Below, piece after piece: positions 1 to 64,000 of a stretch of 64,000 bases of DNA (the stretch's first letter is position 1; each line of letters begins with the position of its first letter). The notes under the pieces are model-generated. The model did not search any database. It was not told the DNA's origin and saw only the letters and a list, made by a program, of their open reading frames with translations. The stretch spans positions 8,122,001 to 8,186,000 of the forward strand of contig NZ_CP107905.1 of NCBI RefSeq assembly GCF_036014015.1, written 5' to 3'. The DNA is from Streptomyces sp. NBC_00457. Its GTDB lineage: Bacteria > Actinomycetota > Actinomycetes > Streptomycetales > Streptomycetaceae. Both the position numbers and the translations under genes were made by a program.

Positions 1-989
1 TGCCGCCGCAGGAGGTGTTCTCCGAAGTCGCCGACCAGGTCGGCACGGTCCTGGGCAGCGGCTCCGTCGCCGTCCTGCGGTACGCCGCCGACGGCACCGC
101 CACCGTCCTCGGTACCGCCCGCGGTCCCGCGGCCGAGGGCGAGGCGGTCGCGGCCGAGGTGGCGGCGACGCGGCGCCCCGCGCGCGTGGGGTGTGCCGTC
201 GGTGCGCCGATCGTCGTCGACGGCCGTCTGTGGGGTGCCGTCGTCGCGGCCGCCGCCGGGCCGGAACCCCTGCCCCCGGGCACCGAGTCGAGGCTCGCCG
301 ACTTCACGGAACTCGCCGCAACCGCCCTCGCCAACGCCGACAGCCGGGCCCAGCTCACGGCGTCACGCGCGCGCGTGGTGGCCGCCGGGGACGCCTCCCG
401 GCGCCGTATCGAACGCGATCTGCACGACGGGGTCCAGCAGCGCCTGGTCTCGCTCCAACTGGACCTGAGGACGGCTCAGTCGATGCTGGAGGAGCAGCCC
501 GACGCCCTGCCCGACCAGCTCGACCACATCGCCAAGGGGCTCAACGACGCCTTCGCGGATCTGCTCCAGGTCGCCCGCGGCATCCACCCGGCGATCCTCT
601 CCAAGGGCGGCCTCGGTCCCGCCCTGCGCGCCCTGGCCCGGCGCTCCCCGGTCCCCGTCGAGCTGGACCTCCGTCTGCCGCCGGACCGGCTCGCCGAGCA
701 GACGGAGGTCGCCGTCTACTACGTCACCTCCGAATGCCTCACCAACGCCGCCAAGTACGCGCGCGCGAGCGTCGTACAAGTGACGGCGCGGACCTACGAC
801 GACGTCCTGGAGGTGACGATCGCCGACGACGGGACGGGCGGCGCCGAGCCCGCACGGGGTTCCGGCCTGATCGGCCTCATCGACCGTGTCGAGGCGATCG
901 GCGGCAGGCTGGCCGTCAGCAGCCCGCCGGACCAGGGCACGACCCTGACCGTACGGTTGCCGCTGAACGGGGCCGCGCCGGATACGTGA
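1..989 (+). CDS. Sensor histidine kinase, NarL/DesK-type (5' end outside window)
   Basis: The frame is open from the first base, so the N-terminus lies upstream. The visible part starts in a GAF-like sensor region (about residues 1-110). A HisKA_3 dimerisation helix follows with the phospho-acceptor His in RDLHDGVQQR, then a HATPase_c domain with N-box SECLTNAAKYA and G-box DDGTGGAEP plus GSGLIGLIDRV. Kinases of this class autophosphorylate on His and pass phosphate to a NarL/LuxR-type regulator. The regulator at 1456 is the natural partner, although about 470 bp containing an opposite-strand ORF separate them. The signal sensed cannot be read from this part. Confidence 0.9.
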   Translation, partial: PPQEVFSEVADQVGTVLGSGSVAVLRYAADGTATVLGTARGPAAEGEAVAAEVAATRRPARVGCAVGAPIVVDGRLWGAVVAAAAGPEPLPPGTESRLADFTELAATALANADSRAQLTASRARVVAAGDASRRRIERDLHDGVQQRLVSLQLDLRTAQSMLEEQPDALPDQLDHIAKGLNDAFADLLQVARGIHPAILSKGGLGPALRALARRSPVPVELDLRLPPDRLAEQTEVAVYYVTSECLTNAAKYARASVVQVTARTYDDVLEVTIADDGTGGAEPARGSGLIGLIDRVEAIGGRLAVSSPPDQGTTLTVRLPLNGAAPDT

Positions 990-1100
990 CCGCCCGGAAC
1001 GTACACGAGGGGAGTCGTCCGGGACGGGGGGACCCAGGACTCTGTGACGTGCGCATACGCTCCGGGCGGCCTCTTCGGACGGTGGGCCTGCCGTCCGGCT

Positions 1101-1256
1101 CTAGAGGCGGTCGGTACCGCCGTTCCCGGCGAGCCGCAGACGCTTGGCTCGCACGATGTCGGGGTCTCTGGGGTCCAGGGCCCGCGCGTACAGATCGTCC
1201 GCGTCGTGGCGGGTCCGGGCCGGCCGCCGTGCTTTCTCGATCCGCGTCCGCCGCAT
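1101..1256 (-). CDS. Small hypothetical protein (51 aa) between kinase and regulator
   Basis: The gap 990-1455 has no plus-strand gene. On the minus strand an ATG at 1256 opens a 51-residue frame ending in TAG at 1101-1103. The product is strongly charged: it starts MRRTRIEKARRPARTRH and continues with DADDLYARALDPRDPDIVR and AKRLRLAGN. The mix of acidic and basic segments and the DPRDPDIVRAKR stretch look like real protein rather than a GC-rich shadow. A weak GAAGGG lies about 8 bases upstream of the start. No domain is recognised and the function is unknown. It could also be the remnant of a longer gene. Confidence 0.45.
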   Translation of the reverse strand: MRRTRIEKARRPARTRHDADDLYARALDPRDPDIVRAKRLRLAGNGGTDRL

Positions 1257-1455
1257 CCGCCGCGCCCTTCGCCGTGACCCGCGGCCTCCTGCGGAGGCTG
1301 CCGGTCCGTTTGCAACCGCTGCCTAGAGCATCGCCTGCCGATGTCCCCATGTCGTCACGGCCACCCCCCAATTCCGCTTCCGGCTAGCCGTAACCCAGGC
1401 GGTCGGGCAGGCTGTTGGGGCGCAGGACATCGGCCGGGCAAGGGGAGCCGGGACC

Positions 1456-2127
1456 ATGGACGCATCGCAGCAGCCCGCGCGGGGACGGGTCGTACTCGCC
1501 GACGACGACGTTCTGCTGCGCGAGGGTCTCGCCAGCCTCTGCGAGCGCGTCGGATACGACGTGGTGGGCCAGGCGGGTGACGCGGAACGGCTGCTGGAAC
1601 TGGTTGCCGAGCTAAGACCCGACCTCGCGATCGTCGACATAAGAATGCCGCCGGACCACTCCACCGAGGGCCTGAAGGCGGCCCGCACGATCCGCGAGCG
1701 CCACCCCGGCACCGGCATCCTCGTGCTGTCCGCGTACGTCGAGGTCGAGGACGCCCTGGAGCTGCTGGCGAGCGGCCGGCAGGTCGGCTATCTCCTCAAG
1801 AGCCGGGTCACGGTGGTCGACGAGTTCATCGAGGCCCTGGAACGGATCCACCGGGGCGGCTCGGTCGTCGACCCTTCCTTGGTGCACGAACTGTTCGCCG
1901 CCCAGCGCCGCGACGACCCGCTCTCCCAGCTCAGCGCCCGTGAGCGCGAGGTGCTCGCCCTGATGGCCGAGGGCCGCTCCAACGCGGGCATCGGCCGCCG
2001 CCTGTGGGTCACCGAGGGCACCGTCGAGAAGCATGTGCGCAGCATCCTGGGCAAACTGAACCTTCAGGAGGACACCGACGCCCACCGCCGTGTCCTTGCG
2101 GTCCTGACCTTTCTCGAGACCCGATAG
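1456..2127 (+). CDS. Response regulator, NarL/LuxR family
   Basis: This is a 223-residue two-domain regulator. The N-terminal receiver domain has the acidic cluster ADDDVLLREG, the phospho-acceptor Asp in LAIVDIRMPPD, and the switch Lys in YLLKSRV. The C-terminal LuxR-type HTH reads LSAREREVLALMAEGRSN followed by GTVEKHVRSILGKL. AAGGGGAG lies about 8 bases before the ATG at 1456 and fixes the start. It probably receives phosphate from the kinase ending at 989 and acts as a DNA-binding transcription factor. Its targets are not evident here. Confidence 0.93.
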   Translation: MDASQQPARGRVVLADDDVLLREGLASLCERVGYDVVGQAGDAERLLELVAELRPDLAIVDIRMPPDHSTEGLKAARTIRERHPGTGILVLSAYVEVEDALELLASGRQVGYLLKSRVTVVDEFIEALERIHRGGSVVDPSLVHELFAAQRRDDPLSQLSAREREVLALMAEGRSNAGIGRRLWVTEGTVEKHVRSILGKLNLQEDTDAHRRVLAVLTFLETR

Positions 2128-2180
2128 GCGTTGTCCACAGGCTCGTCGCTCTGTCACCCCTCGCCAGTAGGGTGTGAAAC

Positions 2181-4223
2181 ATGGCCGACCCCTCCAGCTA
2201 CCGCCCCAAGCCGGGGCAGATCCCCGACTCGCCCGGGGTGTACAGGTTCCGCGACGAGCACCGCCGGGTGATCTACGTCGGAAAGGCGAAGAGCCTGCGC
2301 CAGCGCCTGGCGAACTACTTCCAGGACCTGGCGGGCCTGCACCCGCGCACCCGCACCATGGTCACCACGGCCGCGTCCGTGGAGTGGACCGTGGTGTCCA
2401 CGGAGGTCGAGGCCCTGCAGCTGGAGTACTCCTGGATCAAGGAGTACGACCCCCGGTTCAACGTCAAGTACCGCGACGACAAGAGCTACCCGTACCTCGC
2501 CGTGACGATGAACGAGGAGTTCCCGCGCGTGCAGGTGATGCGCGGCCACAAGAAGAAGGGCGTGCGCTACTTCGGGCCGTACGGGCACGCGTGGGCGATC
2601 CGCGACACCGTCGACCTTCTGCTGCGCGTCTTCCCGGTGCGCACCTGCTCGGCCGGCGTCTTCAAGAACGCCACCCGCACCGGCCGCCCCTGCCTGCTCG
2701 GCTACATCGGCAAGTGCTCCGCGCCCTGCGTCGGCCGGGTCTCCGCCGAGGAGCACCGCGAACTCGCCGAGGAGTTCAGCGACTTCATGGCCGGCCGCAC
2801 GGGCACGTACCTGCGCCGCCTGGAGAAGCAGATGACGGCGGCGGCCGAGGAGATGGAGTACGAGCGGGCGGCCCGCCTGCGCGACGACATCGAGGCCCTG
2901 AAGAAGGCCATGGAGAAGAGCGCGGTCGTGCTCGCCGACGCGACCGACGCCGACCTCATCGCGGTCGCCGAGGACGAGCTGGAAGCGGCCGTGCAGATCT
3001 TCCACGTCCGCGGCGGACGCGTGCGCGGCCAGCGCGGCTGGGTGACCGACAAGGTCGAGGAGATCACCACCGGCGCCCTGGTGGAACACGCCCTCCAGCA
3101 GCTCTACGGGGAGGAGACGGGCGACGCGGTCCCCAAGGAGGTCCTCGTCCCGGCGCTGCCCGACCCGGTCGAACCCGTCCAGCAGTGGCTCACCGACCGC
3201 CGCGGCTCGATCGTCTCCCTGCGCATCCCGCAGCGCGGCGACAAGAAGGCCCTCATGGAGACGGTGCAGCGCAACGCCCAGCAGGCCCTCGTCCTGCACA
3301 AGACCAAGCGCGCCTCCGACCTCACCACCCGCTCGCGCGCCCTGGAGGAGATCGCCGAGGCTCTCGACCTGGACAGCGCCCCCCTGCGCATCGAGTGCTA
3401 CGACATCTCGCACCTCCAGGGAGACGACGTCGTGGCCTCCATGGTCGTCTTCGAGGACGGCCTCCAGCGCAAGAGCGAGTACCGGCGCTTCCAGATCAAG
3501 GGCTTCGAGGGCCAGGACGACGTCCGCTCCATGCACGAGGTGATCAACCGCCGCTTCAGGCGGTACCTCGCCGAGAAGGAGAAGACGGGGGAGTGGAGCG
3601 AGGAGGACGGCCTCGTCGAGGAGAACGGACGGCCCAAGCGCTTCGCCTACCCGCCGCAACTCGTCGTCGTCGACGGTGGCCGGCCGCAGGTCGCTGCCGC
3701 CCGGCGGGCCCTGGAGGAGCTGGGCATCGACGACATCGCCGTGTGCGGGCTGGCCAAGCGCCTGGAGGAGGTCTGGGTGCCGGACGAGGACGACCCCGTC
3801 GTGCTGCCCCGCACCAGCGAGGGTCTCTATCTGCTCCAGCGGGTCCGCGACGAGGCCCACCGTTTCGCGATCACCTATCAGCGCGCCAAGCGTGCCAAGC
3901 GCTTCCGGTCGAGTCCCCTGGACGATGTGCCGGGACTCGGCGAGACCCGCAAGCAGGCACTGATCAAACACTTCGGGTCCGTGAAAAAGCTGCGATCCGC
4001 GACAATTGACCAGATCTGTGAGGTTCCGGGCATAGGTCGTAAGACGGCCGAGACCATTGCCGTGGCCTTCGCCCAGGCGGCCCCGGCGGCACCCGCCGTG
4101 AACACGGCGACCGGAGAGATCATGGACGACATGGAAGACGGGGCGCCCGAGACGACGGCGGGCACCCCGGGGGAGCCCGTGTCCGCGGGCACCCCGGACG
4201 AGCGACGGGGGATGGAGAGATGA
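2181..4223 (+). CDS. uvrC: UvrABC system protein C (excinuclease subunit C)
   Basis: UvrC makes both incisions around bulky DNA lesions after UvrB loading. The 680-residue protein starts with a GIY-YIG nuclease domain ([20 protein letters not shown], residues 13-32) for the 3' incision. A UVR motif ([20 protein letters not shown]) contacts UvrB. The RNase H-like domain with [11 protein letters not shown] gives the 5' incision, and tandem HhH motifs follow near residues 575-630. About 50 acidic and low-complexity residues after the HhH domain are a typical actinobacterial tail. It heads the uvrC-rapZ-yvcK-whiA operon and overlaps rapZ by ATGA. Confidence 0.98.
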
Positions 4224-5176
4224 GCGAGCAGGACAAGCAACCCACAGGCCAGGAAGACCAGAGCGACGGAGAACAGGTGACTACGGGCAGCGACACCGCC
4301 GGGGCCCCCGAGACGGCCATCCCCGAGCTGGTGATCATCTCCGGCATGTCCGGGGCCGGCCGCTCGACAGCAGCCAAGTGTCTGGAAGACCTCGGCTGGT
4401 TCGTCGTCGACAACCTCCCACCCGCGCTGATCCCCACCATGGTGGAGCTCGGCGCCCGCTCCCAGGGCAACGTCGCCCGGATCGCGGTCGTCGTCGACGT
4501 CCGCGGCCGGCGCTTCTTCGACAACCTCCGCGAGTCCCTCGCCGACCTCGCGGCCAAGCACGTCACACGCCGGATCGTCTTTCTGGAGTCCTCCGACGAC
4601 GCCCTGGTCCGCCGCTTCGAGTCGGTGCGCCGCCCGCACCCCCTGCAGGGCGACGGCCGCATCGTCGACGGCATCGCCGCCGAGCGTGAGCTGCTGCGTG
4701 AGCTGCGCGGCGACGCCGACCTGGTGATCGACACCTCCAGCCTCAACGTGCACGAGCTGCGCGCCAAGATGGACGCCCAGTTCGCCGGCGACGAGGAGCC
4801 CGAGCTGCGGGCCACCGTCATGTCCTTCGGCTTCAAGTACGGCCTTCCCGTCGATGCCGACCTGGTCGCGGACATGCGCTTCCTGCCCAACCCGCACTGG
4901 GTCCCGGAGCTGCGCCCGTACACCGGCACCCACGAGGAGGTCGCCGCGTACGTCTTCAACCAGCCCGGCGCCAAGGAGTTCCTCGACCGGTACGCCGAAC
5001 TGCTGCGGCTGATCGCCGCCGGGTACCGCCGTGAGGGCAAGCGCTATGTGACCATCGCCATCGGCTGCACCGGCGGCAAGCACCGCTCGGTCGCCATGTC
5101 GGAGAAGCTCGCCGCGCGGCTCGCGGCCGAGGGTGTGGAGACGGTGGTCGTGCACCGGGACATGGGACGGGAATGA
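4220..5176 (+). CDS. rapZ: RNase adapter / nucleotide-binding protein RapZ
   Basis: This is a P-loop NTPase of the RapZ/YvcJ family (318 residues). About 35 disordered polar residues precede the Walker A motif [10 protein letters not shown]; a C-terminal RapZ domain carries [15 protein letters not shown]. In E. coli RapZ ties glucosamine-6-phosphate levels to sRNA decay; the actinobacterial role is less defined, although the gene is almost always found with yvcK and whiA. The start at 4220 overlaps the uvrC stop and the end overlaps yvcK, so translation is probably coupled. Confidence 0.96.
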
Positions 5177-6240
5177 CAGGACGTACACCGCGGCTGAGCA
5201 GGCTGCGCCGGGCCGTGCCCGAGGCCCGGGCCGGCCGGCCCGCCGAGGCCCGCGGCGGCCGTGCACGCCGCCGCGGCACACAGCCCAAGGTCGTCGCCCT
5301 CGGCGGCGGCATGGGCCTGTCCGCCTCGCTCGCCGCACTGCGCCGGATCACCGGCGACCTCACCGCCGTCGTCACGGTGGCCGACGACGGCGGTTCCAGC
5401 GGGCGCCTGCGCGATGAGCTGGGCGTGCTGCCGCCCGGCGACCTGCGCAAGGCGCTGGCCGCGCTCTGCGGCGACGACGACTGGGGCCAGACCTGGTCCC
5501 GCGTCATCCAGTACCGCTTCCAGTCCCAGGGCGACCTGCACGACCACGCGGTCGGCAATCTGCTGATCGTCGCCCTGTGGGAGCAGCTCGGCGACCATGT
5601 CCAGGCCCTGGACCTGGTCGGCAAGCTGCTGGGCGCGCACGGCCGCGTGCTGCCCATGTCCGCGGTACCGCTGGAGCTCCAGGCCCTGGTCAAGGGCCAC
5701 GACCCGGACCGGCCCGAGGAGGTCGACACCGTCCGCGGCCAGGCCACCGTCGCGCTCACCCCCGGCGAGGTGCAGTCCGTGCACCTCGTACCGCACGACC
5801 CGCCCGCCGTCCCCGAGGCCGTCGAGGCGGTCCTCGACGCGGACTGGGTGGTGCTCGGCCCCGGCTCCTGGTTCTCCTCGGTCATCCCGCATCTGCTCGT
5901 GCCCGAGCTGCTGGACGCCCTCACGCAGACGAAGGCACGCCGGGTACTCTCCCTGAACCTCGCGCCGCAGCCCGGAGAAACCGAGGGCTTCTCCCCGCAG
6001 CGTCATTTGGAGGTTTTGGGACGACACGCCCCTAAACTCGCCCTGGACGTGGTGCTGGCCGACGAGGCCGCCGTGCCCGACCGCGCTGTACTCACCGAGG
6101 CCGCCAAGCGGCTCGGTGCGGCGGTCGAGCTGGCGCCGGTGGCCCGGAGGGACGGCAGCCCCAGGCATGACCCGGAGCTGCTGGCCGCCGCGTACGACCG
6201 TATTTTTCGGATGCATGGAAGGATCGGCCCATGGCGATGA
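5173..6240 (+). CDS. yvcK: Gluconeogenesis factor YvcK-like (CofD/UPF0052 family)
   Basis: A 355-residue CofD-fold protein. A basic leader of about 40 residues precedes the signature [17 protein letters not shown] and then [13 protein letters not shown], which form the nucleotide-sugar binding site in family members. YvcK proteins bind UDP-sugars and are needed for growth on gluconeogenic carbon sources and for envelope homeostasis in Bacillus and mycobacteria. It lies between rapZ (ATGA overlap) and whiA (10-base overlap). No metabolic enzymatic activity should be assumed. Confidence 0.93.
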
Positions 6241-7214
6241 CGGCAGCGGTGAAGGATGAGATCTCCCGGCTCCCCGTCACCCGGACCTGCTGCAGGAAGG
6301 CGGAGGTCTCCGCCGTTCTGCGGTTCGCCGGCGGCCTCCATCTGGTGAGCGGGCGCATCGTGATCGAGGCGGAGCTGGACACCGCGATGGCGGCTCGCCG
6401 GCTTAAACGGGACATCCTGGAGATCTTCGGCCACAGCTCCGAGCTGATCGTGATGGCACCCGGCGGGCTGCGCCGCGGTTCGCGCTACGTCGTGCGGGTC
6501 GTCGCCGGCGGTGACCAGCTGGCCCGGCAGACCGGCCTGGTCGACGGCCGTGGCCGCCCGATCCGCGGCCTGCCCCCGCAGGTGGTCTCGGGGGCCACCT
6601 GCGATGCCGAAGCGGCCTGGCGCGGCGCCTTCCTGGCCCATGGCTCGCTGACCGAGCCCGGCCGCTCGTCCTCCCTGGAGGTGACCTGCCCGGGTCCCGA
6701 GGCCGCGCTCGCCCTCGTCGGCGCCGCCCGCCGTCTGTCGATCGCCGCCAAGGCCCGTGAGGTACGCGGCGTCGACCGGGTCGTCGTCCGCGACGGAGAC
6801 GCCATCGGCGCCCTGCTGACCCGGCTCGGCGCCCATGAGTCGGTGCTGGCCTGGGAGGAGCGCCGGATGCGCCGCGAGGTCCGGGCCACGGCGAACCGGC
6901 TCGCCAACTTCGACGACGCCAACCTGCGCCGCTCCGCACGCGCGGCCGTCGCCGCCGGCGCCCGCGTCCAGCGCGCCCTGGAGATCCTCGCCGACGACGT
7001 GCCCGAGCATCTCGCGGCGGCAGGCCGACTGCGCATGGAGCACAAGCAGGCCTCCCTCGAGGAACTCGGCGCGCTCGCCGACCCCCCGCTGACCAAGGAC
7101 GCCGTGGCGGGCCGTATCCGCCGACTGCTCGCGATGGCCGACAAGCGGGCCCAGGACCTCGGCATCCCGGGCACGGAGTCCAGCCTCACCGAGGAGATGG
7201 CCGACGCCGGCTGA
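6231..7214 (+). CDS. whiA: Sporulation transcription factor WhiA
   Basis: WhiA acts with WhiB to switch Streptomyces aerial hyphae from elongation to sporulation septation. The 327-residue product has the N-terminal homing-endonuclease-like fold (start [36 protein letters not shown]), which has lost nuclease residues in this family, and a C-terminal HTH near [28 protein letters not shown] motif about 9 bases upstream supports the ATG at 6231, inside the yvcK 3' end. A strong hairpin follows at once, so it ends the operon. Confidence 0.98.
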
Positions 7215-7226
7215 CCCGGACACGCA

Positions 7227-7278
7227 TGCAACACGCCGGTGCCGACGCCCAACTGGGCGTCGGCACCGGCGTGTTGCA
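7227..7278. terminator. Strong hairpin terminator after whiA
   Basis: A perfect 24-bp stem (7227-7250 pairs with 7255-7278) with a four-base loop AACT, 12 bases after the whiA stop. There is no T-tract, as usual in high-GC actinobacteria. Confidence 0.8.
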
Positions 7279-7365
7279 CGGCGTTGAGGCACCCTTGACT
7301 CGATCATGAACTGTCATGAGCCTGGCATCTGTTCGCTGCTGTGGCGAGCTTTGCTAGGGGGGTTC

Positions 7366-10308
7366 ATGAGACATAGAGCGAGAACGATCCTCGCTGTCGG
7401 CACGCTCCTGATCGGTGGAGCGAGCATCGCACCCATTGCCCAGGCACAGAGCGGTAGTTCGGCCTCCGGAGGGGACGAGGTCAAGGTCTTCCGCGCCGAC
7501 GTCACCAAGAAGCAGGTACCCCTGCTGCTGGCCACCGGACAGGACGGCCACGAACTCGGCGAGCAGGTGCCCGACAAGGGCACGGCCACCGTCGAGGTCT
7601 ACCTCACCGACCAACAGGCCGACAAGCTCGAGAAACAGGGCGTCGACCTCACCGAGCACACGCTCTCCGGCAAGGCGGAGGCCCGCGTCGAGGCCGCGGC
7701 CGAGGGCGTGTTCCGGCCGTACAGCTCGGACGGCGGACTGCGGCAGGAGATCCTCGCCACCGCACGGGCCAACCCGGGCCTGACCAAGGTCGTCTCCATC
7801 GGCAAGACCGTCAACGGCCAGGACATCCTGGCGCTGAAGCTCACCAAGAACGCCAAGAAGACGAAGGACGGCGCCAAGCCCGCCGTCCTCTATCTCTCCA
7901 ACCAGCACGCGCGCGAGTGGATCACCCCGGAGATGACCCGGCGGCTGATGCACCACTACGTGGACAACTACGCCACCGACAAGCGCATCAAGAAGATCGT
8001 CGACTCGACCGAACTGTGGTTCGTCCTCTCCGCCAATCCGGACGGCTACGACCACACCTTCGAGAACTCCGACAACCGCCTGTGGCGCAAGAACCTGCGG
8101 GACGTCAACGGCGACGGCGTCATCAGCACCGGCGACGGCGTCGACCTCAACCGCAACTTCGCCTACAAGTGGGGTTACGACGACGAGGGTTCGTCCCCCA
8201 ACCCCACCAGCCAGACCTACCGCGGCGCGGCCCCGAACTCCGAGCCCGAGACCCGGGCCCTGGACGCCTTCGAGCGGCGGATCGGATTCGAGTACGGCAT
8301 CAACTACCACTCCGCCGCCGAACTCCTCCTCTACGGAGTCGGCTGGCAGGTCGCCACCCCCACCCCGGACGACGCGGTGTACGAGGCCCTCGCCGGTACG
8401 CCGGAGAACTCCGCGATCCCCGGCTACCACCCGCAGGTCTCCTCGGAGCTGTACACCACCAACGGCGAGGCCGACGGCCACGCGGCGAACGTCAACGGCA
8501 TGGCGATGTTCACCCCCGAGATGTCGACCTGCGAAACCGCGTCCAGCGTCGACCCCGACGACCAATGGAACCCGGACGACTGCCAGTCGATCTTCACCTT
8601 CCCGGACGACGAGACCCTGATCCAGCAGGAGTTCGCCAAGAACATCCCGTTCGCGCTCTCCGTCGCCGAGTCCGCCGCGCACCCGGATCAGCCGTCCTCC
8701 TCGGTCGGCCTGAAGGCCGCCGACTTCACCCCGGCCCCGTTCACGACGTCGTACTCCCGCGGCGCCGACCAGGAAGTCTCCGTCGTCGCACGGAAGTCGG
8801 TGCGCGACAAGGAGCTCAACTACCGCGTCAACGGCGGCCGTACCCGGGACAGCGCTCTGCGGCCCTGGAAGGGCGGAGAGACCTACGGCGGTGAGGACAA
8901 CATCCACTTCGACGAGTACCGGGCCAAGGTCCGCGACGGCGAGCCCGGCGACAAGGTCGAGGTCTGGTTCACCGGCAGGACAAGGAGTGGAAAGCCGGTC
9001 ACCGGCAAGCACTTCACCTACAAGATCGCCGAACGGCCCAGGGCCGACACGCTCGTTGTCGCCGAAGAGGGCGCGGCGGCCACGCAGGCCAAGACCTACG
9101 TCGACGCGCTGAAGGCCAACGGCCGCAGGGCCATCGTCTGGGACGTCGCCAACCAGGGCGCGCCCGACGCGCTCGGCGTGCTCAGCCACTTCGACACGGT
9201 CGTCCACTACACGGGCGCCGGCGTTCCCGGCAACGCCACCCAGCTCCAGCTGCGCGCCTACCTCAACGAGGGCGGCAACCTGATCGAGGCGGGCGAGCAG
9301 GCCGGCGGCTCCGTCGACCTCGGCGGCGGCACCCTGTCGAACGACTTCAGTCAGTACTACCTGGGCGCCTACACCCGTACGTCCCTGCCGGACGCCACGT
9401 CCTTCCAGGGCTCCGGCCCGCTCCTCGGCGCCACCACACCGCTGGGCGGCGCCCCGCTGAACGCCGCCGGGTCCTACAGCGTCACCTCCGACACGCTCCC
9501 CGCGGACACCCACCCGCAGTTCGAGAGCGCGGGAGCGGGCGCCTACCCCGGCACCGTCAATCCGTACGGCCCGTACGAAGGCGCCTCCATGGCCGCCGTC
9601 ACGCACAGCGACTACGCCTGGAACCGCCTCACCCGCACCATCGACCTCACCTCCGTGAGTGCGTCCGAAAAGCCAACTCTGCGGACCAGGCTGCTCTGGG
9701 ACACGGAGAAGAGCTACGACCACGCCCTCCTGGAGGCGCGCACGGCCGGTGCCGACGACTGGACCACGCTCCCGGAGGCAGGCGGCGCGACCAGCACGGC
9801 AGTGCCGGCCGAGTGCGACGCCGGGTACTTCATCCAGGCACATCCCGCCCTCAAGCGGTATCTGACGCTCGCCTCAGGGACCTGCACGCCCACCGGCACG
9901 TCCGGTTCCTGGAACAGCTTCACCGGGTCGTCGTCCGGCTGGCAGGAGGTCTCCTTCGACCTCTCCGCGTACGCCGGGAAGAAGGTCGAGGTCTCCCTCG
10001 GCTACGTCACCGACCCCGGCACCGGTGGGCGCGGCGTCCTCGCCGACAACGCGTCCGTCGTGATCGGCGGCAACGCCGCGGAGGCCGAGGGCTTCGAGAC
10101 GTCGCTGGGTGCCTGGAGCACCCCCGGACCGCCCGCGGGCAGCCCCGCGGTGGTCAAGGACTGGGGGCGCGCGGGCGAGCTGTTCAAGACGTACGGCGCC
10201 GTCACCACGGACGACACCGTGCTGCTGGGCTTCGGTCTGGAGCACGTCACCGCGCCCATCGGCCGTACGACCCTGATCGGCAAGGCGCTGGAGGCGCTCG
10301 AGGGGTGA
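7366..10308 (+). CDS. Secreted zinc carboxypeptidase, M14 family
   Basis: A 980-residue exported metallocarboxypeptidase that should remove C-terminal residues from peptides outside the cell. A Sec signal peptide (about residues 1-28, ending AQAQS) precedes a propeptide-like region. The M14 catalytic domain shows zinc ligands His and Glu in NQHAREW, substrate-binding Arg/Asn in DLNRNF, the third zinc ligand in NYHSAAE, and the catalytic Glu in FTPEMSTCE. The long C-terminal half carries beta-sandwich segments (SFDLSAYAGKKVEVSLGY) like those of immune-inhibitor-A-type peptidases. The start at 7366 has a G-rich RBS and gives a clean signal peptide; an upstream ATG at 7306 would bury it. Confidence 0.93.
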   Translation: MRHRARTILAVGTLLIGGASIAPIAQAQSGSSASGGDEVKVFRADVTKKQVPLLLATGQDGHELGEQVPDKGTATVEVYLTDQQADKLEKQGVDLTEHTLSGKAEARVEAAAEGVFRPYSSDGGLRQEILATARANPGLTKVVSIGKTVNGQDILALKLTKNAKKTKDGAKPAVLYLSNQHAREWITPEMTRRLMHHYVDNYATDKRIKKIVDSTELWFVLSANPDGYDHTFENSDNRLWRKNLRDVNGDGVISTGDGVDLNRNFAYKWGYDDEGSSPNPTSQTYRGAAPNSEPETRALDAFERRIGFEYGINYHSAAELLLYGVGWQVATPTPDDAVYEALAGTPENSAIPGYHPQVSSELYTTNGEADGHAANVNGMAMFTPEMSTCETASSVDPDDQWNPDDCQSIFTFPDDETLIQQEFAKNIPFALSVAESAAHPDQPSSSVGLKAADFTPAPFTTSYSRGADQEVSVVARKSVRDKELNYRVNGGRTRDSALRPWKGGETYGGEDNIHFDEYRAKVRDGEPGDKVEVWFTGRTRSGKPVTGKHFTYKIAERPRADTLVVAEEGAAATQAKTYVDALKANGRRAIVWDVANQGAPDALGVLSHFDTVVHYTGAGVPGNATQLQLRAYLNEGGNLIEAGEQAGGSVDLGGGTLSNDFSQYYLGAYTRTSLPDATSFQGSGPLLGATTPLGGAPLNAAGSYSVTSDTLPADTHPQFESAGAGAYPGTVNPYGPYEGASMAAVTHSDYAWNRLTRTIDLTSVSASEKPTLRTRLLWDTEKSYDHALLEARTAGADDWTTLPEAGGATSTAVPAECDAGYFIQAHPALKRYLTLASGTCTPTGTSGSWNSFTGSSSGWQEVSFDLSAYAGKKVEVSLGYVTDPGTGGRGVLADNASVVIGGNAAEAEGFETSLGAWSTPGPPAGSPAVVKDWGRAGELFKTYGAVTTDDTVLLGFGLEHVTAPIGRTTLIGKALEALEG

Positions 10309-10380
10309 ACCGGCCGGTCAACGGTGACCGACTCGCCGTAGCGAAATCGAGTGATCCGTGAGTGATCACGGCTCTCGGCC

Positions 10381-10420
10381 AGGGCGGTCCGTACCCCTAC
10401 TGGCGGGTACGGACCGCCCT
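10381..10420. terminator. Hairpin terminator between carboxypeptidase and gap
   Basis: Perfect 16-bp arms, 10381-10396 and 10405-10420 (AGGGCGGTCCGTACCC and its complement), with an 8-base loop. It isolates the gap promoter region (about 10421-10543). Confidence 0.75.
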
Positions 10421-10477
10421 GCCGTGTATGGGACATCTCGATGTCACCACCGAGGCCACAGGGAGGTAGGGTCGTAG

Positions 10478-11551
<1,074 letters not shown>

Positions 11552-11581
11552 TCCACCGATCAGGCACCACGATGTGAACGC

Positions 11582-11619
11582 AGGGCTCGGGCAGCGCAGG
11601 GACGCGCCGTCCGAGCCCT
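11582..11619. terminator. Hairpin between gap and pgk
   Basis: Arms AGGGCTCGG (11582-11590) and CCGAGCCCT (11611-11619) enclose a 20-base loop. The moderate stem may attenuate rather than stop transcription into pgk. Confidence 0.55.
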
Positions 11620-11674
11620 GACTCACGTACAGATCAGCACTCTTGGACCACCAGCCCTCCCAGGAGCCCTCTTC

Positions 11675-12886
11675 ATGAAGACGATCGACGAACTCCTCGC
11701 CGAAGGCGTGGCCGGCCGGCGGGTCTTCGTCCGCGCCGACCTGAACGTCCCGCTCGACAGCGGCACCATCACCGACGACGGCCGTATCCGCGCCGTGCTG
11801 CCCACCGTGAAGGCCCTCGCGGACGCGGGCGCCAAGGTCGTCGTCGCCTCCCACCTGGGCCGCCCCAAGGGCGCCCCGGACCCCGCCTTCTCCCTCGCCA
11901 CCGCCGCCTCTCGCCTGGGTGAACTCCTGGGCAGGGGCGTGGCGTTCGCGACCGACACGGTCGGCGAATCCGCCACGTCCGTGGTCGCGGGCCTCCACGA
12001 CGGCGACGTCGCCGTCATCGAGAACCTGCGCTTCAACGCCGGCGAGACCGCCAAGGACGACGCCGAGCGCGGCGAGTTCGCCGACCGGCTGGCCGCCCTC
12101 GCGGACGTCTACGTCGGCGACGGCTTCGGCGCGGTCCACCGCAAGCACGCCTCCGTGTACGACCTCCCGGCGCGCCTGCCGCACTACGCCGGCTACCTCA
12201 TCGCCACCGAGGTAGGTGTCCTGAAGAAGCTCACCGAGGACGTCCAGCGGCCCTACGTCGTAGCGCTCGGGGGTTCCAAGGTCTCCGACAAACTCGCCGT
12301 CATTGACCAGCTGCTCGGCAAGGCGGACCGCCTCCTCATCGGTGGCGGCATGGTGTTCACCTTCCTCAAGGCCAAGGGCTACGAGGTCGGCGCCTCCCTC
12401 CTCCAGGAGGACCAGATCCCGGTCGTCCAGGAGTACATCGAGCGTGCGGAGAAGAGCGGCGTCGAGCTGGTACTCCCCGTCGACGTGGTGACCTCCACCG
12501 AGTTCCCGGACCTGAAGACCAAGGCGCCGGCGAACCCCAACACCGTCGCCGCGGACGCCATCCCCGCCGACCAGCTGGGCCTGGACATCGGTCCGCAGAC
12601 CCGCAAGCTGTACGCCTCGAAGCTCGCCGACGCCGCCACCGTCTTCTGGAACGGCCCCATGGGCGTCTTCGAGCACCCCGACTACGCGGAGGGCACCAAG
12701 GCGGTCGCCCAGGCCCTCCTCGACTCCCCGGGCTTCACGGTCGTCGGTGGTGGCGACTCCGCCGCCGCCGTCCGCATCCTGGGCTTCGACGAGACCGCAT
12801 TCGGCCACATCTCGACCGGTGGCGGCGCCTCCCTCGAATACCTCGAGGGCAAGACGCTCCCCGGCCTCGCCGCACTGGAGGACTGA
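11675..12886 (+). CDS. pgk: Phosphoglycerate kinase
   Basis: Transfers phosphate from 1,3-bisphosphoglycerate to ADP. The 403-residue two-domain kinase shows the N-domain substrate motif [23 protein letters not shown], and the C-domain nucleotide site [15 protein letters not shown] followed by [14 protein letters not shown]. Length and motifs are canonical. The tpiA ATG lies 6 bases past the stop, so pgk-tpiA is a tight transcription unit. Confidence 0.98.
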
Positions 12887-12892
12887 CCCCGT

Positions 12893-13669
12893 ATGACCAC
12901 TCGTATGCCGCTGATGGCGGGCAACTGGAAGATGAACCTCAACCACCTCGAGGCCATCGCGCACGTCCAGAAGCTCGCCTTCGCCCTGGCCGACAAGGAC
13001 TACGAGGCCGTCGAGGTCGCCGTCCTGCCGCCCTTCACCGACCTGCGCTCCGTGCAGACGCTGGTCGACGGCGACAAGCTCAAGATCAGGTACGGCGCCC
13101 AGGACATCTCGGCGCATGACTCCGGTGCCTACACCGGCGAGATCTCCGGCCCGATGCTGGCCAAGCTGAAGTGCACGTACGTGGCGATCGGCCACAGCGA
13201 GCGCCGGCAGTACCACGCCGAGACCGACGAGATCGTGAACGCCAAGGTCAAGGCCGCCTACAAGCACGGCCTGACCCCGATCCTGTGCGTCGGCGAGGAG
13301 CTGGAGGTGCGCGAGGCGGGCAACCACGTCACGCACACGCTCGCCCAGGTCGAGGGCGGCCTCAAGGACCTCTCCGCCGAGCAGGCCGAGTCCGTCGTCA
13401 TCGCCTACGAGCCCGTCTGGGCCATCGGCACCGGCAAGGTCTGCGGCGCCGAGGACGCCCAGGAAGTCTGCGCCGCCATCCGCGGCAAGCTCGCCGAGCT
13501 GTACACCCAGGAGCTGGCCGACCAGGTCCGCATCCAGTACGGCGGCTCCGTCAAGTCGGGCAATGTCGCCGAGATCATGGCCCAGGCCGACATCGACGGC
13601 GCCCTGGTCGGCGGCGCCTCGCTGGACGCCGACGAGTTCGTCAAGATCGTGCGCTTCCGCGACCAGTGA
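12893..13669 (+). CDS. tpiA: Triosephosphate isomerase
   Basis: Interconverts dihydroxyacetone phosphate and glyceraldehyde-3-phosphate. The 258-residue TIM barrel has the N-terminal [11 protein letters not shown], catalytic His in [10 protein letters not shown], catalytic Glu in [13 protein letters not shown] with the flexible loop, and the phosphate-binding YGGSVKSGN and GALVGGASL. Co-transcription with pgk is expected from the 6-base gap. Confidence 0.98.
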
Positions 13670-13714
13670 TTATCCAGTGAGTATGCGGTAGCGGCGGAAC
13701 GTCGTACCCTTGCG

Positions 13715-13740
13715 GGGGCACAGCCCGGTGGCTGTGCCCC
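13715..13740. terminator. Hairpin terminator after tpiA
   Basis: Perfect 11-bp stem GGGGCACAGCC / GGCTGTGCCCC (13715-13725, 13730-13740) with a 4-base loop, ahead of secG. Confidence 0.7.
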
Positions 13741-13776
13741 TGTCGTCCATCCAGATCCGAGGAAGTTGGTCCAGCC

Positions 13777-14013
13777 GTGGTTATGGGGTTCTCGATCGCC
13801 CTGATCGTGTTCAGCGGTCTGCTGATGCTGCTGGTGCTGATGCACAAGGGCAAGGGCGGTGGCCTCTCCGACATGTTCGGTGGCGGCATGCAGTCGTCCG
13901 TCGGAGGCTCCTCGGTCGCCGAGCGCAACCTCGACCGCATCACCTTGGTGGTCGGGCTGCTCTGGTTCGCGTGCATCGTTGTTCTCGGCCTTCTGATGAA
14001 GGTGAACAACTGA
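13777..14013 (+). CDS. secG: Preprotein translocase subunit SecG
   Basis: SecG is the small accessory subunit of the SecYEG protein-export channel. The 78-residue protein has two transmembrane segments (about residues 3-22 and 52-72) joined by a Gly-rich cytoplasmic loop (GKGGGLSDMFGGGM), the classic SecG arrangement. The GTG at 13777 gives an N-terminus that enters the membrane directly; GAGGAAG lies upstream. The position after tpiA is conserved in actinobacteria and many Firmicutes. Confidence 0.95.
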   Translation: MVMGFSIALIVFSGLLMLLVLMHKGKGGGLSDMFGGGMQSSVGGSSVAERNLDRITLVVGLLWFACIVVLGLLMKVNN

Positions 14014-14158
14014 TCGGCACGCACATTCCGTACGTAAGGCCCCATGTTCGGTACGCGCAGCTGAGCGCGGCCTATCATGGGGCTTGCGTCTAGGTGTGGG
14101 GGCTGTAACTCCAATCACTGGACGCGCGTTGGGCCTTACGTAGACTGAGGCGCTCGCA

Positions 14159-14185
14159 GCGAAGCGAAACGCCGACTCGCTTCGC
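14159..14185 (+). promoter_or_regulatory. Leader hairpin upstream of the RbpA-family gene
   Basis: Perfect 9-bp arms GCGAAGCGA (14159-14167) and TCGCTTCGC (14177-14185) end about 15 bases before the ribosome site GGGAG. A TAGACT hexamer at 14141-14146 could be the -10 element. If so, the hairpin sits at the 5' end of the mRNA, where it could affect stability or initiation. Confidence 0.4.
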
Positions 14186-14212
14186 GGCACCATCACGCAG
14201 GGAGTTACGACC

Positions 14213-14548
14213 GTGGCAAGTGGCAACGCGATCCGAGGAAGCCGGGTCGGGGCGGGGCCGATGGGCGAGGCCGAGCGGGGCGAGTCCGCGCCCCGGCTGC
14301 GCATCTCCTTCTGGTGCTCCAACGGGCACGAGACGCAGCCCAGCTTCGCCAGCGACGCGCAGGTCCCCGATACCTGGGACTGCCCGCGCTGCGGGTTCCC
14401 CGCAGGACAGGACCGGGACAACCCGCCGGACCCGCCGCGCACCGAGCCGTACAAGACGCATCTCGCGTATGTACGGGAGCGGCGCAGCGATGCGGACGGC
14501 GAGGCGATCCTCGCCGAGGCACTCGCCAAACTGCGGGGCGAAATCTAG
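14213..14548 (+). CDS. RNA polymerase-binding protein, RbpA family (RbpB-like paralogue)
   Basis: RbpA proteins bind the principal sigma factor and the RNA polymerase beta subunit and help open-complex formation; RbpA itself contributes to basal rifampicin tolerance. This 111-residue product has the family layout: N-terminal tail NAIRGSRVGAGPM, a core zinc-ribbon-like segment with Cys residues in FWCSNGHETQ and WDCPRCGFP, a basic linker, and a C-terminal sigma-interaction helix (RTEPYKTHLAYVRERRS). Its sequence differs from the canonical RbpA I recall for S. coelicolor, so it is more likely the RbpB paralogue. The GTG at 14213 follows GGGAG. Confidence 0.85.
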   Translation: MASGNAIRGSRVGAGPMGEAERGESAPRLRISFWCSNGHETQPSFASDAQVPDTWDCPRCGFPAGQDRDNPPDPPRTEPYKTHLAYVRERRSDADGEAILAEALAKLRGEI

Positions 14549-14558
14549 GAGTTGAGAA

Positions 14559-14588
14559 CCGGCCGGGTACCGAGAGGAGCCCGGCCGG
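14559..14588. terminator. Hairpin after the RbpA-family gene
   Basis: Arms CCGGCCGGG (14559-14567) and CCCGGCCGG (14580-14588), 12-base loop, 10 bases after the stop codon. Confidence 0.6.
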
Positions 14589-14681
14589 AGCTGTTTGCGG
14601 GCCGCCGGGCCCCCGCTCCCGGGCCGATTGTCAGTGGTGCCCTCTACGGTTTGTGCATCGGGCGAATCGTGAGGGGGAGAC

Positions 14682-15950
14682 GTGGCGACGGTCGTGACGG
14701 GGGACGGGTGTGCGCCGGCGTGGCGCGGGGGGTTCGGGCGGCTGTGGAGCGCCGCCGTGCTCTCCAGTTTCGGTGACGCGCTGCGTACGGCCGCACTGCC
14801 GCTGCTCGCCGCGACGCTGACCGACCGGCCGATGCTGATCGCCGCGGTGACCGCGTGCGGTTATCTGCCCTGGATCGTCTTCGGGTTGCTGGGCGGCGCC
14901 GTCGCCGACCGCGTGGACCAGCGGCGCGCGATGTGGATGGTCGAAGCGGTACGAGGGCTGCTGGTCGCTTCCTTCGCGGCTGCCGTGGCTCTCGGACACG
15001 CCTCGATCGCCCTGCTGATCGCGCTGGCCTTCGCTCTGACCACCCTCCAGACCCTCTTCGACAACGCGTCGACGGCCCTGCTCCCCGCCCTGGTGGACCG
15101 CGCGGCACTCGGCAGCGCGAACGCGCGTCTGATGACCGGACAGCGTCTCGCCGGCGGTCTGCTGGGCGCGCCGGTCGTGCCCCTGCTGATCGCGGCCGGG
15201 GCGGCGGCGCCCTTCGCGGCCGACGCGGTCACCTATCTGGTGGCGGCCGCGCTGGTCGCCACCCTGCGGACCGCCCCGCCCGAGCGGAAACCCAGACCGG
15301 CGGGCAGCACCCTGCGCCGGGAGATCGTGGAGGGGCTGCGCACCCTGTGGCGGGACCGGGCCCTGCGCGGCCTGTGCGCCGCCACCGCCCTGTGCAACAT
15401 CGGCATGGGCGCCCTCATCGCCACGCTGGTGCTCCTGGTGACGGGCTGGCTGGACGCGGGCACCACGGGATACGCGGTCGCCATGACGGCGTACACGGTC
15501 GGCAGCCTGGCCGGCGGAGTGGCCGGGGGACCGTTGACCGCCCTGGTGGGGCGGGTCCGCGGGGTGCTGCTCGCCGGCACTGTGCAGATCGGCGCGCTCG
15601 TGGTGATGGGCTCGGTGCGCAGCCTCGTCGGGCTGGCCGCGGCGCTGGCCGTGTTCGGGTTCATGGGGATGGTGTGGAACGTCAACACCACGACGCTGAT
15701 GCAACAGCGCAGTCCCGCCGAACTGCTGGGCCGGGTCAGTTCCGCCTTCCGCACGGTCGGGGTCGCCGGGGCACCGCTGGGCGCCCTGCTCGGCGGAGCC
15801 GTCGCCACCACCTGGGGACTGAACACCCCGCCCCTGCTCGCGGCCGCCTTCTTCGTCCTGTCCGTCACCGCGCTGATACCCGCGCTCAAGGTGAACGTAC
15901 TTGTTGTTGCACCGCACGACGACACCACGACAGCTCACGTCACACGCTGA
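14682..15950 (+). CDS. MFS transporter
   Basis: A 422-residue major facilitator with 12 predicted hydrophobic spans. The N-terminus WRGGFGRLWSAAVLSSFGDA and the loop GAVADRVDQRRAMW after TM2 carry the MFS motif-A pattern typical of the enterobactin-exporter-like subfamily. Substrate unknown; drug or metabolite export is the family norm. The GTG at 14682 follows GAGGGGGAGA. It is flanked by the RbpA-family gene and pgi, each apparently separately transcribed. Confidence 0.9.
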   Translation: MATVVTGDGCAPAWRGGFGRLWSAAVLSSFGDALRTAALPLLAATLTDRPMLIAAVTACGYLPWIVFGLLGGAVADRVDQRRAMWMVEAVRGLLVASFAAAVALGHASIALLIALAFALTTLQTLFDNASTALLPALVDRAALGSANARLMTGQRLAGGLLGAPVVPLLIAAGAAAPFAADAVTYLVAAALVATLRTAPPERKPRPAGSTLRREIVEGLRTLWRDRALRGLCAATALCNIGMGALIATLVLLVTGWLDAGTTGYAVAMTAYTVGSLAGGVAGGPLTALVGRVRGVLLAGTVQIGALVVMGSVRSLVGLAAALAVFGFMGMVWNVNTTTLMQQRSPAELLGRVSSAFRTVGVAGAPLGALLGGAVATTWGLNTPPLLAAAFFVLSVTALIPALKVNVLVVAPHDDTTTAHVTR

Positions 15951-16023
15951 TCAACTAGGTTGGGACCGGCAGCGGGGCAAGGTACGCAGGCAGGACAGGT
16001 AGGAAAGAAGGCTGAAGTCCGAG

Positions 16024-17679
16024 ATGAACGCAGAAAGCCGTACCCGGCTCAACCAGACGCCCGAGTGGACCGCGCTGGCCAAGCACCGCGAGGAACTCGG
16101 CGAGGTGCAGCTGCGCGAGCTGTTCGCCGCCGACCCCGGCCGCGGCTCCGGCTACACGCTCCAGGTCGGCGACCTGTATGTCGACTACTCCAAGCACCTC
16201 GTCACCGACGAGACGCTGCGGCTGCTGCGTGAGCTGGCCGCCGCCACGGATGTGTTCGGCCTCCGGGACGCCATGTTCCGCGGCGAGAAGATCAACACCA
16301 CCGAGAACCGCGCCGTGCTGCACACCGCGCTGCGCGCGCGGCGGGACGCGGTCATCGAGGTCGACGGGGAGAACGTGGTCCCCGGTGTGCACGCAGTCCT
16401 CGACAGGATGGCCGACTTCGCCGAGCGGGTCCGTTCCGGCGCCTGGACCGGCCACACCGGCAAGCGCATCAAGAACGTGGTCAACATCGGCATCGGCGGC
16501 TCCGACCTCGGCCCGGCGATGGCGTACGAGGTGCTGCGCAGCTTCACCGACCGCGACCTGACGGTCCGCTTCGTGTCGAACGTGGACGGGGCCGACCTGC
16601 ACGAGGCCATCCGTGACCTGGATGCCGCGGAGACGCTGTTCATCATCGCCTCCAAGACGTTCACCACGATCGAGACGATCACCAACGCCACCTCGGCCCG
16701 CAACTGGCTGCTGGGTGAGCTGAAGGCCGGTCAGGAAGCCGTCGCCAAGCACTTCGTGGCGCTGTCGACCAACGCCGAGAAGGTCTCCGGCTTCGGTATC
16801 GACACGGCCAACATGTTCGAGTTCTGGGACTGGGTCGGCGGACGCTACTCGTACGACTCGGCGATCGGCCTGTCCCTGATGATCGCCATCGGGCCGGACC
16901 GGTTCCGGGAGATGCTCGACGGGTTCCGGCTCGTCGACGAGCACTTCCGGAGCGCGCCCGCCGACGCCAACGTGCCGCTGCTGCTGGGCCTGTTGGGCAT
17001 CTGGTACGGCAACTTCCACGACGCCCAGTCGCATGCGGTGCTGCCCTACAGCCACTACCTGTCCAAGTTCACCGCCTACTTGCAGCAGCTGGACATGGAG
17101 TCCAACGGCAAGTACGTCGGACGGGACGGTCTTCCGGTGGAGTGGCAGACCGGGCCGGTCGTCTGGGGCACGCCCGGCACCAACGGGCAGCACGCCTACT
17201 ACCAGCTGATCCACCAGGGCACGAAGATGATCCCGGCCGACTTCATCGGCTTCGCCGAGCCGGTCGCCGAGCTGAGTGACGAACTGGGGGCGCAGCACGA
17301 CCTGTTGATGGCGAACTTCTTCGCCCAGACGCAGGCGCTGGCCTTCGGCAAGACGCCTCAGGAGGTGCGTGCGGAGGGTGTGCCCGAGGAGCTGGTGGCG
17401 CACAAGACGTTCCTGGGCAACCACCCGACGACCACCATCCTCGCGCGCGAGCTGACCCCGTCGGTGCTCGGCCAGCTGATCGCGCTGTATGAGCACAAGG
17501 TGTTCGTGCAGGGCGCCGTCTGGAACATCGACTCCTTCGACCAGTGGGGCGTCGAACTCGGCAAGGTCCTCGCCAAGCGCGTCGAGCCCGCACTGACCGA
17601 GGGCGCGGACGTGCCGGGCCTGGACGCGTCCAGCAAGGCGCTGGTCGCTAAGTACCGGGAGCTGCGCGGCCGGCAGTGA
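16024..17679 (+). CDS. pgi: Glucose-6-phosphate isomerase
   Basis: Interconverts glucose-6-phosphate and fructose-6-phosphate, joining glycolysis to the pentose-phosphate operon at 29469-36203. The 551-residue protein has the SIS-fold signatures [17 protein letters not shown] and the conserved [10 protein letters not shown], the catalytic Glu in QLDMESNGK, and the second signature [14 protein letters not shown]. The ATG at 16024 fits the usual N-terminus ([14 protein letters not shown]). Confidence 0.98.
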
Positions 17680-17689
17680 CCGCGATGCG

Positions 17690-17720
17690 GGAAGCGGACG
17701 GCGCGCGGCCGTCCGCTTCC
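17690..17720. terminator. Bidirectional terminator between pgi and the ABC permease
   Basis: Perfect 13-bp arms 17690-17702 and 17708-17720 (GGAAGCGGACGGC and complement) with a 5-base loop, between two convergent genes. Confidence 0.75.
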
Positions 17721-17744
17721 GCCGAGCCGGCTGCCGCCGCGGCC

Positions 17745-20027
17745 CTACGCCACGGCGCTCAGGGTGTCGGCGAGTCGGCGGCCGGCCGCGCGGGCCGCGG
17801 GCAGGGCGGCGAGAGCGGCGGCGCCCACCACGGCGGCCGCGCCGAACAGCACCAGGAGTACGGGCGACGGACCCTGAGCTATGCCGGCGCCGATGCCGCT
17901 GGATCTGCCCTGGGCGTCGATGAGCCAGTGCGCGAGGGGCAGCCCCAGCGCTGTGCCGAGGAGGACCGCGGCCAGGGCGGTGCAGGCGGTGGCCGTGACG
18001 GTGACGGCGGTGATCTGCCGCGGGGTCAGGCCGACGGCCTTGAGCGCCAGCAGATCCCGCTCACCCTCGCGGACGGAGCCGCCGATCACGGTCAGCAGTT
18101 CCACGATCCCGATCAGCGCGAGAACGCCGATCAACGCGAGCACGACTCCGCGCAGCGATGACAGCCCGTCCGCCGGATTCGGCACGGCGTGCACGTCCAG
18201 GTGCCCGCGCGCGGCGGTGGCCAGGTCGCCCGCGACCTCGCGGGGGGCTGTGCCCGGCTGGAGGCGCAGCTGGTAGAGCGTGGGGCGCAGCCCGGGGTCG
18301 TTCTCACGGAGGGTGTCGAGCGAGGTGGAGATGACCCGGCCGGCGTTGTCCGGCTCGATGCTGCGGCCCACGATGTGCAGGATCTGCGGTTGGTCGCCCA
18401 CGGTCATCCGCACCCAGTCGCCGACGCGCACGTCCAGCAGATCGAGCAGCCCCTGCCCGGCCACCGCTTCGTCCCGGCCGTGCGCCGGGCGGCCCTCGGC
18501 CAGGGCGTACGGGTAGGGGTCCTGGCGGGTGCCGAGACCACGCAGGGCGATCGTGGCCGTCTGGCCCGGCACCAGGGCCGCCACCTCGACGCCCGGGTGG
18601 GCGGCGGCGATCCGCGAGTCGCGGTCGAGGAGGGCTCGGACGTCACGGTCGCCGACCTCGCCGTCGGGGCGGACGGTGAGCGCGGCGGCGAGGCCGACCT
18701 GGTCGGGCCTGCTGTGGAAGCGGTCGATGGTGGTCCAGGCGCTCATCGCCACCACGATCAGCAGCAGGGGCAGTGCGAGGCGGGCGACGGTGGCCGGTGT
18801 CCGTGGCCGGCGGGGGAATGCCTTGTGCCAGCCCAGGACCAGGGCCGGCGGCAGCCGCAGCCCGAGCGCCCCGCGCGCCAGACCCGACAGCCGGCCGGCG
18901 GCCGGCGCTGCGGTCCGCGGCACGGGCACCGGGGACACACGTCCCGCTCGCCAGGCCGCGAGCCCGGTGGTCGCGGCGATGAACAGCACGGCGCCCACCG
19001 GTATCGCGAGCAGCGCGGCGGTGTGCCCCGGCAGCCCCTGCCACACGCCGACCGCGTCACCGAGCCGGCCCGGGATCCGGCGTCCCAGCGCCTGGGTGAG
19101 CGCCGCCGCGGTCACCGCGCCGAGCAGGGCGTAGGCGACGTGCTGGAACAGGAAGACGCGGACGACCTGGCCGGGCGTGAAGCCGATCGCCTTCAGTACC
19201 GAGATGTCGCGCAGATGGCCCCGGATGCGGGTGCCGATCGCCCCGTGCACGGCGAGTCCTGCGGCGAGCAGCGCGCCGAGTCCGAACAGACCGAGCACCT
19301 GGCCCAGGAGCCGGGTGTCGCCCTGCGCTTCGGACCGGGCCTGCTGCCAGGTGGTGACCTCGCTGACCGCGCCGGCGCCGAGCACGGTGACGGCGCGCTG
19401 GACGGCGTAGTCCGTTTCGTCCGGGTCCGCCAGGCGCAGTCCGGTCACCTCGCCGTCCGGGGCGCGCACGGCGGACGGTAGCGCCCATACGAGTCCGGCG
19501 CGCTCGCCGGGGCGGTAGCGCGGCTCGGCGCTGTCGGCGATCCCGGCGACGGTCAGCGTGCGTGCGGTGCCGGGCAGGGCGAGGACGTCACCGGGCTCGG
19601 CGAGCAGGGCGCGGGCCAGGCGGCTCTCCAGCACCACGCCGTCGGGGTGTGCGCCGTCCAGCCAGCGGCCGGAGGTGAGGAGTGGGCGGCCGATGGCGGG
19701 CCGGGCGGCCGTGCCGCGCAGCTCGACGGAGGCGCGCACACCGCGGGAGGCGAGAGTGGCCGACTCGGTCGGGTAGGGGCCGGCGACGGACTCGACGCCG
19801 TCCAGCGCCGCGAGTTCGCGTGCGTCGGCGGAGGGGCCGGTGTGGATCCACACATGCGCGTCCCGCGACTGTGCGAACACGCGCTGCCAGGGGTTGGTCG
19901 CGTAGCCGAAGAGCGCCGTCGCAAGAAGCAGCGAGACGACGACTCCGGCGGTGGCGAGCACGATGAACAGTGCCTCGCCGCGGTGTGTGCGCAGATCGGA
20001 GTGCACCCAGCGCAGGGTTGCTCGCAT
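17745..20027 (-). CDS. ABC transporter permease, FtsX/MacB type
   Basis: About 761 residues with two FtsX-type modules, each pairing extracytoplasmic domain and hydrophobic spans. Recognisable pieces include the long extracellular loop after TM1 (FGYATNPWQRVFAQSRDAHV), VLKAIGFTPGQVVRVFL, and near the C-terminus LLALKAVGLTPRQITAV. Such permeases work with a LolD/MacB-type ATPase, here the gene at 20416-21165, in export or mechanotransmission. The ATG at 20027 is chosen because GAGAGG lies 7 bases upstream and MRATLRWVHSDLRTHRGEA is the usual N-terminus; an upstream start at 20099 lies in repeat sequence. Confidence 0.9.
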   Translation of the reverse strand: MRATLRWVHSDLRTHRGEALFIVLATAGVVVSLLLATALFGYATNPWQRVFAQSRDAHVWIHTGPSADARELAALDGVESVAGPYPTESATLASRGVRASVELRGTAARPAIGRPLLTSGRWLDGAHPDGVVLESRLARALLAEPGDVLALPGTARTLTVAGIADSAEPRYRPGERAGLVWALPSAVRAPDGEVTGLRLADPDETDYAVQRAVTVLGAGAVSEVTTWQQARSEAQGDTRLLGQVLGLFGLGALLAAGLAVHGAIGTRIRGHLRDISVLKAIGFTPGQVVRVFLFQHVAYALLGAVTAAALTQALGRRIPGRLGDAVGVWQGLPGHTAALLAIPVGAVLFIAATTGLAAWRAGRVSPVPVPRTAAPAAGRLSGLARGALGLRLPPALVLGWHKAFPRRPRTPATVARLALPLLLIVVAMSAWTTIDRFHSRPDQVGLAAALTVRPDGEVGDRDVRALLDRDSRIAAAHPGVEVAALVPGQTATIALRGLGTRQDPYPYALAEGRPAHGRDEAVAGQGLLDLLDVRVGDWVRMTVGDQPQILHIVGRSIEPDNAGRVISTSLDTLRENDPGLRPTLYQLRLQPGTAPREVAGDLATAARGHLDVHAVPNPADGLSSLRGVVLALIGVLALIGIVELLTVIGGSVREGERDLLALKAVGLTPRQITAVTVTATACTALAAVLLGTALGLPLAHWLIDAQGRSSGIGAGIAQGPSPVLLVLFGAAAVVGAAALAALPAARAAGRRLADTLSAVA

Positions 20028-20032
20028 GGGCG

Positions 20033-20410
20033 TCAGCCTCTCGAGCCGGGTGCGGCGGGGCGGCTGAACCGAGGGTTCCGCGGGGCCGGATGTCCGCACC
20101 TGGGTGCGCCGGGGTGGCTGTGGTGGGGCCGGGGTGTCCGCAGGGTCGGTCGTCTCGGATCGAGTGCGCTGGGGTGGCTGTGGTGGGGCCGGGGTATTCG
20201 CAGGGTCGGCCGTCCTGGCTCGTGTGTGCCTGGGCGGTCGTGGCTGTGACGGGCGATCTGCGGGGCTGGGTCTCCGGGCTCGTGTGCGTCAGAGCCGCCG
20301 TGGCTGCGTCGGGTGATCCGCAGGACCGCCTGCCCCGGCTCGTGTGCGCCTGGGCGGGTCGGCGCCAGTTTGCCGTACGCCGCTTCCTCGTACACCGAAT
20401 CGTCGTACAC
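20033..20410 (-). CDS. Repeat-built ORF (125 aa, His/Pro/Arg-rich) between ABC ATPase and permease
   Basis: A GTG at 20410, five bases after the ATPase stop, opens a frame running to 20033, six bases before the permease ATG, so it fills the interval exactly. The product starts VYDDSVYEEAAYGKL and then consists of about five 20-residue units of the pattern HEPG-x3-LRI-x-R-x-SH. The DNA is a 60-bp tandem repeat. Whether it is a real protein or an open linker kept in frame because the period is a multiple of three cannot be decided here. No known domain. Confidence 0.4.
   Translation of the reverse strand: MYDDSVYEEAAYGKLAPTRPGAHEPGQAVLRITRRSHGGSDAHEPGDPAPQIARHSHDRPGTHEPGRPTLRIPRPHHSHPSALDPRRPTLRTPRPHHSHPGAPRCGHPAPRNPRFSRPAAPGSRG
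20050..20370. repeat. 60-bp tandem repeat array, about five copies
   Basis: Units begin at about 20104, 20164, 20224 and 20284, with degenerate partial units at 20050 and 20344. Each plus-strand unit starts GTGCGCCKGGG and has GGCTGTGGTGGGGCC in its most similar copies; the first two full copies are nearly identical and the outer ones more diverged. The array lies inside the ABC exporter operon. Confidence 0.85.
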
Positions 20411-20415
20411 CGCGG

Positions 20416-21165
20416 TCAGTCCTTCAGCTCCAGCACCCCGGACGTGCCGACTCGGCGCGACGGTGTGCCGGTCAGTTGCGCGTCGTCCGCGATCCGTCCG
20501 TCGAAGAAGCTGATGACCCGGTCCGCGGCGCTGGCCAGCCGGGCGTCGTGGGTGACCAGCACGATCGTCTGGCCGCGCTGGTGGAAGCGGGAGAGCAGCC
20601 GCATGACCTCACGGGTGCCCCGGCTGTCCAGGCTGCCCGCGGGTTCGTCCGCCAGCAGCAGCGGCGGATGGTTGACCAGGGCGCGGGCCAGCGCGACCCG
20701 CTGCTGCTCACCGCCGGACAGCTCGCCCGGCATGCTGCGCTCCTTGCCGGCCAGCCCCAGCTCGTCCAGCAGCGCCTCCCGCTCGGCCCGCGCACGCTTC
20801 GGCGGCGTCCCGGCGAGGAGCGCGGGCAGCTCGACGTTGTCCGCGACGGAGAGGTTGGAGACCAGGTTGAAGAACTGGAACACGATCCCGATGCGCCGGC
20901 GCCGTGCCACGGCCCAGCGTGCCTCGGTGTAGGAGTCCGTGCACTCGCCGTCCAGCCAGATGCTGCCGTCATCCGGCCGTTGCAGCCCTCCGAGCAGATG
21001 CAGCAGCGTCGACTTGCCGGCGCCGGACGGGCCGGTGACGGCCACGAACTCGCCCCGCGTCACACACAGATCGACCCCGCGCACGGCATGTGCCGGGGCA
21101 CCCTCGCCATGGTGCGTCTTGACCAGGCCCTCGGCGCGCAGCAGAGGAGTGGGGCTCTCGCTCAC
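20416..21165 (-). CDS. ABC transporter ATP-binding protein, LolD/MacB type
   Basis: A 249-residue ATPase with Walker A TGPSGAGKSTLLHLLGG, signature LSGGEQQRVALARAL and Walker B LLLADEPAGSLDS, followed by the switch His in VTHDARLA. DEPAGSLD is typical of the MacB/LolD/FtsE class that partners FtsX-type permeases, here the gene at 17745-20027. It overlaps the upstream padR gene by four bases (ATGA), so PadR, ATPase and permease form one operon. Confidence 0.94.
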   Translation of the reverse strand: MSESPTPLLRAEGLVKTHHGEGAPAHAVRGVDLCVTRGEFVAVTGPSGAGKSTLLHLLGGLQRPDDGSIWLDGECTDSYTEARWAVARRRRIGIVFQFFNLVSNLSVADNVELPALLAGTPPKRARAEREALLDELGLAGKERSMPGELSGGEQQRVALARALVNHPPLLLADEPAGSLDSRGTREVMRLLSRFHQRGQTIVLVTHDARLASAADRVISFFDGRIADDAQLTGTPSRRVGTSGVLELKD

Positions 21166-21677
21166 TCCGGCTCCTCCAGTTCCTCCTGGCAGCGTTCCAA
21201 CCAGTCGAGGTCGGCCTGCAGATGCAGCATCGCGCCCTCGATCAGCAGGTGGGCGACACGGTTGTCCCGGTCCTCGGTGGAGGCCAGCCTCGACAGGCTG
21301 CGCATGGTGTTCAGATACTGGCGCCGCTGTTTGTTGATCAGCGCGATCTGGTCGGCCAGACCGGTCTGCGGGGCGAGCACGAGCTTCATGAAGAACTCGT
21401 CCCGCACCCGGGGCTCGTCCGCCGTCTCCTCGTACCAGGCGTGCAGCGCCTCGCGCCCGGCATCGGTGAGGTGGTAGATCTTCTTGTTCGGCCGGCTCGA
21501 CTGCTCGACCTCTTCGCCCTCGATCAGTCCCGTCTTCTCGAGGCGGCCGAGGGTGACGTAGATCTGGCCGATGTTCGGCTGAGGGTACGCGGAGCCCAGC
21601 AGTTGCTCAAGGTCCTGCTTGAGCTCGTAGCCGTGGGCCGGACCGCGCGCGAGGAGTGCCAGGAGCGGCAGGCGCAC
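21162..21677 (-). CDS. PadR family transcriptional regulator
   Basis: A 171-residue PadR regulator with the N-terminal winged helix (LPLLALLARGPAHGYELKQDL, PNIGQIYVTLGRLEKTGLI) and a C-terminal dimerisation helix region (PADR1-C type). PadR repressors usually control a nearby ABC exporter and release on binding its substrate; here it begins the operon containing the ATPase and permease. The GTG at 21677 is preceded by GGAGGAGAGGG. Autorepression is likely by analogy. Confidence 0.93.
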   Translation of the reverse strand: MRLPLLALLARGPAHGYELKQDLEQLLGSAYPQPNIGQIYVTLGRLEKTGLIEGEEVEQSSRPNKKIYHLTDAGREALHAWYEETADEPRVRDEFFMKLVLAPQTGLADQIALINKQRRQYLNTMRSLSRLASTEDRDNRVAHLLIEGAMLHLQADLDWLERCQEELEEPE

Positions 21678-21731
21678 TCGTCCCTCTCCTCCTCGCGTCC
21701 TTGTAATGTGCTGCAGACCCTAGTATCGCCC

Positions 21732-21746
21732 ATACCTAACAGGTAT
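21732..21746. promoter_or_regulatory. Palindromic operator candidate upstream of the sugar locus and padR
   Basis: ATACCT-AAC-AGGTAT is a perfect inverted repeat in the padR / solute-binding-protein intergenic region. A TATACA hexamer (21744-21749) next to it could be the -10 of the plus-strand promoter. The motif TACCTAACA recurs at 23194 and, inverted, at 23080, which ties it to the sugar locus more than to padR. Confidence 0.55.
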
Positions 21747-21802
21747 ACATGGCCTCTGACTCCGGGCGAAGAGGCCCGGTGCCGGTGCACAGGGAGGAAC
21801 CT

Positions 21803-23074
21803 ATGCGGTGGATACACGCCGCCGGTAGGGGCCTTCTCGTCCTCGTCGTGATCTTGACGGGGTATGTGGCCTCGGGTGCGCGGGCCGACGAGCCGGCCGC
21901 GGGCGACCGGGGGCCCCTGACCCTCGCCACCGCCGGAGACCTCACCGGATACCTCGGCCCTCTGCTGGCGGGATGGAACCGCACCCATCCCGACGAGAAG
22001 GTGACGCTCGTCGAGCTGCCGGACTCGGCCGACGAGACCCGAGCACAGATGATCACCGACCTGCGCGGCGGCGACCGCGGCCGCTTCGACGTCCTCAACA
22101 TCGACGTCGCCTGGACCTCCGAGTTCGCGGCGGCCGGCTGGATCCGCCCGCTGGAACCCGACCGCTTCCCGCTCGGCTCCTTCCTGCCCCCGGTCGTCGA
22201 CACGGCGACCTACGACGGGCGGCTGTACGCCGTCCCGTACGTCACCAACGCGGGGCTGCTGCTCTATCGCAAGGACGTCCTCGCGAGGGAGGGCCTGCCG
22301 CCGCCGCGCACCTGGACCGAGCTGGAACGGGTCGCGAAGACCGTCGCCCCGAAGTACGGACTCGACGGCTACGCCGGCCAGTTCCTGCCGTACGAGGGCC
22401 TGACCGTCAACGCGGCCGAGGCCGTGTACTCGGCCGGGGGCACGATCCTGGGCGACGAGGGCGAACGCGTCACCGTGAACTCGAACGCGGCCCGCGAGGG
22501 CATCGGGTTCCTCGCTCGCGGGGTGCGCGAGGGCTGGATTCCGCGGCGGGCGTTGACCTACAAGGAAGAGGAGTCCAAGCAGGCCTTCCTCGACGGCCGT
22601 CTGCTGTTCCTGCGCAACTGGCCCTACGCCTACGCCGCCGCGTCCGCCGCGGGATCCCCGCTGGCCGGGAAGGTCGGGGCCGTGCCCCTGCCCGGTCCCG
22701 ACGGGCCGGGCGCTAGCGTGCTCGGCGGCTCCAACCTGGCCGTCAGCACCCATGCGCGGCACCCCGACACGGCCGCGCGCCTGCTCGCGTACCTCACCAG
22801 CGAGCCCGTCCAGCGCCAGGTCCTCACGAACGGGGCGCTGCCGCCGGTGCGTGCGCATCTCTACGACGATCCGGCGCTCGTCCGGCGCTTTCCCTATCTG
22901 CCGATCCTGCGCGAGAGCGTGCTCACGGCCGCGCCGCGCCCCAAGAGCCCGCGCTACGACCAGGTCAGCCTGGCGGTGCAGGCGGCCGTGCAGGACGCGA
23001 TGACCGGGCGTGAGACGCCCGGGGGCGCGGTGCGGCGGATGGCGCGCGAGCTGGCGGCCATCTCCAGCCGCTAG
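21803..23074 (+). CDS. Extracellular solute-binding protein (sugar ABC type, first copy)
   Basis: A 423-residue cluster-1 solute-binding protein. It has a hydrophobic signal segment (GRGLLVLVVILTGYVASGARA) without a lipobox Cys, so it may be released or held by its uncleaved N-terminus. Typical lobes follow: FDVLNIDVAWTSEFAAAGWI, AVPYVTNAGLLLYRKDVL and GGSNLAVSTHARHPDTAARLL. It resembles trehalose/maltose binders (LpqY/ThuE-like), but the ligand is inferred only from the GH13 neighbour. The ATG at 21803 follows GGGAGG; an upstream start at 21749 has no such site. A second solute-binding gene at 25074 adjoins the permeases. Confidence 0.87.
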   Translation: MRWIHAAGRGLLVLVVILTGYVASGARADEPAAGDRGPLTLATAGDLTGYLGPLLAGWNRTHPDEKVTLVELPDSADETRAQMITDLRGGDRGRFDVLNIDVAWTSEFAAAGWIRPLEPDRFPLGSFLPPVVDTATYDGRLYAVPYVTNAGLLLYRKDVLAREGLPPPRTWTELERVAKTVAPKYGLDGYAGQFLPYEGLTVNAAEAVYSAGGTILGDEGERVTVNSNAAREGIGFLARGVREGWIPRRALTYKEEESKQAFLDGRLLFLRNWPYAYAAASAAGSPLAGKVGAVPLPGPDGPGASVLGGSNLAVSTHARHPDTAARLLAYLTSEPVQRQVLTNGALPPVRAHLYDDPALVRRFPYLPILRESVLTAAPRPKSPRYDQVSLAVQAAVQDAMTGRETPGGAVRRMARELAAISSR

Positions 23075-23075
23075 C

Positions 23076-23088
23076 TACCTGTTAGGTA
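23076..23088. promoter_or_regulatory. Second copy of the sugar-locus palindrome
   Basis: TACCT-GTT-AGGTA, the reverse complement of the 13-bp core at 21733-21745, begins one base after the stop of the first solute-binding gene. It probably marks a second operator of the same unidentified regulator. Confidence 0.5.
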
Positions 23089-23172
23089 ACGGCACCGTCT
23101 CACCTGACGGCTAGATGCCCCCATGTGTCCTTATTTGGTGAGCCAACTCGCCAGTATCCTTTGTTTCTTTCA

Positions 23173-23214
23173 TTGACACCTCTGCGATACACCTACCTAA
23201 CATGCATGCATGTT
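23173..23214 (+). promoter_or_regulatory. Promoter with overlapping palindrome for the GH13 gene
   Basis: TTGACA (23173-23178) and TAACAT (23198-23203) are separated by 19 bases. The -10 lies in TACCTAACA (23194-23202), the half-site of the two upstream palindromes, and overlaps a perfect 16-bp palindrome AACATGCATGCATGTT (23199-23214) that contains the start codon. Transcription would begin about at the ATG 23210. Confidence 0.5.
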
Positions 23215-25048
23215 GAGTAAGTACCGCCGCTGGTGGCGTGACGCGGTGATCTACCAGGTGTACGTCCGCAGCTTCCTGGACAGCACCGGTGACGGCATCG
23301 GCGATCTCGCGGGCGTCCGGGCCGGACTGCCGTATCTGAAGAAGCTCGGCGTCGACGGGATCTGGCTGAGCCCCTTCTACCCGTCGCCCCAGCACGACCA
23401 CGGCTACGACGTCGCCGACTACTGCGATGTCGACCCGCTCTTCGGCGACCTTGCCGAGTTCGACCTGCTGATGGCGACGGCCCGGCGGCTCGGCATCAAG
23501 GTGCTGCTCGACATCGTCCCCAACCACTGCTCCAGCGAGCACCCGTGGTTCCGTGAGGCACTCGCCGCCGGACCCGGCAGCGCGGCCCGCGCCCGCTTCC
23601 ACTTCGCCGACGGCCGTGGACCCGAGGGCGCCGAACCGCCCAACAACTGGCACTCCATGTTCGGCGGCCCGGCCTGGACCCGCGTCACCGAGGCGGACGG
23701 GCGGCCCGGCCAGTGGTACCTGCACATGTTCGCGCCCGAGCAGCCCGACTGGAACTGGCGCAACCGCGAGACCGGCGCGGAGTTCGACCGGATCCTGCGC
23801 TTCTGGCTGGACCGGGGCATCGACGGCTTCCGCATCGACGTGGCGGCCGGTCTCTTCAAGCACCCGGAGCTGCCCGACTCGGACGACCCGGAGGCCGACG
23901 CCCGTACCCGCGACTCGGTCAACCCGCTCGCCTGGAACCAGCCCGAGGTGCACGACGTGTGGCGGCACTGGCGGGCCGTGTGCGAGGAATACGCCGCCCG
24001 CGACGGCCGCGAACGGCTGCTGGTCGGCGAGGTGTCCGTCCCGACGGCCCGTGAGCACGCCGAGTACGTCCGCTCCGACGAACTCCACCAGGCCTTCTTC
24101 TTCGACCTGCTCAGCGCCCCGTGGGAGGCCGGCGCCTTCCGCAAGGTCATCTCCGAGGCGATGCAGGACATAGCCGGCACGGGTTCGACGGTCACCTGGG
24201 TCCTCAACAACCACGACCAGGTCCGCACCGTCACCCGCTACGGCGAACCGGCCACCGAAGGCAGCGGACCAGGGCCTGCGTCGGAAGTGGCGCCTGCCGC
24301 GCGACGCCTGGCACGCACTCTCGCCGCACCGGGCGAAAGCCCAAGTACGTCCAGTACGAGGGCTTCCGCCCGGCACGCCGAGAGTACGCACCAGACGCCG
24401 CCCGGCCCGCCCTTCGGGCGGACGACGCCACTTCCGACGCAGGCCCTGGGCGCCGCCCGCGCCCGCGCCGCCGCGCTGCTGATGCTGGCGCTGCCCGGAG
24501 CCGCGTACATCTACCAGGGCGAGGAGCTGGGCCTGCCGGAGGTCGTCGACCTGCCCGACGACGTGCTCACCGACCCGATCTTCCGCCGGACCGGCAGCCG
24601 GGCCCGGATCCGTGACGGCTGCCGGGTGCCGCTGCCCTGGTCGGGGCAGGCGTCGCCGTTCGGCTTCACCTCCGGGGTGGAGGGCGCCAAGCCGTGGCTG
24701 CCGCAGCCGGAGTGGTTCGCCGAGCACGCCACCGACCGGGCCCTCGCCGACACCCGCTCCTTCTGGCACCTGTACCGCGAGGGCCTCCAACTGCGCTCGT
24801 CCCTGCCCCAGTTGGGCGAGGGAACGCTGCGCTGGCTGGACACCCCGCCGGGCGTCCTCGCCTTTGCCCGCGGCGACGACCTGGTCTGCGCCGTCAACTT
24901 CACCACCGCGCCCGTGCCCGCGCCGGTCTCCGGCACCCCGCTGCTGTCCAGCGGGCCCTGCCCGGCGGCCGGGGTGCTGCCTGGCTCGACCACCGCCTGG
25001 TGGATCAGTGACCTCCCGGCACTTCCCCATCTCCTCCCCACCCTCTGA
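23210..25048 (+). CDS. GH13 alpha-glucosidase family protein with in-frame palindromic insertion
   Basis: A 612-residue GH13 enzyme expected to split alpha-1,4 or alpha-1,6 linked gluco-oligosaccharides. Catalytic residues are visible: nucleophile Asp210 in GFRIDVAAGL, acid/base Glu274 in LLVGEVSVP, and transition-state Asp336 in LNNHDQVR. The N-terminus WWRDAVIYQVYVRSFLD is canonical. Residues about 354-414 are Ser/Pro/Arg-rich and are encoded by a 181-bp palindromic element sitting between beta-strand 7 and the next helix (AARARAAALLMLALPGA). Activity may therefore be impaired. No ribosome site precedes ATG 23210, so the transcript may be leaderless. No signal peptide: cytoplasmic. Confidence 0.88.
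   Translation: MLSKYRRWWRDAVIYQVYVRSFLDSTGDGIGDLAGVRAGLPYLKKLGVDGIWLSPFYPSPQHDHGYDVADYCDVDPLFGDLAEFDLLMATARRLGIKVLLDIVPNHCSSEHPWFREALAAGPGSAARARFHFADGRGPEGAEPPNNWHSMFGGPAWTRVTEADGRPGQWYLHMFAPEQPDWNWRNRETGAEFDRILRFWLDRGIDGFRIDVAAGLFKHPELPDSDDPEADARTRDSVNPLAWNQPEVHDVWRHWRAVCEEYAARDGRERLLVGEVSVPTAREHAEYVRSDELHQAFFFDLLSAPWEAGAFRKVISEAMQDIAGTGSTVTWVLNNHDQVRTVTRYGEPATEGSGPGPASEVAPAARRLARTLAAPGESPSTSSTRASARHAESTHQTPPGPPFGRTTPLPTQALGAARARAAALLMLALPGAAYIYQGEELGLPEVVDLPDDVLTDPIFRRTGSRARIRDGCRVPLPWSGQASPFGFTSGVEGAKPWLPQPEWFAEHATDRALADTRSFWHLYREGLQLRSSLPQLGEGTLRWLDTPPGVLAFARGDDLVCAVNFTTAPVPAPVSGTPLLSSGPCPAAGVLPGSTTAWWISDLPALPHLLPTL
24269..24449. mobile_element. MITE-like palindromic element inside the GH13 gene
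   Basis: A perfect 24-bp inverted repeat (24269-24292, beginning CCAGGGCCTGCGTCGG; 24426-24449) encloses an imperfect 41-nt inverted repeat (24308-24348 with 24354-24394, about 32 of 41 paired, 5-nt loop). No transposase is encoded and no clear target duplication is seen. The 181 bp stays open in the host frame. It looks like a non-autonomous, structure-forming repeat; I believe similar elements recur in Streptomyces genomes, but that is memory, not a search. Confidence 0.7.
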
Positions 25049-25073
25049 CCCACCCTCTGAAGGGACATCAACG

Positions 25074-26399
25074 ATGATGCGACGACGTACCACCCTGCTC
25101 ACCGGCTGCATCGGCCTCGTACTGGCGCTCGGCGCCACCGCCTGTGGCGGCGGCCCGGTCACGGCGGGCGGCGGCGACAAGGCGCTCAGCGGCCAGACGG
25201 TCACCGTGGCCGGTGTCTGGTCCGGCAGTGAGCAGGAGAACTTCCAGAAGGTGCTCGACGCCTTCGGCGAGAAGACCGGCGCGAAGACCCAGTTCGTGTC
25301 CACCGGGGACAACGTCTCCACCGTCGTCGGCAGCAAGATCGAGGGCGGCAACGCCCCCGACGTCGTGATGGTCCCGCAGGTCGGCGTGCTCCAGCAGTTC
25401 GCGAAGGAAGGCTGGCTCAAGCAGCTGTCCAAGACGACCCAGAAGTCCGTCGGCGCCAACTACGCCGATGTCTGGAAGACGTACGGCAGCGTCGACGGCA
25501 CGCTGTACGGCCTGTATTTCAAGGCCGCCCACAAGTCGACCGTCTGGTACAGCCCCGACGCCCTCGCCCAGGCCGGCGTCGAGCCGCCGAAGACGTACGA
25601 CGAGATGCTGAAGGCCGGGCAGACCGTCTCCGATTCCGGTCTTGCCGCGTTCTCGGTCGCCGGGCAGGACGGCTGGACGCTCACCGACTGGTTCGAGAAC
25701 GTCTACCTGTCCCAGGCCGGACCCGAGAAGTACGACGCCCTGGCCGCCCACGAGCTGAAGTGGACCGACCCGACGGTGGTCGAGGCGCTCACCACGCTCG
25801 GCACGCTGTTCAAGGACAAGCAGCTGGTCGCGGGCGGGCAGAAGGGAGCCCTCAACACCGACTTCCCGGGCTCGGTGGAGAAGGTGTTCGGGCCGAAGCC
25901 CGAGGCCGGCATGGTCTACGAGGGCGACTTCGTGGCCGGGGTGGCCAAGGACCAGTTCGGCAAGCGCATCGGCGAGGACGCGAACTTCTTCCCGTTCCCG
26001 GCCGTCGAGGGCGGCACCGCACCGGTGGTCAGCGGCGGTGACGCGGCCGTCGTCCTCAAGGACGGCAAGAACGCCGAGGCCGGCATGAAGCTCCTGGAAT
26101 ACCTCGCGACCCCCGAAGCGGCGGCGGTGTGGGCCGACGCGGGCGGCTTCCTCTCCCCGAACAAGGGGCTCGACCTCGCCTCCTACGGCGACGCCGTCAC
26201 CCGGGCCACTGCCAAGTCCCTGGTCGGCGCGGGCGACTCGGTCCGCTTCGACATGTCCGACCAGGCACCGGCGGCGTTCGGCGGCACCAAGGGCGCCGGC
26301 GAGTGGAAGATCCTGCAGGACTTCCTGCGTGACCCCTCGGACCCGAAGGCGACCGCGGCCGAGCTGGAGAAGGCGGCGGCCAAGGCGTACGGGAACTGA
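25074..26399 (+). CDS. Sugar ABC transporter substrate-binding lipoprotein
   Basis: A 441-residue lipoprotein: signal peptide MMRRRTTLLTGCIGLVLALG with lipobox ATAC, then a cluster-1 (CUT1) sugar-binding fold (VTVAGVWSGSEQENFQKVL, NAPDVVMVPQVGVLQQFAKEG, LYGLYFKAAHKSTVWYSPDAL). It anchors to the outer face of the membrane and delivers substrate to the permeases that follow, 5 bases downstream. Ligand probably an alpha-glucoside (from the GH13 neighbour). The start at 25074 has GAAGGGA about 10 bases upstream and gives a standard lipoprotein N-terminus. No ATPase is encoded here; a shared MsiK-type ATPase elsewhere is the usual Streptomyces arrangement. Confidence 0.93.
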   Translation: MMRRRTTLLTGCIGLVLALGATACGGGPVTAGGGDKALSGQTVTVAGVWSGSEQENFQKVLDAFGEKTGAKTQFVSTGDNVSTVVGSKIEGGNAPDVVMVPQVGVLQQFAKEGWLKQLSKTTQKSVGANYADVWKTYGSVDGTLYGLYFKAAHKSTVWYSPDALAQAGVEPPKTYDEMLKAGQTVSDSGLAAFSVAGQDGWTLTDWFENVYLSQAGPEKYDALAAHELKWTDPTVVEALTTLGTLFKDKQLVAGGQKGALNTDFPGSVEKVFGPKPEAGMVYEGDFVAGVAKDQFGKRIGEDANFFPFPAVEGGTAPVVSGGDAAVVLKDGKNAEAGMKLLEYLATPEAAAVWADAGGFLSPNKGLDLASYGDAVTRATAKSLVGAGDSVRFDMSDQAPAAFGGTKGAGEWKILQDFLRDPSDPKATAAELEKAAAKAYGN

Positions 26400-26404
26400 C
26401 CGCC

Positions 26405-27763
26405 ATGACCGCGACCCTCGTGAAAGAGACGAGCCCTCCTCTTGCCGCCGGTGCCGGACGTGTCCGGCGCTCGCGGCGGCGGGGGCGGATCGTCGCCCTG
26501 CTGTTCGTCTTCCCCGCGCTGCTCCTGCTCGGCGCCCTCGTCGTCTACCCGGTGCTGTTCTCCGTCGGCCGCAGCTTCTTCGACGCGTCCGGGACACAGT
26601 TCGTCGGCGGCGACAACTACACCGAGATGTTCCGCGACCCGGCGACCCTCAAGGCCGTACGCAACACCGCGATCTGGGTCGTCGTGGCGCCGACGCTGCT
26701 GACCGGGCTGGGGCTGATCCTGGCCGTCCTGGTGGAGAAGGTCCGCTGGGCGACGGCGTTCAAACTGCTGCTGTTCATGCCGATGGCGGTGTCCTTCCTC
26801 GCCGCCGGCATCATCTTCCGGCTCGCCTACGACGAGGATCCCGACAAGGGCGTGCTGAACGCCGCGGTCGTCGGCGTCCACGACGCCTTCCAGGGCACGT
26901 CGTCGTATCCGACGGCCCGGGCGCGCGACGGCCAGGGGATGGCCAAGGAAGCGAGCGGGGCGTACCGGACGACCGCGGGCGTCTCGTCCGGAGACACGGT
27001 GGCGCTCGGCCTGGTCGGCGTGCTGCCCGGCGATGTGCCGGACGGCGCCGAGCCCGCGTACGCGGCGGCCGGGCAGAAGGCCGCCACCGGTGAGCTGCGC
27101 GGAGTCGTGTACCTGGACTTCACGCCCGGCGGGGGAGGGGAACAGGGGCGCGTCGACCGGCGGGAGAGCGGGCTGCCGGAGATGACGGTCGAGGCGCTGC
27201 GCGACGGGAAGACGGTCGGTACGACGACCACCGCGTCCGACGGCTCCTTCCGCTTCGAGGGGCTGCGCGAGGGCTCGTACACCGTGAAGCTGCCCGCCTC
27301 GAACTTCGCCCCGCCCTACGACGGCGTCTCCTGGCTCGGGCCCGCGCTCGTGACGCCCGCGATCATCGGGGCGTACCTGTGGATCTGGACCGGCTTCGCG
27401 ATGGTGCTGATCGGCGCGGGGCTGTCGACGCTGCCCCGGGACTCGCTGGAAGCGGCCCGGATGGACGGCGCGAACGAGTGGCAGATCTTCCGGAAGATCA
27501 CCGTGCCGCTGCTCGCACCGGTGCTGACGGTGGTGTTCGTGACCCTGGTGATCAACGTGATGAAGGTCTTCGACCTCGTCTACATCATCGCGCCCGGACC
27601 GGTGCAGGAGGACGCGACCGTCCTGGCGACGCAGATGTGGCTGGTGTCCTTCGGCGGGGGCAACGACCAGGGACTCGGCAGTGCGCTCGGCGTCCTGCTC
27701 CTGCTTCTGGTGATCCCCGCGATGGTCTTCAACGTCCGCCGTTTCCGAAGGAGTCAGCGATGA
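26405..27763 (+). CDS. Sugar ABC transporter permease with extracytoplasmic Ig-like insertion
   Basis: A 452-residue CUT1 permease (MalF/UgpA type), about 150 longer than usual. The N-terminal TM (IVALLFVFPALLLLGALVVY) and the C-terminal half with the EAA loop EAARMDGANEWQIFRKITV are normal. Between TM3 and the rest, about residues 140-300 form a hydrophilic insert ending in a carboxypeptidase-regulatory / SdrD-B-like beta domain (MTVEALRDGKTVG, ASDGSFRFEGLREGSYTVKL). By topology this loop should lie outside the membrane, where it could contact the binding protein or the wall. The 3' end overlaps the second permease by ATGA. Confidence 0.88.
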   Translation: MTATLVKETSPPLAAGAGRVRRSRRRGRIVALLFVFPALLLLGALVVYPVLFSVGRSFFDASGTQFVGGDNYTEMFRDPATLKAVRNTAIWVVVAPTLLTGLGLILAVLVEKVRWATAFKLLLFMPMAVSFLAAGIIFRLAYDEDPDKGVLNAAVVGVHDAFQGTSSYPTARARDGQGMAKEASGAYRTTAGVSSGDTVALGLVGVLPGDVPDGAEPAYAAAGQKAATGELRGVVYLDFTPGGGGEQGRVDRRESGLPEMTVEALRDGKTVGTTTTASDGSFRFEGLREGSYTVKLPASNFAPPYDGVSWLGPALVTPAIIGAYLWIWTGFAMVLIGAGLSTLPRDSLEAARMDGANEWQIFRKITVPLLAPVLTVVFVTLVINVMKVFDLVYIIAPGPVQEDATVLATQMWLVSFGGGNDQGLGSALGVLLLLLVIPAMVFNVRRFRRSQR

Positions 27764-28599
27764 ACGCCGTCCGACGGGGCCTGGGCAACAGCCTGGTCCA
27801 GGCCCTCCTCGTGGTGCTGGGCCTGATCTGGCTCACCCCGCTGGCCGGGCTGTTCCTGTCCTCGCTGCGGTCCGCCGAGGACACGGCGACGGGCGGCTGG
27901 TGGACGGTGTTCACCAGCCCCGGCCAGCTGTCCTTCGACAACTACTCCGCCCTGCTGGAGAACGCCGGCATCACGCAGGCCTTCTGGAACACCGTGCTGA
28001 TCTCGGTCCCGACCACGGCACTGGTCGTCGTCATCGCGGCACTCGCCGGATACGCCTTCGCCTGGCTGGACTTCCCCGGCCGCGAGCCGCTCTTCCTGCT
28101 GGTGGTCGCGCTGTTGGTGGTGCCGGTGCAGATCGGCCTGCTGCCGGTGGCCAAACTCTTCGGCCAGCTGGGCCTGTTCGGCACGATCCCGGGCGTCGTG
28201 CTCTTCCACGTGGCCTACGGGCTGCCGTTCGCCGTGTTCCTGCTGCGCAACTACTTCGCCGAGATACCGAAGGAGATGCTGGAGGCGGCTCGGATGGACG
28301 GCGGCAGCGAGTGGCGCATCTTCCTCCGCCTCGTCCTGCCGGTCGGCCGCCCGGCCGTCGCCAGCCTGGCCATCTTCCAGTTCCTCTGGGTCTGGAACGA
28401 CATGCTGGTCGCCCTGCTCTTCGCGGACAGCGCCTCCCAGCCGCTCACGGTGGAACTCCAGTCCCAGATACGGCAGTTCGGCAGCAACATCGACGTACTG
28501 GCACCGGGCGCCTTTGTCTCCCTGATCGTGCCGGTCGTGGTGTTCTTCGCGTTCCAGCGGCACTTCGTGCAGGGGGTGATGGCGGGGTCGGTCAAGTAA
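27760..28599 (+). CDS. Sugar ABC transporter permease (MalG type)
   Basis: A 279-residue CUT1 permease with six hydrophobic spans and the EAA motif EAARMDGGSEWRIFLRLVLP, where the ATPase docks. It ends RHFVQGVMAGSVK, the typical MalG-family C-terminus. GAAGGAG upstream and the ATGA overlap fix the start at 27760. It forms the channel with the permease at 26405. Confidence 0.93.
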   Translation: MNAVRRGLGNSLVQALLVVLGLIWLTPLAGLFLSSLRSAEDTATGGWWTVFTSPGQLSFDNYSALLENAGITQAFWNTVLISVPTTALVVVIAALAGYAFAWLDFPGREPLFLLVVALLVVPVQIGLLPVAKLFGQLGLFGTIPGVVLFHVAYGLPFAVFLLRNYFAEIPKEMLEAARMDGGSEWRIFLRLVLPVGRPAVASLAIFQFLWVWNDMLVALLFADSASQPLTVELQSQIRQFGSNIDVLAPGAFVSLIVPVVVFFAFQRHFVQGVMAGSVK

Positions 28600-28657
28600 C
28601 TTTGTGCGATTCCCGTTCGGGTGCCCTAGTCTCTCGCTGACTCAGGGGAGGCAAGGG

Positions 28658-29383
28658 GTGGGGAAGAGACGTGCGGCCACCGCCGTGGCGGCGACCGTGA
28701 TGGTGCTGGGGATGTCGCTCACGGGGTGCGGTCGACAGGCGCCCTACGGCAGCCTCGACGAGGTGCCGGAGAAGCTGGCCGCAGACGGTACGACCGTCGT
28801 GGTCGGGGATCCGTCAGCCGTCGTGACGGTCCATCTGTACGAGGATCCGCGCTGCCCGGTGTGCGAGGAGTTCGAAACCACCGGCGGCGGCCCGGAGTTG
28901 CGGAAGGCCACCCTGGCGCGGGATGCGGCGACCGAGTACACCCTCGCGTCCTTCCTCGACGACCGGGTCGGCGGCAGCGGATCGAAGAAGGCGGTCAACG
29001 CGTTGCGGGCCGCCTTGGAGGAGGGCAAGTTCGCCGAGTATCACGAGGTGCTCTACACCCATCAGCCCGAAGAGGCCGTCGACGGCTTCACCGACGCCTA
29101 TCTGCTCGAACTGGCCGACCAAGTCGACGGATTGCGCGGCCCGGCCTTCGATTCCGCCGTCAAGACCATGAAGTACCGCGCCTTCGTGACCGCCTCCGAG
29201 AAGGCCTACGAGCGCGCGGGAGGCAAGAAGGAGCCCGAGGGTCCGGGCACGCCCACCGCCGTCGTCAACGACGTGCGCATTCCGGTGGATTACAACGGGC
29301 TGCTCTTCGACGCGTCGGCCTTCACCGGACTCCTGGAGCTGATCGGCGAAAGACCCGAGGAGTGGCAGGACTACGCGTTCTGA
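28658..29383 (+). CDS. DsbA-like thioredoxin-fold lipoprotein
   Basis: A 241-residue exported protein: signal segment AATAVAATVMVLGMSLTGC with lipobox LTGC, then a thioredoxin_4/DsbA fold with a CPVC redox motif in YEDPRCPVCEEFETT. It ends with the family pattern GTPTAVVNDVRIPVDYNGLLFD. It probably acts as a membrane-anchored thiol oxidoreductase or disulfide chaperone outside the cell. The GTG at 28658 has GGGGAGG 6 bases upstream; an upstream GTG at 28604 would add residues ahead of the signal peptide. A strong terminator follows. Confidence 0.87.
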   Translation: MGKRRAATAVAATVMVLGMSLTGCGRQAPYGSLDEVPEKLAADGTTVVVGDPSAVVTVHLYEDPRCPVCEEFETTGGGPELRKATLARDAATEYTLASFLDDRVGGSGSKKAVNALRAALEEGKFAEYHEVLYTHQPEEAVDGFTDAYLLELADQVDGLRGPAFDSAVKTMKYRAFVTASEKAYERAGGKKEPEGPGTPTAVVNDVRIPVDYNGLLFDASAFTGLLELIGERPEEWQDYAF

Positions 29384-29408
29384 TCCGAGAGGACAGCGTC
29401 CTCCGAGC

Positions 29409-29445
29409 GACGCCGGGCCCCGCCATCATGGCGGGGCCCGGCGTC
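29409..29445. terminator. Bidirectional terminator between DsbA-like gene and pgl
   Basis: Perfect 16-bp arms 29409-29424 and 29430-29445 (GACGCCGGGCCCCGCC and complement) with a 5-base loop, between convergent genes. Confidence 0.85.
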
Positions 29446-29468
29446 AACTTCCTTGAGCGGTACGGCCG

Positions 29469-30251
29469 TTACGGCGAAGCCGGCGGATACAGCGACCGGG
29501 GCAACTGGGACGCCGCCGCGGCGTCCAGCAGCCACAGGGTGCGCTGCCTGCCGTACGCACCCGCCGCCGGGGCCTGGACCTCGCCCGCGCCGGACAGGGC
29601 GATCGCCGCGGCGTTCGCCTTGTCCTCGCCGGCCGCCAGCAGCCACACCTCGCGGGCCGCGCGGATCGCGGGGAGCGTGAGGGTGACCCGGGTGGGCGGG
29701 GGCTTGGGGGCGCCGTGGACGCCGACCACCGTGCGCTCGGTCTCGCGTACGGCGGGCAGTTCCGGGAACAGGGAGGCCACGTGGGTGTCCGGGCCGACGC
29801 CCAGCATCAGGACGTCGAACGTGGGCACGGCGCCGTGGTTCTCCGGGCCCGCGGCACGGGCCAGCTCCTCGGCATAGGCGGCGGCCGCCGCCTCCGCGTC
29901 GGCGCCGTGCGGACCGTCCGAGGCGGGCATCGCGTGCACCCGCTTCGGATCGAGCGGAACCGCGTCCAGCAGGGCCTCGCGGGCCTGCGTGACATTGCGC
30001 TCGGGATCGCCCTCGGGCAGGAACCGCTCGTCGCCCCACCACAGGTCGAGCCGGCCCCAGTCGACGGCGTCCCGGGCGGGAGCGGCGGACAGCGCGGCGA
30101 GCAGGCCGTTGCCGTTGCGGCCACCGGTGAGTACCACCGACGCGGAGCCGCGCGAGGCCTGGGCGTCCACGATCTTCGTGATCAGCCGGGCCGCGGCGGC
30201 CTGCGCCATCAGTTCCTTGTCGCGGTGCACGACGAGTTGCGGAGTGCTCAC
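29469..30251 (-). CDS. pgl: 6-phosphogluconolactonase
   Basis: Hydrolyses 6-phosphogluconolactone, the second step of the oxidative pentose-phosphate route. The 260-residue protein has the SIS-like fold signatures VVLTGGRNGNGLLAAL, DLWWGDERFLPEGDPERN and MLGVGPDTHVASLFPE. The GTG at 30251 overlaps the opcA stop by four bases. It is the last gene of the tkt-tal-zwf-opcA-pgl operon. Confidence 0.96.
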   Translation of the reverse strand: MSTPQLVVHRDKELMAQAAAARLITKIVDAQASRGSASVVLTGGRNGNGLLAALSAAPARDAVDWGRLDLWWGDERFLPEGDPERNVTQAREALLDAVPLDPKRVHAMPASDGPHGADAEAAAAAYAEELARAAGPENHGAVPTFDVLMLGVGPDTHVASLFPELPAVRETERTVVGVHGAPKPPPTRVTLTLPAIRAAREVWLLAAGEDKANAAAIALSGAGEVQAPAAGAYGRQRTLWLLDAAAASQLPRSLYPPASP

Positions 30252-31423
30252 TTCGCCGCCGCCTTCCTCACCGGTGCCTCCGCCGTCGCGTCTTTCGCGG
30301 GAGCCTTGGCAGCCGACTCGACGGGAGTGCGGACCGCTTCTCCTTTGGCCGGAGCTTCTCCTTTGGCCGGCGACTCCTCGGCCCGTGACTCTTCGGTCGG
30401 TGACTCCTCGGCCTTGGCCACCGCGGCCTGGGCCAGGGCGACGGCCTGCTCCGCCTTGGCCACCGCGGCCTCGGCGCCCCGAACCGCCGACGTGGGCGTC
30501 GAGTTCAGCCGCTCCACCCCGAACCGCAGCGCCGACGCATACGTGTCGTCCGGGTCGAGCCGCCGCAGCTCCTCCGCGATCAGCTCGGCCGTCTCACGCC
30601 GCTTCAGCGCCACCGCGCGGTCCGGCTGTCCCTCGATGGACAGGGTCGCCAGCGAGCCGTCCGCCCGGTCCAGGACGATCGGGCCGCAGTTGGTGTCCAT
30701 GCGGACGGCCGTCAGACCGGGGCCCGACGAGAGCGACCGCTTCACCGGGACGTCCAGCCGGTCCGCGAGCCACATCGCCAGCAGCTCACAGCTCGGGTTG
30801 AACTCCTCGCCCTCCACCTCGACGGCTTTCACTTCGCAGACGACCTGGTCCAGGGCGGCGGCCAGCATCGAGCGCCAGGGCGTGATGCGGGTCCACGACA
30901 GGTCCGTGTCGCCGGGGGCGTAGGTGTCGGCGCGGGCGCTGAGTTCCCGTACGGGCTGCTCGGCGGCGTAGGTGTCGGTGACCCGGCGCTGCGCCAGGGC
31001 GCCCAGCGGGTCGTGGGCCGGGTCGAGCGGTGCGTTGACCGGCCACCACACCACCACCGGCGCGTCCGGCAGCAGCAGCGGCAGGACGACGGACTGGGCG
31101 TGGCCCACCACCTCGCCGTACAGCCGCAGCACCACCGTCTCGCCGGTACCGGCGTCCGCGCCCACCCGCACTTCGGCGTCCAGCCGCGAGGCCGTACGGT
31201 CGCGCGGGGAGCGGGAGACGCGCTTGATGACGACCAGCGTGCGCGAAGGGTGCTCGTGCGACGCGTCGTTGGCGGCCTTCAGGGCGTCGTAGGCGTTCTC
31301 CTCGTCGGTGACGATGACCAGGGTGAGGACCATGCCGACGGCGGGCGTGCCGATGTCGCGGCGCCCCTGGACGAGCGCCTTGTTGATCTTGCTGGCCGTA
31401 GTGTCCGTGAGGTCTATCTTCAT
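30248..31423 (-). CDS. opcA: Glucose-6-phosphate dehydrogenase assembly protein OpcA, extended tail
   Basis: OpcA is required for assembly or redox activation of the glucose-6-phosphate dehydrogenase encoded just upstream. The 391-residue protein has the family core (MKIDLTDTTASKINKALV at the start, VVWWPVNAPLDPAHDPLG, MDTNCGPIVLDRADGS). After residue about 310 it carries an Ala/Lys/Glu/Pro-rich low-complexity tail (AEQAVALAQAAVAKAEESP, GEAPAKGEAV) that I believe most homologues lack. ATG 31423 overlaps the zwf stop by ATGA. Confidence 0.95.
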   Translation of the reverse strand: MKIDLTDTTASKINKALVQGRRDIGTPAVGMVLTLVIVTDEENAYDALKAANDASHEHPSRTLVVIKRVSRSPRDRTASRLDAEVRVGADAGTGETVVLRLYGEVVGHAQSVVLPLLLPDAPVVVWWPVNAPLDPAHDPLGALAQRRVTDTYAAEQPVRELSARADTYAPGDTDLSWTRITPWRSMLAAALDQVVCEVKAVEVEGEEFNPSCELLAMWLADRLDVPVKRSLSSGPGLTAVRMDTNCGPIVLDRADGSLATLSIEGQPDRAVALKRRETAELIAEELRRLDPDDTYASALRFGVERLNSTPTSAVRGAEAAVAKAEQAVALAQAAVAKAEESPTEESRAEESPAKGEAPAKGEAVRTPVESAAKAPAKDATAEAPVRKAAAK

Positions 31424-32958
31424 GGCCGGCGCCAGCTCCGTCCGTCTCGTTCGAGCATGTCGTCCGCCTCGACGGGGCCCCACGTCCCGGACTGGTACTG
31501 CGCGGGCCTGCCGTTGCGGTCCCAGTACTCCTCGATCGGGTCGAGGATCTCCCAGGACAGCTCGACCTCCTCGGTGCGCGGGAAGAGGTTGGAATCGCCG
31601 AGCAGGACGTCCAGGATCAGCCGCTCGTACGCCTCCGGGCTCGACTCCGTGAACGACTCGCCGTACGCGAAGTCCATGGAGACGTCCCGGATCTCCATGG
31701 AGGTGCCGGGCACCTTGGAGCCGAAGCGGACGGTGACGCCCTCGTCGGGCTGGACGCGGATGACGATCGCGTTCTTGCCGAGCTCCTCCGTCGCCGTGTG
31801 GTCGAAGGGGGAGTGGGGCGCGCGCTGGAAGACGACCGCGATCTCGGTGACGCGGCGGCCGAGCCGCTTGCCGGTGCGCAGATAGAAGGGGACGCCCGCC
31901 CAGCGGCGGTTGTCGATCTCCAGCTTGATCGCGGCGTAGGTGTCGGTCTTGGACTGGGGGTCGATGCCCTCCTCCTGGAGGTACCCGACCGCCTTCTCGC
32001 CGCCCTGCCAGCCCGCCGCGTACTGCCCGCGGACGGTGTCCCGGCCCAGGTCCTTCGGCAGCCGCACCGCGCCGAGCACCTTGGTCTTCTCGGCGGCCAG
32101 CGCGTCCGCGTCGAAGGAGGCGGGCTCCTCCATGGCCGTCAGCGCCATCAGCTGGAGGAGGTGGTTCTGGATGACGTCACGGGCGGCGCCGATGCCGTCG
32201 TAGTAACCCGCACGGCCGCCGATGCCGATGTCCTCGGCCATCGTGATCTGGACGTGGTCCACGAAGGACCGGTTCCAGATCGGCTCGAACATCGTGTTGG
32301 CGAAGCGCAGCGCCAGGATGTTCTGGACGGTCTCCTTGCCCAGGTAGTGGTCGATACGGAAGACCTGGTCCGGGGCGAAGACCTCCTCGACGGTCGAGTT
32401 GAGTTCCTCGGCCGACTTCAGGTCGTGGCCGAACGGCTTCTCGATGACCGCGCGCCGCCAGGAACCGCTCGTCTGGTCGGCGAGGCCGTGCTTCTTCAGC
32501 TGCTGGATGACCACCGGGAAGGAGCGCGGCGGCACCGACAGATAGAAGGCGAAGTTGCCGCCCGTGCCCTGGGCCTTGTCCAGCTCCTCGATGGTGCCGC
32601 GCAGCCGCTCGAACGCGTCGTCGTCGTCGAAGGTGCCCTGGACGAAGCGCATCCCCTGGATGAGCTGCTGCCAGACCTCCTCACGGAACGGCGTACGGGC
32701 GTGCTCCTTGACGGCGTCGTGGACCTCCTGCGCGAAGTCCTCGTTCTGCCACTCGCGGCGCGCGAAGCCGACCAGGGAGAAACCGGGCGGAAGCAGACCC
32801 CGGTTGGCGAGGTCGTACACCGCGGGCATCAGCTTCTTCCGGGACAAATCGCCCGTGACACCGAAGATGACCAGGCCCGACGGCCCCGCGATACGCGGGA
32901 GCCGTCGGTCGGCGGGGTCACGAAGCGGATTCGCTCCGGAACCGGAGACAGGGGTCAA
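31420..32958 (-). CDS. zwf: Glucose-6-phosphate 1-dehydrogenase
   Basis: Oxidises glucose-6-phosphate to the lactone, making NADPH. About 512 residues with the Rossmann motif VIFGVTGDLSRKKLMPA, the catalytic site RIDHYLGKETVQNILALRFAN, and EKPFGHDL. The start is taken as TTG 32958 because GGAGGG lies about 8 bases upstream and it is 5 bases after the tal stop; the next in-frame codons (CCT GTC) are not starts. It is paired with opcA downstream by ATGA. Confidence 0.96.
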   Translation of the reverse strand: MTPVSGSGANPLRDPADRRLPRIAGPSGLVIFGVTGDLSRKKLMPAVYDLANRGLLPPGFSLVGFARREWQNEDFAQEVHDAVKEHARTPFREEVWQQLIQGMRFVQGTFDDDDAFERLRGTIEELDKAQGTGGNFAFYLSVPPRSFPVVIQQLKKHGLADQTSGSWRRAVIEKPFGHDLKSAEELNSTVEEVFAPDQVFRIDHYLGKETVQNILALRFANTMFEPIWNRSFVDHVQITMAEDIGIGGRAGYYDGIGAARDVIQNHLLQLMALTAMEEPASFDADALAAEKTKVLGAVRLPKDLGRDTVRGQYAAGWQGGEKAVGYLQEEGIDPQSKTDTYAAIKLEIDNRRWAGVPFYLRTGKRLGRRVTEIAVVFQRAPHSPFDHTATEELGKNAIVIRVQPDEGVTVRFGSKVPGTSMEIRDVSMDFAYGESFTESSPEAYERLILDVLLGDSNLFPRTEEVELSWEILDPIEEYWDRNGRPAQYQSGTWGPVEADDMLERDGRSWRRP

Positions 32959-32962
32959 GGTG

Positions 32963-34081
32963 TCAGCCCTCCGAAGGGGCGAGGCGCTCCAGGACCGCCT
33001 CGGTCGACTTGAGCAGGTCGTTCCAGGACGCCTCGAACTTGTCGACGCCCTCGTCCTCCAGCACCTGGACCACGTCGTCGTACGCAATCCCGAGCGCCTC
33101 GACCGCGTCGAGGTCGGCGCGGGCCTGCTCGTAGGTCCCGGCGATGGTGTTGCCGGTGATCTCGCCGTGCTCCTCGGTGGCCTGAAGCGTGGCCTCCGGC
33201 ATGGTGTTCACCGTGTTCGGGGCGACCAGGTCGTCGACGTACAGGGTCGGCTTGTACGCCGGGTCCTTCACGCCGGTCGAGGCCCACAGCGGACGCTGCT
33301 TGTTGGCGCCCGCGTTCTCCAGCGCGCTCCAGCGGTCCGTGGAGAAGACCTCCTCGTACGCCTGGTAGGCGAGACGCGCGTTGGCGACGGCGGACTTGCC
33401 GCGCAGCGCCTTGGCCTCGTCGGTGCCGAGCGCGTCGAGCCGCTTGTCGATCTCGGTGTCCACGCGGGACACGAAGAAGGAGGCCACCGAGTGGATCAGG
33501 GAGAGGTCCAGGCCCTTGGCCTTGGCCTTCTCCAGGCCCGACTGGTAGGCGTCCATGACCTCGCGGTAGCGCTCCAGCGAGAAGATCAGCGTGACGTTGA
33601 CGCTGATGCCGTTGCCGATCACCTCGGTGATCGCCGGCAGGCCGGCCTTGGTCGCCGGGATCTTGATCAGCGTGTTCGGACGGTCCACCAGCCAGGCCAG
33701 CTGCTTGGCCTCGGCGATCGTCGCCTTGGTGTTGTGCGCCAGCCGCGGGTCGACCTCGATCGAGACGCGGCCGTCCTGGCCGCCGGTGGCGTCGAAGACC
33801 GGGCGCAGGATGTCGGTGGCGTCGCGGACGTCCGCCGTGGTGATCATGCGGACGGCCTCTTCGACGGTGACCTTGCGGGCGGCGAGGTCCTCGAGCTGCT
33901 GCTCGTAGCCGTCGCCGCTGCTGATCGCCTTCTGGAAGATGGTCGGGTTGGTGGTGACGCCCACGACGTGCTGCTCGTCGATCAGTTCGGCGAGGTTGCC
34001 GGACGTGATCCGCTTGCGCGACAGGTCGTCCAGCCAGATCGCGACGCCTTCATCGGAGAGGCGCTTCAGTGCGTCTGTCAT
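32963..34081 (-). CDS. tal: Transaldolase
   Basis: Transfers a dihydroxyacetone unit between sugar phosphates in the non-oxidative pentose-phosphate pathway. The 372-residue actinobacterial-type transaldolase begins [20 protein letters not shown], has the Schiff-base Lys in [16 protein letters not shown], and shows [13 protein letters not shown] and [12 protein letters not shown]. It sits 34 bases after tkt and 5 bases before zwf. Confidence 0.97.
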
Positions 34082-34115
34082 GGAAAATGCATCTCCTACG
34101 TGTCGTATGTGAGCG

Positions 34116-36203
34116 TCAGCGCTGGGCTGCGGCGATCGATTCCCGCGCTACGGCGGCGACGTTCTCGGCAGTGAACCCGAACTCGCGGAAAAGGACCTTG
34201 CCGTCCGCCGAAGCACCGAAGTGCTCCAGGGAAACGATGCGACCGGCGTCCCCCACGTACTTGTGCCAGGTGAGTCCGATCCCGGCCTCGACCGCCACAC
34301 GCGCCTTCACGGAAGGCGGCAGGACGCTGTCCCGGTACCCCTGGTCCTGCTCCTCGAACCACTCCACGGACGGCATGGACACGACTCGCGTCGGCACCCC
34401 GTCCGCCTCCAGCTGCTCGCGCGCTCCGACGGCGACGTGCACCTCGGAACCGGTCGCGATCAGGATGACCTCCGGCGTGCCCGTGGACGCCTCGAACATC
34501 ACGTAACCACCGCGCGCGGCATCCTCGTTGTGCTCGTACGTCGGCACGCCCTGCCGGGTCAGCGCGAGACCGTGCGGGGCACCCTTGCCGAAGACCTTGG
34601 TGTAGCGCTTGAGGATCTCGCGCCAGGCGATGGCGGTCTCGTTGGCGTCGGCCGGCCGCACGACATTCAGGCCCGGAATCGCACGCAGTGAGGCGAGGTG
34701 CTCGACCGGCTGGTGTGTGGGGCCGTCCTCGCCGAGCCCGATGGAGTCGTGCGTCCATACGTACGTCACCGGCAGGTGCATCAGCGCCGACAGACGGACG
34801 GCGTTGCGCATGTAGTCGGAGAAGACGAGGAACGTGCCGCCGTAGATACGGGTGTTGCCGTGCAGCGCGATGCCGTTCATCTCCGCGGCCATGGAGTGCT
34901 CGCGGATGCCGAAGTGGATGGTCCGGCCGTACGGGTCGGCCTCCGGGAGCGGGTTGTCCGCCGGGAGGAACGACGACGTCTTGTCGATCGTCGTGTTGTT
35001 GGAGCCGGCCAGGTCGGCCGAGCCGCCCCACAGCTCGGGGATGACCGCGCCGAGCGCCTGCAGGATCTTGCCGGACGCGGCACGCGTGGCGACGCCCTTG
35101 CCCGCCTCGAAGACCGGGATCTTCTCTTCCCAGCCGGTGGGCAGCTCGCCCTTGCTGATGCGGTCGAACTCGGCGGCGCGCTCCGGGTTGTTGTTGCGCC
35201 ACTCCTGGAACGACTTCTCCCACTCCGCCTTGGCCTGCCGGCCGCGCTCGCCCAGTGCGCGGGTGTGGCCCAGGACCTCGTCCGAGACCTCGAAGGACTG
35301 CTCCGGGTCGAAGCCGAGGACGCGCTTGGTGGCGGCCACCTCGTCGTCGCCGAGCGCCGAGCCGTGCGCGGCCTCGGTGTTCTGCGCGTTCGGGGCGGGC
35401 CACGCGATGATCGAGCGCATCGCGATGAAGGACGGCTTGTCCGTCACCTGCTTCGCGGCCTCGATGGCGTTGTAGATGGCGTGCGGGTCGAGGTCGCCGT
35501 CCGGCTTCGGGGCGACGCGCTGCACATGCCAGCCGTACGCCTCGTACCGCTTGACGGTGTCCTCGGAGACAGCGGTCTCGGTGTCGCCCTCGATCGAGAT
35601 GTGGTTGTCGTCCCACAGCAGGATCAGGTTGCCGAGCTTCTGGTGGCCGGCCATGGAGGAGGCCTCGGCGGAGATGCCCTCCTGGAGGCAGCCGTCACCG
35701 GCGACGCAGTAGACGAAGTGGTCGAAGGGGGAGGTGCCCTCGGCGGCCTCCGGGTCGAACAGACCGCGCTCGTAGCGGGCGGCCATCGCCATGCCCACCG
35801 CGTTGGCGACACCCTGGCCGAGCGGGCCGGTGGTGGTCTCCACGCCGGTGGTGTGGCCGTACTCCGGGTGGCCCGGGGTCTTCGAACCCCACGTCCTGAA
35901 GGCCTTCAGATCGTCCAGCTCCAGGCCGAAGCCGGCCAGGTACAGCTGGGTGTAGAGGGTCAGGGACGAGTGCCCGGCGGACAGCACGAAGCGGTCGCGT
36001 CCGGTCCAGTCGGCGTCCGCCGGGTCGTGCCGCATCACCTTCTGGAAGAGGGTGTAGGCGGCGGGCGCCAGGCTCATCGCCGTACCGGGATGGCCGTTGC
36101 CGACCTTCTGTACGGCATCGGCGGCCAGGACGCGGGCGGTGTCGACGGCCCGCTGGTCCAGCTCGGTCCACTCGAGGTCTGTGGTGGTCGGCTTGGTGCT
36201 CAC
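34116..36203 (-). CDS. tkt: Transketolase
   Basis: Thiamine-diphosphate enzyme moving two-carbon units among sugar phosphates. The 695-residue protein has the N-terminal His in [19 protein letters not shown], the ThDP/Mg motif [13 protein letters not shown] through [12 protein letters not shown], and the pyrimidine domain with [16 protein letters not shown] and [14 protein letters not shown]. It is the first gene of the minus-strand tkt-tal-zwf-opcA-pgl operon. The GTG start at 36203 faces a 403-bp divergent spacer. Confidence 0.97.
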
Positions 36204-36228
36204 CCTGGGTCAGGGCTCCTCTCCACAT

Positions 36229-36281
36229 GTCACGCATGTCGGAACGTCACGCATGTCGCCATGCCGGTGCATGTCATGCAC
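36229..36281. promoter_or_regulatory. Repeat cluster upstream of tkt in the tkt/ctaB spacer
   Basis: The 403-bp spacer 36204-36606 holds no gene. Just upstream of tkt, GTCACGCATGTCG occurs twice (36229-36241, 36246-36258), followed by GTGCATG-T-CATGCAC (36267-36281), an inverted repeat with a one-base centre. This looks like a multi-site operator for the pentose-phosphate operon; the protein is unknown. A TACAGT hexamer at 36528-36533 may be the ctaB -10. Confidence 0.4.
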
Positions 36282-36606
36282 GTCGATTGCCGGTGCTCTG
36301 CACGCCCCGGCCGTTGTCGAGCCTACCCCCGCCAGTACGCGCGGTTTTTCGAGTCATTCCAGACTGCCGGGGCTGCCCCGGATCCGCCTCCCGACCGGTC
36401 CGTTTCGTGTTCGGCATCTGAATACGGAGCCGCTCGGAAGAGTGCTCAATCGACTGTCCCGGGCCTCGTCCACGGGCGCCGCTCAACACGACCCCACCCC
36501 CGCGAATGTCCGGGTCTGGGCAACGTCTACAGTGGCGTGGTACGCGCGAGCCTTTACCGGGACTTCACGGTTCAGGCTTGCTGGGATGTCTCTGTCAGGG
36601 GTGTGC

Positions 36607-37554
36607 GTGACGGCCGTTGAATCCCGTCCTGCGGGGGTTATCGGGGCGAGCCAGAGCCCGAGCCGGCGGCCGGTAGGGGCCCGGATCAAGGCGTTCGTGG
36701 CGCTGACCAAGCCGCGGATCATCGAGCTGCTGCTGATCACCACCGTTCCGGTGATGTTCCTCGCCGAGCAGGGCGTTCCGGACATGAAGCTGGTCCTGCT
36801 CACCTGCGTCGGCGGCTATCTCTCCGCCGGAGGCGCCAACGCGCTGAACATGTACATCGACCGCGACATCGACGCGCTCATGGACCGCACCTCGCAGCGC
36901 CCCCTCGTCACCGGCATGGTCAGCCCGCGCGAGTGCCTGGCCTTCGGCATCACCCTGGCCATCGTCTCGACGCTGCTGTTCGGCCTGGCCGTCAACTGGC
37001 TCTCCGCCTGGCTGTCGCTGGGCGCACTCCTCTTCTACGTCGTCGTCTACACGATGATCCTCAAGCGCCGTACCTCGCAGAACATCGTGTGGGGCGGCAT
37101 CGCGGGCTGCCTGCCGGTCCTCATCGGCTGGTCGGCCGTCACCAACTCCATGTCGTGGGCGCCGATCATCCTCTTCCTCGTCATGTTCTTCTGGACGCCG
37201 CCGCACTACTGGCCGCTGTCCATGAAGGTGAAAGAGGACTACGCGCGCGTGGGCGTGCCGATGCTGCCGGTCGTCGCCAGCAACAAGGTGGTCGCCAGGC
37301 AGATCGTCCTCTACAGCTGGGTGATGGTCGCGGTGTCCCTGCTGCTGACCCCGCTCGGCTACACGGGCTGGTTCTACACGCTGGTCGCGCTGCTGGCGGG
37401 CGGCTTCTGGCTCTGGGAGGCGCACGGTCTTCAAAGCCGCGCCAAGGCCGAGGTGACGGGCGCGAAGCTCAAGGAGATGCGGCTGTTCCACTGGTCGATC
37501 ACCTATGTGTCGATCCTCTTCGTCGCGGTCGCGGTGGACCCCTTCCTGCGCTGA
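36607..37554 (+). CDS. ctaB: Protoheme IX farnesyltransferase (heme O synthase)
   Basis: Attaches farnesyl to heme B to give heme O, the precursor of heme A for cytochrome aa3 oxidase. The 315-residue UbiA-type prenyltransferase has about nine hydrophobic spans and the Asp-rich motif [38 protein letters not shown] starts the first span. GTG 36607 is preferred over GTG 36601 because AGGGG lies at usable spacing only for the former. ctaA (39173-40192) encodes the next enzyme. Confidence 0.95.
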
Positions 37555-37614
37555 CGTACGCATCACACGCCCCTGGTCTCGCCAGCTGATCTACCCGTGA
37601 GTAGCATCCTGACC

Positions 37615-37944
37615 ATGGCAGACACGCAGCAGGTTGACGCGAAGGCCGAGCGCAAGGTGGCCCGGCTCGCCCAGCAGATCAGCACCTTCTCCAAGGCCCA
37701 CGGCGGCGCCGAGGGGCAGATCGCCTACATCGGCGAACGCGGCGCCCGCATCATCCTCGTCGGCGCGGACGGCGGCTGGGGCGACCTGGTGGCCCCCTCG
37801 TACGAGATCGCCCAGAAGGCGGTGGAGAAGTCCGGGATCACGGTCCACGAGGACTTCGACGGGGAGTTCGCCGCGAAGGTGACGACGGGGACGTACGAGT
37901 GGAAGCGGATGGCGGGCATTCAGCTCGGCGGGTCCCGAGGCTGA
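37615..37944 (+). CDS. Conserved hypothetical protein (109 aa)
   Basis: A small soluble protein beginning MADTQQVDAKAERKVARLAQQ, then YIGERGARIILVGADGGWGDLVAP and EDFDGEFAAKVTTG. No signal peptide, membrane span or known motif is visible. ATG 37615 is chosen; a GTG at 37597 in the same frame would add six residues, and neither has a good ribosome site. It lies between ctaB and an amidohydrolase. Function unknown. Confidence 0.75.
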   Translation: MADTQQVDAKAERKVARLAQQISTFSKAHGGAEGQIAYIGERGARIILVGADGGWGDLVAPSYEIAQKAVEKSGITVHEDFDGEFAAKVTTGTYEWKRMAGIQLGGSRG

Positions 37945-38045
37945 CATCAGTCGGTCGTTCGCCCGGGGTGTGTACGAGCAACACCTGAACGCGGGCTCAC
38001 CCGTTAGGACCGTAGAACGACACGGTCCAGCAACGGGGAGCCAGG

Positions 38046-39152
38046 ATGATCGAGATGCCGTCCCTCGTGGACCAATACTGCCATGGCGTACTGCGGACCG
38101 AGCTGGGCCTCGGCACCTTCGAGGCGCAGCTGTCCCGTACCGAGGGCCCGCCCGCGCCCGGTACCACCCTCTTCGACACCCAGACCGGGTTCGCCGTACG
38201 GCGTTGGTGCCCCCCGCTGCTCGGCCTGGAACCGCACTGTCCGCCCGCCCGCTATCTCGCCCGGCGCCGTGAACTCGGCGTACTGGAATCGGGCCGCAGG
38301 CTGCTGCGCGGCAGCGGCATCACGACGTATCTGATCGACACGGGGCTGCCCGGCGACCTCACAGGACCCGACGAGGTAGCATCCGCCGCCTCCGCCGAGG
38401 CGCGCGAGATCGTACGGCTGGAGCTGCTCGCCGAACAGGTCGCCGACACGTCCGGCACGGTGGAGTCGTTCCTCGCCAACCTCGCCGAATCGGTGCACGG
38501 AGCGGCCGGGAGTGCCGTCGCCTTCACGTCCGTGGCAGGGGTGCGGCACGGGCTGGCGCTGGCGCCCGAGCCGCCGGGGCCCGGGGAGGTGCGCGGCGCG
38601 GCGGGGCGCTGGCTGGCGGGGCGGCGGGTCGGCGGGGAGCTGAGCGACCCGGTGCTGCTGCGGCACCTGCTGTGGATCGCGGTGGCGTCGGGGCTGCCCC
38701 TTCAGCTGCACGCCGGGCTCGGCGAACCGGGCTTACGCATCGACCGCACCGACCCCGTCCTGCTCACCGACTTCGTACGGGCCACCGCGGGCCTGGGCAC
38801 GGACCTCGTCCTGCTGCACAGCTACCCCTACCACCGGCACGCCGCCCACCTCGCCGGCGTCTTCCCGCACGTCTACGCCGACTCCGGCGCCGCCCTGGCC
38901 CGCACCGGCGCCCGCGCCGCGACCGTCCTCGCCGAGATCCTCGAACTGGCCCCCTTCGGCAAGATCGTCTTCTCCAGCGGGGCCCAGGGGCTGCCGGAGC
39001 TGCACGTCGTGGGGGCGCGGCTGTTCCGCGAGGCGCTCGGGCGGGTGCTCGGCGGCTGGGTGGCCGAGGGGGCATGGTCGCTGGCGGACGCGCAGCGGGT
39101 GGCCGCGCTGATCGCGGCCGGGAACGCGCGGCGGGTGTACGGGCTGGAGTGA
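38046..39152 (+). CDS. Amidohydrolase family protein
   Basis: A 368-residue protein of the amidohydrolase-2 / metal-dependent TIM-barrel class. Recognisable pieces are the N-terminal VDQYCHGVLR (standing where the usual DxHxH metal site would be), LQLHAGLGEP with a metal-ligand-like His, LLHSYPYHRHAAHLAG, VYADSGAALA, and KIVFSSGAQGLPELHVVGAR. The first metal motif is degenerate (DQYCH), so catalysis is uncertain. Related sequences form the N-terminal part of FluG-like proteins. Substrate unknown. GGGGAGCCAGG precedes ATG 38046. Confidence 0.8.
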   Translation: MIEMPSLVDQYCHGVLRTELGLGTFEAQLSRTEGPPAPGTTLFDTQTGFAVRRWCPPLLGLEPHCPPARYLARRRELGVLESGRRLLRGSGITTYLIDTGLPGDLTGPDEVASAASAEAREIVRLELLAEQVADTSGTVESFLANLAESVHGAAGSAVAFTSVAGVRHGLALAPEPPGPGEVRGAAGRWLAGRRVGGELSDPVLLRHLLWIAVASGLPLQLHAGLGEPGLRIDRTDPVLLTDFVRATAGLGTDLVLLHSYPYHRHAAHLAGVFPHVYADSGAALARTGARAATVLAEILELAPFGKIVFSSGAQGLPELHVVGARLFREALGRVLGGWVAEGAWSLADAQRVAALIAAGNARRVYGLE

Positions 39153-39172
39153 GCGGACGGACGAGGTGAGCG

Positions 39173-40192
39173 TCAGGCCCTGGTGAGGGCCGCCTCGGCC
39201 GCCGGGCCCGGCACATCCACGACACCCTCGGGCCGCTCCCGCAGCGCCAGCAGCACCCTCAGCGTCCCGATCCACACCAGGCACGAGCCGAACATATGGG
39301 CGCCGACCAGGATCTCGGGGAGGTCCGTGAAGTACTGGACGTAGCCGATGACGCCTTGGGCGAGCAGGATCAGGAACAGTTCGCGGGTGCGGGCCAGCGG
39401 GCCCTTGGGGGCGTCGACCGCCTTGAGCACGAACCACAGGGCGAAGACCAGCGTCACCACGATCCAGGCCAGCACGGCGTGCAGCTTGCTGACGTCCTCC
39501 CAGCCCATGCCCATCGGCAGGTCCATGCGCGGCACGTCGCTGGAGTCGCCCGCGTGCGGACCCGTGCCGGTGACCACCGTGCCGACCGCGATCAACAGCA
39601 CGGTGACTCCCACCAGGACCCACACCAGCTGCCGCACCACCTTGCCGACCAGCGGACGCGGCACCCCGTCACCCTCGCGCGTGCGCTGCCACATCACGGT
39701 GGCGACCGCGATCAGGGCGGAGGTCAGCAGGAAGTGCGCGGCGACCGTATACGGGTTGAGGCCGACCAGCACCACGATGCCGCCGAGCACCGCGTTGCCC
39801 ATCACGACCCAGAACTGCGCCCAGCCCAGCCGGGTCAGGCGGCGCCGGGACGGCTTCTCGGAACGCGCGGCGATGATCGCCCAACCGACGGCCGCGCACA
39901 GCGCATACGTCAGCATGCGGTTGCCGAACTCGATGACGCCGTGCAGCCCCATCTCGCTGGTGGTGGTCAGCGAGTCGGCGGTGCACTTGGGCCAGGTCGG
40001 ACAGCCGAGGCCCGAGCCGGTCAGCCGTACCGCCCCGCCGGTCACCACGATGACCACCGACATGACGAGCGCGGCGAGAGCCGCCCGCTGAACCGTCCGG
40101 GGATGCGGGGTCCAGCGTGCGGCGATGAAGGCGAGCGGGTTGCGCACGGCGGCTACGGCGTCGGCGCGGGTCACGTTTGGCACGGGACCCAT
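39173..40192 (-). CDS. ctaA: Heme A synthase (COX15/CtaA family)
   Basis: Oxidises heme O to heme A. The 339-residue membrane protein has eight hydrophobic spans; heme-ligand His residues lie in MGLHGVIEFGNR, AAHFLLTSALIAV, KLHAVLAWIVV and VGAHMFGSCLVW. A loop Cys pair occurs near GLGCPTWPKC. ATG 40192 is chosen (MGPVPNVTRAD); in-frame GTGs at 40183 and 40174 are alternatives, none with a clear ribosome site. It works after CtaB and is convergent with the amidohydrolase gene. Confidence 0.95.
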   Translation of the reverse strand: MGPVPNVTRADAVAAVRNPLAFIAARWTPHPRTVQRAALAALVMSVVIVVTGGAVRLTGSGLGCPTWPKCTADSLTTTSEMGLHGVIEFGNRMLTYALCAAVGWAIIAARSEKPSRRRLTRLGWAQFWVVMGNAVLGGIVVLVGLNPYTVAAHFLLTSALIAVATVMWQRTREGDGVPRPLVGKVVRQLVWVLVGVTVLLIAVGTVVTGTGPHAGDSSDVPRMDLPMGMGWEDVSKLHAVLAWIVVTLVFALWFVLKAVDAPKGPLARTRELFLILLAQGVIGYVQYFTDLPEILVGAHMFGSCLVWIGTLRVLLALRERPEGVVDVPGPAAEAALTRA

Positions 40193-40238
40193 CGTAGGGG
40201 GCCGCTTGTGCACGCGTTCACGAGGGTCCACCGGGCGC

Positions 40239-41012
40239 CTATTCCCAGCGGAAGAACTTCCCCGCCGCTCCCAGCCCCACGACTGCCCACACCGCCAGAA
40301 TCCCCAGGTCACCCCAGGGCATCCCGGCCCCGTGCTGCAGCACGTCCCGCAGTCCGTCCGACAGTGCGGAGATGGGCAGCAGCCCGAGCACGTCCTGGGC
40401 GCCGGACGGGAACTTGTCCAGCGGGACGATGACCCCGCCTCCCACGAGCAGCAGCAGGAACACGAGATTCGCCGCGGCCAGCGTCGCCTCCGCCTTCAGC
40501 GTGCCCGCCATCAGTAGTCCCAGCCCCGAGAAGGCGGCCGTGCCGAGGAGCAGGAGGAGGAGTACGGCGAGGGGGTTGCCGTGCGGGGACCAGCCGAGGG
40601 CGAAGGCGATCGCCGTCAGCAGGGCGATCTGCAGGACCTCGGTGACCAGCACCGACGCCGTCTTCGCCGTCATCAGGCCCCAGCGGGGGAGCGGGGAGGC
40701 GGCGAGGCGCTTCAGGACGCCGTACCGCCGCTCGAAGCCCGTCGCGATCGCCTGCCCCGTGAACGCCGTCGACATCACCGCCAGCGCGAGGACGCCGGGG
40801 GCGAGGAAGTCGACGGTCTCGCCCGCGCCGGTGTCGACGATGTCCACCGTGCTGAACAGGACCAGCAGCAGCGTCGGGATGACGACCGTCAGCAGCAGCT
40901 GCTCACCGTTGCGCAGCAGCATCTTGGTCTCCAGCACCGCCTGCGCCGCGATCATGCGGGGGAGCGGGGCGGCACCGGGCTTCGGCGCGTACGCACCCAC
41001 GGTCGTCGTCAT
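40239..41012 (-). CDS. ABC transporter permease (ABC-2 type, drug/daunorubicin-like)
   Basis: A 257-residue ABC-2 permease with six hydrophobic spans, beginning MTTTVGAYAPKPGAAPLPRM, with TKMLLRNGEQLLLTVVIPTLLL cytoplasmic helix and the ABC-2 signature region around LLPISALSDGLRDVLQHG. AAGGAG lies 8 bases before ATG 41012. The partner ATPase ends at 41125, 112 bases away, although the sequence around the permease start shows the two genes once overlapped. Export substrate unknown. Confidence 0.9.
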   Translation of the reverse strand: MTTTVGAYAPKPGAAPLPRMIAAQAVLETKMLLRNGEQLLLTVVIPTLLLVLFSTVDIVDTGAGETVDFLAPGVLALAVMSTAFTGQAIATGFERRYGVLKRLAASPLPRWGLMTAKTASVLVTEVLQIALLTAIAFALGWSPHGNPLAVLLLLLLGTAAFSGLGLLMAGTLKAEATLAAANLVFLLLLVGGGVIVPLDKFPSGAQDVLGLLPISALSDGLRDVLQHGAGMPWGDLGILAVWAVVGLGAAGKFFRWE

Positions 41013-41158
41013 GAACGCAGCTCCTTGCCGGTCATCTCCAGGCTGTGTCTTCCCGGGGTGCGCAGTATCCAATTGCGGCTGCGCCGCGGGCCGGACCCCC
41101 GGCAGACCCGCTCGCCGGCCGGAATCATGAGCGCAACTCCTTACCCGTGAGCTCCAGG
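41009..41158 (-). repeat. Partial duplication of the ATPase 3' end upstream of the permease
   Basis: Tracts 41009-41042 and 41125-41158 match at 28 of 34 bases. The second is the real 3' end of the ATPase gene (LELTGKELRS then stop); the first has the same coding pattern directly joined to the permease start as TCATGA. The offset of 116 bp has decayed spacer between, so a tandem duplication or insertion split an ATGA-coupled gene pair. Confidence 0.65.
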
Positions 41159-42048
41159 AACACGTCCTCGAGCGTGTGCCGTTCCACCGATATCCGGTCC
41201 GGCATCACGCCGTGCTGGGCGCACCAGGACGTGACCGTCGCGAGGAGTTGGGGGTTCACCTTGCCGGCGACCCGGTAGGAGCCCGGGGTCAGCTCGGCGG
41301 CGGTGCAGTCGACGGGCAGGGCCTTGAGCAGGGAGCCCACGTCCAGACCGGGGCGGCCGGTGAACCGCAGGGTGTTCTCGGCGCCGCCGCGGCACAGCTC
41401 CTCGGGCGTGCCCTGGGCGATGACCCGGCCCGCGTCCACGATCACGACGTCATCGGCCAGCTGCTCGGCCTCGTCCATGTAGTGGGTGGTGAGGATGACC
41501 GAGACGCCGTCCGTACGCAGATCGCGCACCAGGTCCCAGGTCGCCCGGCGGGCCTGCGGGTCGAGCCCCGCCGTCGGCTCGTCCAGGAACACCAGTTCAG
41601 GGCGGCCCACGACCGCCATCGCCAGTGCCAGGCGCTGCTGCTGCCCGCCGGACAGCCGGCGGTACGTCGTCCGTCCGCAGCTGCCGAGCCCGAGCCGCTC
41701 GATCAGCCCGTCCACGTCCAGGGGGTGCGCGTGCAGCTTCGCCACATGCCGCAGCATCTCGTCGGCCCGCGCACCGGAGTACACACCGCCGGACTGCAGC
41801 ATCACGCCGATACGGGGGCGCAACGCGGCCGACTGCCGCACCGGGTCGAGGCCCAGGACCCGCACCGTGCCGGAATCCGGTTTCCGGTACCCCTCGCAGG
41901 TCTCGACGGTCGTCGTCTTGCCCGCGCCATTGGGTCCGAGCACGGCGGTCACACCCGCATCGGCCACCAGGTCGAGGCCGTCCACCGCGGTCTTCGTGCC
42001 GTACCGCTTCACCAGGGCCTGGACTTGGACCACGGGCTCACTTCGCAT
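41125..42048 (-). CDS. ABC transporter ATP-binding protein (drug-export type)
   Basis: A 307-residue ATPase with Walker A LGPNGAGKTTTVETCEGY, signature LSGGQQQRLALAMAV, Walker B LVFLDEPTAGLDPQ and switch His in TTHYMDEAEQLAD; MDEAEQLAD is typical of DrrA-like exporters. The C-terminal extra domain ends LEDVFLELTGKELRS. It pairs with the ABC-2 permease at 40239. Confidence 0.94.
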   Translation of the reverse strand: MRSEPVVQVQALVKRYGTKTAVDGLDLVADAGVTAVLGPNGAGKTTTVETCEGYRKPDSGTVRVLGLDPVRQSAALRPRIGVMLQSGGVYSGARADEMLRHVAKLHAHPLDVDGLIERLGLGSCGRTTYRRLSGGQQQRLALAMAVVGRPELVFLDEPTAGLDPQARRATWDLVRDLRTDGVSVILTTHYMDEAEQLADDVVIVDAGRVIAQGTPEELCRGGAENTLRFTGRPGLDVGSLLKALPVDCTAAELTPGSYRVAGKVNPQLLATVTSWCAQHGVMPDRISVERHTLEDVFLELTGKELRS

Positions 42049-42079
42049 GGGTCCAGAGTCTAGGTACGCGCTCGCCGTC

Positions 42080-42892
42080 TCAGACGGGCGGGTTCAGGAT
42101 CCCCTCCTCGCGGGGGCGGTGTATCGCCAGCCACCGCTCCGCGTAGGCGACGGCGTCCGCCACCGGGAACAGCCGTACGTCGGCGGCGCCCACCGTCCCG
42201 CGTACGACGGGCCGGTCCCGTTCGAAGTCGTGCCCCAGCTCGTCGAAGCGCTCCGAGGTGATCGACACCTCGGTCACCACCTCCCATCCGGCCGGTCCGG
42301 GGCGGCCCACCTGAACCAGCGGTGCGGGTATCCGGTACTCGGCCAGATGGAAGCTCGTGCACGCGTCGTAGCCGGCGCCGAGCAGCAGCACGCGCGCGTG
42401 CAGCGCCTCCAGCCTCGCCAGCGGGCTGCGCTCACCGAGCCGGCAGTCGGTGGCGTGCCCGCCGATCACCTCGCCCGCGCGCGGGCCGACCGCGGCGAAC
42501 GACGTCTGCGGGTGGTCGCTGCGCACGGCGCCGGGCCACGTCCGTACGGTCTCCGGGACGACGCCGACCCCGCGCGTGGGCGTGACGAGGGGGTCGTAGG
42601 CGGGCATCGTGGCCCGGATCGTCCCCCACCACTCCTCGGGCACCGGCGGGTTGCTCCACACCGCCGGATCGGACAGGTCGCCGGACTGGGCGGGAACCAC
42701 GAGGGTGCCGTCGGGGCCGAGCGCGTCGAGCAGTCCCCGGACGACCGCGACGGCGCCTCCGCAGACCCAGCCGAGGGAGCTGAGCGAGGAGTGCACGAGG
42801 AGGATTTCGCCGGGTTCGACACCCAGTTGGCGCAGCCCCTCGGTGAGGGTGGTCCGCGTGACAAGTGGGCCGGTCGGAGGGGGTGTGGGCAT
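42080..42892 (-). CDS. Aminoglycoside N(3)-acetyltransferase family protein
   Basis: A 270-residue AAC(3)-family protein (antibiotic_NAT fold) with the family hallmarks EILLVHSSLSSLGWVCGG (acetyl-CoA region), SDHPQTSFAAVGPRA, LGAGYDACTSFHLAEYR and the conserved His residues in both. Members acetylate aminoglycosides, but many chromosomal homologues have other or unknown acceptors, so resistance should not be assumed. ATG 42892 is chosen; an upstream in-frame TTG at 42946 is weaker. It lies 31 bases upstream of the ABC ATPase on the same strand. Confidence 0.88.
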   Translation of the reverse strand: MPTPPPTGPLVTRTTLTEGLRQLGVEPGEILLVHSSLSSLGWVCGGAVAVVRGLLDALGPDGTLVVPAQSGDLSDPAVWSNPPVPEEWWGTIRATMPAYDPLVTPTRGVGVVPETVRTWPGAVRSDHPQTSFAAVGPRAGEVIGGHATDCRLGERSPLARLEALHARVLLLGAGYDACTSFHLAEYRIPAPLVQVGRPGPAGWEVVTEVSITSERFDELGHDFERDRPVVRGTVGAADVRLFPVADAVAYAERWLAIHRPREEGILNPPV

Positions 42893-42967
42893 GGTTGGGG
42901 AGTGTGCTGGAAGGGCCACGGATGCGCCACCGAATTGATCGATCAAAGATCGTTCCCGCAGGTCAGA

Positions 42968-42981
42968 TTAGGTATGCCTAA
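42968..42981. promoter_or_regulatory. Short inverted repeat resembling an iron-box half-pair
   Basis: TTAGG-TATG-CCTAA lies between the AAC(3)-like gene and sufR. It resembles the outer arms of the DmdR/IdeR iron box (TTAGG...CCTAA), but the spacing is shorter than the 19-bp consensus I recall. It could mark iron control of either flanking gene. Confidence 0.35.
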
Positions 42982-43040
42982 GTGACGCAGGGCACCGTCC
43001 ACGGAGCAGGACGCCGCTTGCCCGGTCCTGAGGAATTACG

Positions 43041-43054
43041 CAACAATGGCGTTG
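43041..43054. promoter_or_regulatory. SufR operator candidate at the sufR start
   Basis: CAAC-AATGGC-GTTG matches the CAAC-N6-GTTG inverted repeat described for cyanobacterial SufR. Its last base is the first base of the GTG start. A promoter TTGCCC (43018-43023) with AACAAT (43042-43047), 18 bases apart, would place the start of transcription at the GTG. Binding would cover the -10 and the start, as in autorepression. Confidence 0.6.
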
Positions 43055-43797
43055 TGAAAAACGTCGGCGAGGCTCGGGAGACCCCCACGGGTACCCCCCA
43101 GGAGGAACTCGCGACCGGTGAGCGGTCCACCCGCAACCGGGTCGCGCGGTCCATCCTGGACCACGGGCCCTCGACCGTCACCGAGCTGGCCGGCCGGCTG
43201 GGCCTCACCCCGGCCGCCGTACGACGGCATCTGGACGCGCTGGTCGCGGACGACGTCGTGGAGGCGCGCGAGCAGCGGGTGTACGGCGCGCGGACGCGCG
43301 GTCGGCCCGCCAAGGTGTTCGCCCTGACGGACTGCGGACGCGACGCCTTCGACCAGTCGTACGACAAACTCGCGGCGGACGCCCTGCGCTACATCCAGGA
43401 GCGCTTCGGCGGCGACGAGGCGGTCGTGGCCTTCGCGCGCGCCAGGATCGCCGAGCAGGCCGCCGTGTACCGCAAGGCGATCGAGGCCGCGGCCCCCGAG
43501 GAGCGGACCGAAGCCCTGGCCAAGGCCCTGAGCGCGGACGGGTACGCTGCTACGGCGCGCAGCGCACCGGTCGGCGAGCAGCTCTGCCAGCACCACTGCC
43601 CGGTGGTCCATGTCGCGGAGAAGTTCCCGCAGCTGTGCGAGGTCGAGACGGAGATCTTCTCGCAGCTCCTCGGGACGCATGTCCAGCGGCTCGCAACCAT
43701 CGCCCACGGTGACGGCGTCTGTACGACATTCATCCCAAAGATTTCCAAGAACACCCATAACGCATCTGCAAGCACGGCCGGGAGGAACCCCGCATGA
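43054..43797 (+). CDS. sufR: Fe-S cluster biosynthesis transcriptional repressor, SufR-like
   Basis: A 247-residue regulator. The N-terminal winged HTH reads [20 protein letters not shown] then [17 protein letters not shown], with the wing [15 protein letters not shown]. The C-terminal part holds Cys residues suited to cluster binding: [24 protein letters not shown] written as C-x3-C-x12-C, and a further Cys in GDGVCTTFI. SufR senses Fe-S status through its own cluster and represses the suf operon, which it begins here; the 3' end overlaps sufB by ATGA. GTG 43054 coincides with the operator and the transcript is probably leaderless. Confidence 0.9.
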
Positions 43798-45215
43798 CTC
43801 TGCCCACGGAGACTGCTCACCCCGAGCTCGAGGGCCTGGGCAAGTACGAATACGGCTGGGCCGACTCCGACACGGCCGGCGCCTCTGCCAAGCGCGGCAT
43901 CAACGAGGACGTCGTCCGCGACATCTCGGCGAAGAAGAGCGAGCCGGAGTGGATGACCAAGCTCCGCCTCAAGGGTCTGCGCCTCTTCGACAAGAAGCCC
44001 ATGCCGAACTGGGGCTCCGACCTCTCGGGCATCGACTTCGACAACATCAAGTACTTCGTGCGCTCCACGGAGAAGCAGGCGGAGTCCTGGGAGGACCTGC
44101 CCGAGGACATCAAGAACACGTACGACAAGCTCGGCATCCCGGAGGCGGAGAAGCAGCGCCTCGTGGCCGGTGTCGCCGCGCAGTACGAGTCGGAGGTCGT
44201 CTACCACCAGATCCGCGAGGACCTGGAGGAGCAGGGCGTCATCTTCCTGGACACCGACACCGCGCTGAAGGAGCACCCGGAGCTCTTCAAGGAGTACTTC
44301 GGGACCGTCATCCCGGTCGGTGACAACAAGTTCGCCTCGCTGAACACCGCCGTGTGGTCGGGCGGCTCCTTCATCTACGTGCCGAAGGGCGTGCACGTGG
44401 AGATCCCGCTCCAGGCCTACTTCCGCATCAACACGGAGAACATGGGCCAGTTCGAGCGGACCCTGATCATCGTCGACGAGGGTGCCTATGTGCACTACGT
44501 CGAGGGCTGCACGGCGCCGATCTACAAGTCGGACTCGCTGCACAGCGCCGTGGTCGAGATCATCGTCAAGAAGAACGCCCGCTGCCGCTACACGACCATC
44601 CAGAACTGGTCGAACAACGTCTACAACCTGGTCACCAAGCGCGCCGTCGCCTACGAGGGCGCGACCATGGAGTGGATCGACGGCAACATCGGCTCCAAGG
44701 TGACGATGAAGTACCCCGCCGTCTACCTGATGGGCGAGCACGCCAAGGGCGAGACCCTGTCCATCGCCTTCGCCGGCGAGGGCCAGCACCAGGACGCCGG
44801 CTCCAAGATGGTCCACATGGCGCCGAACACGTCGTCCAACATCGTGTCGAAGTCCGTGGCCCGCGGTGGCGGCCGTACCTCCTACCGTGGTCTGGTGGAG
44901 ATCGGCGAGGGCGCCCACGGCTCGAAGTCGAACGTGCTGTGTGACGCACTGCTCGTCGACACGATCTCCCGCTCCGACACGTACCCGTATGTCGACGTCC
45001 GTGAGGACGACGTCTCCATGGGCCACGAGGCGACCGTCTCCAAGGTCTCCGAGGACCAGCTCTTCTACCTGATGAGCCGCGGTCTGAGCGAGTTCGAGGC
45101 GATGGCGATGATCGTGCGCGGCTTCGTCGAGCCGATCGCGAAGGAGCTGCCCATGGAGTACGCCCTCGAGCTCAACCGGCTGATCGAGCTGCAGATGGAA
45201 GGCGCGGTCGGTTAA
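43794..45215 (+). CDS. sufB: Fe-S cluster assembly protein SufB
   Basis: Scaffold subunit of SufBCD on which [Fe-S] clusters are built. The 473-residue protein has the SufBD beta-helix core with [57 protein letters not shown] and [11 protein letters not shown] containing the conserved Cys, and [20 protein letters not shown] near the end. It follows sufR by ATGA, and sufD is 61 bases downstream. Confidence 0.98.
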
Positions 45216-45276
45216 GACCCGCCGCCCGAAGCAGTCGCCAGATTTCTTGACGTAGGAAGAGAGCAGACCGACAGCC

Positions 45277-46458
45277 ATGGCTGAGGCTCAGAACATCCCG
45301 GTGGGGTCCACCACCGCCGGCCAGATCGCGGTGGCCGCCGAGTCGACCGTCGCCACGCGCATGAGCGCCCCGCCCTCCTTCGACGTGGCGGACTTCCCGG
45401 TCCCGCACGGCCGCGAGGAGGAATGGCGGTTCACCCCGCTGGAGCGCCTGCGCGGGCTGCACGACGGCACCGCAGTCGCCACCGGTGACGGCGTGAAGGT
45501 CGACATCGACGCCCCCGAGGGCGTCATCGTCGAGACCGTCGGCCGTGACGACGCCCGGATCGGCAAGGCCGGCACCCCGGTGGACCGCGTCGCCGCCCAG
45601 GCGTACTCGGCGTTCGAGAAGGCCGGCGTGGTCACCGTCCCCAAGGAGACGGTGCTCACCGAGCCCATCCGTATCGCCGTACACGGCCAGGGCGGGATCG
45701 CCTACGGCCACCAGGTCATCGAGCTGGGCGCCTTCGCCGAGGCTGTCGTCGTCATCGACCACACCGGTGACGCGGTGCTCGCAGCCAACGTCGACTACGT
45801 CCTGGGCGACGGCGCCAAGCTGACCGTCGTCTCGGTCCAGGATTGGGACGACAAGGCCGTGCACGTCGGCCAGCACAACGCGCTGATCGGCCGCGACGCC
45901 ACCTTCAAGTCGTTCGTGGTCACCTTCGGCGGCGATCTCGTACGTCTGCACCCGCGCGTCGCCTACGCCGGCACCGGTGGCGAGGCCGAGCTCTTCGGCC
46001 TGTACTTCACCGACGCCGGCCAGCACCAGGAGCACCGTCTCCTGGTCGACCACAACACCCCGCACTGCAAGTCCAACGTCGCCTACAAGGGCGCGCTCCA
46101 GGGCGACGACGCGCACGCAGTGTGGATCGGTGACGTGCTGATCGAGGCCAAGGCCGAGGGCACGGACACGTACGAGATGAACCGCAACCTCGTCCTGACG
46201 GACGGCGCCCGGGTCGACTCCGTGCCGAACCTGGAGATCGAGACCGGCGAGATCGTCGGCGCGGGTCACGCCTCGGCGACCGGCCGCTTCGACGACGAGC
46301 AGCTCTTCTACCTGATGGCCCGCGGCATCCCGGCCGACGAGGCCCGCCGCCTAGTGGTCCGCGGCTTCTTCGCCGAACTGGTCCAGCAGATCGGCGTCGA
46401 CGACATCGAAGAGCGCCTTCTCGTGAAGATCGACGAGGAGCTGGAGGCGTCCGTCTGA
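45277..46458 (+). CDS. sufD: Fe-S cluster assembly protein SufD
   Basis: The SufB paralogue that completes SufBC2D and is tied to iron acquisition for cluster building. The 393-residue protein shows the SufBD core: VPHGREEEWRFTPLERLRGL at the N-terminus, the conserved His in LLVDHNTPHCKSNVAYKGAL, and HASATGRFDDEQLFYLMARGI. The stop overlaps the next ATG by one base (TGATG). Confidence 0.97.
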   Translation: MAEAQNIPVGSTTAGQIAVAAESTVATRMSAPPSFDVADFPVPHGREEEWRFTPLERLRGLHDGTAVATGDGVKVDIDAPEGVIVETVGRDDARIGKAGTPVDRVAAQAYSAFEKAGVVTVPKETVLTEPIRIAVHGQGGIAYGHQVIELGAFAEAVVVIDHTGDAVLAANVDYVLGDGAKLTVVSVQDWDDKAVHVGQHNALIGRDATFKSFVVTFGGDLVRLHPRVAYAGTGGEAELFGLYFTDAGQHQEHRLLVDHNTPHCKSNVAYKGALQGDDAHAVWIGDVLIEAKAEGTDTYEMNRNLVLTDGARVDSVPNLEIETGEIVGAGHASATGRFDDEQLFYLMARGIPADEARRLVVRGFFAELVQQIGVDDIEERLLVKIDEELEASV

Positions 46459-46775
46459 TGACGTTCGTACGCGCCTGTGGGCTGAGCGAGCTGGAGGAGG
46501 ACACCCCGAAGAGGGTGGAACTCGACGGCACGCCGGTCTCGGTCGTGCAGACCGAGGGCGAGGTGTTCGCGATCCACGACATCTGCTCCCACGCGAACGT
46601 GTCGCTCTCCGAGGGCGAGGTGGAGGACTGCCAGATCGAGTGCTGGCTGCACGGCTCCAGCTTCGACCTCCGCACCGGCAAACCGTCCGGCCTTCCCGCG
46701 ACGCGCCCCGTCCCCGTATATCCCGTAAAGATCGAAGGGGACGATGTGCTCGTCTCCCTTTCCCAGGAGTCCTGA
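46458..46775 (+). CDS. Rieske-type [2Fe-2S] ferredoxin in the suf operon
   Basis: A 105-residue ferredoxin related to dioxygenase ferredoxin subunits. Both cluster motifs are intact: C-x-H in DICSHANVSL and C-x2-H in IECWLHGSSFDLRTG. Placement between sufD and sufC is conserved in actinobacteria, which suggests an electron-supply role in cluster assembly rather than in aromatic dioxygenation; that is inference. The next gene, sufC, starts 7 bases after the stop. Confidence 0.93.
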   Translation: MTFVRACGLSELEEDTPKRVELDGTPVSVVQTEGEVFAIHDICSHANVSLSEGEVEDCQIECWLHGSSFDLRTGKPSGLPATRPVPVYPVKIEGDDVLVSLSQES

Positions 46776-46782
46776 GGCACCC

Positions 46783-47547
46783 ATGGCAACGCTTGAAATC
46801 CGAGACCTGCACGTCACCGTCGAGGCCGACAACGCCACGAAGGAGATCCTCAAGGGCGTCGACCTCACCGTGAAGCAGGGCGAGACGCACGCCATCATGG
46901 GCCCGAACGGCTCCGGCAAGTCGACCCTCGCCTACTCGCTCGCGGGTCACCCCAAGTACACGATCACCGAGGGCACCGTCACCCTCGACGGCGAGGACGT
47001 CCTGGAGATGTCCGTCGACGAGCGCGCCCGCGCGGGCCTGTTCCTGGCGATGCAGTACCCGGTCGAGGTCCCCGGCGTCTCGGTCTCCAACTTCCTGCGC
47101 ACCTCCGCCACCGCGATCCGCGGCGAGGCCCCCAAACTGCGTACCTGGGTGAAGGAGGTCAGGGAGGCCATGGAGCGCCTCAACATGGACCCCGCCTTCG
47201 CCGAGCGCAACGTGAACGAGGGCTTCTCCGGCGGTGAGAAGAAGCGCCACGAGATCCTTCAGCTGGAGCTGCTCAGGCCGAAGGTCGCGATCCTCGACGA
47301 GACCGACTCCGGCCTGGACGTCGACGCCCTGCGCGTCGTCTCCGAGGGCGTCAACCGCGTCCGTGAGACCGGCGAGGTCGGCACCCTGCTGATCACGCAC
47401 TACACGCGCATCCTGCGCTACATCAAGCCCGACTACGTTCACGTCTTCTCGGCCGGCCGCATCGCGGAGTCCGGCGGCGCGGAGCTCGCCGACAAGCTGG
47501 AGAACGAGGGCTACGAGGCTTACGCGAAGGGTGGCGCATCCGCGTGA
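46783..47547 (+). CDS. sufC: Fe-S cluster assembly ATPase SufC
   Basis: ABC-type ATPase of SufBC2D. The 254-residue protein has Walker A MGPNGSGKSTLAYSLAG, the SufC-specific signature FSGGEKKRHEILQLEL, Walker B KVAILDETDSGLDVD and switch His in LLITHYTRILRYI. ATG 46783 follows CAGGAGTCCTGAGG. The end overlaps sufS by GTGA. Confidence 0.97.
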   Translation: MATLEIRDLHVTVEADNATKEILKGVDLTVKQGETHAIMGPNGSGKSTLAYSLAGHPKYTITEGTVTLDGEDVLEMSVDERARAGLFLAMQYPVEVPGVSVSNFLRTSATAIRGEAPKLRTWVKEVREAMERLNMDPAFAERNVNEGFSGGEKKRHEILQLELLRPKVAILDETDSGLDVDALRVVSEGVNRVRETGEVGTLLITHYTRILRYIKPDYVHVFSAGRIAESGGAELADKLENEGYEAYAKGGASA

Positions 47548-48800
47548 CACAGCTGCCGGGCCTCCTCGACACCGAGGCGCTCCGCAAGGACTTCCCCATC
47601 CTGGACCGCACGGTCCACGACGGTCAGAAGCTCGTGTACCTGGACAACGCGGCGACCTCGCAGAAGCCGCGCCAGGTGCTGGACGCCCTGAGCGAGTACT
47701 ACGAGCGCTACAACGCCAACGTCCACCGTGGCGTGCACGTCCTCGCCGAGGAGGCCACGGCGCTGTACGAGGGCGCGCGCGACAAGGTCGCGGAGTTCAT
47801 CAACGCGCCCAGCCGCGACGAGGTGATCTTCACCAAGAACGCCTCCGAGTCGCTCAACCTCGTGGCCAACATGCTCGGCTGGGCCGACGACCCCTACCGG
47901 GTGGACCACGAGACCGAGATCGTCATCACGGAGATGGAGCACCACTCCAACATCGTCCCGTGGCAGCTGCTGTCGCAGCGCACGGGCGCGAAGCTGAAGT
48001 GGTTCGGCCTGACCGACGACGGCCGCCTCGACCTCTCCAACATCGACGAGATCATCACGGAGAAGACGAAGATCGTCTCCTTCGTGCTGGTGTCGAACAT
48101 CCTCGGGACGGTCAACCCGGTCGAGACAATCATCCGCCGCGCACAGGAGGTCGGTGCTCTCGTCTGCATCGACGCCTCCCAGGCGGCGCCCCACATGCCG
48201 CTGGACGTGCAGGCCCTCCAGGCCGACTTCGTCGCCTTCACCGGCCACAAGATGTGCGGCCCGACCGGCATAGGCGTGCTGTGGGGCCGTCAGGAGCTGC
48301 TCGAGGATCTCCCCCCGTTCCTCGGCGGCGGCGAGATGATCGAGACGGTGTCGATGCACTCGTCGACCTACGCTCCCGCCCCGCACAAGTTCGAGGCGGG
48401 CACGCCTCCGATCGCGCAGGCGGTCGGCCTGGGCGCGGCGATCGACTATCTGTCCGCGATCGGCATGGACAAGATCCTCGCCCATGAGCACGCGCTCACC
48501 GAGTACGCGGTCAAGCGCCTTGCGGGCGTCCCTGACCTGCGCATCATCGGCCCGACGACGGCCGAGGACCGGGGCGCCGCGATCTCCTTCACGCTCGGCG
48601 ACATCCACCCGCACGACGTGGGCCAGGTCCTCGACGAGCAGGGCATCGCGGTCCGGGTCGGCCACCACTGCGCACGGCCGGTCTGCCTGAGGTACGGAAT
48701 TCCTGCGACCACGCGAGCGTCGTTCTATCTGTACTCCACGCCGGCCGAGATCGACTCTCTGGTGGACGGCCTGGAGCACGTACGGAACTTCTTCGGCTGA
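47544..48800 (+). CDS. sufS: Cysteine desulfurase SufS
   Basis: PLP enzyme that removes sulfur from cysteine and passes it to SufU. The 418-residue group-II desulfurase has YLDNAATSQKPRQVL, NVHRGVHVLAEEAT, the PLP Lys in DFVAFTGHKMCGPTGIGVLWG, and the catalytic Cys in VRVGHHCARPVCLRYG. The GTG at 47544 overlaps the sufC stop. Sixteen bases separate it from sufU. Confidence 0.98.
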   Translation: MTQLPGLLDTEALRKDFPILDRTVHDGQKLVYLDNAATSQKPRQVLDALSEYYERYNANVHRGVHVLAEEATALYEGARDKVAEFINAPSRDEVIFTKNASESLNLVANMLGWADDPYRVDHETEIVITEMEHHSNIVPWQLLSQRTGAKLKWFGLTDDGRLDLSNIDEIITEKTKIVSFVLVSNILGTVNPVETIIRRAQEVGALVCIDASQAAPHMPLDVQALQADFVAFTGHKMCGPTGIGVLWGRQELLEDLPPFLGGGEMIETVSMHSSTYAPAPHKFEAGTPPIAQAVGLGAAIDYLSAIGMDKILAHEHALTEYAVKRLAGVPDLRIIGPTTAEDRGAAISFTLGDIHPHDVGQVLDEQGIAVRVGHHCARPVCLRYGIPATTRASFYLYSTPAEIDSLVDGLEHVRNFFG

Positions 48801-48816
48801 GGGGCGTGCTGAGACG

Positions 48817-49284
48817 GTGAAACTGGATTCCATGTACCAGGAAGTCATCCTGGACCACTACAAGAACCCGCACGGGCGTGGTCTGAGGGATGGCGACGCC
48901 GAGGTGCACCATGTGAACCCGACGTGCGGCGACGAGATCACCCTGCGTGTGAAGTACGACGGCTCGACGATCGAGGACGTCTCGTACGAGGGCCAGGGCT
49001 GTTCCATCAGCCAGGCCTCGGCGTCCGTGCTGAACGAACTGCTGGTCGGCAAGGACCTCTCCGACGCGCAGAAGATCCAGGAGACCTTCCTGGAGCTGAT
49101 GCAGTCCAAGGGGAAGATCGAGCCCGACGACGCCATGGAGGAGGTACTGGAGGACGCGGTCGCGTTCGCCGGTGTCTCCAAGTACCCGGCCCGGGTGAAG
49201 TGCGCGCTGCTGAGCTGGATGGCGTGGAAGGACGCGACGGCCCAGGCGCTGGGTTCCGACGCCGCTGAAAGGAAGACGGCATGA
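48817..49284 (+). CDS. sufU: Fe-S cluster assembly sulfur-transfer protein SufU
   Basis: A 155-residue zinc-dependent sulfurtransferase that accepts persulfide sulfur from SufS. It shows the three conserved Cys: HHVNPTCGDEITL, YEGQGCSISQASASVL and RVKCALLSWMAWKD, plus the SufU-specific insertion absent from IscU. GTG 48817 begins MKLDSMYQEVILDHYKNP. Its stop overlaps the next gene by ATGA. Confidence 0.96.
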   Translation: MKLDSMYQEVILDHYKNPHGRGLRDGDAEVHHVNPTCGDEITLRVKYDGSTIEDVSYEGQGCSISQASASVLNELLVGKDLSDAQKIQETFLELMQSKGKIEPDDAMEEVLEDAVAFAGVSKYPARVKCALLSWMAWKDATAQALGSDAAERKTA

Positions 49285-49613
49285 GCGACACGGTTGAGAT
49301 GAAGCCGGCCTCGGAGGAAGAAGTCCGCGAGGCGCTGTACGACGTCGTCGACCCCGAGTTGGGCATCGACGTCGTCAACCTCGGCCTGATCTATGGCATT
49401 CACATCGACGACGCGAACATCGCGACGATCGACATGACCCTGACCTCCGCGGCCTGCCCGCTGACGGACGTCATCGAGGACCAGGCCAAGTCCGCCACGG
49501 ACGGCCTCGTCAACGAACTCCGCATCAACTGGGTCTGGATGCCGCCGTGGGGCCCGGACAAGATCACGGACGACGGACGCGAGCAGCTGCGGGCGTTGGG
49601 GTTCAACGTCTGA
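49281..49613 (+). CDS. MIP18/DUF59-family metal-sulfur cluster assembly factor (SufT-like)
   Basis: A 110-residue member of the MIP18/PaaD family: VVDPELGIDVVNLGLIYGI near the N-terminus and LTSAACPLTDVIEDQ with the conserved Cys, ending WGPDKITDDGREQLRALGF. Such proteins deliver or mature Fe-S clusters; in mycobacteria the suf-linked copy is called SufT. It ends the operon, followed by a terminator. Confidence 0.94.
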   Translation: MSDTVEMKPASEEEVREALYDVVDPELGIDVVNLGLIYGIHIDDANIATIDMTLTSAACPLTDVIEDQAKSATDGLVNELRINWVWMPPWGPDKITDDGREQLRALGFNV

Positions 49614-49644
49614 GATTGACGTCTGAGTAGCCGACCCTTCGTCT

Positions 49645-49675
49645 TGAGGCCCCTGGAGCGAATCCGGGGGCCTCA
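49645..49675. terminator. Terminator at the end of the suf operon
   Basis: TGAGGCCCC (49645-49653) pairs with GGGGCCTCA (49667-49675) around a 13-base loop, between convergent genes. Confidence 0.7.
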
Positions 49676-49700
49676 GTCATGCGCCGTCCCTGTTCGAGCC

Positions 49701-50516
49701 TCAGTCCTTGAGGCCTGCCACCACCTGGAACGCCGAGTCCCGGCGGTACAGGTCGCTGTGGTCGTACGACTCCAGGCGGACGACGAAGTTCCGGTGGCGG
49801 AGGAAGCGGCCGGGGTAGTTCACGGACTCCAGCATGACCGCGCCGGAGGAGGACGCGGGGCGGGCGCAGAAGGTGGCGTCCTGTTCGAAGAGGCGGGAGC
49901 CGTCGTCGCGTTCGGAGCGCAGGACGAAGTTGCGGTGGCGCAGGTAGCCGCCGTCGGCGGTGGCGAAGGAGTAACAGGACGACTTCGCAAGGCCGTCGAC
50001 CACCTTGAAGGTGGCGTCCTCGGCGGCCGAGGCGGAGGTGATCGGGTCGACGGTCACGTAGTCGTCGGTGGCGTGCCAGTAGCGGTCGGGGTAGTTGACC
50101 GCGCGGACCGACTTCCAGCGGGAGACGGGGGCCGGTGAACTCTCCTCCGGTGCCGTCGGCTTGGACGGCTCGGCGGAGGGCGTGGGCGTGGAGCTGTGCC
50201 GGGGCGGCGCCTTCGTCGTGGGGTCGGGGGAGGACAGGCCGCCCTTGCCCTTGGGGGGAGCCGTCGTACTCGGTGAGGGTGAGCCGAAGGAGATCAGGCC
50301 GGGCAGGGTGGCGTTGACGGGGGTCTGCGGAGTGCCTGACGCTTCGTCAACTTCCCTGTCCGTCATGACGATCGCCGTGACACACGCGGCGACGGTGGCC
50401 ACCGCGAGGGTGCCGGCCAGCCAGAGCCGTCGCGTTCCCGGTATCCGGGAGGTGTCAGGGGCCCAGCCTTTCTCCCAGGGTTGGTTCCGCGGAGGGCGTG
50501 GCGTGGTGTCTGGCAT
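49701..50516 (-). CDS. Membrane-anchored AbfB-domain protein
   Basis: A 271-residue protein: short cytoplasmic N-terminus, one transmembrane segment (LWLAGTLAVATVAACVTAIVM), a Ser/Thr/Pro-rich stalk, and a C-terminal AbfB (arabinofuranosidase-B-type) beta-trefoil. The repeats SVRAVNYPDRYWHATDDYV, GYLRHRNFVLRSE and SVNYPGRFLRHRNFVVRLE show the family pattern. The domain usually binds arabinose-containing polysaccharide; no catalytic module is present. GAAGGA six bases upstream supports ATG 50516. Confidence 0.88.
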   Translation of the reverse strand: MPDTTPRPPRNQPWEKGWAPDTSRIPGTRRLWLAGTLAVATVAACVTAIVMTDREVDEASGTPQTPVNATLPGLISFGSPSPSTTAPPKGKGGLSSPDPTTKAPPRHSSTPTPSAEPSKPTAPEESSPAPVSRWKSVRAVNYPDRYWHATDDYVTVDPITSASAAEDATFKVVDGLAKSSCYSFATADGGYLRHRNFVLRSERDDGSRLFEQDATFCARPASSSGAVMLESVNYPGRFLRHRNFVVRLESYDHSDLYRRDSAFQVVAGLKD

Positions 50517-50674
50517 GCACTGTCCTTCAGCGGCGCCCATGAACGACAGGGCAGGCCGCGGCTGCGAAGACCCGGTATGTGAACGGTGAAACAGTAGTGG
50601 ACCAAGGGGGCCGGGAGCAGCCCTTTTGGAGAGAGCGGTTTCCGCATCCGGGGTCAGCGCAGCCCCACCGGTTA

Positions 50675-50688
50675 TGTACGCTCGTACA
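50675..50688. promoter_or_regulatory. TetR-type operator candidate before the SMR gene
   Basis: TGTACG-CT-CGTACA is a perfect 6-bp-arm inverted repeat ending two bases before the SMR ATG. It overlaps a possible -10, so binding by the TetR protein encoded next would block the operon. Confidence 0.5.
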
Positions 50689-50689
50689 C

Positions 50690-51010
50690 ATGGGATACCT
50701 GACCCTCATCGGCGCCATCGCGGCCGAGGTGGCGGCGACGACCGCCATGAAGTACAGCGACGGCTTCAGCAAGCTCTGGCCGTCCCTTCTGACGTTCCTC
50801 GGCTATGTCGTCTCCTTCACCCTGCTCGCCCAGACCCTCAAGACCGTCGGCATAGGCACGGCCTACGCGATCTGGGCCGGCGTGGGCACCGCGACGATCG
50901 CCGTCCTCGGGCTCTGGCTGTTCGACGAGGCGCTGACCTTCACGAAGGTCGCCGGAATCCTGCTCATCGTGGGCGGCGTGGTGGTACTGAACCTCGGGGG
51001 AGCGCACTGA
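50690..51010 (+). CDS. Small multidrug resistance (SMR) family transporter
   Basis: A 106-residue four-helix protein of the EmrE/SugE class. The essential membrane Glu is in LIGAIAAEVAATTAMK; YAIWAGVGTATIAVLG and the fourth helix ILLIVGGVVVLNLGG are canonical. It exchanges protons for cationic compounds or guanidinium-like substrates. ATG 50690 lies directly after the palindrome with no ribosome site, so leaderless or near-leaderless translation is possible. TetR follows with a one-base overlap. Confidence 0.92.
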   Translation: MGYLTLIGAIAAEVAATTAMKYSDGFSKLWPSLLTFLGYVVSFTLLAQTLKTVGIGTAYAIWAGVGTATIAVLGLWLFDEALTFTKVAGILLIVGGVVVLNLGGAH

Positions 51011-51567
51011 TGGCCAGGCGCTACGACCCCGAACGCCGCCAGCGGATCATCGACGCCGCCATCCGGGTCGTAGGACGCAGTGGTCTCGCCGGACTGACCC
51101 ACCGCACAGTCGCGGCGGAGGCCGACGTACCGCTGGGCTCCACCACGTACCACTTCAAGACCCTGGACGACCTGATGGTCGCCGCCCTCCGCCAGGCCAA
51201 CGAGGGCTTCGCCAAAGTCATCGCCTCACGCGGCGCCCTGGAGAACCCGGACACCGACCTGGCCTCCGAACTCGCCGCCGCGACAGGCGAATGGCTCGCG
51301 GGCGACCGCACCGGCGTGGAGCTGGAGTGCGAGCTCTACCTCGCCGCCCTGCGCCGCCCCGCCCTCCGCCCCGTCGCCGCCGAATGGGTCCAGGACCTGG
51401 CCGACCGCCTCACCCCGCGCACGGACCCGGTCACCGCACGCGCCCTGGTCGCGCTGCTGGACGGCATCTGCCTCCAGGTACTCCTCACCGATGAGACGTA
51501 CGATGAGGAGTACGCCCGCGAGGCATTGGCGCGGATCATTCCCTCTGGCCCGCGCCAAGCCCCTTGA
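51010..51567 (+). CDS. TetR family transcriptional regulator
   Basis: A 185-residue TetR repressor: N-terminal HTH RQRIIDAAIRVVGRSGLAG then LTHRTVAAEADVPLGSTTYHF, with a ligand-binding C-terminal domain. Encoded with the SMR pump (TGATG overlap), which it most likely represses at the operator before that gene. Its last 32 bases overlap the convergent HxlR-peroxiredoxin gene. Confidence 0.93.
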   Translation: MARRYDPERRQRIIDAAIRVVGRSGLAGLTHRTVAAEADVPLGSTTYHFKTLDDLMVAALRQANEGFAKVIASRGALENPDTDLASELAAATGEWLAGDRTGVELECELYLAALRRPALRPVAAEWVQDLADRLTPRTDPVTARALVALLDGICLQVLLTDETYDEEYAREALARIIPSGPRQAP

Positions 51568-52429
51568 CGACGGCCAGCGCCGCCGTCACGCTCCCCGCGA
51601 CATCGGTGACCGGGTACTGCACGTCCCGGACGACCCGCTCCCGGTCGACGACCAGTGTGAGCCGCTTCAGCCGGTCCGCCCCCGCCGCCCGGAACGTCGG
51701 CAACCGCAACCCCGCGACCAGGGCCAGTCCGGAGTCCGACAGCAACGGAAACCCCAGCCGCTCCTTCTCCGCGAACGCCCGCTGCTCGTCCGGACGTTGA
51801 GTGGACACCCCGTGCACACTCGCCCCCGCAGCGCGGAACTCACCGAGCCGGTCCCGGTACGTACAGGACTCCAGAGTGCAGCCCGGCGCACCGGGAATCT
51901 CCGACCACCCGGGCGGATAGGAGTCGGCGCGCGCATAGGCCCCCGGGAAGCAGTACAGAACGGTGAACGGACTCTCCGCCACAACGGGATCGAGCAACTC
52001 CCCGCCGTCATCGACGAGGTGCAGCTCGGGAACCCGCGTGCCCGTCAACTCGTGCACCCGCCGCGCCTCGACGGACGCCTCCGCCGCCGTGGCCGTCGTG
52101 CTCCCGTCCCCCAGAACCCAGGCATCTCCCCAGTCCTGAAGGGCGACGAGTACGGGCAACAGGGCAAGGCCGCGCGGGGTGAGCCGGTACTCGTACCGCA
52201 CAGGGCGCTCCTGATAGGGCACCCGAACCAGCACATCGGCCTCCACCAGAAGCCGCAACCGCTCGGTCAACACCTTTCTGGACAGCCCTAGTTCACGCTG
52301 CAGCTCGTCGAACCGGTGCACTCCGCGCGCGGTGTCCCGCACGATCAGCAGGGTCCACCAGTCGCCGACGACGTCCAGGGCCTGCGCGATGGCGCAGGTG
52401 GAGTCCTCCAGGCGAGTCCTGCGCGCCAT
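51536..52429 (-). CDS. HxlR-type regulator fused to a PrxQ-like peroxiredoxin
   Basis: A 297-residue two-domain protein. Residues 1-105 are an HxlR winged helix (CAIAQALDVVGDWWTLLIVRD, FDELQRELGLSRKVLTERL, VRYEYRLTPRGLALLPVL). Residues about 130-297 are a peroxiredoxin of the PrxQ/BCP type with peroxidatic and resolving Cys five residues apart in GCTLESCTYRDRL, then FPLLSDSGLALVAGLRLP. The fusion suggests a transcription factor that reads peroxide through its own thiol domain. It is divergent from an MFS gene, with a perfect operator-like palindrome between. Confidence 0.88.
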   Translation of the reverse strand: MARRTRLEDSTCAIAQALDVVGDWWTLLIVRDTARGVHRFDELQRELGLSRKVLTERLRLLVEADVLVRVPYQERPVRYEYRLTPRGLALLPVLVALQDWGDAWVLGDGSTTATAAEASVEARRVHELTGTRVPELHLVDDGGELLDPVVAESPFTVLYCFPGAYARADSYPPGWSEIPGAPGCTLESCTYRDRLGEFRAAGASVHGVSTQRPDEQRAFAEKERLGFPLLSDSGLALVAGLRLPTFRAAGADRLKRLTLVVDRERVVRDVQYPVTDVAGSVTAALAVVKGLGAGQRE

Positions 52430-52520
52430 GGCCGTACGTCCCTTCCGCCACCGATCGCCGGTCGGTCGCCGGTCGGTCGTCGTTCGATCGTCGTTGACCC
52501 GAGGCTGTCATGCTGACACA

Positions 52521-52543
52521 GTGAGTTCCCAAAAGGAACTCAC
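52521..52543. promoter_or_regulatory. Perfect palindrome between HxlR-Prx and MFS genes
   Basis: GTGAGTTCC-CAAAA-GGAACTCAC, 9-bp perfect arms, lies 11 bases before the MFS start and 92 bases before the regulator start. Position and symmetry fit a dimeric HxlR operator acting on both divergent promoters. Confidence 0.7.
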
Positions 52544-52554
52544 TGGGGGGATGC

Positions 52555-53766
52555 GTGCTCAAGGACGTACCGAGAACTGTCTGGCTACTGGCCTGCGGCA
52601 CCTTCGCCAACATGGCCGTGAGCGTGAGCTTCGCCTACCTCTTCCTCTACCTCACCGGGCCCCGGGGCCTCGACACGGCAGAGGCCGGCCTGCTCAGCGG
52701 GGTCGGGGGCATCGGTCTGCTCGCGGGCAACTTCACCGGCGGCTGGTACGGCGACCGCTTCGGCCACCGCCGCGTGCTGCTGACCGGAGCCGTCACATCC
52801 GGCCTGCTCCTGGCCGCCGTCCCCCTCCTCCCGACACCGGCCCTGTACGCCGCACTGCCCCTGTGCCAGTACGCCGCGGGTGTCCAGCGGGCGGCCAACT
52901 CGGCGCTCGTGGCCGTCATCGTGCCGGAGGGGTCCCGTCGCCAGGCCTTCGCCGTCGTACGGGCGGCGGCGAACGGCGGCTTCACCGTCGGCCCTCTGCT
53001 CGGCGCGGTGGTCGCGACCAGGTTCTCGTACGACTGGCTCTACGTCGCCGAAGGCCTGGGCAGCCTGACGCTGGCCTGCTGGACGGCTCGAGTGGTCCCA
53101 CCGCGAGGCGCCGCACGGTCCCCCGGCGGTACCGGCCGGGTCTGGCCGGAACTGCGCGCACGCCCGGCCGTACTGATCCTCCTCGCGGCGATCCTGGTCA
53201 CCGACGTGGTCTACCGGCAGCAGTACTCCACCTACCCGCTCTTCCTCGCCGACCACGGCATGGACACGCGCACCTACGGGGCACTGCTCGCGATCAACGG
53301 CGCCGTGCTGCTGTGCCTGGAGCTGCCCGCGGCGCTGGCGCTGCGGCGACGGTCGCCGCTGCGGATCGTCGGCACCGGCCTGTTGCTCGTGGCCGCGGGA
53401 TACGGCGTGCTGCTGCTGGGCGCGGGCCTGGTGACGGCGGTGACCATGATGACCCTCCTGACCCTCGGCGAACTGCTCTACAAGACAACGGCGACGGCTT
53501 ATGTGGCCGACCAGGCTCCCGAGCACGTCCAGGGCCGCTTCCAGTCCCTCTACGCCGGAGTGTCCATGAGCGGCACGGTCCTGGCGGCACCCCTGGGCGG
53601 AGCGCTGTACGAGAGGGCGCCCGGGATGCTCTGGCCCGTGTGCGCGGGACTCGGCGCGGTGGCCGCCATGGCCGTACTGACGGCAGCCACAGGCCGACGG
53701 GCACCCACGGCCACCCCCACCGGCTGTCTGGCACCCACGGGCCACCCCCACCGGCCCGCCACCTGA
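52555..53766 (+). CDS. MFS transporter
   Basis: A 403-residue transporter with about 12 hydrophobic spans. The loop GGWYGDRFGHRRVLLTG after TM2 is a good MFS motif A, and early helices (WLLACGTFANMAVSVSFAYLFLY) are typical of drug or metabolite exporters. GTG 52555 follows GGGGGG. It is probably controlled by the HxlR-Prx fusion. The last 25 residues (ATGRRAPTATPTGCLAPTG...) are encoded by a short DNA repeat and look like a recent extension. Confidence 0.9.
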   Translation: MLKDVPRTVWLLACGTFANMAVSVSFAYLFLYLTGPRGLDTAEAGLLSGVGGIGLLAGNFTGGWYGDRFGHRRVLLTGAVTSGLLLAAVPLLPTPALYAALPLCQYAAGVQRAANSALVAVIVPEGSRRQAFAVVRAAANGGFTVGPLLGAVVATRFSYDWLYVAEGLGSLTLACWTARVVPPRGAARSPGGTGRVWPELRARPAVLILLAAILVTDVVYRQQYSTYPLFLADHGMDTRTYGALLAINGAVLLCLELPAALALRRRSPLRIVGTGLLLVAAGYGVLLLGAGLVTAVTMMTLLTLGELLYKTTATAYVADQAPEHVQGRFQSLYAGVSMSGTVLAAPLGGALYERAPGMLWPVCAGLGAVAAMAVLTAATGRRAPTATPTGCLAPTGHPHRPAT

Positions 53767-53783
53767 GACGCCACCCCCACCGG
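53700..53783 (+). repeat. Short tandem repeat across the MFS 3' end
   Basis: GCCACCCCCACCGG occurs at 53710-53723, 53741-53754 and 53770-53783; GGCACCCACGG precedes the first two. The period is about 30 bp. It alters the protein C-terminus and runs into the spacer before dapD. Confidence 0.7.
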
Positions 53784-53820
53784 TTGGCCCACCCCACCCC
53801 CCGCCGGTTAGGTTGCCCTC

Positions 53821-54816
53821 ATGACCGACACGACTGCACCCAGCACCACCACCGGCGGAGCCGTTGCCGCCGGCCTCGCCACGATCGCCGCCGACGGCAC
53901 CGTCCTCGACACCTGGTTCCCCGCGCCGGAGCTCTCCGCCGAGCCCGGCCCGTCCGGCACCGAGCGGCTGTCCACCGAGCGGGCCGTGGAACTGCTCGGC
54001 GAAGGCGCCGCGAAGGCGATCGGCCCGGACGCCCGCCGTGGCGTAGAGGTGGTAGCGGTCCGTACGGTCATCGCGTCGCTCGCCGAGAAGCCGACCGACG
54101 CGCACGACGTCTACCTCCGCCTGCACCTCCTCTCCCACCGCCTGGTCAAGCCGCACGGCCAGAGCCTGGACGGCATGTTCGGCTTCCTCGCCAACGTCGC
54201 CTGGACCTCGCTCGGACCGGTCGCCGTCGACGACATCGAGAAGGTGCGGCTGAACGCCCGCGCCGAGGGCCTCCACCTGGCCGTGCCGTCCGTCGACAAG
54301 TTCCCGCGCATGACGGACTACGTGGCCCCCAAGGGCGTCCGCATCGCCGACGCCGACCGCGTCCGCCTGGGCGCGCACCTCGCCGAGGGCACGACGGTCA
54401 TGCACGAGGGCTTCGTCAACTTCAACGCGGGCACCCTCGGCACGTCGATGGTCGAGGGCCGCATCTCCGCTGGCGTCGTCGTCGGTGACGGCTCGGACAT
54501 CGGCGGCGGCGCCTCCACGATGGGCACCCTGTCCGGCGGCGGCAACGTGATCATCTCCATCGGCGAGCGCTGCCTCATCGGCGCCGAGGCGGGCGTCGGC
54601 ATCCCGCTCGGCGACGAGTGCGTGGTCGAGGCAGGCCTCTACGTCACCGCCGGCACCCGCGTCACCATGCCCGACGGCCAGATCATCAAGGCCCGCGAAC
54701 TCTCCGGCGCCTCCAACATCCTCTTCCGCCGCAACTCGATCACCGGCACGGTGGAGGCCCGGCCGAACAACGCGGTGTGGGGCGGGCTGAACGAGATCCT
54801 GCACAGCCACAACTGA
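53821..54816 (+). CDS. dapD: Tetrahydrodipicolinate N-succinyltransferase
   Basis: Succinylates tetrahydrodipicolinate in the lysine / diaminopimelate pathway. The 331-residue actinobacterial-type enzyme has an N-terminal alpha/beta domain, then a left-handed beta-helix of hexapeptide repeats ([55 protein letters not shown]), ending [18 protein letters not shown]. dapA for the same pathway lies at 60909-61805, beyond the accessory segment. Confidence 0.96.
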
Positions 54817-54821
54817 TGGGG

Positions 54822-54844
54822 GGCGGCCGTGACTGGCGGCCGCC
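54822..54844. terminator. Hairpin after dapD
   Basis: GGCGGCCG (54822-54829) and CGGCCGCC (54837-54844) with a 7-base loop, six bases after the stop. Confidence 0.6.
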
Positions 54845-54872
54845 TGGACGATCGGTGTCCTGATCTGCTGGT

Positions 54873-54899
54873 GAGCTGGCGGCAGTTGTCGGCGTTGGC
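54873..54899. repeat. Left copy of the 27-bp direct repeat flanking the accessory segment
   Basis: This 27-mer begins GAGCTGGCGG and contains CAGTTGTCGGCGTT at 54883-54896. It matches 59945-59971 at 23 of 27 bases, same orientation, 5072 bp apart. An old attachment-site duplication or two copies of a common spacer sequence are both possible. Confidence 0.5.
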
Positions 54900-54971
54900 C
54901 ATTGTTGAGCGCCCTTCTGCGGCCTGAGGACGGCCCGGGAGGGCGTTCCGGCATAGAGAGCGCTAGCGCTT

Positions 54972-55012
54972 CGCGAAGTCCGCCGCGCAGACAGCTCGCG
55001 GCGGACTTCGCG
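54972..55012. terminator. Strong symmetrical hairpin before the nuclease-NTPase gene
   Basis: Perfect 16-bp arms (54972-54987 and 54997-55012; CGCGAAGTCCGCCGCG and complement) with a 9-base loop. It isolates the accessory gene from dapD read-through. The spacer 54817-55078 holds no gene beyond the hairpins and the repeat. Confidence 0.65.
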
Positions 55013-55078
55013 TATCTCTGGGTGAACTGTCCCGGTGTCAGTCCATAATGCGAGGAACGCTAAGCGGGGACGGGAGTT

Positions 55079-57334
55079 ATGGAGAACTTCGATCTAACCA
55101 GGCTAACGGATTTCGATTTCGAGGCTGTCTGCAAGGACATATTCGAGGCGGAGTATAGGGTAAGGCTAGAAATATTCTCGCCTGGTGCCGATTCTGGAGT
55201 CGATCTCCGCTATCTCCATGCAGGCGGCACTCACCTAGTCGTCCAATGTAAGCACTGGGTTCGCTCGCCACGCTCAAAACTAATAGAGCGCATTAAGAAT
55301 TCCGAGCTCACGAAAGTGCAAAGACTGCAACCGGATAGATATATCCTAGCCACTTCCGTAGAGTTGACGAAGGGCGCCAAGGATAAGATATACAATATCC
55401 TGTCACCATACGTGAAAACGCCGAGTGACATCTACGGCATCACGGAAATAAATGCTCTGCTTCGCAAACATGAAAGTGTTGTCAGGCGTCATGTGCGCCT
55501 ATGGTTGACCAGTGCTTCGGTCTTGTCTGCACTACTTTCTAAAAGCGTTTTGACGCGCTCTCAGCAACTTGCAGAAGAGTTGGATTCCACGCTTCGAACA
55601 TATGCGCCTAATGAGAGCTACGGCAGGGCTGTGGACCTTCTGGAGACGCGGCACACGTGCGTCATAGCAGGGATTCCCGGGATCGGTAAGACAACTTTGG
55701 CGCAAGTTCTCTGTGCTGGATATGTGAGCGAAGGCTATGAGCTAGTCGAGGTATCTGCGGATCTTGAGGAAGCGAACTCTCTCTGGGACGACAAAGTTGC
55801 GCAGATCTACTACTATGACGATTTTCTAGGGCAGACAACTCTAGAAGAAAAGCTCGGAAAGAACGAAGACAGCCGCCTTCTTGCCTTTATGGACAGGATT
55901 GAAAAGTCTCGTAACAAGCGGTTTATTCTCACGACGCGTGAGTACATCCTCGCTCAGGCGCGCCAGCGATACGAAAAGCTCCATAGGCACCGCTTCGATC
56001 TGCAGACCTGTGTTGTTGATATGGCGGATTACACGTACCGTGCCAGAGGAACCATTCTCTACAATCACGTCTATGCGTCCGGGCTCAGTGATGACATAAA
56101 GTCAAACTTTGCGGATCCTGCAGTATATCGGCCAATTATTCAGCATCAGAACTTCAACCCCCGGGTGGTGGCAGCGACAATTGCCGAAGCGGATAGCTTC
56201 CCGTCCGCTGGCGAGGATATTGGGAGACGCATCCTGGAGAATCTTAGAGACCCTCGAAGCGTGTGGTCTCATATAGTGAGTCATCAGCTGAAAGACCCTG
56301 ACGTTCAACTTCTGGCGCTCACCTACTCGTTTATGGGCGGCGTTTACTTGGGGGATATGCAAGATCTCTGGGTTTCCCTGGAGCGAAGTTCAAGAGATCT
56401 GCGAACCTCTCTCGCGACGCTTGACGGGACGATGCTAAGAACTTATCGAAAATCCGATAGGATCTTCCTGGCCTTCCATAACCCGTCAGTTCGTGACTTC
56501 ATGCGAGAATACCTCCTTGAGGATCGCTCGAATTTCCTCCAGCTCATCAAGTGCTTCTCTCATTTTGAGCAGATCGAGGCTCTCTTGGTGATGGCTAATG
56601 AGCAAGAAGAAGTTCTTCAGTTCTTCAAGCGGAATTTGAAGATCGTCGAAAACGTAGCGTTGAAGGCGTTTGACTCACAGGGCCTCCGTGGTGATGGTGT
56701 GAATGCGAGCACCGATCCAGCGCAACGTGCGAGGGTGTATCTACACCTTGGTGAAGCCCTCGCATCTGAACCGATCCTAGAGTGTGCGCGAAAGGCGATC
56801 GTTGAAGACGAAGCCATTTTGGAAGCATACGATCCGCAGGATGTTATCGACATTATTCAGTTTTTGAACGAGTCGGATCGGGAGTCATTGCGTCGCGCCC
56901 TCCCGGACGCTGTCGATATGGCGATTGAATGGATCACAGGAGATCTGTCGTCCTGGGACTTGATGGAATCCGCTAAAGGCTTCCTTGAGAATGTCTCCGA
57001 TATTGTTCCGAAATCGGCAATTCTAGACGTCGAGGAGGATATGCAGAGATATGCTGAGGGTGCGATTGCGGCATGGGCTGAGATGGGGCCTGACTCGATG
57101 ATTGATCATTCGGTAATGGAAGGGGTTTTGGCTTTCGCGAATGAATATGAGGATCCGGAACGAACTTTCCCCGGCTACGGTGAAGCCGTAGATAAGATTC
57201 CGGACCTTGATGAGGACGGGGGTGATTACAGCAGGCGTGAGCTATCAGGCTCTGATTCCACGGAAAGCTATATTCAGGAGATGAGAGATGTTGCAGACAT
57301 GATGGGTTCGCTTCGGGCTGATGATTTAGGTTGA
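55079..57334 (+). CDS. Mrr-like nuclease fused to nSTAND3-type NTPase (candidate anti-phage protein)
   Basis: A 751-residue three-part protein. Residues 10-115 resemble a restriction-endonuclease (Mrr_cat-like) PD-(D/E)xK domain: FDFEAVCKDIF, Asp42 in SGVDLRY and Gln56-x-Lys58 in LVVQCKHW. DIYGITEINALLRKH and RRHVRLWL link to a STAND NTPase with Walker A GIPGIGKTT (198-206) and RFILTTREYILAQA, the phrase typical of nSTAND3 domains. The helical C-terminal third is unassigned and probably the sensor. STAND-nuclease proteins are known anti-phage architectures; for this gene that is inference. Codons such as AGA, ATA, CTA and many A/T third positions differ from all neighbours, indicating transfer. 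The only TTA codon is 750 of 751. Confidence 0.85.
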   Translation: MENFDLTRLTDFDFEAVCKDIFEAEYRVRLEIFSPGADSGVDLRYLHAGGTHLVVQCKHWVRSPRSKLIERIKNSELTKVQRLQPDRYILATSVELTKGAKDKIYNILSPYVKTPSDIYGITEINALLRKHESVVRRHVRLWLTSASVLSALLSKSVLTRSQQLAEELDSTLRTYAPNESYGRAVDLLETRHTCVIAGIPGIGKTTLAQVLCAGYVSEGYELVEVSADLEEANSLWDDKVAQIYYYDDFLGQTTLEEKLGKNEDSRLLAFMDRIEKSRNKRFILTTREYILAQARQRYEKLHRHRFDLQTCVVDMADYTYRARGTILYNHVYASGLSDDIKSNFADPAVYRPIIQHQNFNPRVVAATIAEADSFPSAGEDIGRRILENLRDPRSVWSHIVSHQLKDPDVQLLALTYSFMGGVYLGDMQDLWVSLERSSRDLRTSLATLDGTMLRTYRKSDRIFLAFHNPSVRDFMREYLLEDRSNFLQLIKCFSHFEQIEALLVMANEQEEVLQFFKRNLKIVENVALKAFDSQGLRGDGVNASTDPAQRARVYLHLGEALASEPILECARKAIVEDEAILEAYDPQDVIDIIQFLNESDRESLRRALPDAVDMAIEWITGDLSSWDLMESAKGFLENVSDIVPKSAILDVEEDMQRYAEGAIAAWAEMGPDSMIDHSVMEGVLAFANEYEDPERTFPGYGEAVDKIPDLDEDGGDYSRRELSGSDSTESYIQEMRDVADMMGSLRADDLG

Positions 57335-57440
57335 CGCGACCTGCTGCAGCGCTGGTAGGCGGAACGGCTTTGGGCTGGAGCTGCTTTGGAGCGAGTGATC
57401 ATGGCCCCGTAAGGCAGGTCGCGCCGCAGGGGCGGCGCGC

Positions 57441-57459
57441 GCCCGCGCCGTGCGCGGGC
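57441..57459. terminator. Hairpins downstream of the nuclease-NTPase gene
   Basis: GCCCGCGC-CGT-GCGCGGGC (57441-57459) follows a second hairpin GCGCCGC-AGGG-GCGGCGC (57421-57438). The spacer 57335-57625 shows no convincing gene on either strand; these hairpins probably end the nuclease-NTPase transcript. Confidence 0.5.
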
Positions 57460-57625
57460 CTTGATGGATGTAGGGAAATTCTGACCGCAAGGAACTCTTG
57501 CCGGGTGCACAGTCGGCTGCTCCCATGCGTTTGGGGATGACACGCACTTGGGGGCGAGCGAGCCCGGCAGCGATGCTGTGACTAGCGTGCCGCCACACCA
57601 CCGGAGGCAGGGAAGCCCGGCCGGG

Positions 57626-57859
57626 CTACTCAACGGGCTCAAGCTTGGCCGAAGTTCCCATGGCCTCGGCTATGCGCTCGGCTGCGGCCGCGCGGATCAT
57701 GCCCAGGTGTACGTACGGCTTGCCGTTGTGGGTCACCATCGGCCGCACACTGCTCCACACGCTTTCGGGGAGGCTGAGACCGGCCAGGGCCGCTCGGATC
57801 GCCTCCGCTGCGTCTGTGGCCTGCGTGCGGCGATCCCGGTAGGTCTGCATGTCCATCAT
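57626..57859 (-). CDS. Small hypothetical protein (77 aa)
   Basis: Begins MMDMQTYRDRRTQATDAAEA and continues IRAALAGLSLPESVWSSVRP and THNGKPYVHLGMIRAAAAERI. Soluble, mixed helix, no known domain. It overlaps the gene at 57856-58065 by four bases (ATGA), so the two are co-translated. Such short proteins accompany DUF5753 HTH regulators in Streptomyces. The role is unknown. Confidence 0.7.
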   Translation of the reverse strand: MMDMQTYRDRRTQATDAAEAIRAALAGLSLPESVWSSVRPMVTHNGKPYVHLGMIRAAAAERIAEAMGTSAKLEPVE

Positions 57860-58065
57860 TGGTGAACCCCGGAACTGTGGTCCCTGATCTCTGTGGCGTG
57901 CCTCGCGGCCCTTGTGATGTTCCCGTCGTCCTTGGCGGTGTTGAGCTGTTTCCAGTTGGCGGTGCAGACTTCGCAGCCCGGTGCGGGTGCACAGTCCAGC
58001 AACCAGGCGTTGAAGCCGGTCGGCAGCTCTACGGGGCAGGGGTCGGGATACGTCTGTTGCCTCAT
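57856..58065 (-). CDS. Small hypothetical protein (69 aa), Cys-containing
   Basis: Begins MRQQTYPDPCPVELPTGFNA, with WLLDCAPAPGCEVCTANWKQL containing C-x5-C-x2-C that could bind metal. It sits 63 bases downstream of the broken HTH gene and overlaps the 77-aa gene. Function unknown; the C-terminal part (AKDDGNITRAARHATEIRDH) is charged and helical. Confidence 0.7.
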   Translation of the reverse strand: MRQQTYPDPCPVELPTGFNAWLLDCAPAPGCEVCTANWKQLNTAKDDGNITRAARHATEIRDHSSGVHQ

Positions 58066-58128
58066 AAGTCCCAGGCTGGGCGCGGCAGTGACCTTGGGTC
58101 CATGAACTTGTACGGACTTGCGGGGCGG

Positions 58129-58971
58129 TTACCGAAGGGCATTGATCGCGGTGGTGATGAGTGAACGGGCCTGGGCTCCGTACACGGCGAGCGTGGACAG
58201 TTCGGCGAACGCCTTCGCGTACTCGGCTATCTCGCCGGGCTGCGTGACGGTCAGGTGTGCGGAGACGAGTTCCACGTTGACCTGTGCGTCGTCGTACATG
58301 GTGAATGACTCAACAGGCCATCCGGCGCCACGCGGAGTGCCGAGGGGAATGATGCCGAGGCTGACCGAGGGCAGCGAGGCGACAGAGATGAGGTGGCCCA
58401 GCGCCCCGGCCATGGTGTCGTTGTCGCCGATGACCGTGCGCAGCACCCACTCCTCGACGAGCATCGCGAATCGATGGTCGCCGGAGTGGAGGATTCGCTG
58501 CCGCTCCATCCGCACGGCGACGGCGTCCTCGATGTCGTCCGGTACGTCGCGGAGGTGGGCCACGGTGCTTAGCACGGCACGTGTGTACGCGGCCGACTGG
58601 AGCAGGCCGGGGATCACCCAGGACTGGTAGGCACGGAAGCGGCGCGTGCGCTCGAACAGCGGCGCCACGGACTGCTGGACGTGCGTCAGGCCCGCCCGCT
58701 CCATTCGACGCCACTGGACGTAGGCACCCTCGATGCCTCGTGCTGTGGCGATCAGGTCGGCGGTCTGGTGCTGGGCAGCGCAGAGTGTCGTGTAGGTCCG
58801 GATATCGGTATCCGACGGGGGTGTGCGCCCGTTCTCAAGTCGCGAGCACTTCGACTCGTGCCAGCCCGCCCGATGGGCAAGTTCACGCGCTGTCAGGCCA
58901 GCGTCCTTGCGGATCTCGCGAAGACGCTAACCGAGGGCCTGCCGTGCTTGCTGAACGCTTGATGAGGTCAC
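58129..58971 (-). pseudogene. HTH (XRE)-DUF5753 regulator interrupted by an amber codon
   Basis: The full frame runs from GTG 58971 to 58129 (281 codons) and would give the usual XRE HTH plus DUF5753 regulator. Codon 15 is TAG (58927-58929). Before it the frame reads MTSSSVQQARQALG; after it RLREIRKDAGLTAREL, WHESKCSRLENGRTPP and the DUF5753 domain (FRAYQSWVIPGLLQSAAYTRA, LPSVSLGIIPLGTPRGAG). The family usually has Gln or Ala there, so CAG to TAG is the simplest change. The first ATG after the stop (58704) is past the HTH. DUF5753 regulators pair with small partner proteins and are linked to development or toxin-antitoxin-like control. Confidence 0.75.
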
Positions 58972-58987
58972 GCTGGGCACTTGTGGA

Positions 58988-59509
58988 TCAGGTGAGCCGG
59001 TAGTCCGCGTGCGGCACAGCCAGGTCCCACACGGCCTCGAACGCGTCCGCGCAGAGCTTCACGACGGCCGGGTCGTCGGTGTACTCCTCGTCGTCCGGGG
59101 CGAGTTCGCCATCGCCGGCGAAGTAGTGGAAAAGCACGGAGCTGCCGTCGAAGAGCCAGAAGTCATTGCCGGGCAGTGCCAGCCGGGATGTGCGACGGCG
59201 CGGTAGCCAACGCACTTGTTCGCCCGCCTCTACGCTGGGGCCCGTCAGGTGGTGCTCGAAACGGATGTAGTCCGACACCGGCTCCGACACGATGCGCGCC
59301 CTGCGGACGTCAACTCCCTGGCCCACGAGGTCGGCGACGAGCCGCAGCCACGGCCGACGCTCCGGATCGCTGTCAGCCGGGTCGTTGCGGACACCGTTGC
59401 GCCAGGCGATGAACCGGGGGTCGGAGCGCATGTACTCGTCGCGCATCTCCAGATGGACGGCGGAACGGGTGCAGTGGCGCAGCCGGTCCTCAAGCGTCGG
59501 CACCGCCAC
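58988..59509 (-). CDS. DUF6879 family protein
   Basis: A 173-residue protein with the DUF6879 pattern: AVHLEMRDEYMRSDPRFIAW near the start, RRARIVSEPVSDYIRFEHHL, EQVRWLPRRRTSRLALPGND, and FWLFDGSSVLFHYFAGDGE. This family commonly lies beside HTH-DUF5753 regulators, as here (16 bases upstream of the broken HTH gene). Biochemical role unknown; partner or effector of the regulator is inferred from context. Overlaps the upstream 75-aa gene by 20 bases. Confidence 0.85.
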   Translation of the reverse strand: MAVPTLEDRLRHCTRSAVHLEMRDEYMRSDPRFIAWRNGVRNDPADSDPERRPWLRLVADLVGQGVDVRRARIVSEPVSDYIRFEHHLTGPSVEAGEQVRWLPRRRTSRLALPGNDFWLFDGSSVLFHYFAGDGELAPDDEEYTDDPAVVKLCADAFEAVWDLAVPHADYRLT

Positions 59510-59717
59510 CGCCGTTCACCTCCGGGAAGAACTGCACCATGCGCTTCGGGATCTCGATCACGTCCTCGTGGCCGGGAAGGTCCAGCTGCCTACGACGGGT
59601 CTCGTCTACCACCTTCCAGCCCTGCACGAGATAAGTGCCCTTCTCATCGTCCAGGTAGATGGTGGGCGACTTGCCGTCGGGGCTCTCCGGGTCCTGGCCG
59701 AGTTTGATCAGAGCCAT
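59490..59717 (-). CDS. Small hypothetical protein (75 aa) of the DUF6879 cluster
   Basis: Begins MALIKLGQDPESPDGKSPTI and has YLDDEKGTYLVQGWKVVDET and GHEDVIEIPKRMVQFFPEV. It resembles the small acidic proteins that precede DUF6879 genes in Streptomyces. The ATG at 59717 has GAGGAGA about 5 bases upstream. First gene of the minus-strand cluster. Confidence 0.8.
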   Translation of the reverse strand: MALIKLGQDPESPDGKSPTIYLDDEKGTYLVQGWKVVDETRRRQLDLPGHEDVIEIPKRMVQFFPEVNGGGGADA

Positions 59718-59780
59718 CGCTGTCTCCTCGCGTCGTCGGAGCATCCGTGCCCGATCTTGCGCCCAATGCCACGTGGAGGC

Positions 59781-59806
59781 CAGGAACTTGCAGGAACTTG
59801 CGCAAG
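59781..59806. promoter_or_regulatory. Tandem 10-mer and palindrome upstream of the DUF6879 cluster
   Basis: CAGGAACTTG occurs twice in tandem (59781-59800) and runs into the palindrome CTTGCGCAAG (59797-59806), about 65 bases before the 75-aa start. It may be an operator for an HTH-DUF5753 type regulator. The spacer 59718-60001 holds no convincing gene. Confidence 0.4.
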
Positions 59807-59944
59807 GAGAGCGACCTACGCCGACATCGTCTGGCTGCGCTCCTGGTCAGTCGCCTGTCGGACCAGGCACGTCGACGGGCCAGCAACTCGCGGAAGGGCT
59901 GCCGTGGTGTGCAGCCGCCTACTCGATCAAGGTTCTGACGTGCT

Positions 59945-59971
59945 GAGCTATCGACAGTTGTCGGCGTTAGC
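59945..59971. repeat. Right copy of the 27-bp direct repeat
   Basis: Partner of 54873-54899 (23/27 identical), with CAGTTGTCGGCGTT at 59955-59968. It lies upstream of the DUF6879 cluster, at the point where core-like genes resume. Confidence 0.5.
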
Positions 59972-60001
59972 AGTTCGACCGGTTGATCGTTCCGGCCATG
60001 G

Positions 60002-60358
60002 TCAGCTCTGTCGGTGGGACTCTTCCAGGGGGTCTTCGGAGGGTTCTTTCAGGAAGTCTGGGGTGAACCAGTCACGGGACGACCGGGGCACGGAGAGCAA
60101 AAGGATCATCGTGATCCCGCCATAGACCACGAATCCCTGCACGATTGCCACGACCCTGGCTCCACGGTTGCCTTGCCACAGGCCTAGGGCTGTCATGCCA
60201 GGTAGGAACCCCAGAAGGACGAACAAGAGTATGGCTGGGTCGCCCTTTGCCAGGGCTCCGACCACACTCACGAGGAGAAGGAAGACGGCCGGCAGGGCCC
60301 AGAGCACAACCGCTGCGATGACCGGTGCGGGTGGTCTCTTTTTCTCGGCTACGGACAC
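60002..60358 (-). CDS. Small membrane protein, hypothetical (118 aa)
   Basis: Begins VSVAEKKRPPAPVIAAVVLW and has three hydrophobic spans (AVVLWALPAVFLLLVSVV, ILLFVLLGFLPGMTALGL, GARVVAIVQGFVVYGGITM), ending in a charged tail (FTPDFLKEPSEDPLEES). GTG 60358 is chosen because the codons upstream are Arg/Cys-rich and unlike protein. No family recognised. Confidence 0.7.
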   Translation of the reverse strand: MSVAEKKRPPAPVIAAVVLWALPAVFLLLVSVVGALAKGDPAILLFVLLGFLPGMTALGLWQGNRGARVVAIVQGFVVYGGITMILLLSVPRSSRDWFTPDFLKEPSEDPLEESHRQS

Positions 60359-60591
60359 CCGACGGAAGGTATCGGCACAGGCGCGGGACCGGTCCCGGAT
60401 CGCGTTTTGCGGTCTCCGGACGAATCCGACGACACCCACAACTGCACCCACCCGTACGGGTACACACCCCGCCCTCGCAGCGCACGATCGGGTTACCTCA
60501 CGTGACCTGATCAAGGTTTAGGCAGATGAACGGGTGGACGCAGCGTCCGATCAACTGCCGAACCGCGTATCACGTAACAAGGGACTGAGCG

Positions 60592-60816
60592 ATGACGAAC
60601 GAGCGGGCGAGGACCGTGGCACGGCTGCTGACCGGGGCGGTCACCGCGGTGATGGTGTGCTGGCTCCCGGCGGGTGCCGCGCACGCCGACGAGACCAACA
60701 CGGCCTCGCACAACGGCCCCCGGGTTGGCTTGATCAACGTCGGCCAGGTGGACGACCCGATGGAGGACGTACTGGAGCACTTCCTGCTGTTCGGCGACGG
60801 GTACCGCTGGGGCTGA
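60592..60816 (+). CDS. Small secreted protein (74 aa), hypothetical
   Basis: A signal peptide (MTNERARTVARLLTGAVTAV to AAHA, about residues 1-32) precedes a 42-residue mature part: DETNTASHNGPRVGLINVGQ then VDDPMEDVLEHFLLFGDGY. The Gly-Leu-Ile-Asn and acidic helix pattern looks conserved, but no function is known to me. A terminator follows, shared with dapA on the other strand. Confidence 0.8.
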   Translation: MTNERARTVARLLTGAVTAVMVCWLPAGAAHADETNTASHNGPRVGLINVGQVDDPMEDVLEHFLLFGDGYRWG

Positions 60817-60856
60817 GAGCGGTACTACCAACCCGTAGCTGGTCCGTGCCCGTACC

Positions 60857-60902
60857 AGGCCCGGGGGCCGTGCCGCAGCCATGCGGAACGGCCCCCGGGC
60901 CT
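60857..60902. terminator. Bidirectional terminator with T-tract
   Basis: AGGCCCGGGGGCCGT (60857-60871) pairs perfectly with 60888-60902 around a 16-base loop, followed by TTTCGCTT on the plus strand; between the small secreted protein gene and dapA. Confidence 0.85.
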
Positions 60903-60908
60903 TTCGCT

Positions 60909-61805
60909 TCAGCCCGTAGCCATGAACTCCTCGTACGTCGCCAGCAGTCCGTCGACCGCCTCCCGGCCAGCGCGCCGCAGTGGGGCGCGGACCGGGCCCG
61001 CGGGCAGGCCCAGTTCGCTGAGCAGGGCCTTCGTCGTGACCGTGCCGGGCAGGCCGGCCGACATCATCAACTCGATGAGGGGAGTGGCCCGTTGCTGGAG
61101 GCGGGCCGCCTCCGTCGTGTTTCCGGCGTCGAACGCGTCGAGGACGGAGCGGAGTTGGCGGGGGACCACGTTGGCGACCGTGCTGATGTAGCCCGTCGCG
61201 CCCACCGCGTAGAGGGCGAGGTTGTGCTCGTCGCAGCCGGCGTAGTACGCCAAGTCGGTGCGAGAGAGGACCTTTTGGGTGCCGAGGAAGTCGTACGAGC
61301 AGTCCTTCACTGCCACGACTCGGGGGTGCTCGGCCAGTCGGATCACGGTGTCCGGCTCGATGCGGGTGCCGGTGCGGCCGGGGATGTCGTACAGGACGAC
61401 CGGCAGTCCGGCGGCGTCGGCCACATCGCGGAAGTGGGCCTCTACGGCGTCCTGCGGGGGCTTGCTGTAGTACGGGGCTACGACCAACAGGCCGTCCGCG
61501 CCTGCCTTTTCGGCCTCCAGTGCGAGTTCGACCGTGTGCCGGGTGTCGAAGGTGCCGACGCCCGCCACGATGGACGCCCGGTCGCCGACCGCCTCCCGGA
61601 CAGCCGCGACGAGCGCCGACTTCTCGGCGTCCGTGGTGGTCGGGGACTCGCCCGTCGTACCGGAGAGCACCAGTCCGTCGCAGCCCTCCGACACCAGCCG
61701 CTCGGCGAGCCGCTGCGCGCCGTCGAGGTCGAGCGCGCCCTCCTCGGTGAAGGGCGTGATCATGGCGCAGAGGGCACGGCCGAAGGGGGAGCCGGAAGTC
61801 GTCAT
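60909..61805 (-). CDS. dapA: 4-hydroxy-tetrahydrodipicolinate synthase
   Basis: Condenses pyruvate with aspartate semialdehyde in the lysine pathway. The 298-residue TIM barrel has LVLSGTTGESPTTTDAEK, the Tyr of the proton relay in VLYDIPGRTGTRIEP, and the Schiff-base Lys in VVAVKDCSYDF. ATG 61805 gives MTTSGSPFGRALCAMITPF, the usual N-terminus. Relatives in the DHDPS superfamily have other aldolase roles, but the active-site set fits DapA. Confidence 0.92.
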   Translation of the reverse strand: MTTSGSPFGRALCAMITPFTEEGALDLDGAQRLAERLVSEGCDGLVLSGTTGESPTTTDAEKSALVAAVREAVGDRASIVAGVGTFDTRHTVELALEAEKAGADGLLVVAPYYSKPPQDAVEAHFRDVADAAGLPVVLYDIPGRTGTRIEPDTVIRLAEHPRVVAVKDCSYDFLGTQKVLSRTDLAYYAGCDEHNLALYAVGATGYISTVANVVPRQLRSVLDAFDAGNTTEAARLQQRATPLIELMMSAGLPGTVTTKALLSELGLPAGPVRAPLRRAGREAVDGLLATYEEFMATG

Positions 61806-61990
61806 GGCAGTAGTCTCGGCAGGGCGATCGCGTAGCTCCACTTAATTCTGCTACGAGGTATGGGTAAGGGTTGCTGCGACAACGGGGGGACGGCGCGCGC
61901 ACGATCGTCCCGAGGCCCTATGTCCAAGCCCGCCCCTCATGGGTCACCATGGCCCAGACGGTCAACCGACGGCAGGTCATGGGAGGCGTC

Positions 61991-62125
61991 ATGAAGCTCG
62001 GCAAGGCACTTGCCACCGGAGTCGCGGAAGAGCGGCCGGTCAGTCACGAGGAAGAACTCGAACTTCCCGAAGAGATCACGGAAGTCGAGGCGTCCACGCC
62101 CGAAGAGGTGCCGGTCGCCCGATGA
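61991..62125 (+). CDS. Small acidic peptide (44 aa)
   Basis: MKLGKALATGVAEERPVSHE then EELELPEEITEVEASTPEEV. GGGAGG lies 4-9 bases upstream of ATG 61991, and the stop overlaps the next ATG by ATGA, which supports real translation. Very acidic after residue 12. Function unknown; it may assist the Cys-rich protein encoded next. Confidence 0.6.
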   Translation: MKLGKALATGVAEERPVSHEEELELPEEITEVEASTPEEVPVAR

Positions 62126-62799
62126 GGCTGCGGCTTCCGGAGGAACGCCCGACGGAGCCGCCGACCGGATACAAGATCGCCCACCCGATGCTGTCCCAGG
62201 ACGGCACCCGGGCCGGGTTCACCGGTGTGTCGCTGGGCGGCGCGCTGCCGTACGGGGTTCTCGACGAGGCCCAGTGCGTCTACGGACTGCGGCACCGCGC
62301 GCCGCACCGCCGCTGCGACTGCGGTTTCCACTGCGTGCATGACCGTACGGCGGCCGAGGCGCTCCTCACCACCGCCGAGCACCGCGCGGCCGTGCTGCTC
62401 GAAGTCTCCGTCCTGGGCGCCTACATCCGGTTCGAGCGCGGTTTCCGGTACGCCCGGCAGCGGGTGCGCACCGCGACCGTCGGACCCTGCGCGTGCGGCG
62501 CCGTCGCGGCGGCCCTCGCCGACGCCGGCTGGGGCAGGCCCGGCTGGTACGCGCTGGCCCCCTCCTGCGGGGGCTGCGTGCGCGGTCGTACGTCCGTGTC
62601 GCTCGCCGGGTTCGCGCGGCTGGCGGGGGAGGGGGTGCGGGTGATCGCGGGGAGCGGCGGTACGGCGATCTCGGCGGCCGGTCTCGATGTGCCCGAACTC
62701 GTCGCGGAGGCGGCCCTGTTGCAGGCCCGCCTCGACTGGTTCCAGACCCAGCTGGCCCGGCTCGGCGAGCGCGGGACCGGCGGTGGCGGGAGGGGGTAG
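62122..62799 (+). CDS. Cys-rich hypothetical protein (225 aa)
   Basis: Starts MRLRLPEERPTEPPTGYKIA. Cys/His clusters HRRCDCGFHCVH, VGPCACGAVAA and APSCGGCVRGR suggest a metal-binding fold. There is no signal peptide or membrane span, and the C-terminal third is helical (LVAEAALLQARLDWFQTQL). ATG 62122 is set by the ATGA overlap with the 44-aa gene. No family recognised. Confidence 0.75.
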   Translation: MRLRLPEERPTEPPTGYKIAHPMLSQDGTRAGFTGVSLGGALPYGVLDEAQCVYGLRHRAPHRRCDCGFHCVHDRTAAEALLTTAEHRAAVLLEVSVLGAYIRFERGFRYARQRVRTATVGPCACGAVAAALADAGWGRPGWYALAPSCGGCVRGRTSVSLAGFARLAGEGVRVIAGSGGTAISAAGLDVPELVAEAALLQARLDWFQTQLARLGERGTGGGGRG

Positions 62800-62864
62800 C
62801 GGGGGCAGGTGCGGGTACCCGGATGTTCCGAAGAGGCAGGGCACCACCCGGGAAAGGCACCACG

Positions 62865-63224
62865 ATGACGCACAGGACAGCGCCGGAGGTCACGGGCGGC
62901 GGGGCCAAGGGCCCCGACGAACTGCGGCAGCAGCTCGAACACGCCAGGGGCCGACTCGGCCGTACCGTCGAGGAGTTGGCCGACAAGGCCCACCTGAAGA
63001 CCCGCGCCGCCGACCTCAAGGACAAGGCCGGCGCGATGACCGTGCAGTTGCGCAGCAGCGCCACCAAGGCCGGCCACACCGTGGAGCACAACGTCCCGCG
63101 TCCCGTCGCGAACGTCGTCCAGGCCGGCCTGCGGCACCCCCGGCCGGTCGTCGTCGCCGGCGCCGCCGCGGGCGCGGTGGTCGCGGCGGGCCTGCTGCGG
63201 CGCCGCCACAACGGCCACCACTGA
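62865..63224 (+). CDS. DUF3618 domain-containing protein
   Basis: A 119-residue protein: GPDELRQQLEHARGRLGRTV then EELADKAHLKTRAADLKDKA form the DUF3618 helical segment, and a C-terminal hydrophobic span (PVVVAGAAAGAVVAAGLL) precedes RRRHNGHH. Likely membrane-associated; related proteins occur with phage-holin-3-like and DUF1269 proteins. GGAAAGG precedes ATG 62865. Confidence 0.85.
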   Translation: MTHRTAPEVTGGGAKGPDELRQQLEHARGRLGRTVEELADKAHLKTRAADLKDKAGAMTVQLRSSATKAGHTVEHNVPRPVANVVQAGLRHPRPVVVAGAAAGAVVAAGLLRRRHNGHH

Positions 63225-63375
63225 GCCGCGTCGCGTCAGCTCCGGTCTTCCGTCGCGGGGCCGCCACGACGGCCACCACTTAGCTGCGCCGGTCAGCTTC
63301 GGTCGTCCGCCGCGGCGCCGCTGCAACGGTCACCTCTGAGCCGCCTCGCATCAGCTCCGGTCGTCCGCCGCGGGA
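63203..63375. repeat. Triplicated junction of two convergent 3' ends
   Basis: Three units of 57-58 bp carry both the DUF3618 end (ACGGCCACCACTGAG-like, at 63211, 63269 and 63326) and the ABM end (TCAGCTCCGGTCGTCCG-like, at 63236, 63293 and 63351). The first unit supplies the true DUF3618 stop and the third the true stop of the opposite gene. Confidence 0.7.
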
Positions 63376-63704
63376 AGTCCCACTCCGCCGAGGACAGTGA
63401 GATCCGTGCGCTGCGGTGGCGACGACAGCAGCGCGAGGACGTCCGCGGGGGCCGGAGCACCGGCGGTCGGCGGCGCGGCGAGTGCCGCCTGCGCATCGGA
63501 CTCGTCCCGCCAGACCTCGGTTACATGCACCGTGTCCGGATCGGCCGAGTCCCGGCTGATCAGATAGATCTCACAGCCCGGGAAGCCGTGCAGTCCCTCC
63601 GCGACCCTCAGCAGGAGCGCGGCGAGTTCCTCGCCCTTGCCCGGGTGCGCGGTCATGGTCATCAGTCGGCCGATCATGCCCGCGGATGTGCTTCGCGTGT
63701 TCAT
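63351..63704 (-). CDS. Antibiotic biosynthesis monooxygenase (ABM) domain protein
   Basis: About 117 residues with the ABM dimeric ferredoxin-like fold: MIGRLMTMTAHPGKGEELAA, LHGFPGCEIYLISRDSADPD, and VHVTEVWRDESDAQAAL. Such proteins oxidise or degrade small aromatic or quinone-like compounds, or heme, without added cofactors. ATG 63704 is taken; ATG 63677 (MIGRLMTM) is possible. A SoxR-type dyad lies upstream, shared with the divergent gene. Confidence 0.85.
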   Translation of the reverse strand: MNTRSTSAGMIGRLMTMTAHPGKGEELAALLLRVAEGLHGFPGCEIYLISRDSADPDTVHVTEVWRDESDAQAALAAPPTAGAPAPADVLALLSSPPQRTDLTVLGGVGLPAADDRS

Positions 63705-63740
63705 GGAAGAGAAGGTAATGCGCGGGCGGAATCGGCTTGA

Positions 63741-63758
63741 CCTGAACCTTGGTTGAGG
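63741..63758. promoter_or_regulatory. SoxR-box-like dyad between divergent monooxygenase genes
   Basis: CCTGAA-CCTTGG-TTGAGG matches the SoxR pattern CCTCAA-N6-TTGAGG with one mismatch. Longer arms GACCTGAACC and GGTTGAGGTC extend it. TTGACC at 63737-63742 may be a MerR-family -35 read toward 63806. Confidence 0.6.
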
Positions 63759-63805
63759 TCGGAGGGTGGTCGGTACAGGCATCGCCCAGCGATCAGGAGA
63801 CCGAC

Positions 63806-64000
63806 ATGACCCGCCGTACCGACGCCCACCCCGACCTCACCCGCCCGGAGGTCGGCGCGCCCTTCTTCAGTACCTGGCGGGTGGGGACGCCCGAGCGGCA
63901 GAAGCAGACCGTCGAGGCGATCGCGGCCACATGGGAACGCCGTCCGTGGCCCGCCTCTGACCTGCTCGGGTACCACATCTACACCGGGCACGACGGCACA
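63806..64000 (+). CDS. ABM-domain monooxygenase-like protein (3' end outside window)
   Basis: An open frame from ATG 63806 (AGGAGA six bases upstream) to the window end. It encodes MTRRTDAHPDLTRPEVGAPF then FSTWRVGTPERQKQTVEAIA and SDLLGYHIYTGHDGT. The pattern of a short strand, helix, then GYHIYTGHDGT resembles antibiotic-biosynthesis-monooxygenase domains. Divergent from the ABM gene at 63351 with the SoxR-like box between. I recall a SoxR-controlled monooxygenase in this part of the S. coelicolor genome, which this may correspond to. Confidence 0.7.
   Translation, partial: MTRRTDAHPDLTRPEVGAPFFSTWRVGTPERQKQTVEAIAATWERRPWPASDLLGYHIYTGHDGT

Follow-up and report, generated by a model that had tools for sequence, protein, structure and literature searches.

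A candidate single-gene STAND immune receptor with an Mrr-like nuclease between dapD and dapA of a Streptomyces chromosome

The locus and its gene

The window analysed here, a stretch of 64,000 nucleotides from the chromosome of Streptomyces sp. NBC_00457, contains an intact open reading frame between dapD and dapA (Table 1), which according to the ORF list begins with ATG and comprises 751 codons plus stop. Its GC content is 50.8% (0.508) compared to 62–75% in the surroundings: Windowed values amount to 0.50–0.52 within the gene, 0.70–0.75 in dapD upstream, and 0.62–0.71 in the downstream DNA. GC values of 0.59/0.38/0.55 at the three codon positions correspond to a coding pattern, and the 10.8-Mb chromosome holds a single copy. 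The gene of foreign composition that an earlier note had proposed from the DNA letters is thereby confirmed. Its placement between dapD and dapA likewise holds as regards the flanks, but the gene is separated from dapA by some 3.6 kb containing several small ORFs, among them those for DUF5753 and DUF6879 proteins, and the position is not a trait of the family (see below). Annotation of the neighbours in the window relied on a Pfam scan, complemented for two or three of them by NCBIfam.

An inverted repeat directly upstream of the gene is perhaps a terminator; promoter and terminator scans yielded no signal exceeding shuffled sequences, and a tRNA search of positions 50000–64000 found none. The small genes at 57626–60514 on the minus strand, which include a DUF6879 protein and a DUF5753 protein without a matched HTH domain, are perhaps remnants of another insertion.

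Table 1. Features of the dapD–dapA interval, in positions of the window, and the evidence for each.
Feature	Position	Strand	Evidence
dapD	53821..54816	+	
Inverted repeat directly upstream of the STAND gene	54965..55019	.	23-nt arms with 87% complementarity and a 9-nt spacer
Whole gene: Mrr nuclease, nSTAND3 NTPase, helical C-terminus	55079..57334	+	ORF, GC drop, Pfam, PADLOC PDC-S73, 3610 of 7995 scored candidates at E <= 0.001
Mrr-type PD-(D/E)xK nuclease (putative effector), residues 1-143	55079..55507	+	Mrr_cat, model layout, D42/Q56/K58 invariant
Putative catalytic motif D42 ... Q56-C57-K58	55202..55252	+	Conservation; catalysis presumed from the Mrr family
Linker, residues 144-178, long helix 146-174, effector-NTPase junction	55508..55612	+	Model secondary structure
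nSTAND3 P-loop nucleotide-binding domain, residues 179-315	55613..56023	+	PF20720 profile, model
Walker A GIPGIGKT, residues 198-205 (K204)	55670..55693	+	G198, G203, K204 invariant in 93 of 93
Walker B-like D247-D248 (presumed role)	55817..55822	+	Invariant in 93 of 93
TTREY, residues 285-289, sensor-1-like phrase	55931..55945	+	Conservation
Helical domain, residues 316-402	56024..56284	+	Model; NLR/CED-4 VIA matches
Winged-helix-like domain, residues 403-482	56285..56524	+	Model, E453-458 and E461-466; named after the NLR matches
Alpha-helical solenoid, presumed sensor, residues 483-751	56525..57331	+	C-terminal model; least conserved part
dapA	60909..61841	-	

Domain architecture and conservation

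Two Pfam profiles match the protein above their gathering cut-offs: nSTAND3 (PF20720) at residues 175–332 with 173.7 bits (cut-off 27.2, E 2.9e-51) and Mrr_cat (PF04471) at residues 8–103 with 31.9 bits (cut-off 21, E 1.6e-7). The AlphaFold model (mean pLDDT 87) displays an NLR-like core; its Foldseek matches include SAMD9, Avs4, Avs5, and Apaf-1, and for NLR and CED-4 chains the VIA matches cover approximately residues 158–524. In the model the nuclease domain adopts an alpha/beta layout (H11–26, E42–46, E52–58, H65–83, E87–92, H98–108) and extends to about residue 143, so that the domain proposed earlier is present but its boundary at residue 120 was set too short. The lack of a nuclease fold or a P-loop, which the earlier note had named as counting against its proposal, did not appear, as both domains were matched, the nuclease by profile and motif. 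The winged-helix-like domain carries a conserved HNPS...D at 467–473, and the TTREY phrase presumably resembles the TTR motif of NB-ARC proteins. The C-terminal part (mean pLDDT 91 in the model) is helical in all its secondary structure, and no Pfam repeat family exceeded the cut-off in this third of the protein, in line with the helical C-terminus without recognised repeats described before. A search of a viral structure library returned four matches at E ≤ 0.001, the best (E 2.6e-6) to a predicted siphovirus protein that bears the name NLR-like and the remainder to ATPase-type or uncharacterised proteins.

Conservation was assessed in an alignment of 93 sequences, query included, which was obtained from 120 listed proteins (the best 120 of the 3610, the first row being the query) by leaving out fragments and near-duplicates. 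D42, Q56, and K58 of the nuclease, G203 and K204 of Walker A, D247, D248, and R287 are invariant in all 93 sequences, as are P361, R362, P469, and S470; within the TTREY phrase, T285 is retained in 92, T286 in 91, R287 in 93, and E288 in 84 sequences. On the basis of profile and motif, the Mrr-like nuclease with Asp42 and Gln56-x-Lys58 and the STAND P-loop NTPase with its TTREY phrase, both read earlier from the translation, are thus borne out. Median identity to the query drops from 0.56 in the nuclease and 0.60 in the NTPase to 0.21 at residues 491–700, a gradient that is repeated in eight relatives of 65–86% overall identity. Because such fastest divergence fits the expectation for a sensor, we presume this role for the C-terminal third.

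A profile of the core matches all 37 locus proteins, L017 by a short stretch only. Close relatives are matched strongly by the C-terminal profile of the query group; in many other proteins its match is partial or questionable, or is lacking: Six of the 37 give no match at E ≤ 10, and many of the 31 remaining rows are weak. L001 and L003 align weakly with this profile but over almost its full length (full-sequence E 7.7e-4 and 3.3e-11, respectively). We read these profile matches as indicating one family with a fast-evolving last third rather than swapped domains; in the locus proteins that lack a C-terminal match, a swap is possible.

Relation to catalogued families and known systems

The protein matches the PADLOC-DB v2.0.0 family model PDC-S73 (PDLC05079) with E 1.1e-147 and 491.9 bits. 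This match covers profile positions 1–527 of 752 and ends at query residue 519, thus comprising the nuclease and the NTPase (residues 1–519). All ten further homologues scanned match the model as well: L001, L008, L009, and L013 do so over nearly its whole length (L001 at profile positions 1–750), and L067, L069, L074, L081, L085, and L010 over approximately the first 510–530 positions, like the query. Profile and protein are of near-equal length (752 positions and 751 amino acids). As L001 matches both this model and the C-terminal profile of the query group nearly in full, the C-terminal third of the query appears to be a diverged version of that in PDC-S73 rather than a replacement. "PDC" stands for phage defence candidate (PMC11514479). 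The name PDC-S73 was not found in the literature searched, and the family is possibly in print under another name. STAND NTPases that end in repeats and begin with a nuclease, Mrr_cat being one example, have been described from P4-satellite hotspots (PMC9122126); they resemble our protein in this stated architecture, and nSTAND3 is not named in that passage. The family of our protein is already catalogued as a PADLOC candidate, and the proposal of an undescribed type is not supported.

As proposed earlier, the protein has the plan of the AVAST (Avs) systems, with effector, STAND NTPase, and C-terminal helical part in one chain, the last being the presumed sensor. None of the seven PADLOC families matched at E ≤ 1 is named Avs; the library may lack some Avs types, and the similarity to known Avs types is a structural one, seen with Foldseek. 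The Avs4 structure 8dgf is matched with E 1.4e-7, its chains of 1534–1541 residues being twice as long as the 751 residues here. Avs4 presumably carries an Mrr-type nuclease, and a paper naming both Avs4 and Mrr was not found in the literature searched. Avs4 and the other nuclease Avs (AVAST types 1–4) share the plan of N-terminal nuclease, central STAND NTPase, and C-terminal sensor, and once terminase, portal, or Ksap1 has been sensed, Avs1–4 attack the genomes of both phage and host with their nuclease effectors (PMC12931631). Avs5 (SIR2-nSTAND3-repeats) has the same NTPase family, nSTAND3 (PF20720), as the protein studied here (PMC12931631), and the EfAvs5 chain is close in size (833 residues; Foldseek E 3.2e-7), whereas its effector is a SIR2 NADase in place of an Mrr nuclease.

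Distribution and the insertion site

Within the genus, 22 of 392 genomes (counting that of the window itself) contain a match of any strength, some of these matches being distant; the same holds for 11 of 150 relatives, again counting the genome of the window. Among the matches listed are proteins of Bacteroidota, Pseudomonadota, Bacillota, Helicobacter, Prevotella, Rhizobium, and others. Among 72,556 plasmid records, 54 carry a relative; among 50,697 phage records the number is 2, and four IMG/VR loci encode relatives. In all 20 same-class loci (L067–L086) the GC content of the gene is below the mean of its neighbours, in 12 of them by at least 10 points. The family is patchily and apparently horizontally spread.

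Two plasmid loci may be mentioned individually. On a Streptomyces laculatispora plasmid (L102, 2138–18272) the homologue lies near CHAT and HEPN genes as well as a set of TnsA-like and Mu-type transposase genes, as if it were cargo of a Tn7-like element. On the Prosthecochloris plasmid pPAES01 (L103, 6550–9482) it adjoins an annotated diversity-generating retroelement (Avd, RNA-directed DNA polymerase, formylglycine-type proteins).

We inspected the 9.5-kb stretch following dapD in 15 of the relatives that possess dapD: dapA lies within it in 12, and the STAND gene is absent from it in all 15. In three of four other genomes (G063, G009, and G040) the homologue is located far from dapD; the assembly of the fourth, G017, is too fragmented to place it. 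In G009 the dapD–dapA interval is occupied by a pSAM2-like integrative element with RepSA (4.9e-149), FtsK, HTH_17, and a putative integrase. A segment of about 125 bp that follows dapD in the window (54822–54945) lies downstream of dapD in five of the nine loci inspected and elsewhere in four (this comparison drew on L088, L139, and L130–L138, dapA of L139 being recognised by eye), and a diverged copy with 72% identity is found in the window at 59896–59971. The dapD–dapA interval therefore looks like a recurrent insertion site with the STAND gene as one of its cargoes. A housekeeping function, as the flanking dapD and dapA might suggest, was rejected given the absence of the gene after dapD in 15 of 15 relatives and the location of homologues elsewhere.

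Defence genes near the homologues

Neighbour genes were obtained with a home-made caller, with some missing or false, and the figures below are counts of families rather than of genes, the 25 commonest families being listed for each tally. For several neighbours the domain name, and for the named loci the phylum, is a presumptive assignment, made in part by eye. The 127 neighbours (127 of 127, L017 left out) at 16 loci, 15 of them non-actinobacterial and one from Lentzea (L013), match 219 PADLOC families at 1e-15, which among the matches listed include type I restriction-modification, AriA, GajA/Old, HamA, PD-T7-5, and PDC-S06; Pfam adds McrBC and integrases. The 118 control genes (118 of 118), taken from 11 of the genomes concerned, give 13 families; these are mostly generic, although AriA and DpdF-like matches are present here too. 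For the same class, 138 genes from L067–L084 match 124 families versus 35 in 133 controls (133 of 133); this sample comprises 138 of 164 neighbours and leaves out all 16 of L085 and L086 as well as ten others, which are mostly short, the longest being L083:14658-18233. Among the matches listed, the commonest families of this set are generic and identical in the controls, and single-member methyltransferase models account for part of the remainder. The defence signal is thus clear near the mostly non-actinobacterial loci and weak near the same-class actinobacterial loci. Of the checks suggested in the earlier note, enrichment in defence genes was found mainly outside Actinobacteria (219 vs. 13 families) and only weakly at actinobacterial loci (124 vs. 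35); the counter-finding it had named, homologues in housekeeping contexts only, did not appear, since those outside Actinobacteria lie near defence genes.

Proposed mechanism and alternative explanations

Considering the three-part architecture, the conservation of active-site and P-loop residues, the rapid divergence of the C-terminal part, the patchy spread, and the defence genes found near homologues mainly outside Actinobacteria, we think it likely that the gene encodes a single-gene immune receptor of the STAND/NLR type with a nuclease effector, and an anti-phage role is plausible. The sensing of a phage protein, the oligomerisation, the DNA cleavage, and the abortive outcome in the following scheme are proposed by analogy with the Avs proteins. 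In the resting state, the NTPase core (residues 179–482) would keep the protein inactive. The C-terminal solenoid (residues 483–751) would bind a product of the invader, most likely a phage protein, which would trigger nucleotide exchange by the NTPase and subsequent oligomerisation. The Mrr-type nuclease domains (residues 1–143) would thereby be brought together and cut DNA of the phage and probably also of the host, so that the infection would be ended at the expense of the infected cell.

In Mrr type IV restriction enzymes, a DNA-binding Mrr_N domain adjoins Mrr_cat, whereas the nuclease studied here is joined to a switch of the NLR type. The protein shares with them the Mrr_cat domain and the D..QxK motif, and many public records of homologues are labelled "restriction endonuclease", both of which would suit a nucleotide-controlled type IV restriction in which the Mrr domain itself recognises and cuts modified foreign DNA, the STAND part only regulates or loads it, and DNA, including that of incoming plasmids, is the trigger in place of a phage protein. 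We deem this unlikely, as Mrr_N is absent from the Pfam matches at E ≤ 0.1 and the variability resides in the C-terminal solenoid behind the NLR-like core and not in the nuclease. The same sensor-to-nuclease logic could instead be directed against plasmids or conjugative elements, with which the higher incidence of relatives on plasmid than on phage records and the pSAM2-like element in the dapD–dapA interval of one relative would agree. Plasmid carriage, however, says nothing of what is excluded, anti-phage families are found among the neighbours outside Actinobacteria, and the Avs proteins, the closest architectures studied experimentally, sense phage proteins (PMC12931631); we therefore regard exclusion of mobile elements as improbable.

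A switch for development or programmed cell death of a multicellular actinomycete, rather than a defence gene, would be compatible with the slight defence enrichment around actinobacterial homologues and with the description of conflict systems as occurring mainly in multicellular prokaryotes (PMC7159879, a paper in which the term "STAND NTPase" appears and in which effectors of such systems include Mrr-like nucleases). The patchy occurrence within the genus, the foreign GC content, the absence of the gene from the dapD stretch of the inspected relatives, and the listed homologues from genera such as Helicobacter, Prevotella, and Rhizobium make such a function very hard to credit.

Returning to the immune receptor, the relation of the query to PDC-S73 permits a more tentative proposal: The helical sensor of the query branch might have moved so far from the PDC-S73 profile that its trigger is of another class, such as a protein of Streptomyces phages that is neither terminase nor portal, which would make this branch a separate Avs-like type with an Mrr-nSTAND3 core in a protein of about 750 amino acids. 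We consider this possible but doubtful.

The protein is a bacterial cousin of the immune receptors of plants and animals. If the proposed mechanism holds, it would be a compact NLR-like receptor that unites effector, switch, and sensor in 750 amino acids and occurs in several phyla; its conserved effector-switch core together with the fast-evolving sensor would provide a simple system for relating sensor divergence to phage specificity, and the gene would be a candidate defence gene for Streptomyces-type hosts.

A further observation concerns the N-terminal nuclease region (residues 1–182, window 55079–55624), which also matches the PADLOC models Aga_TIR and Aga_REase-TIR (1.4e-38 and 4e-28), the match with E 1.4e-38 spanning residues 3–182. 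From these matches, the nuclease or effector module may be common to other systems.
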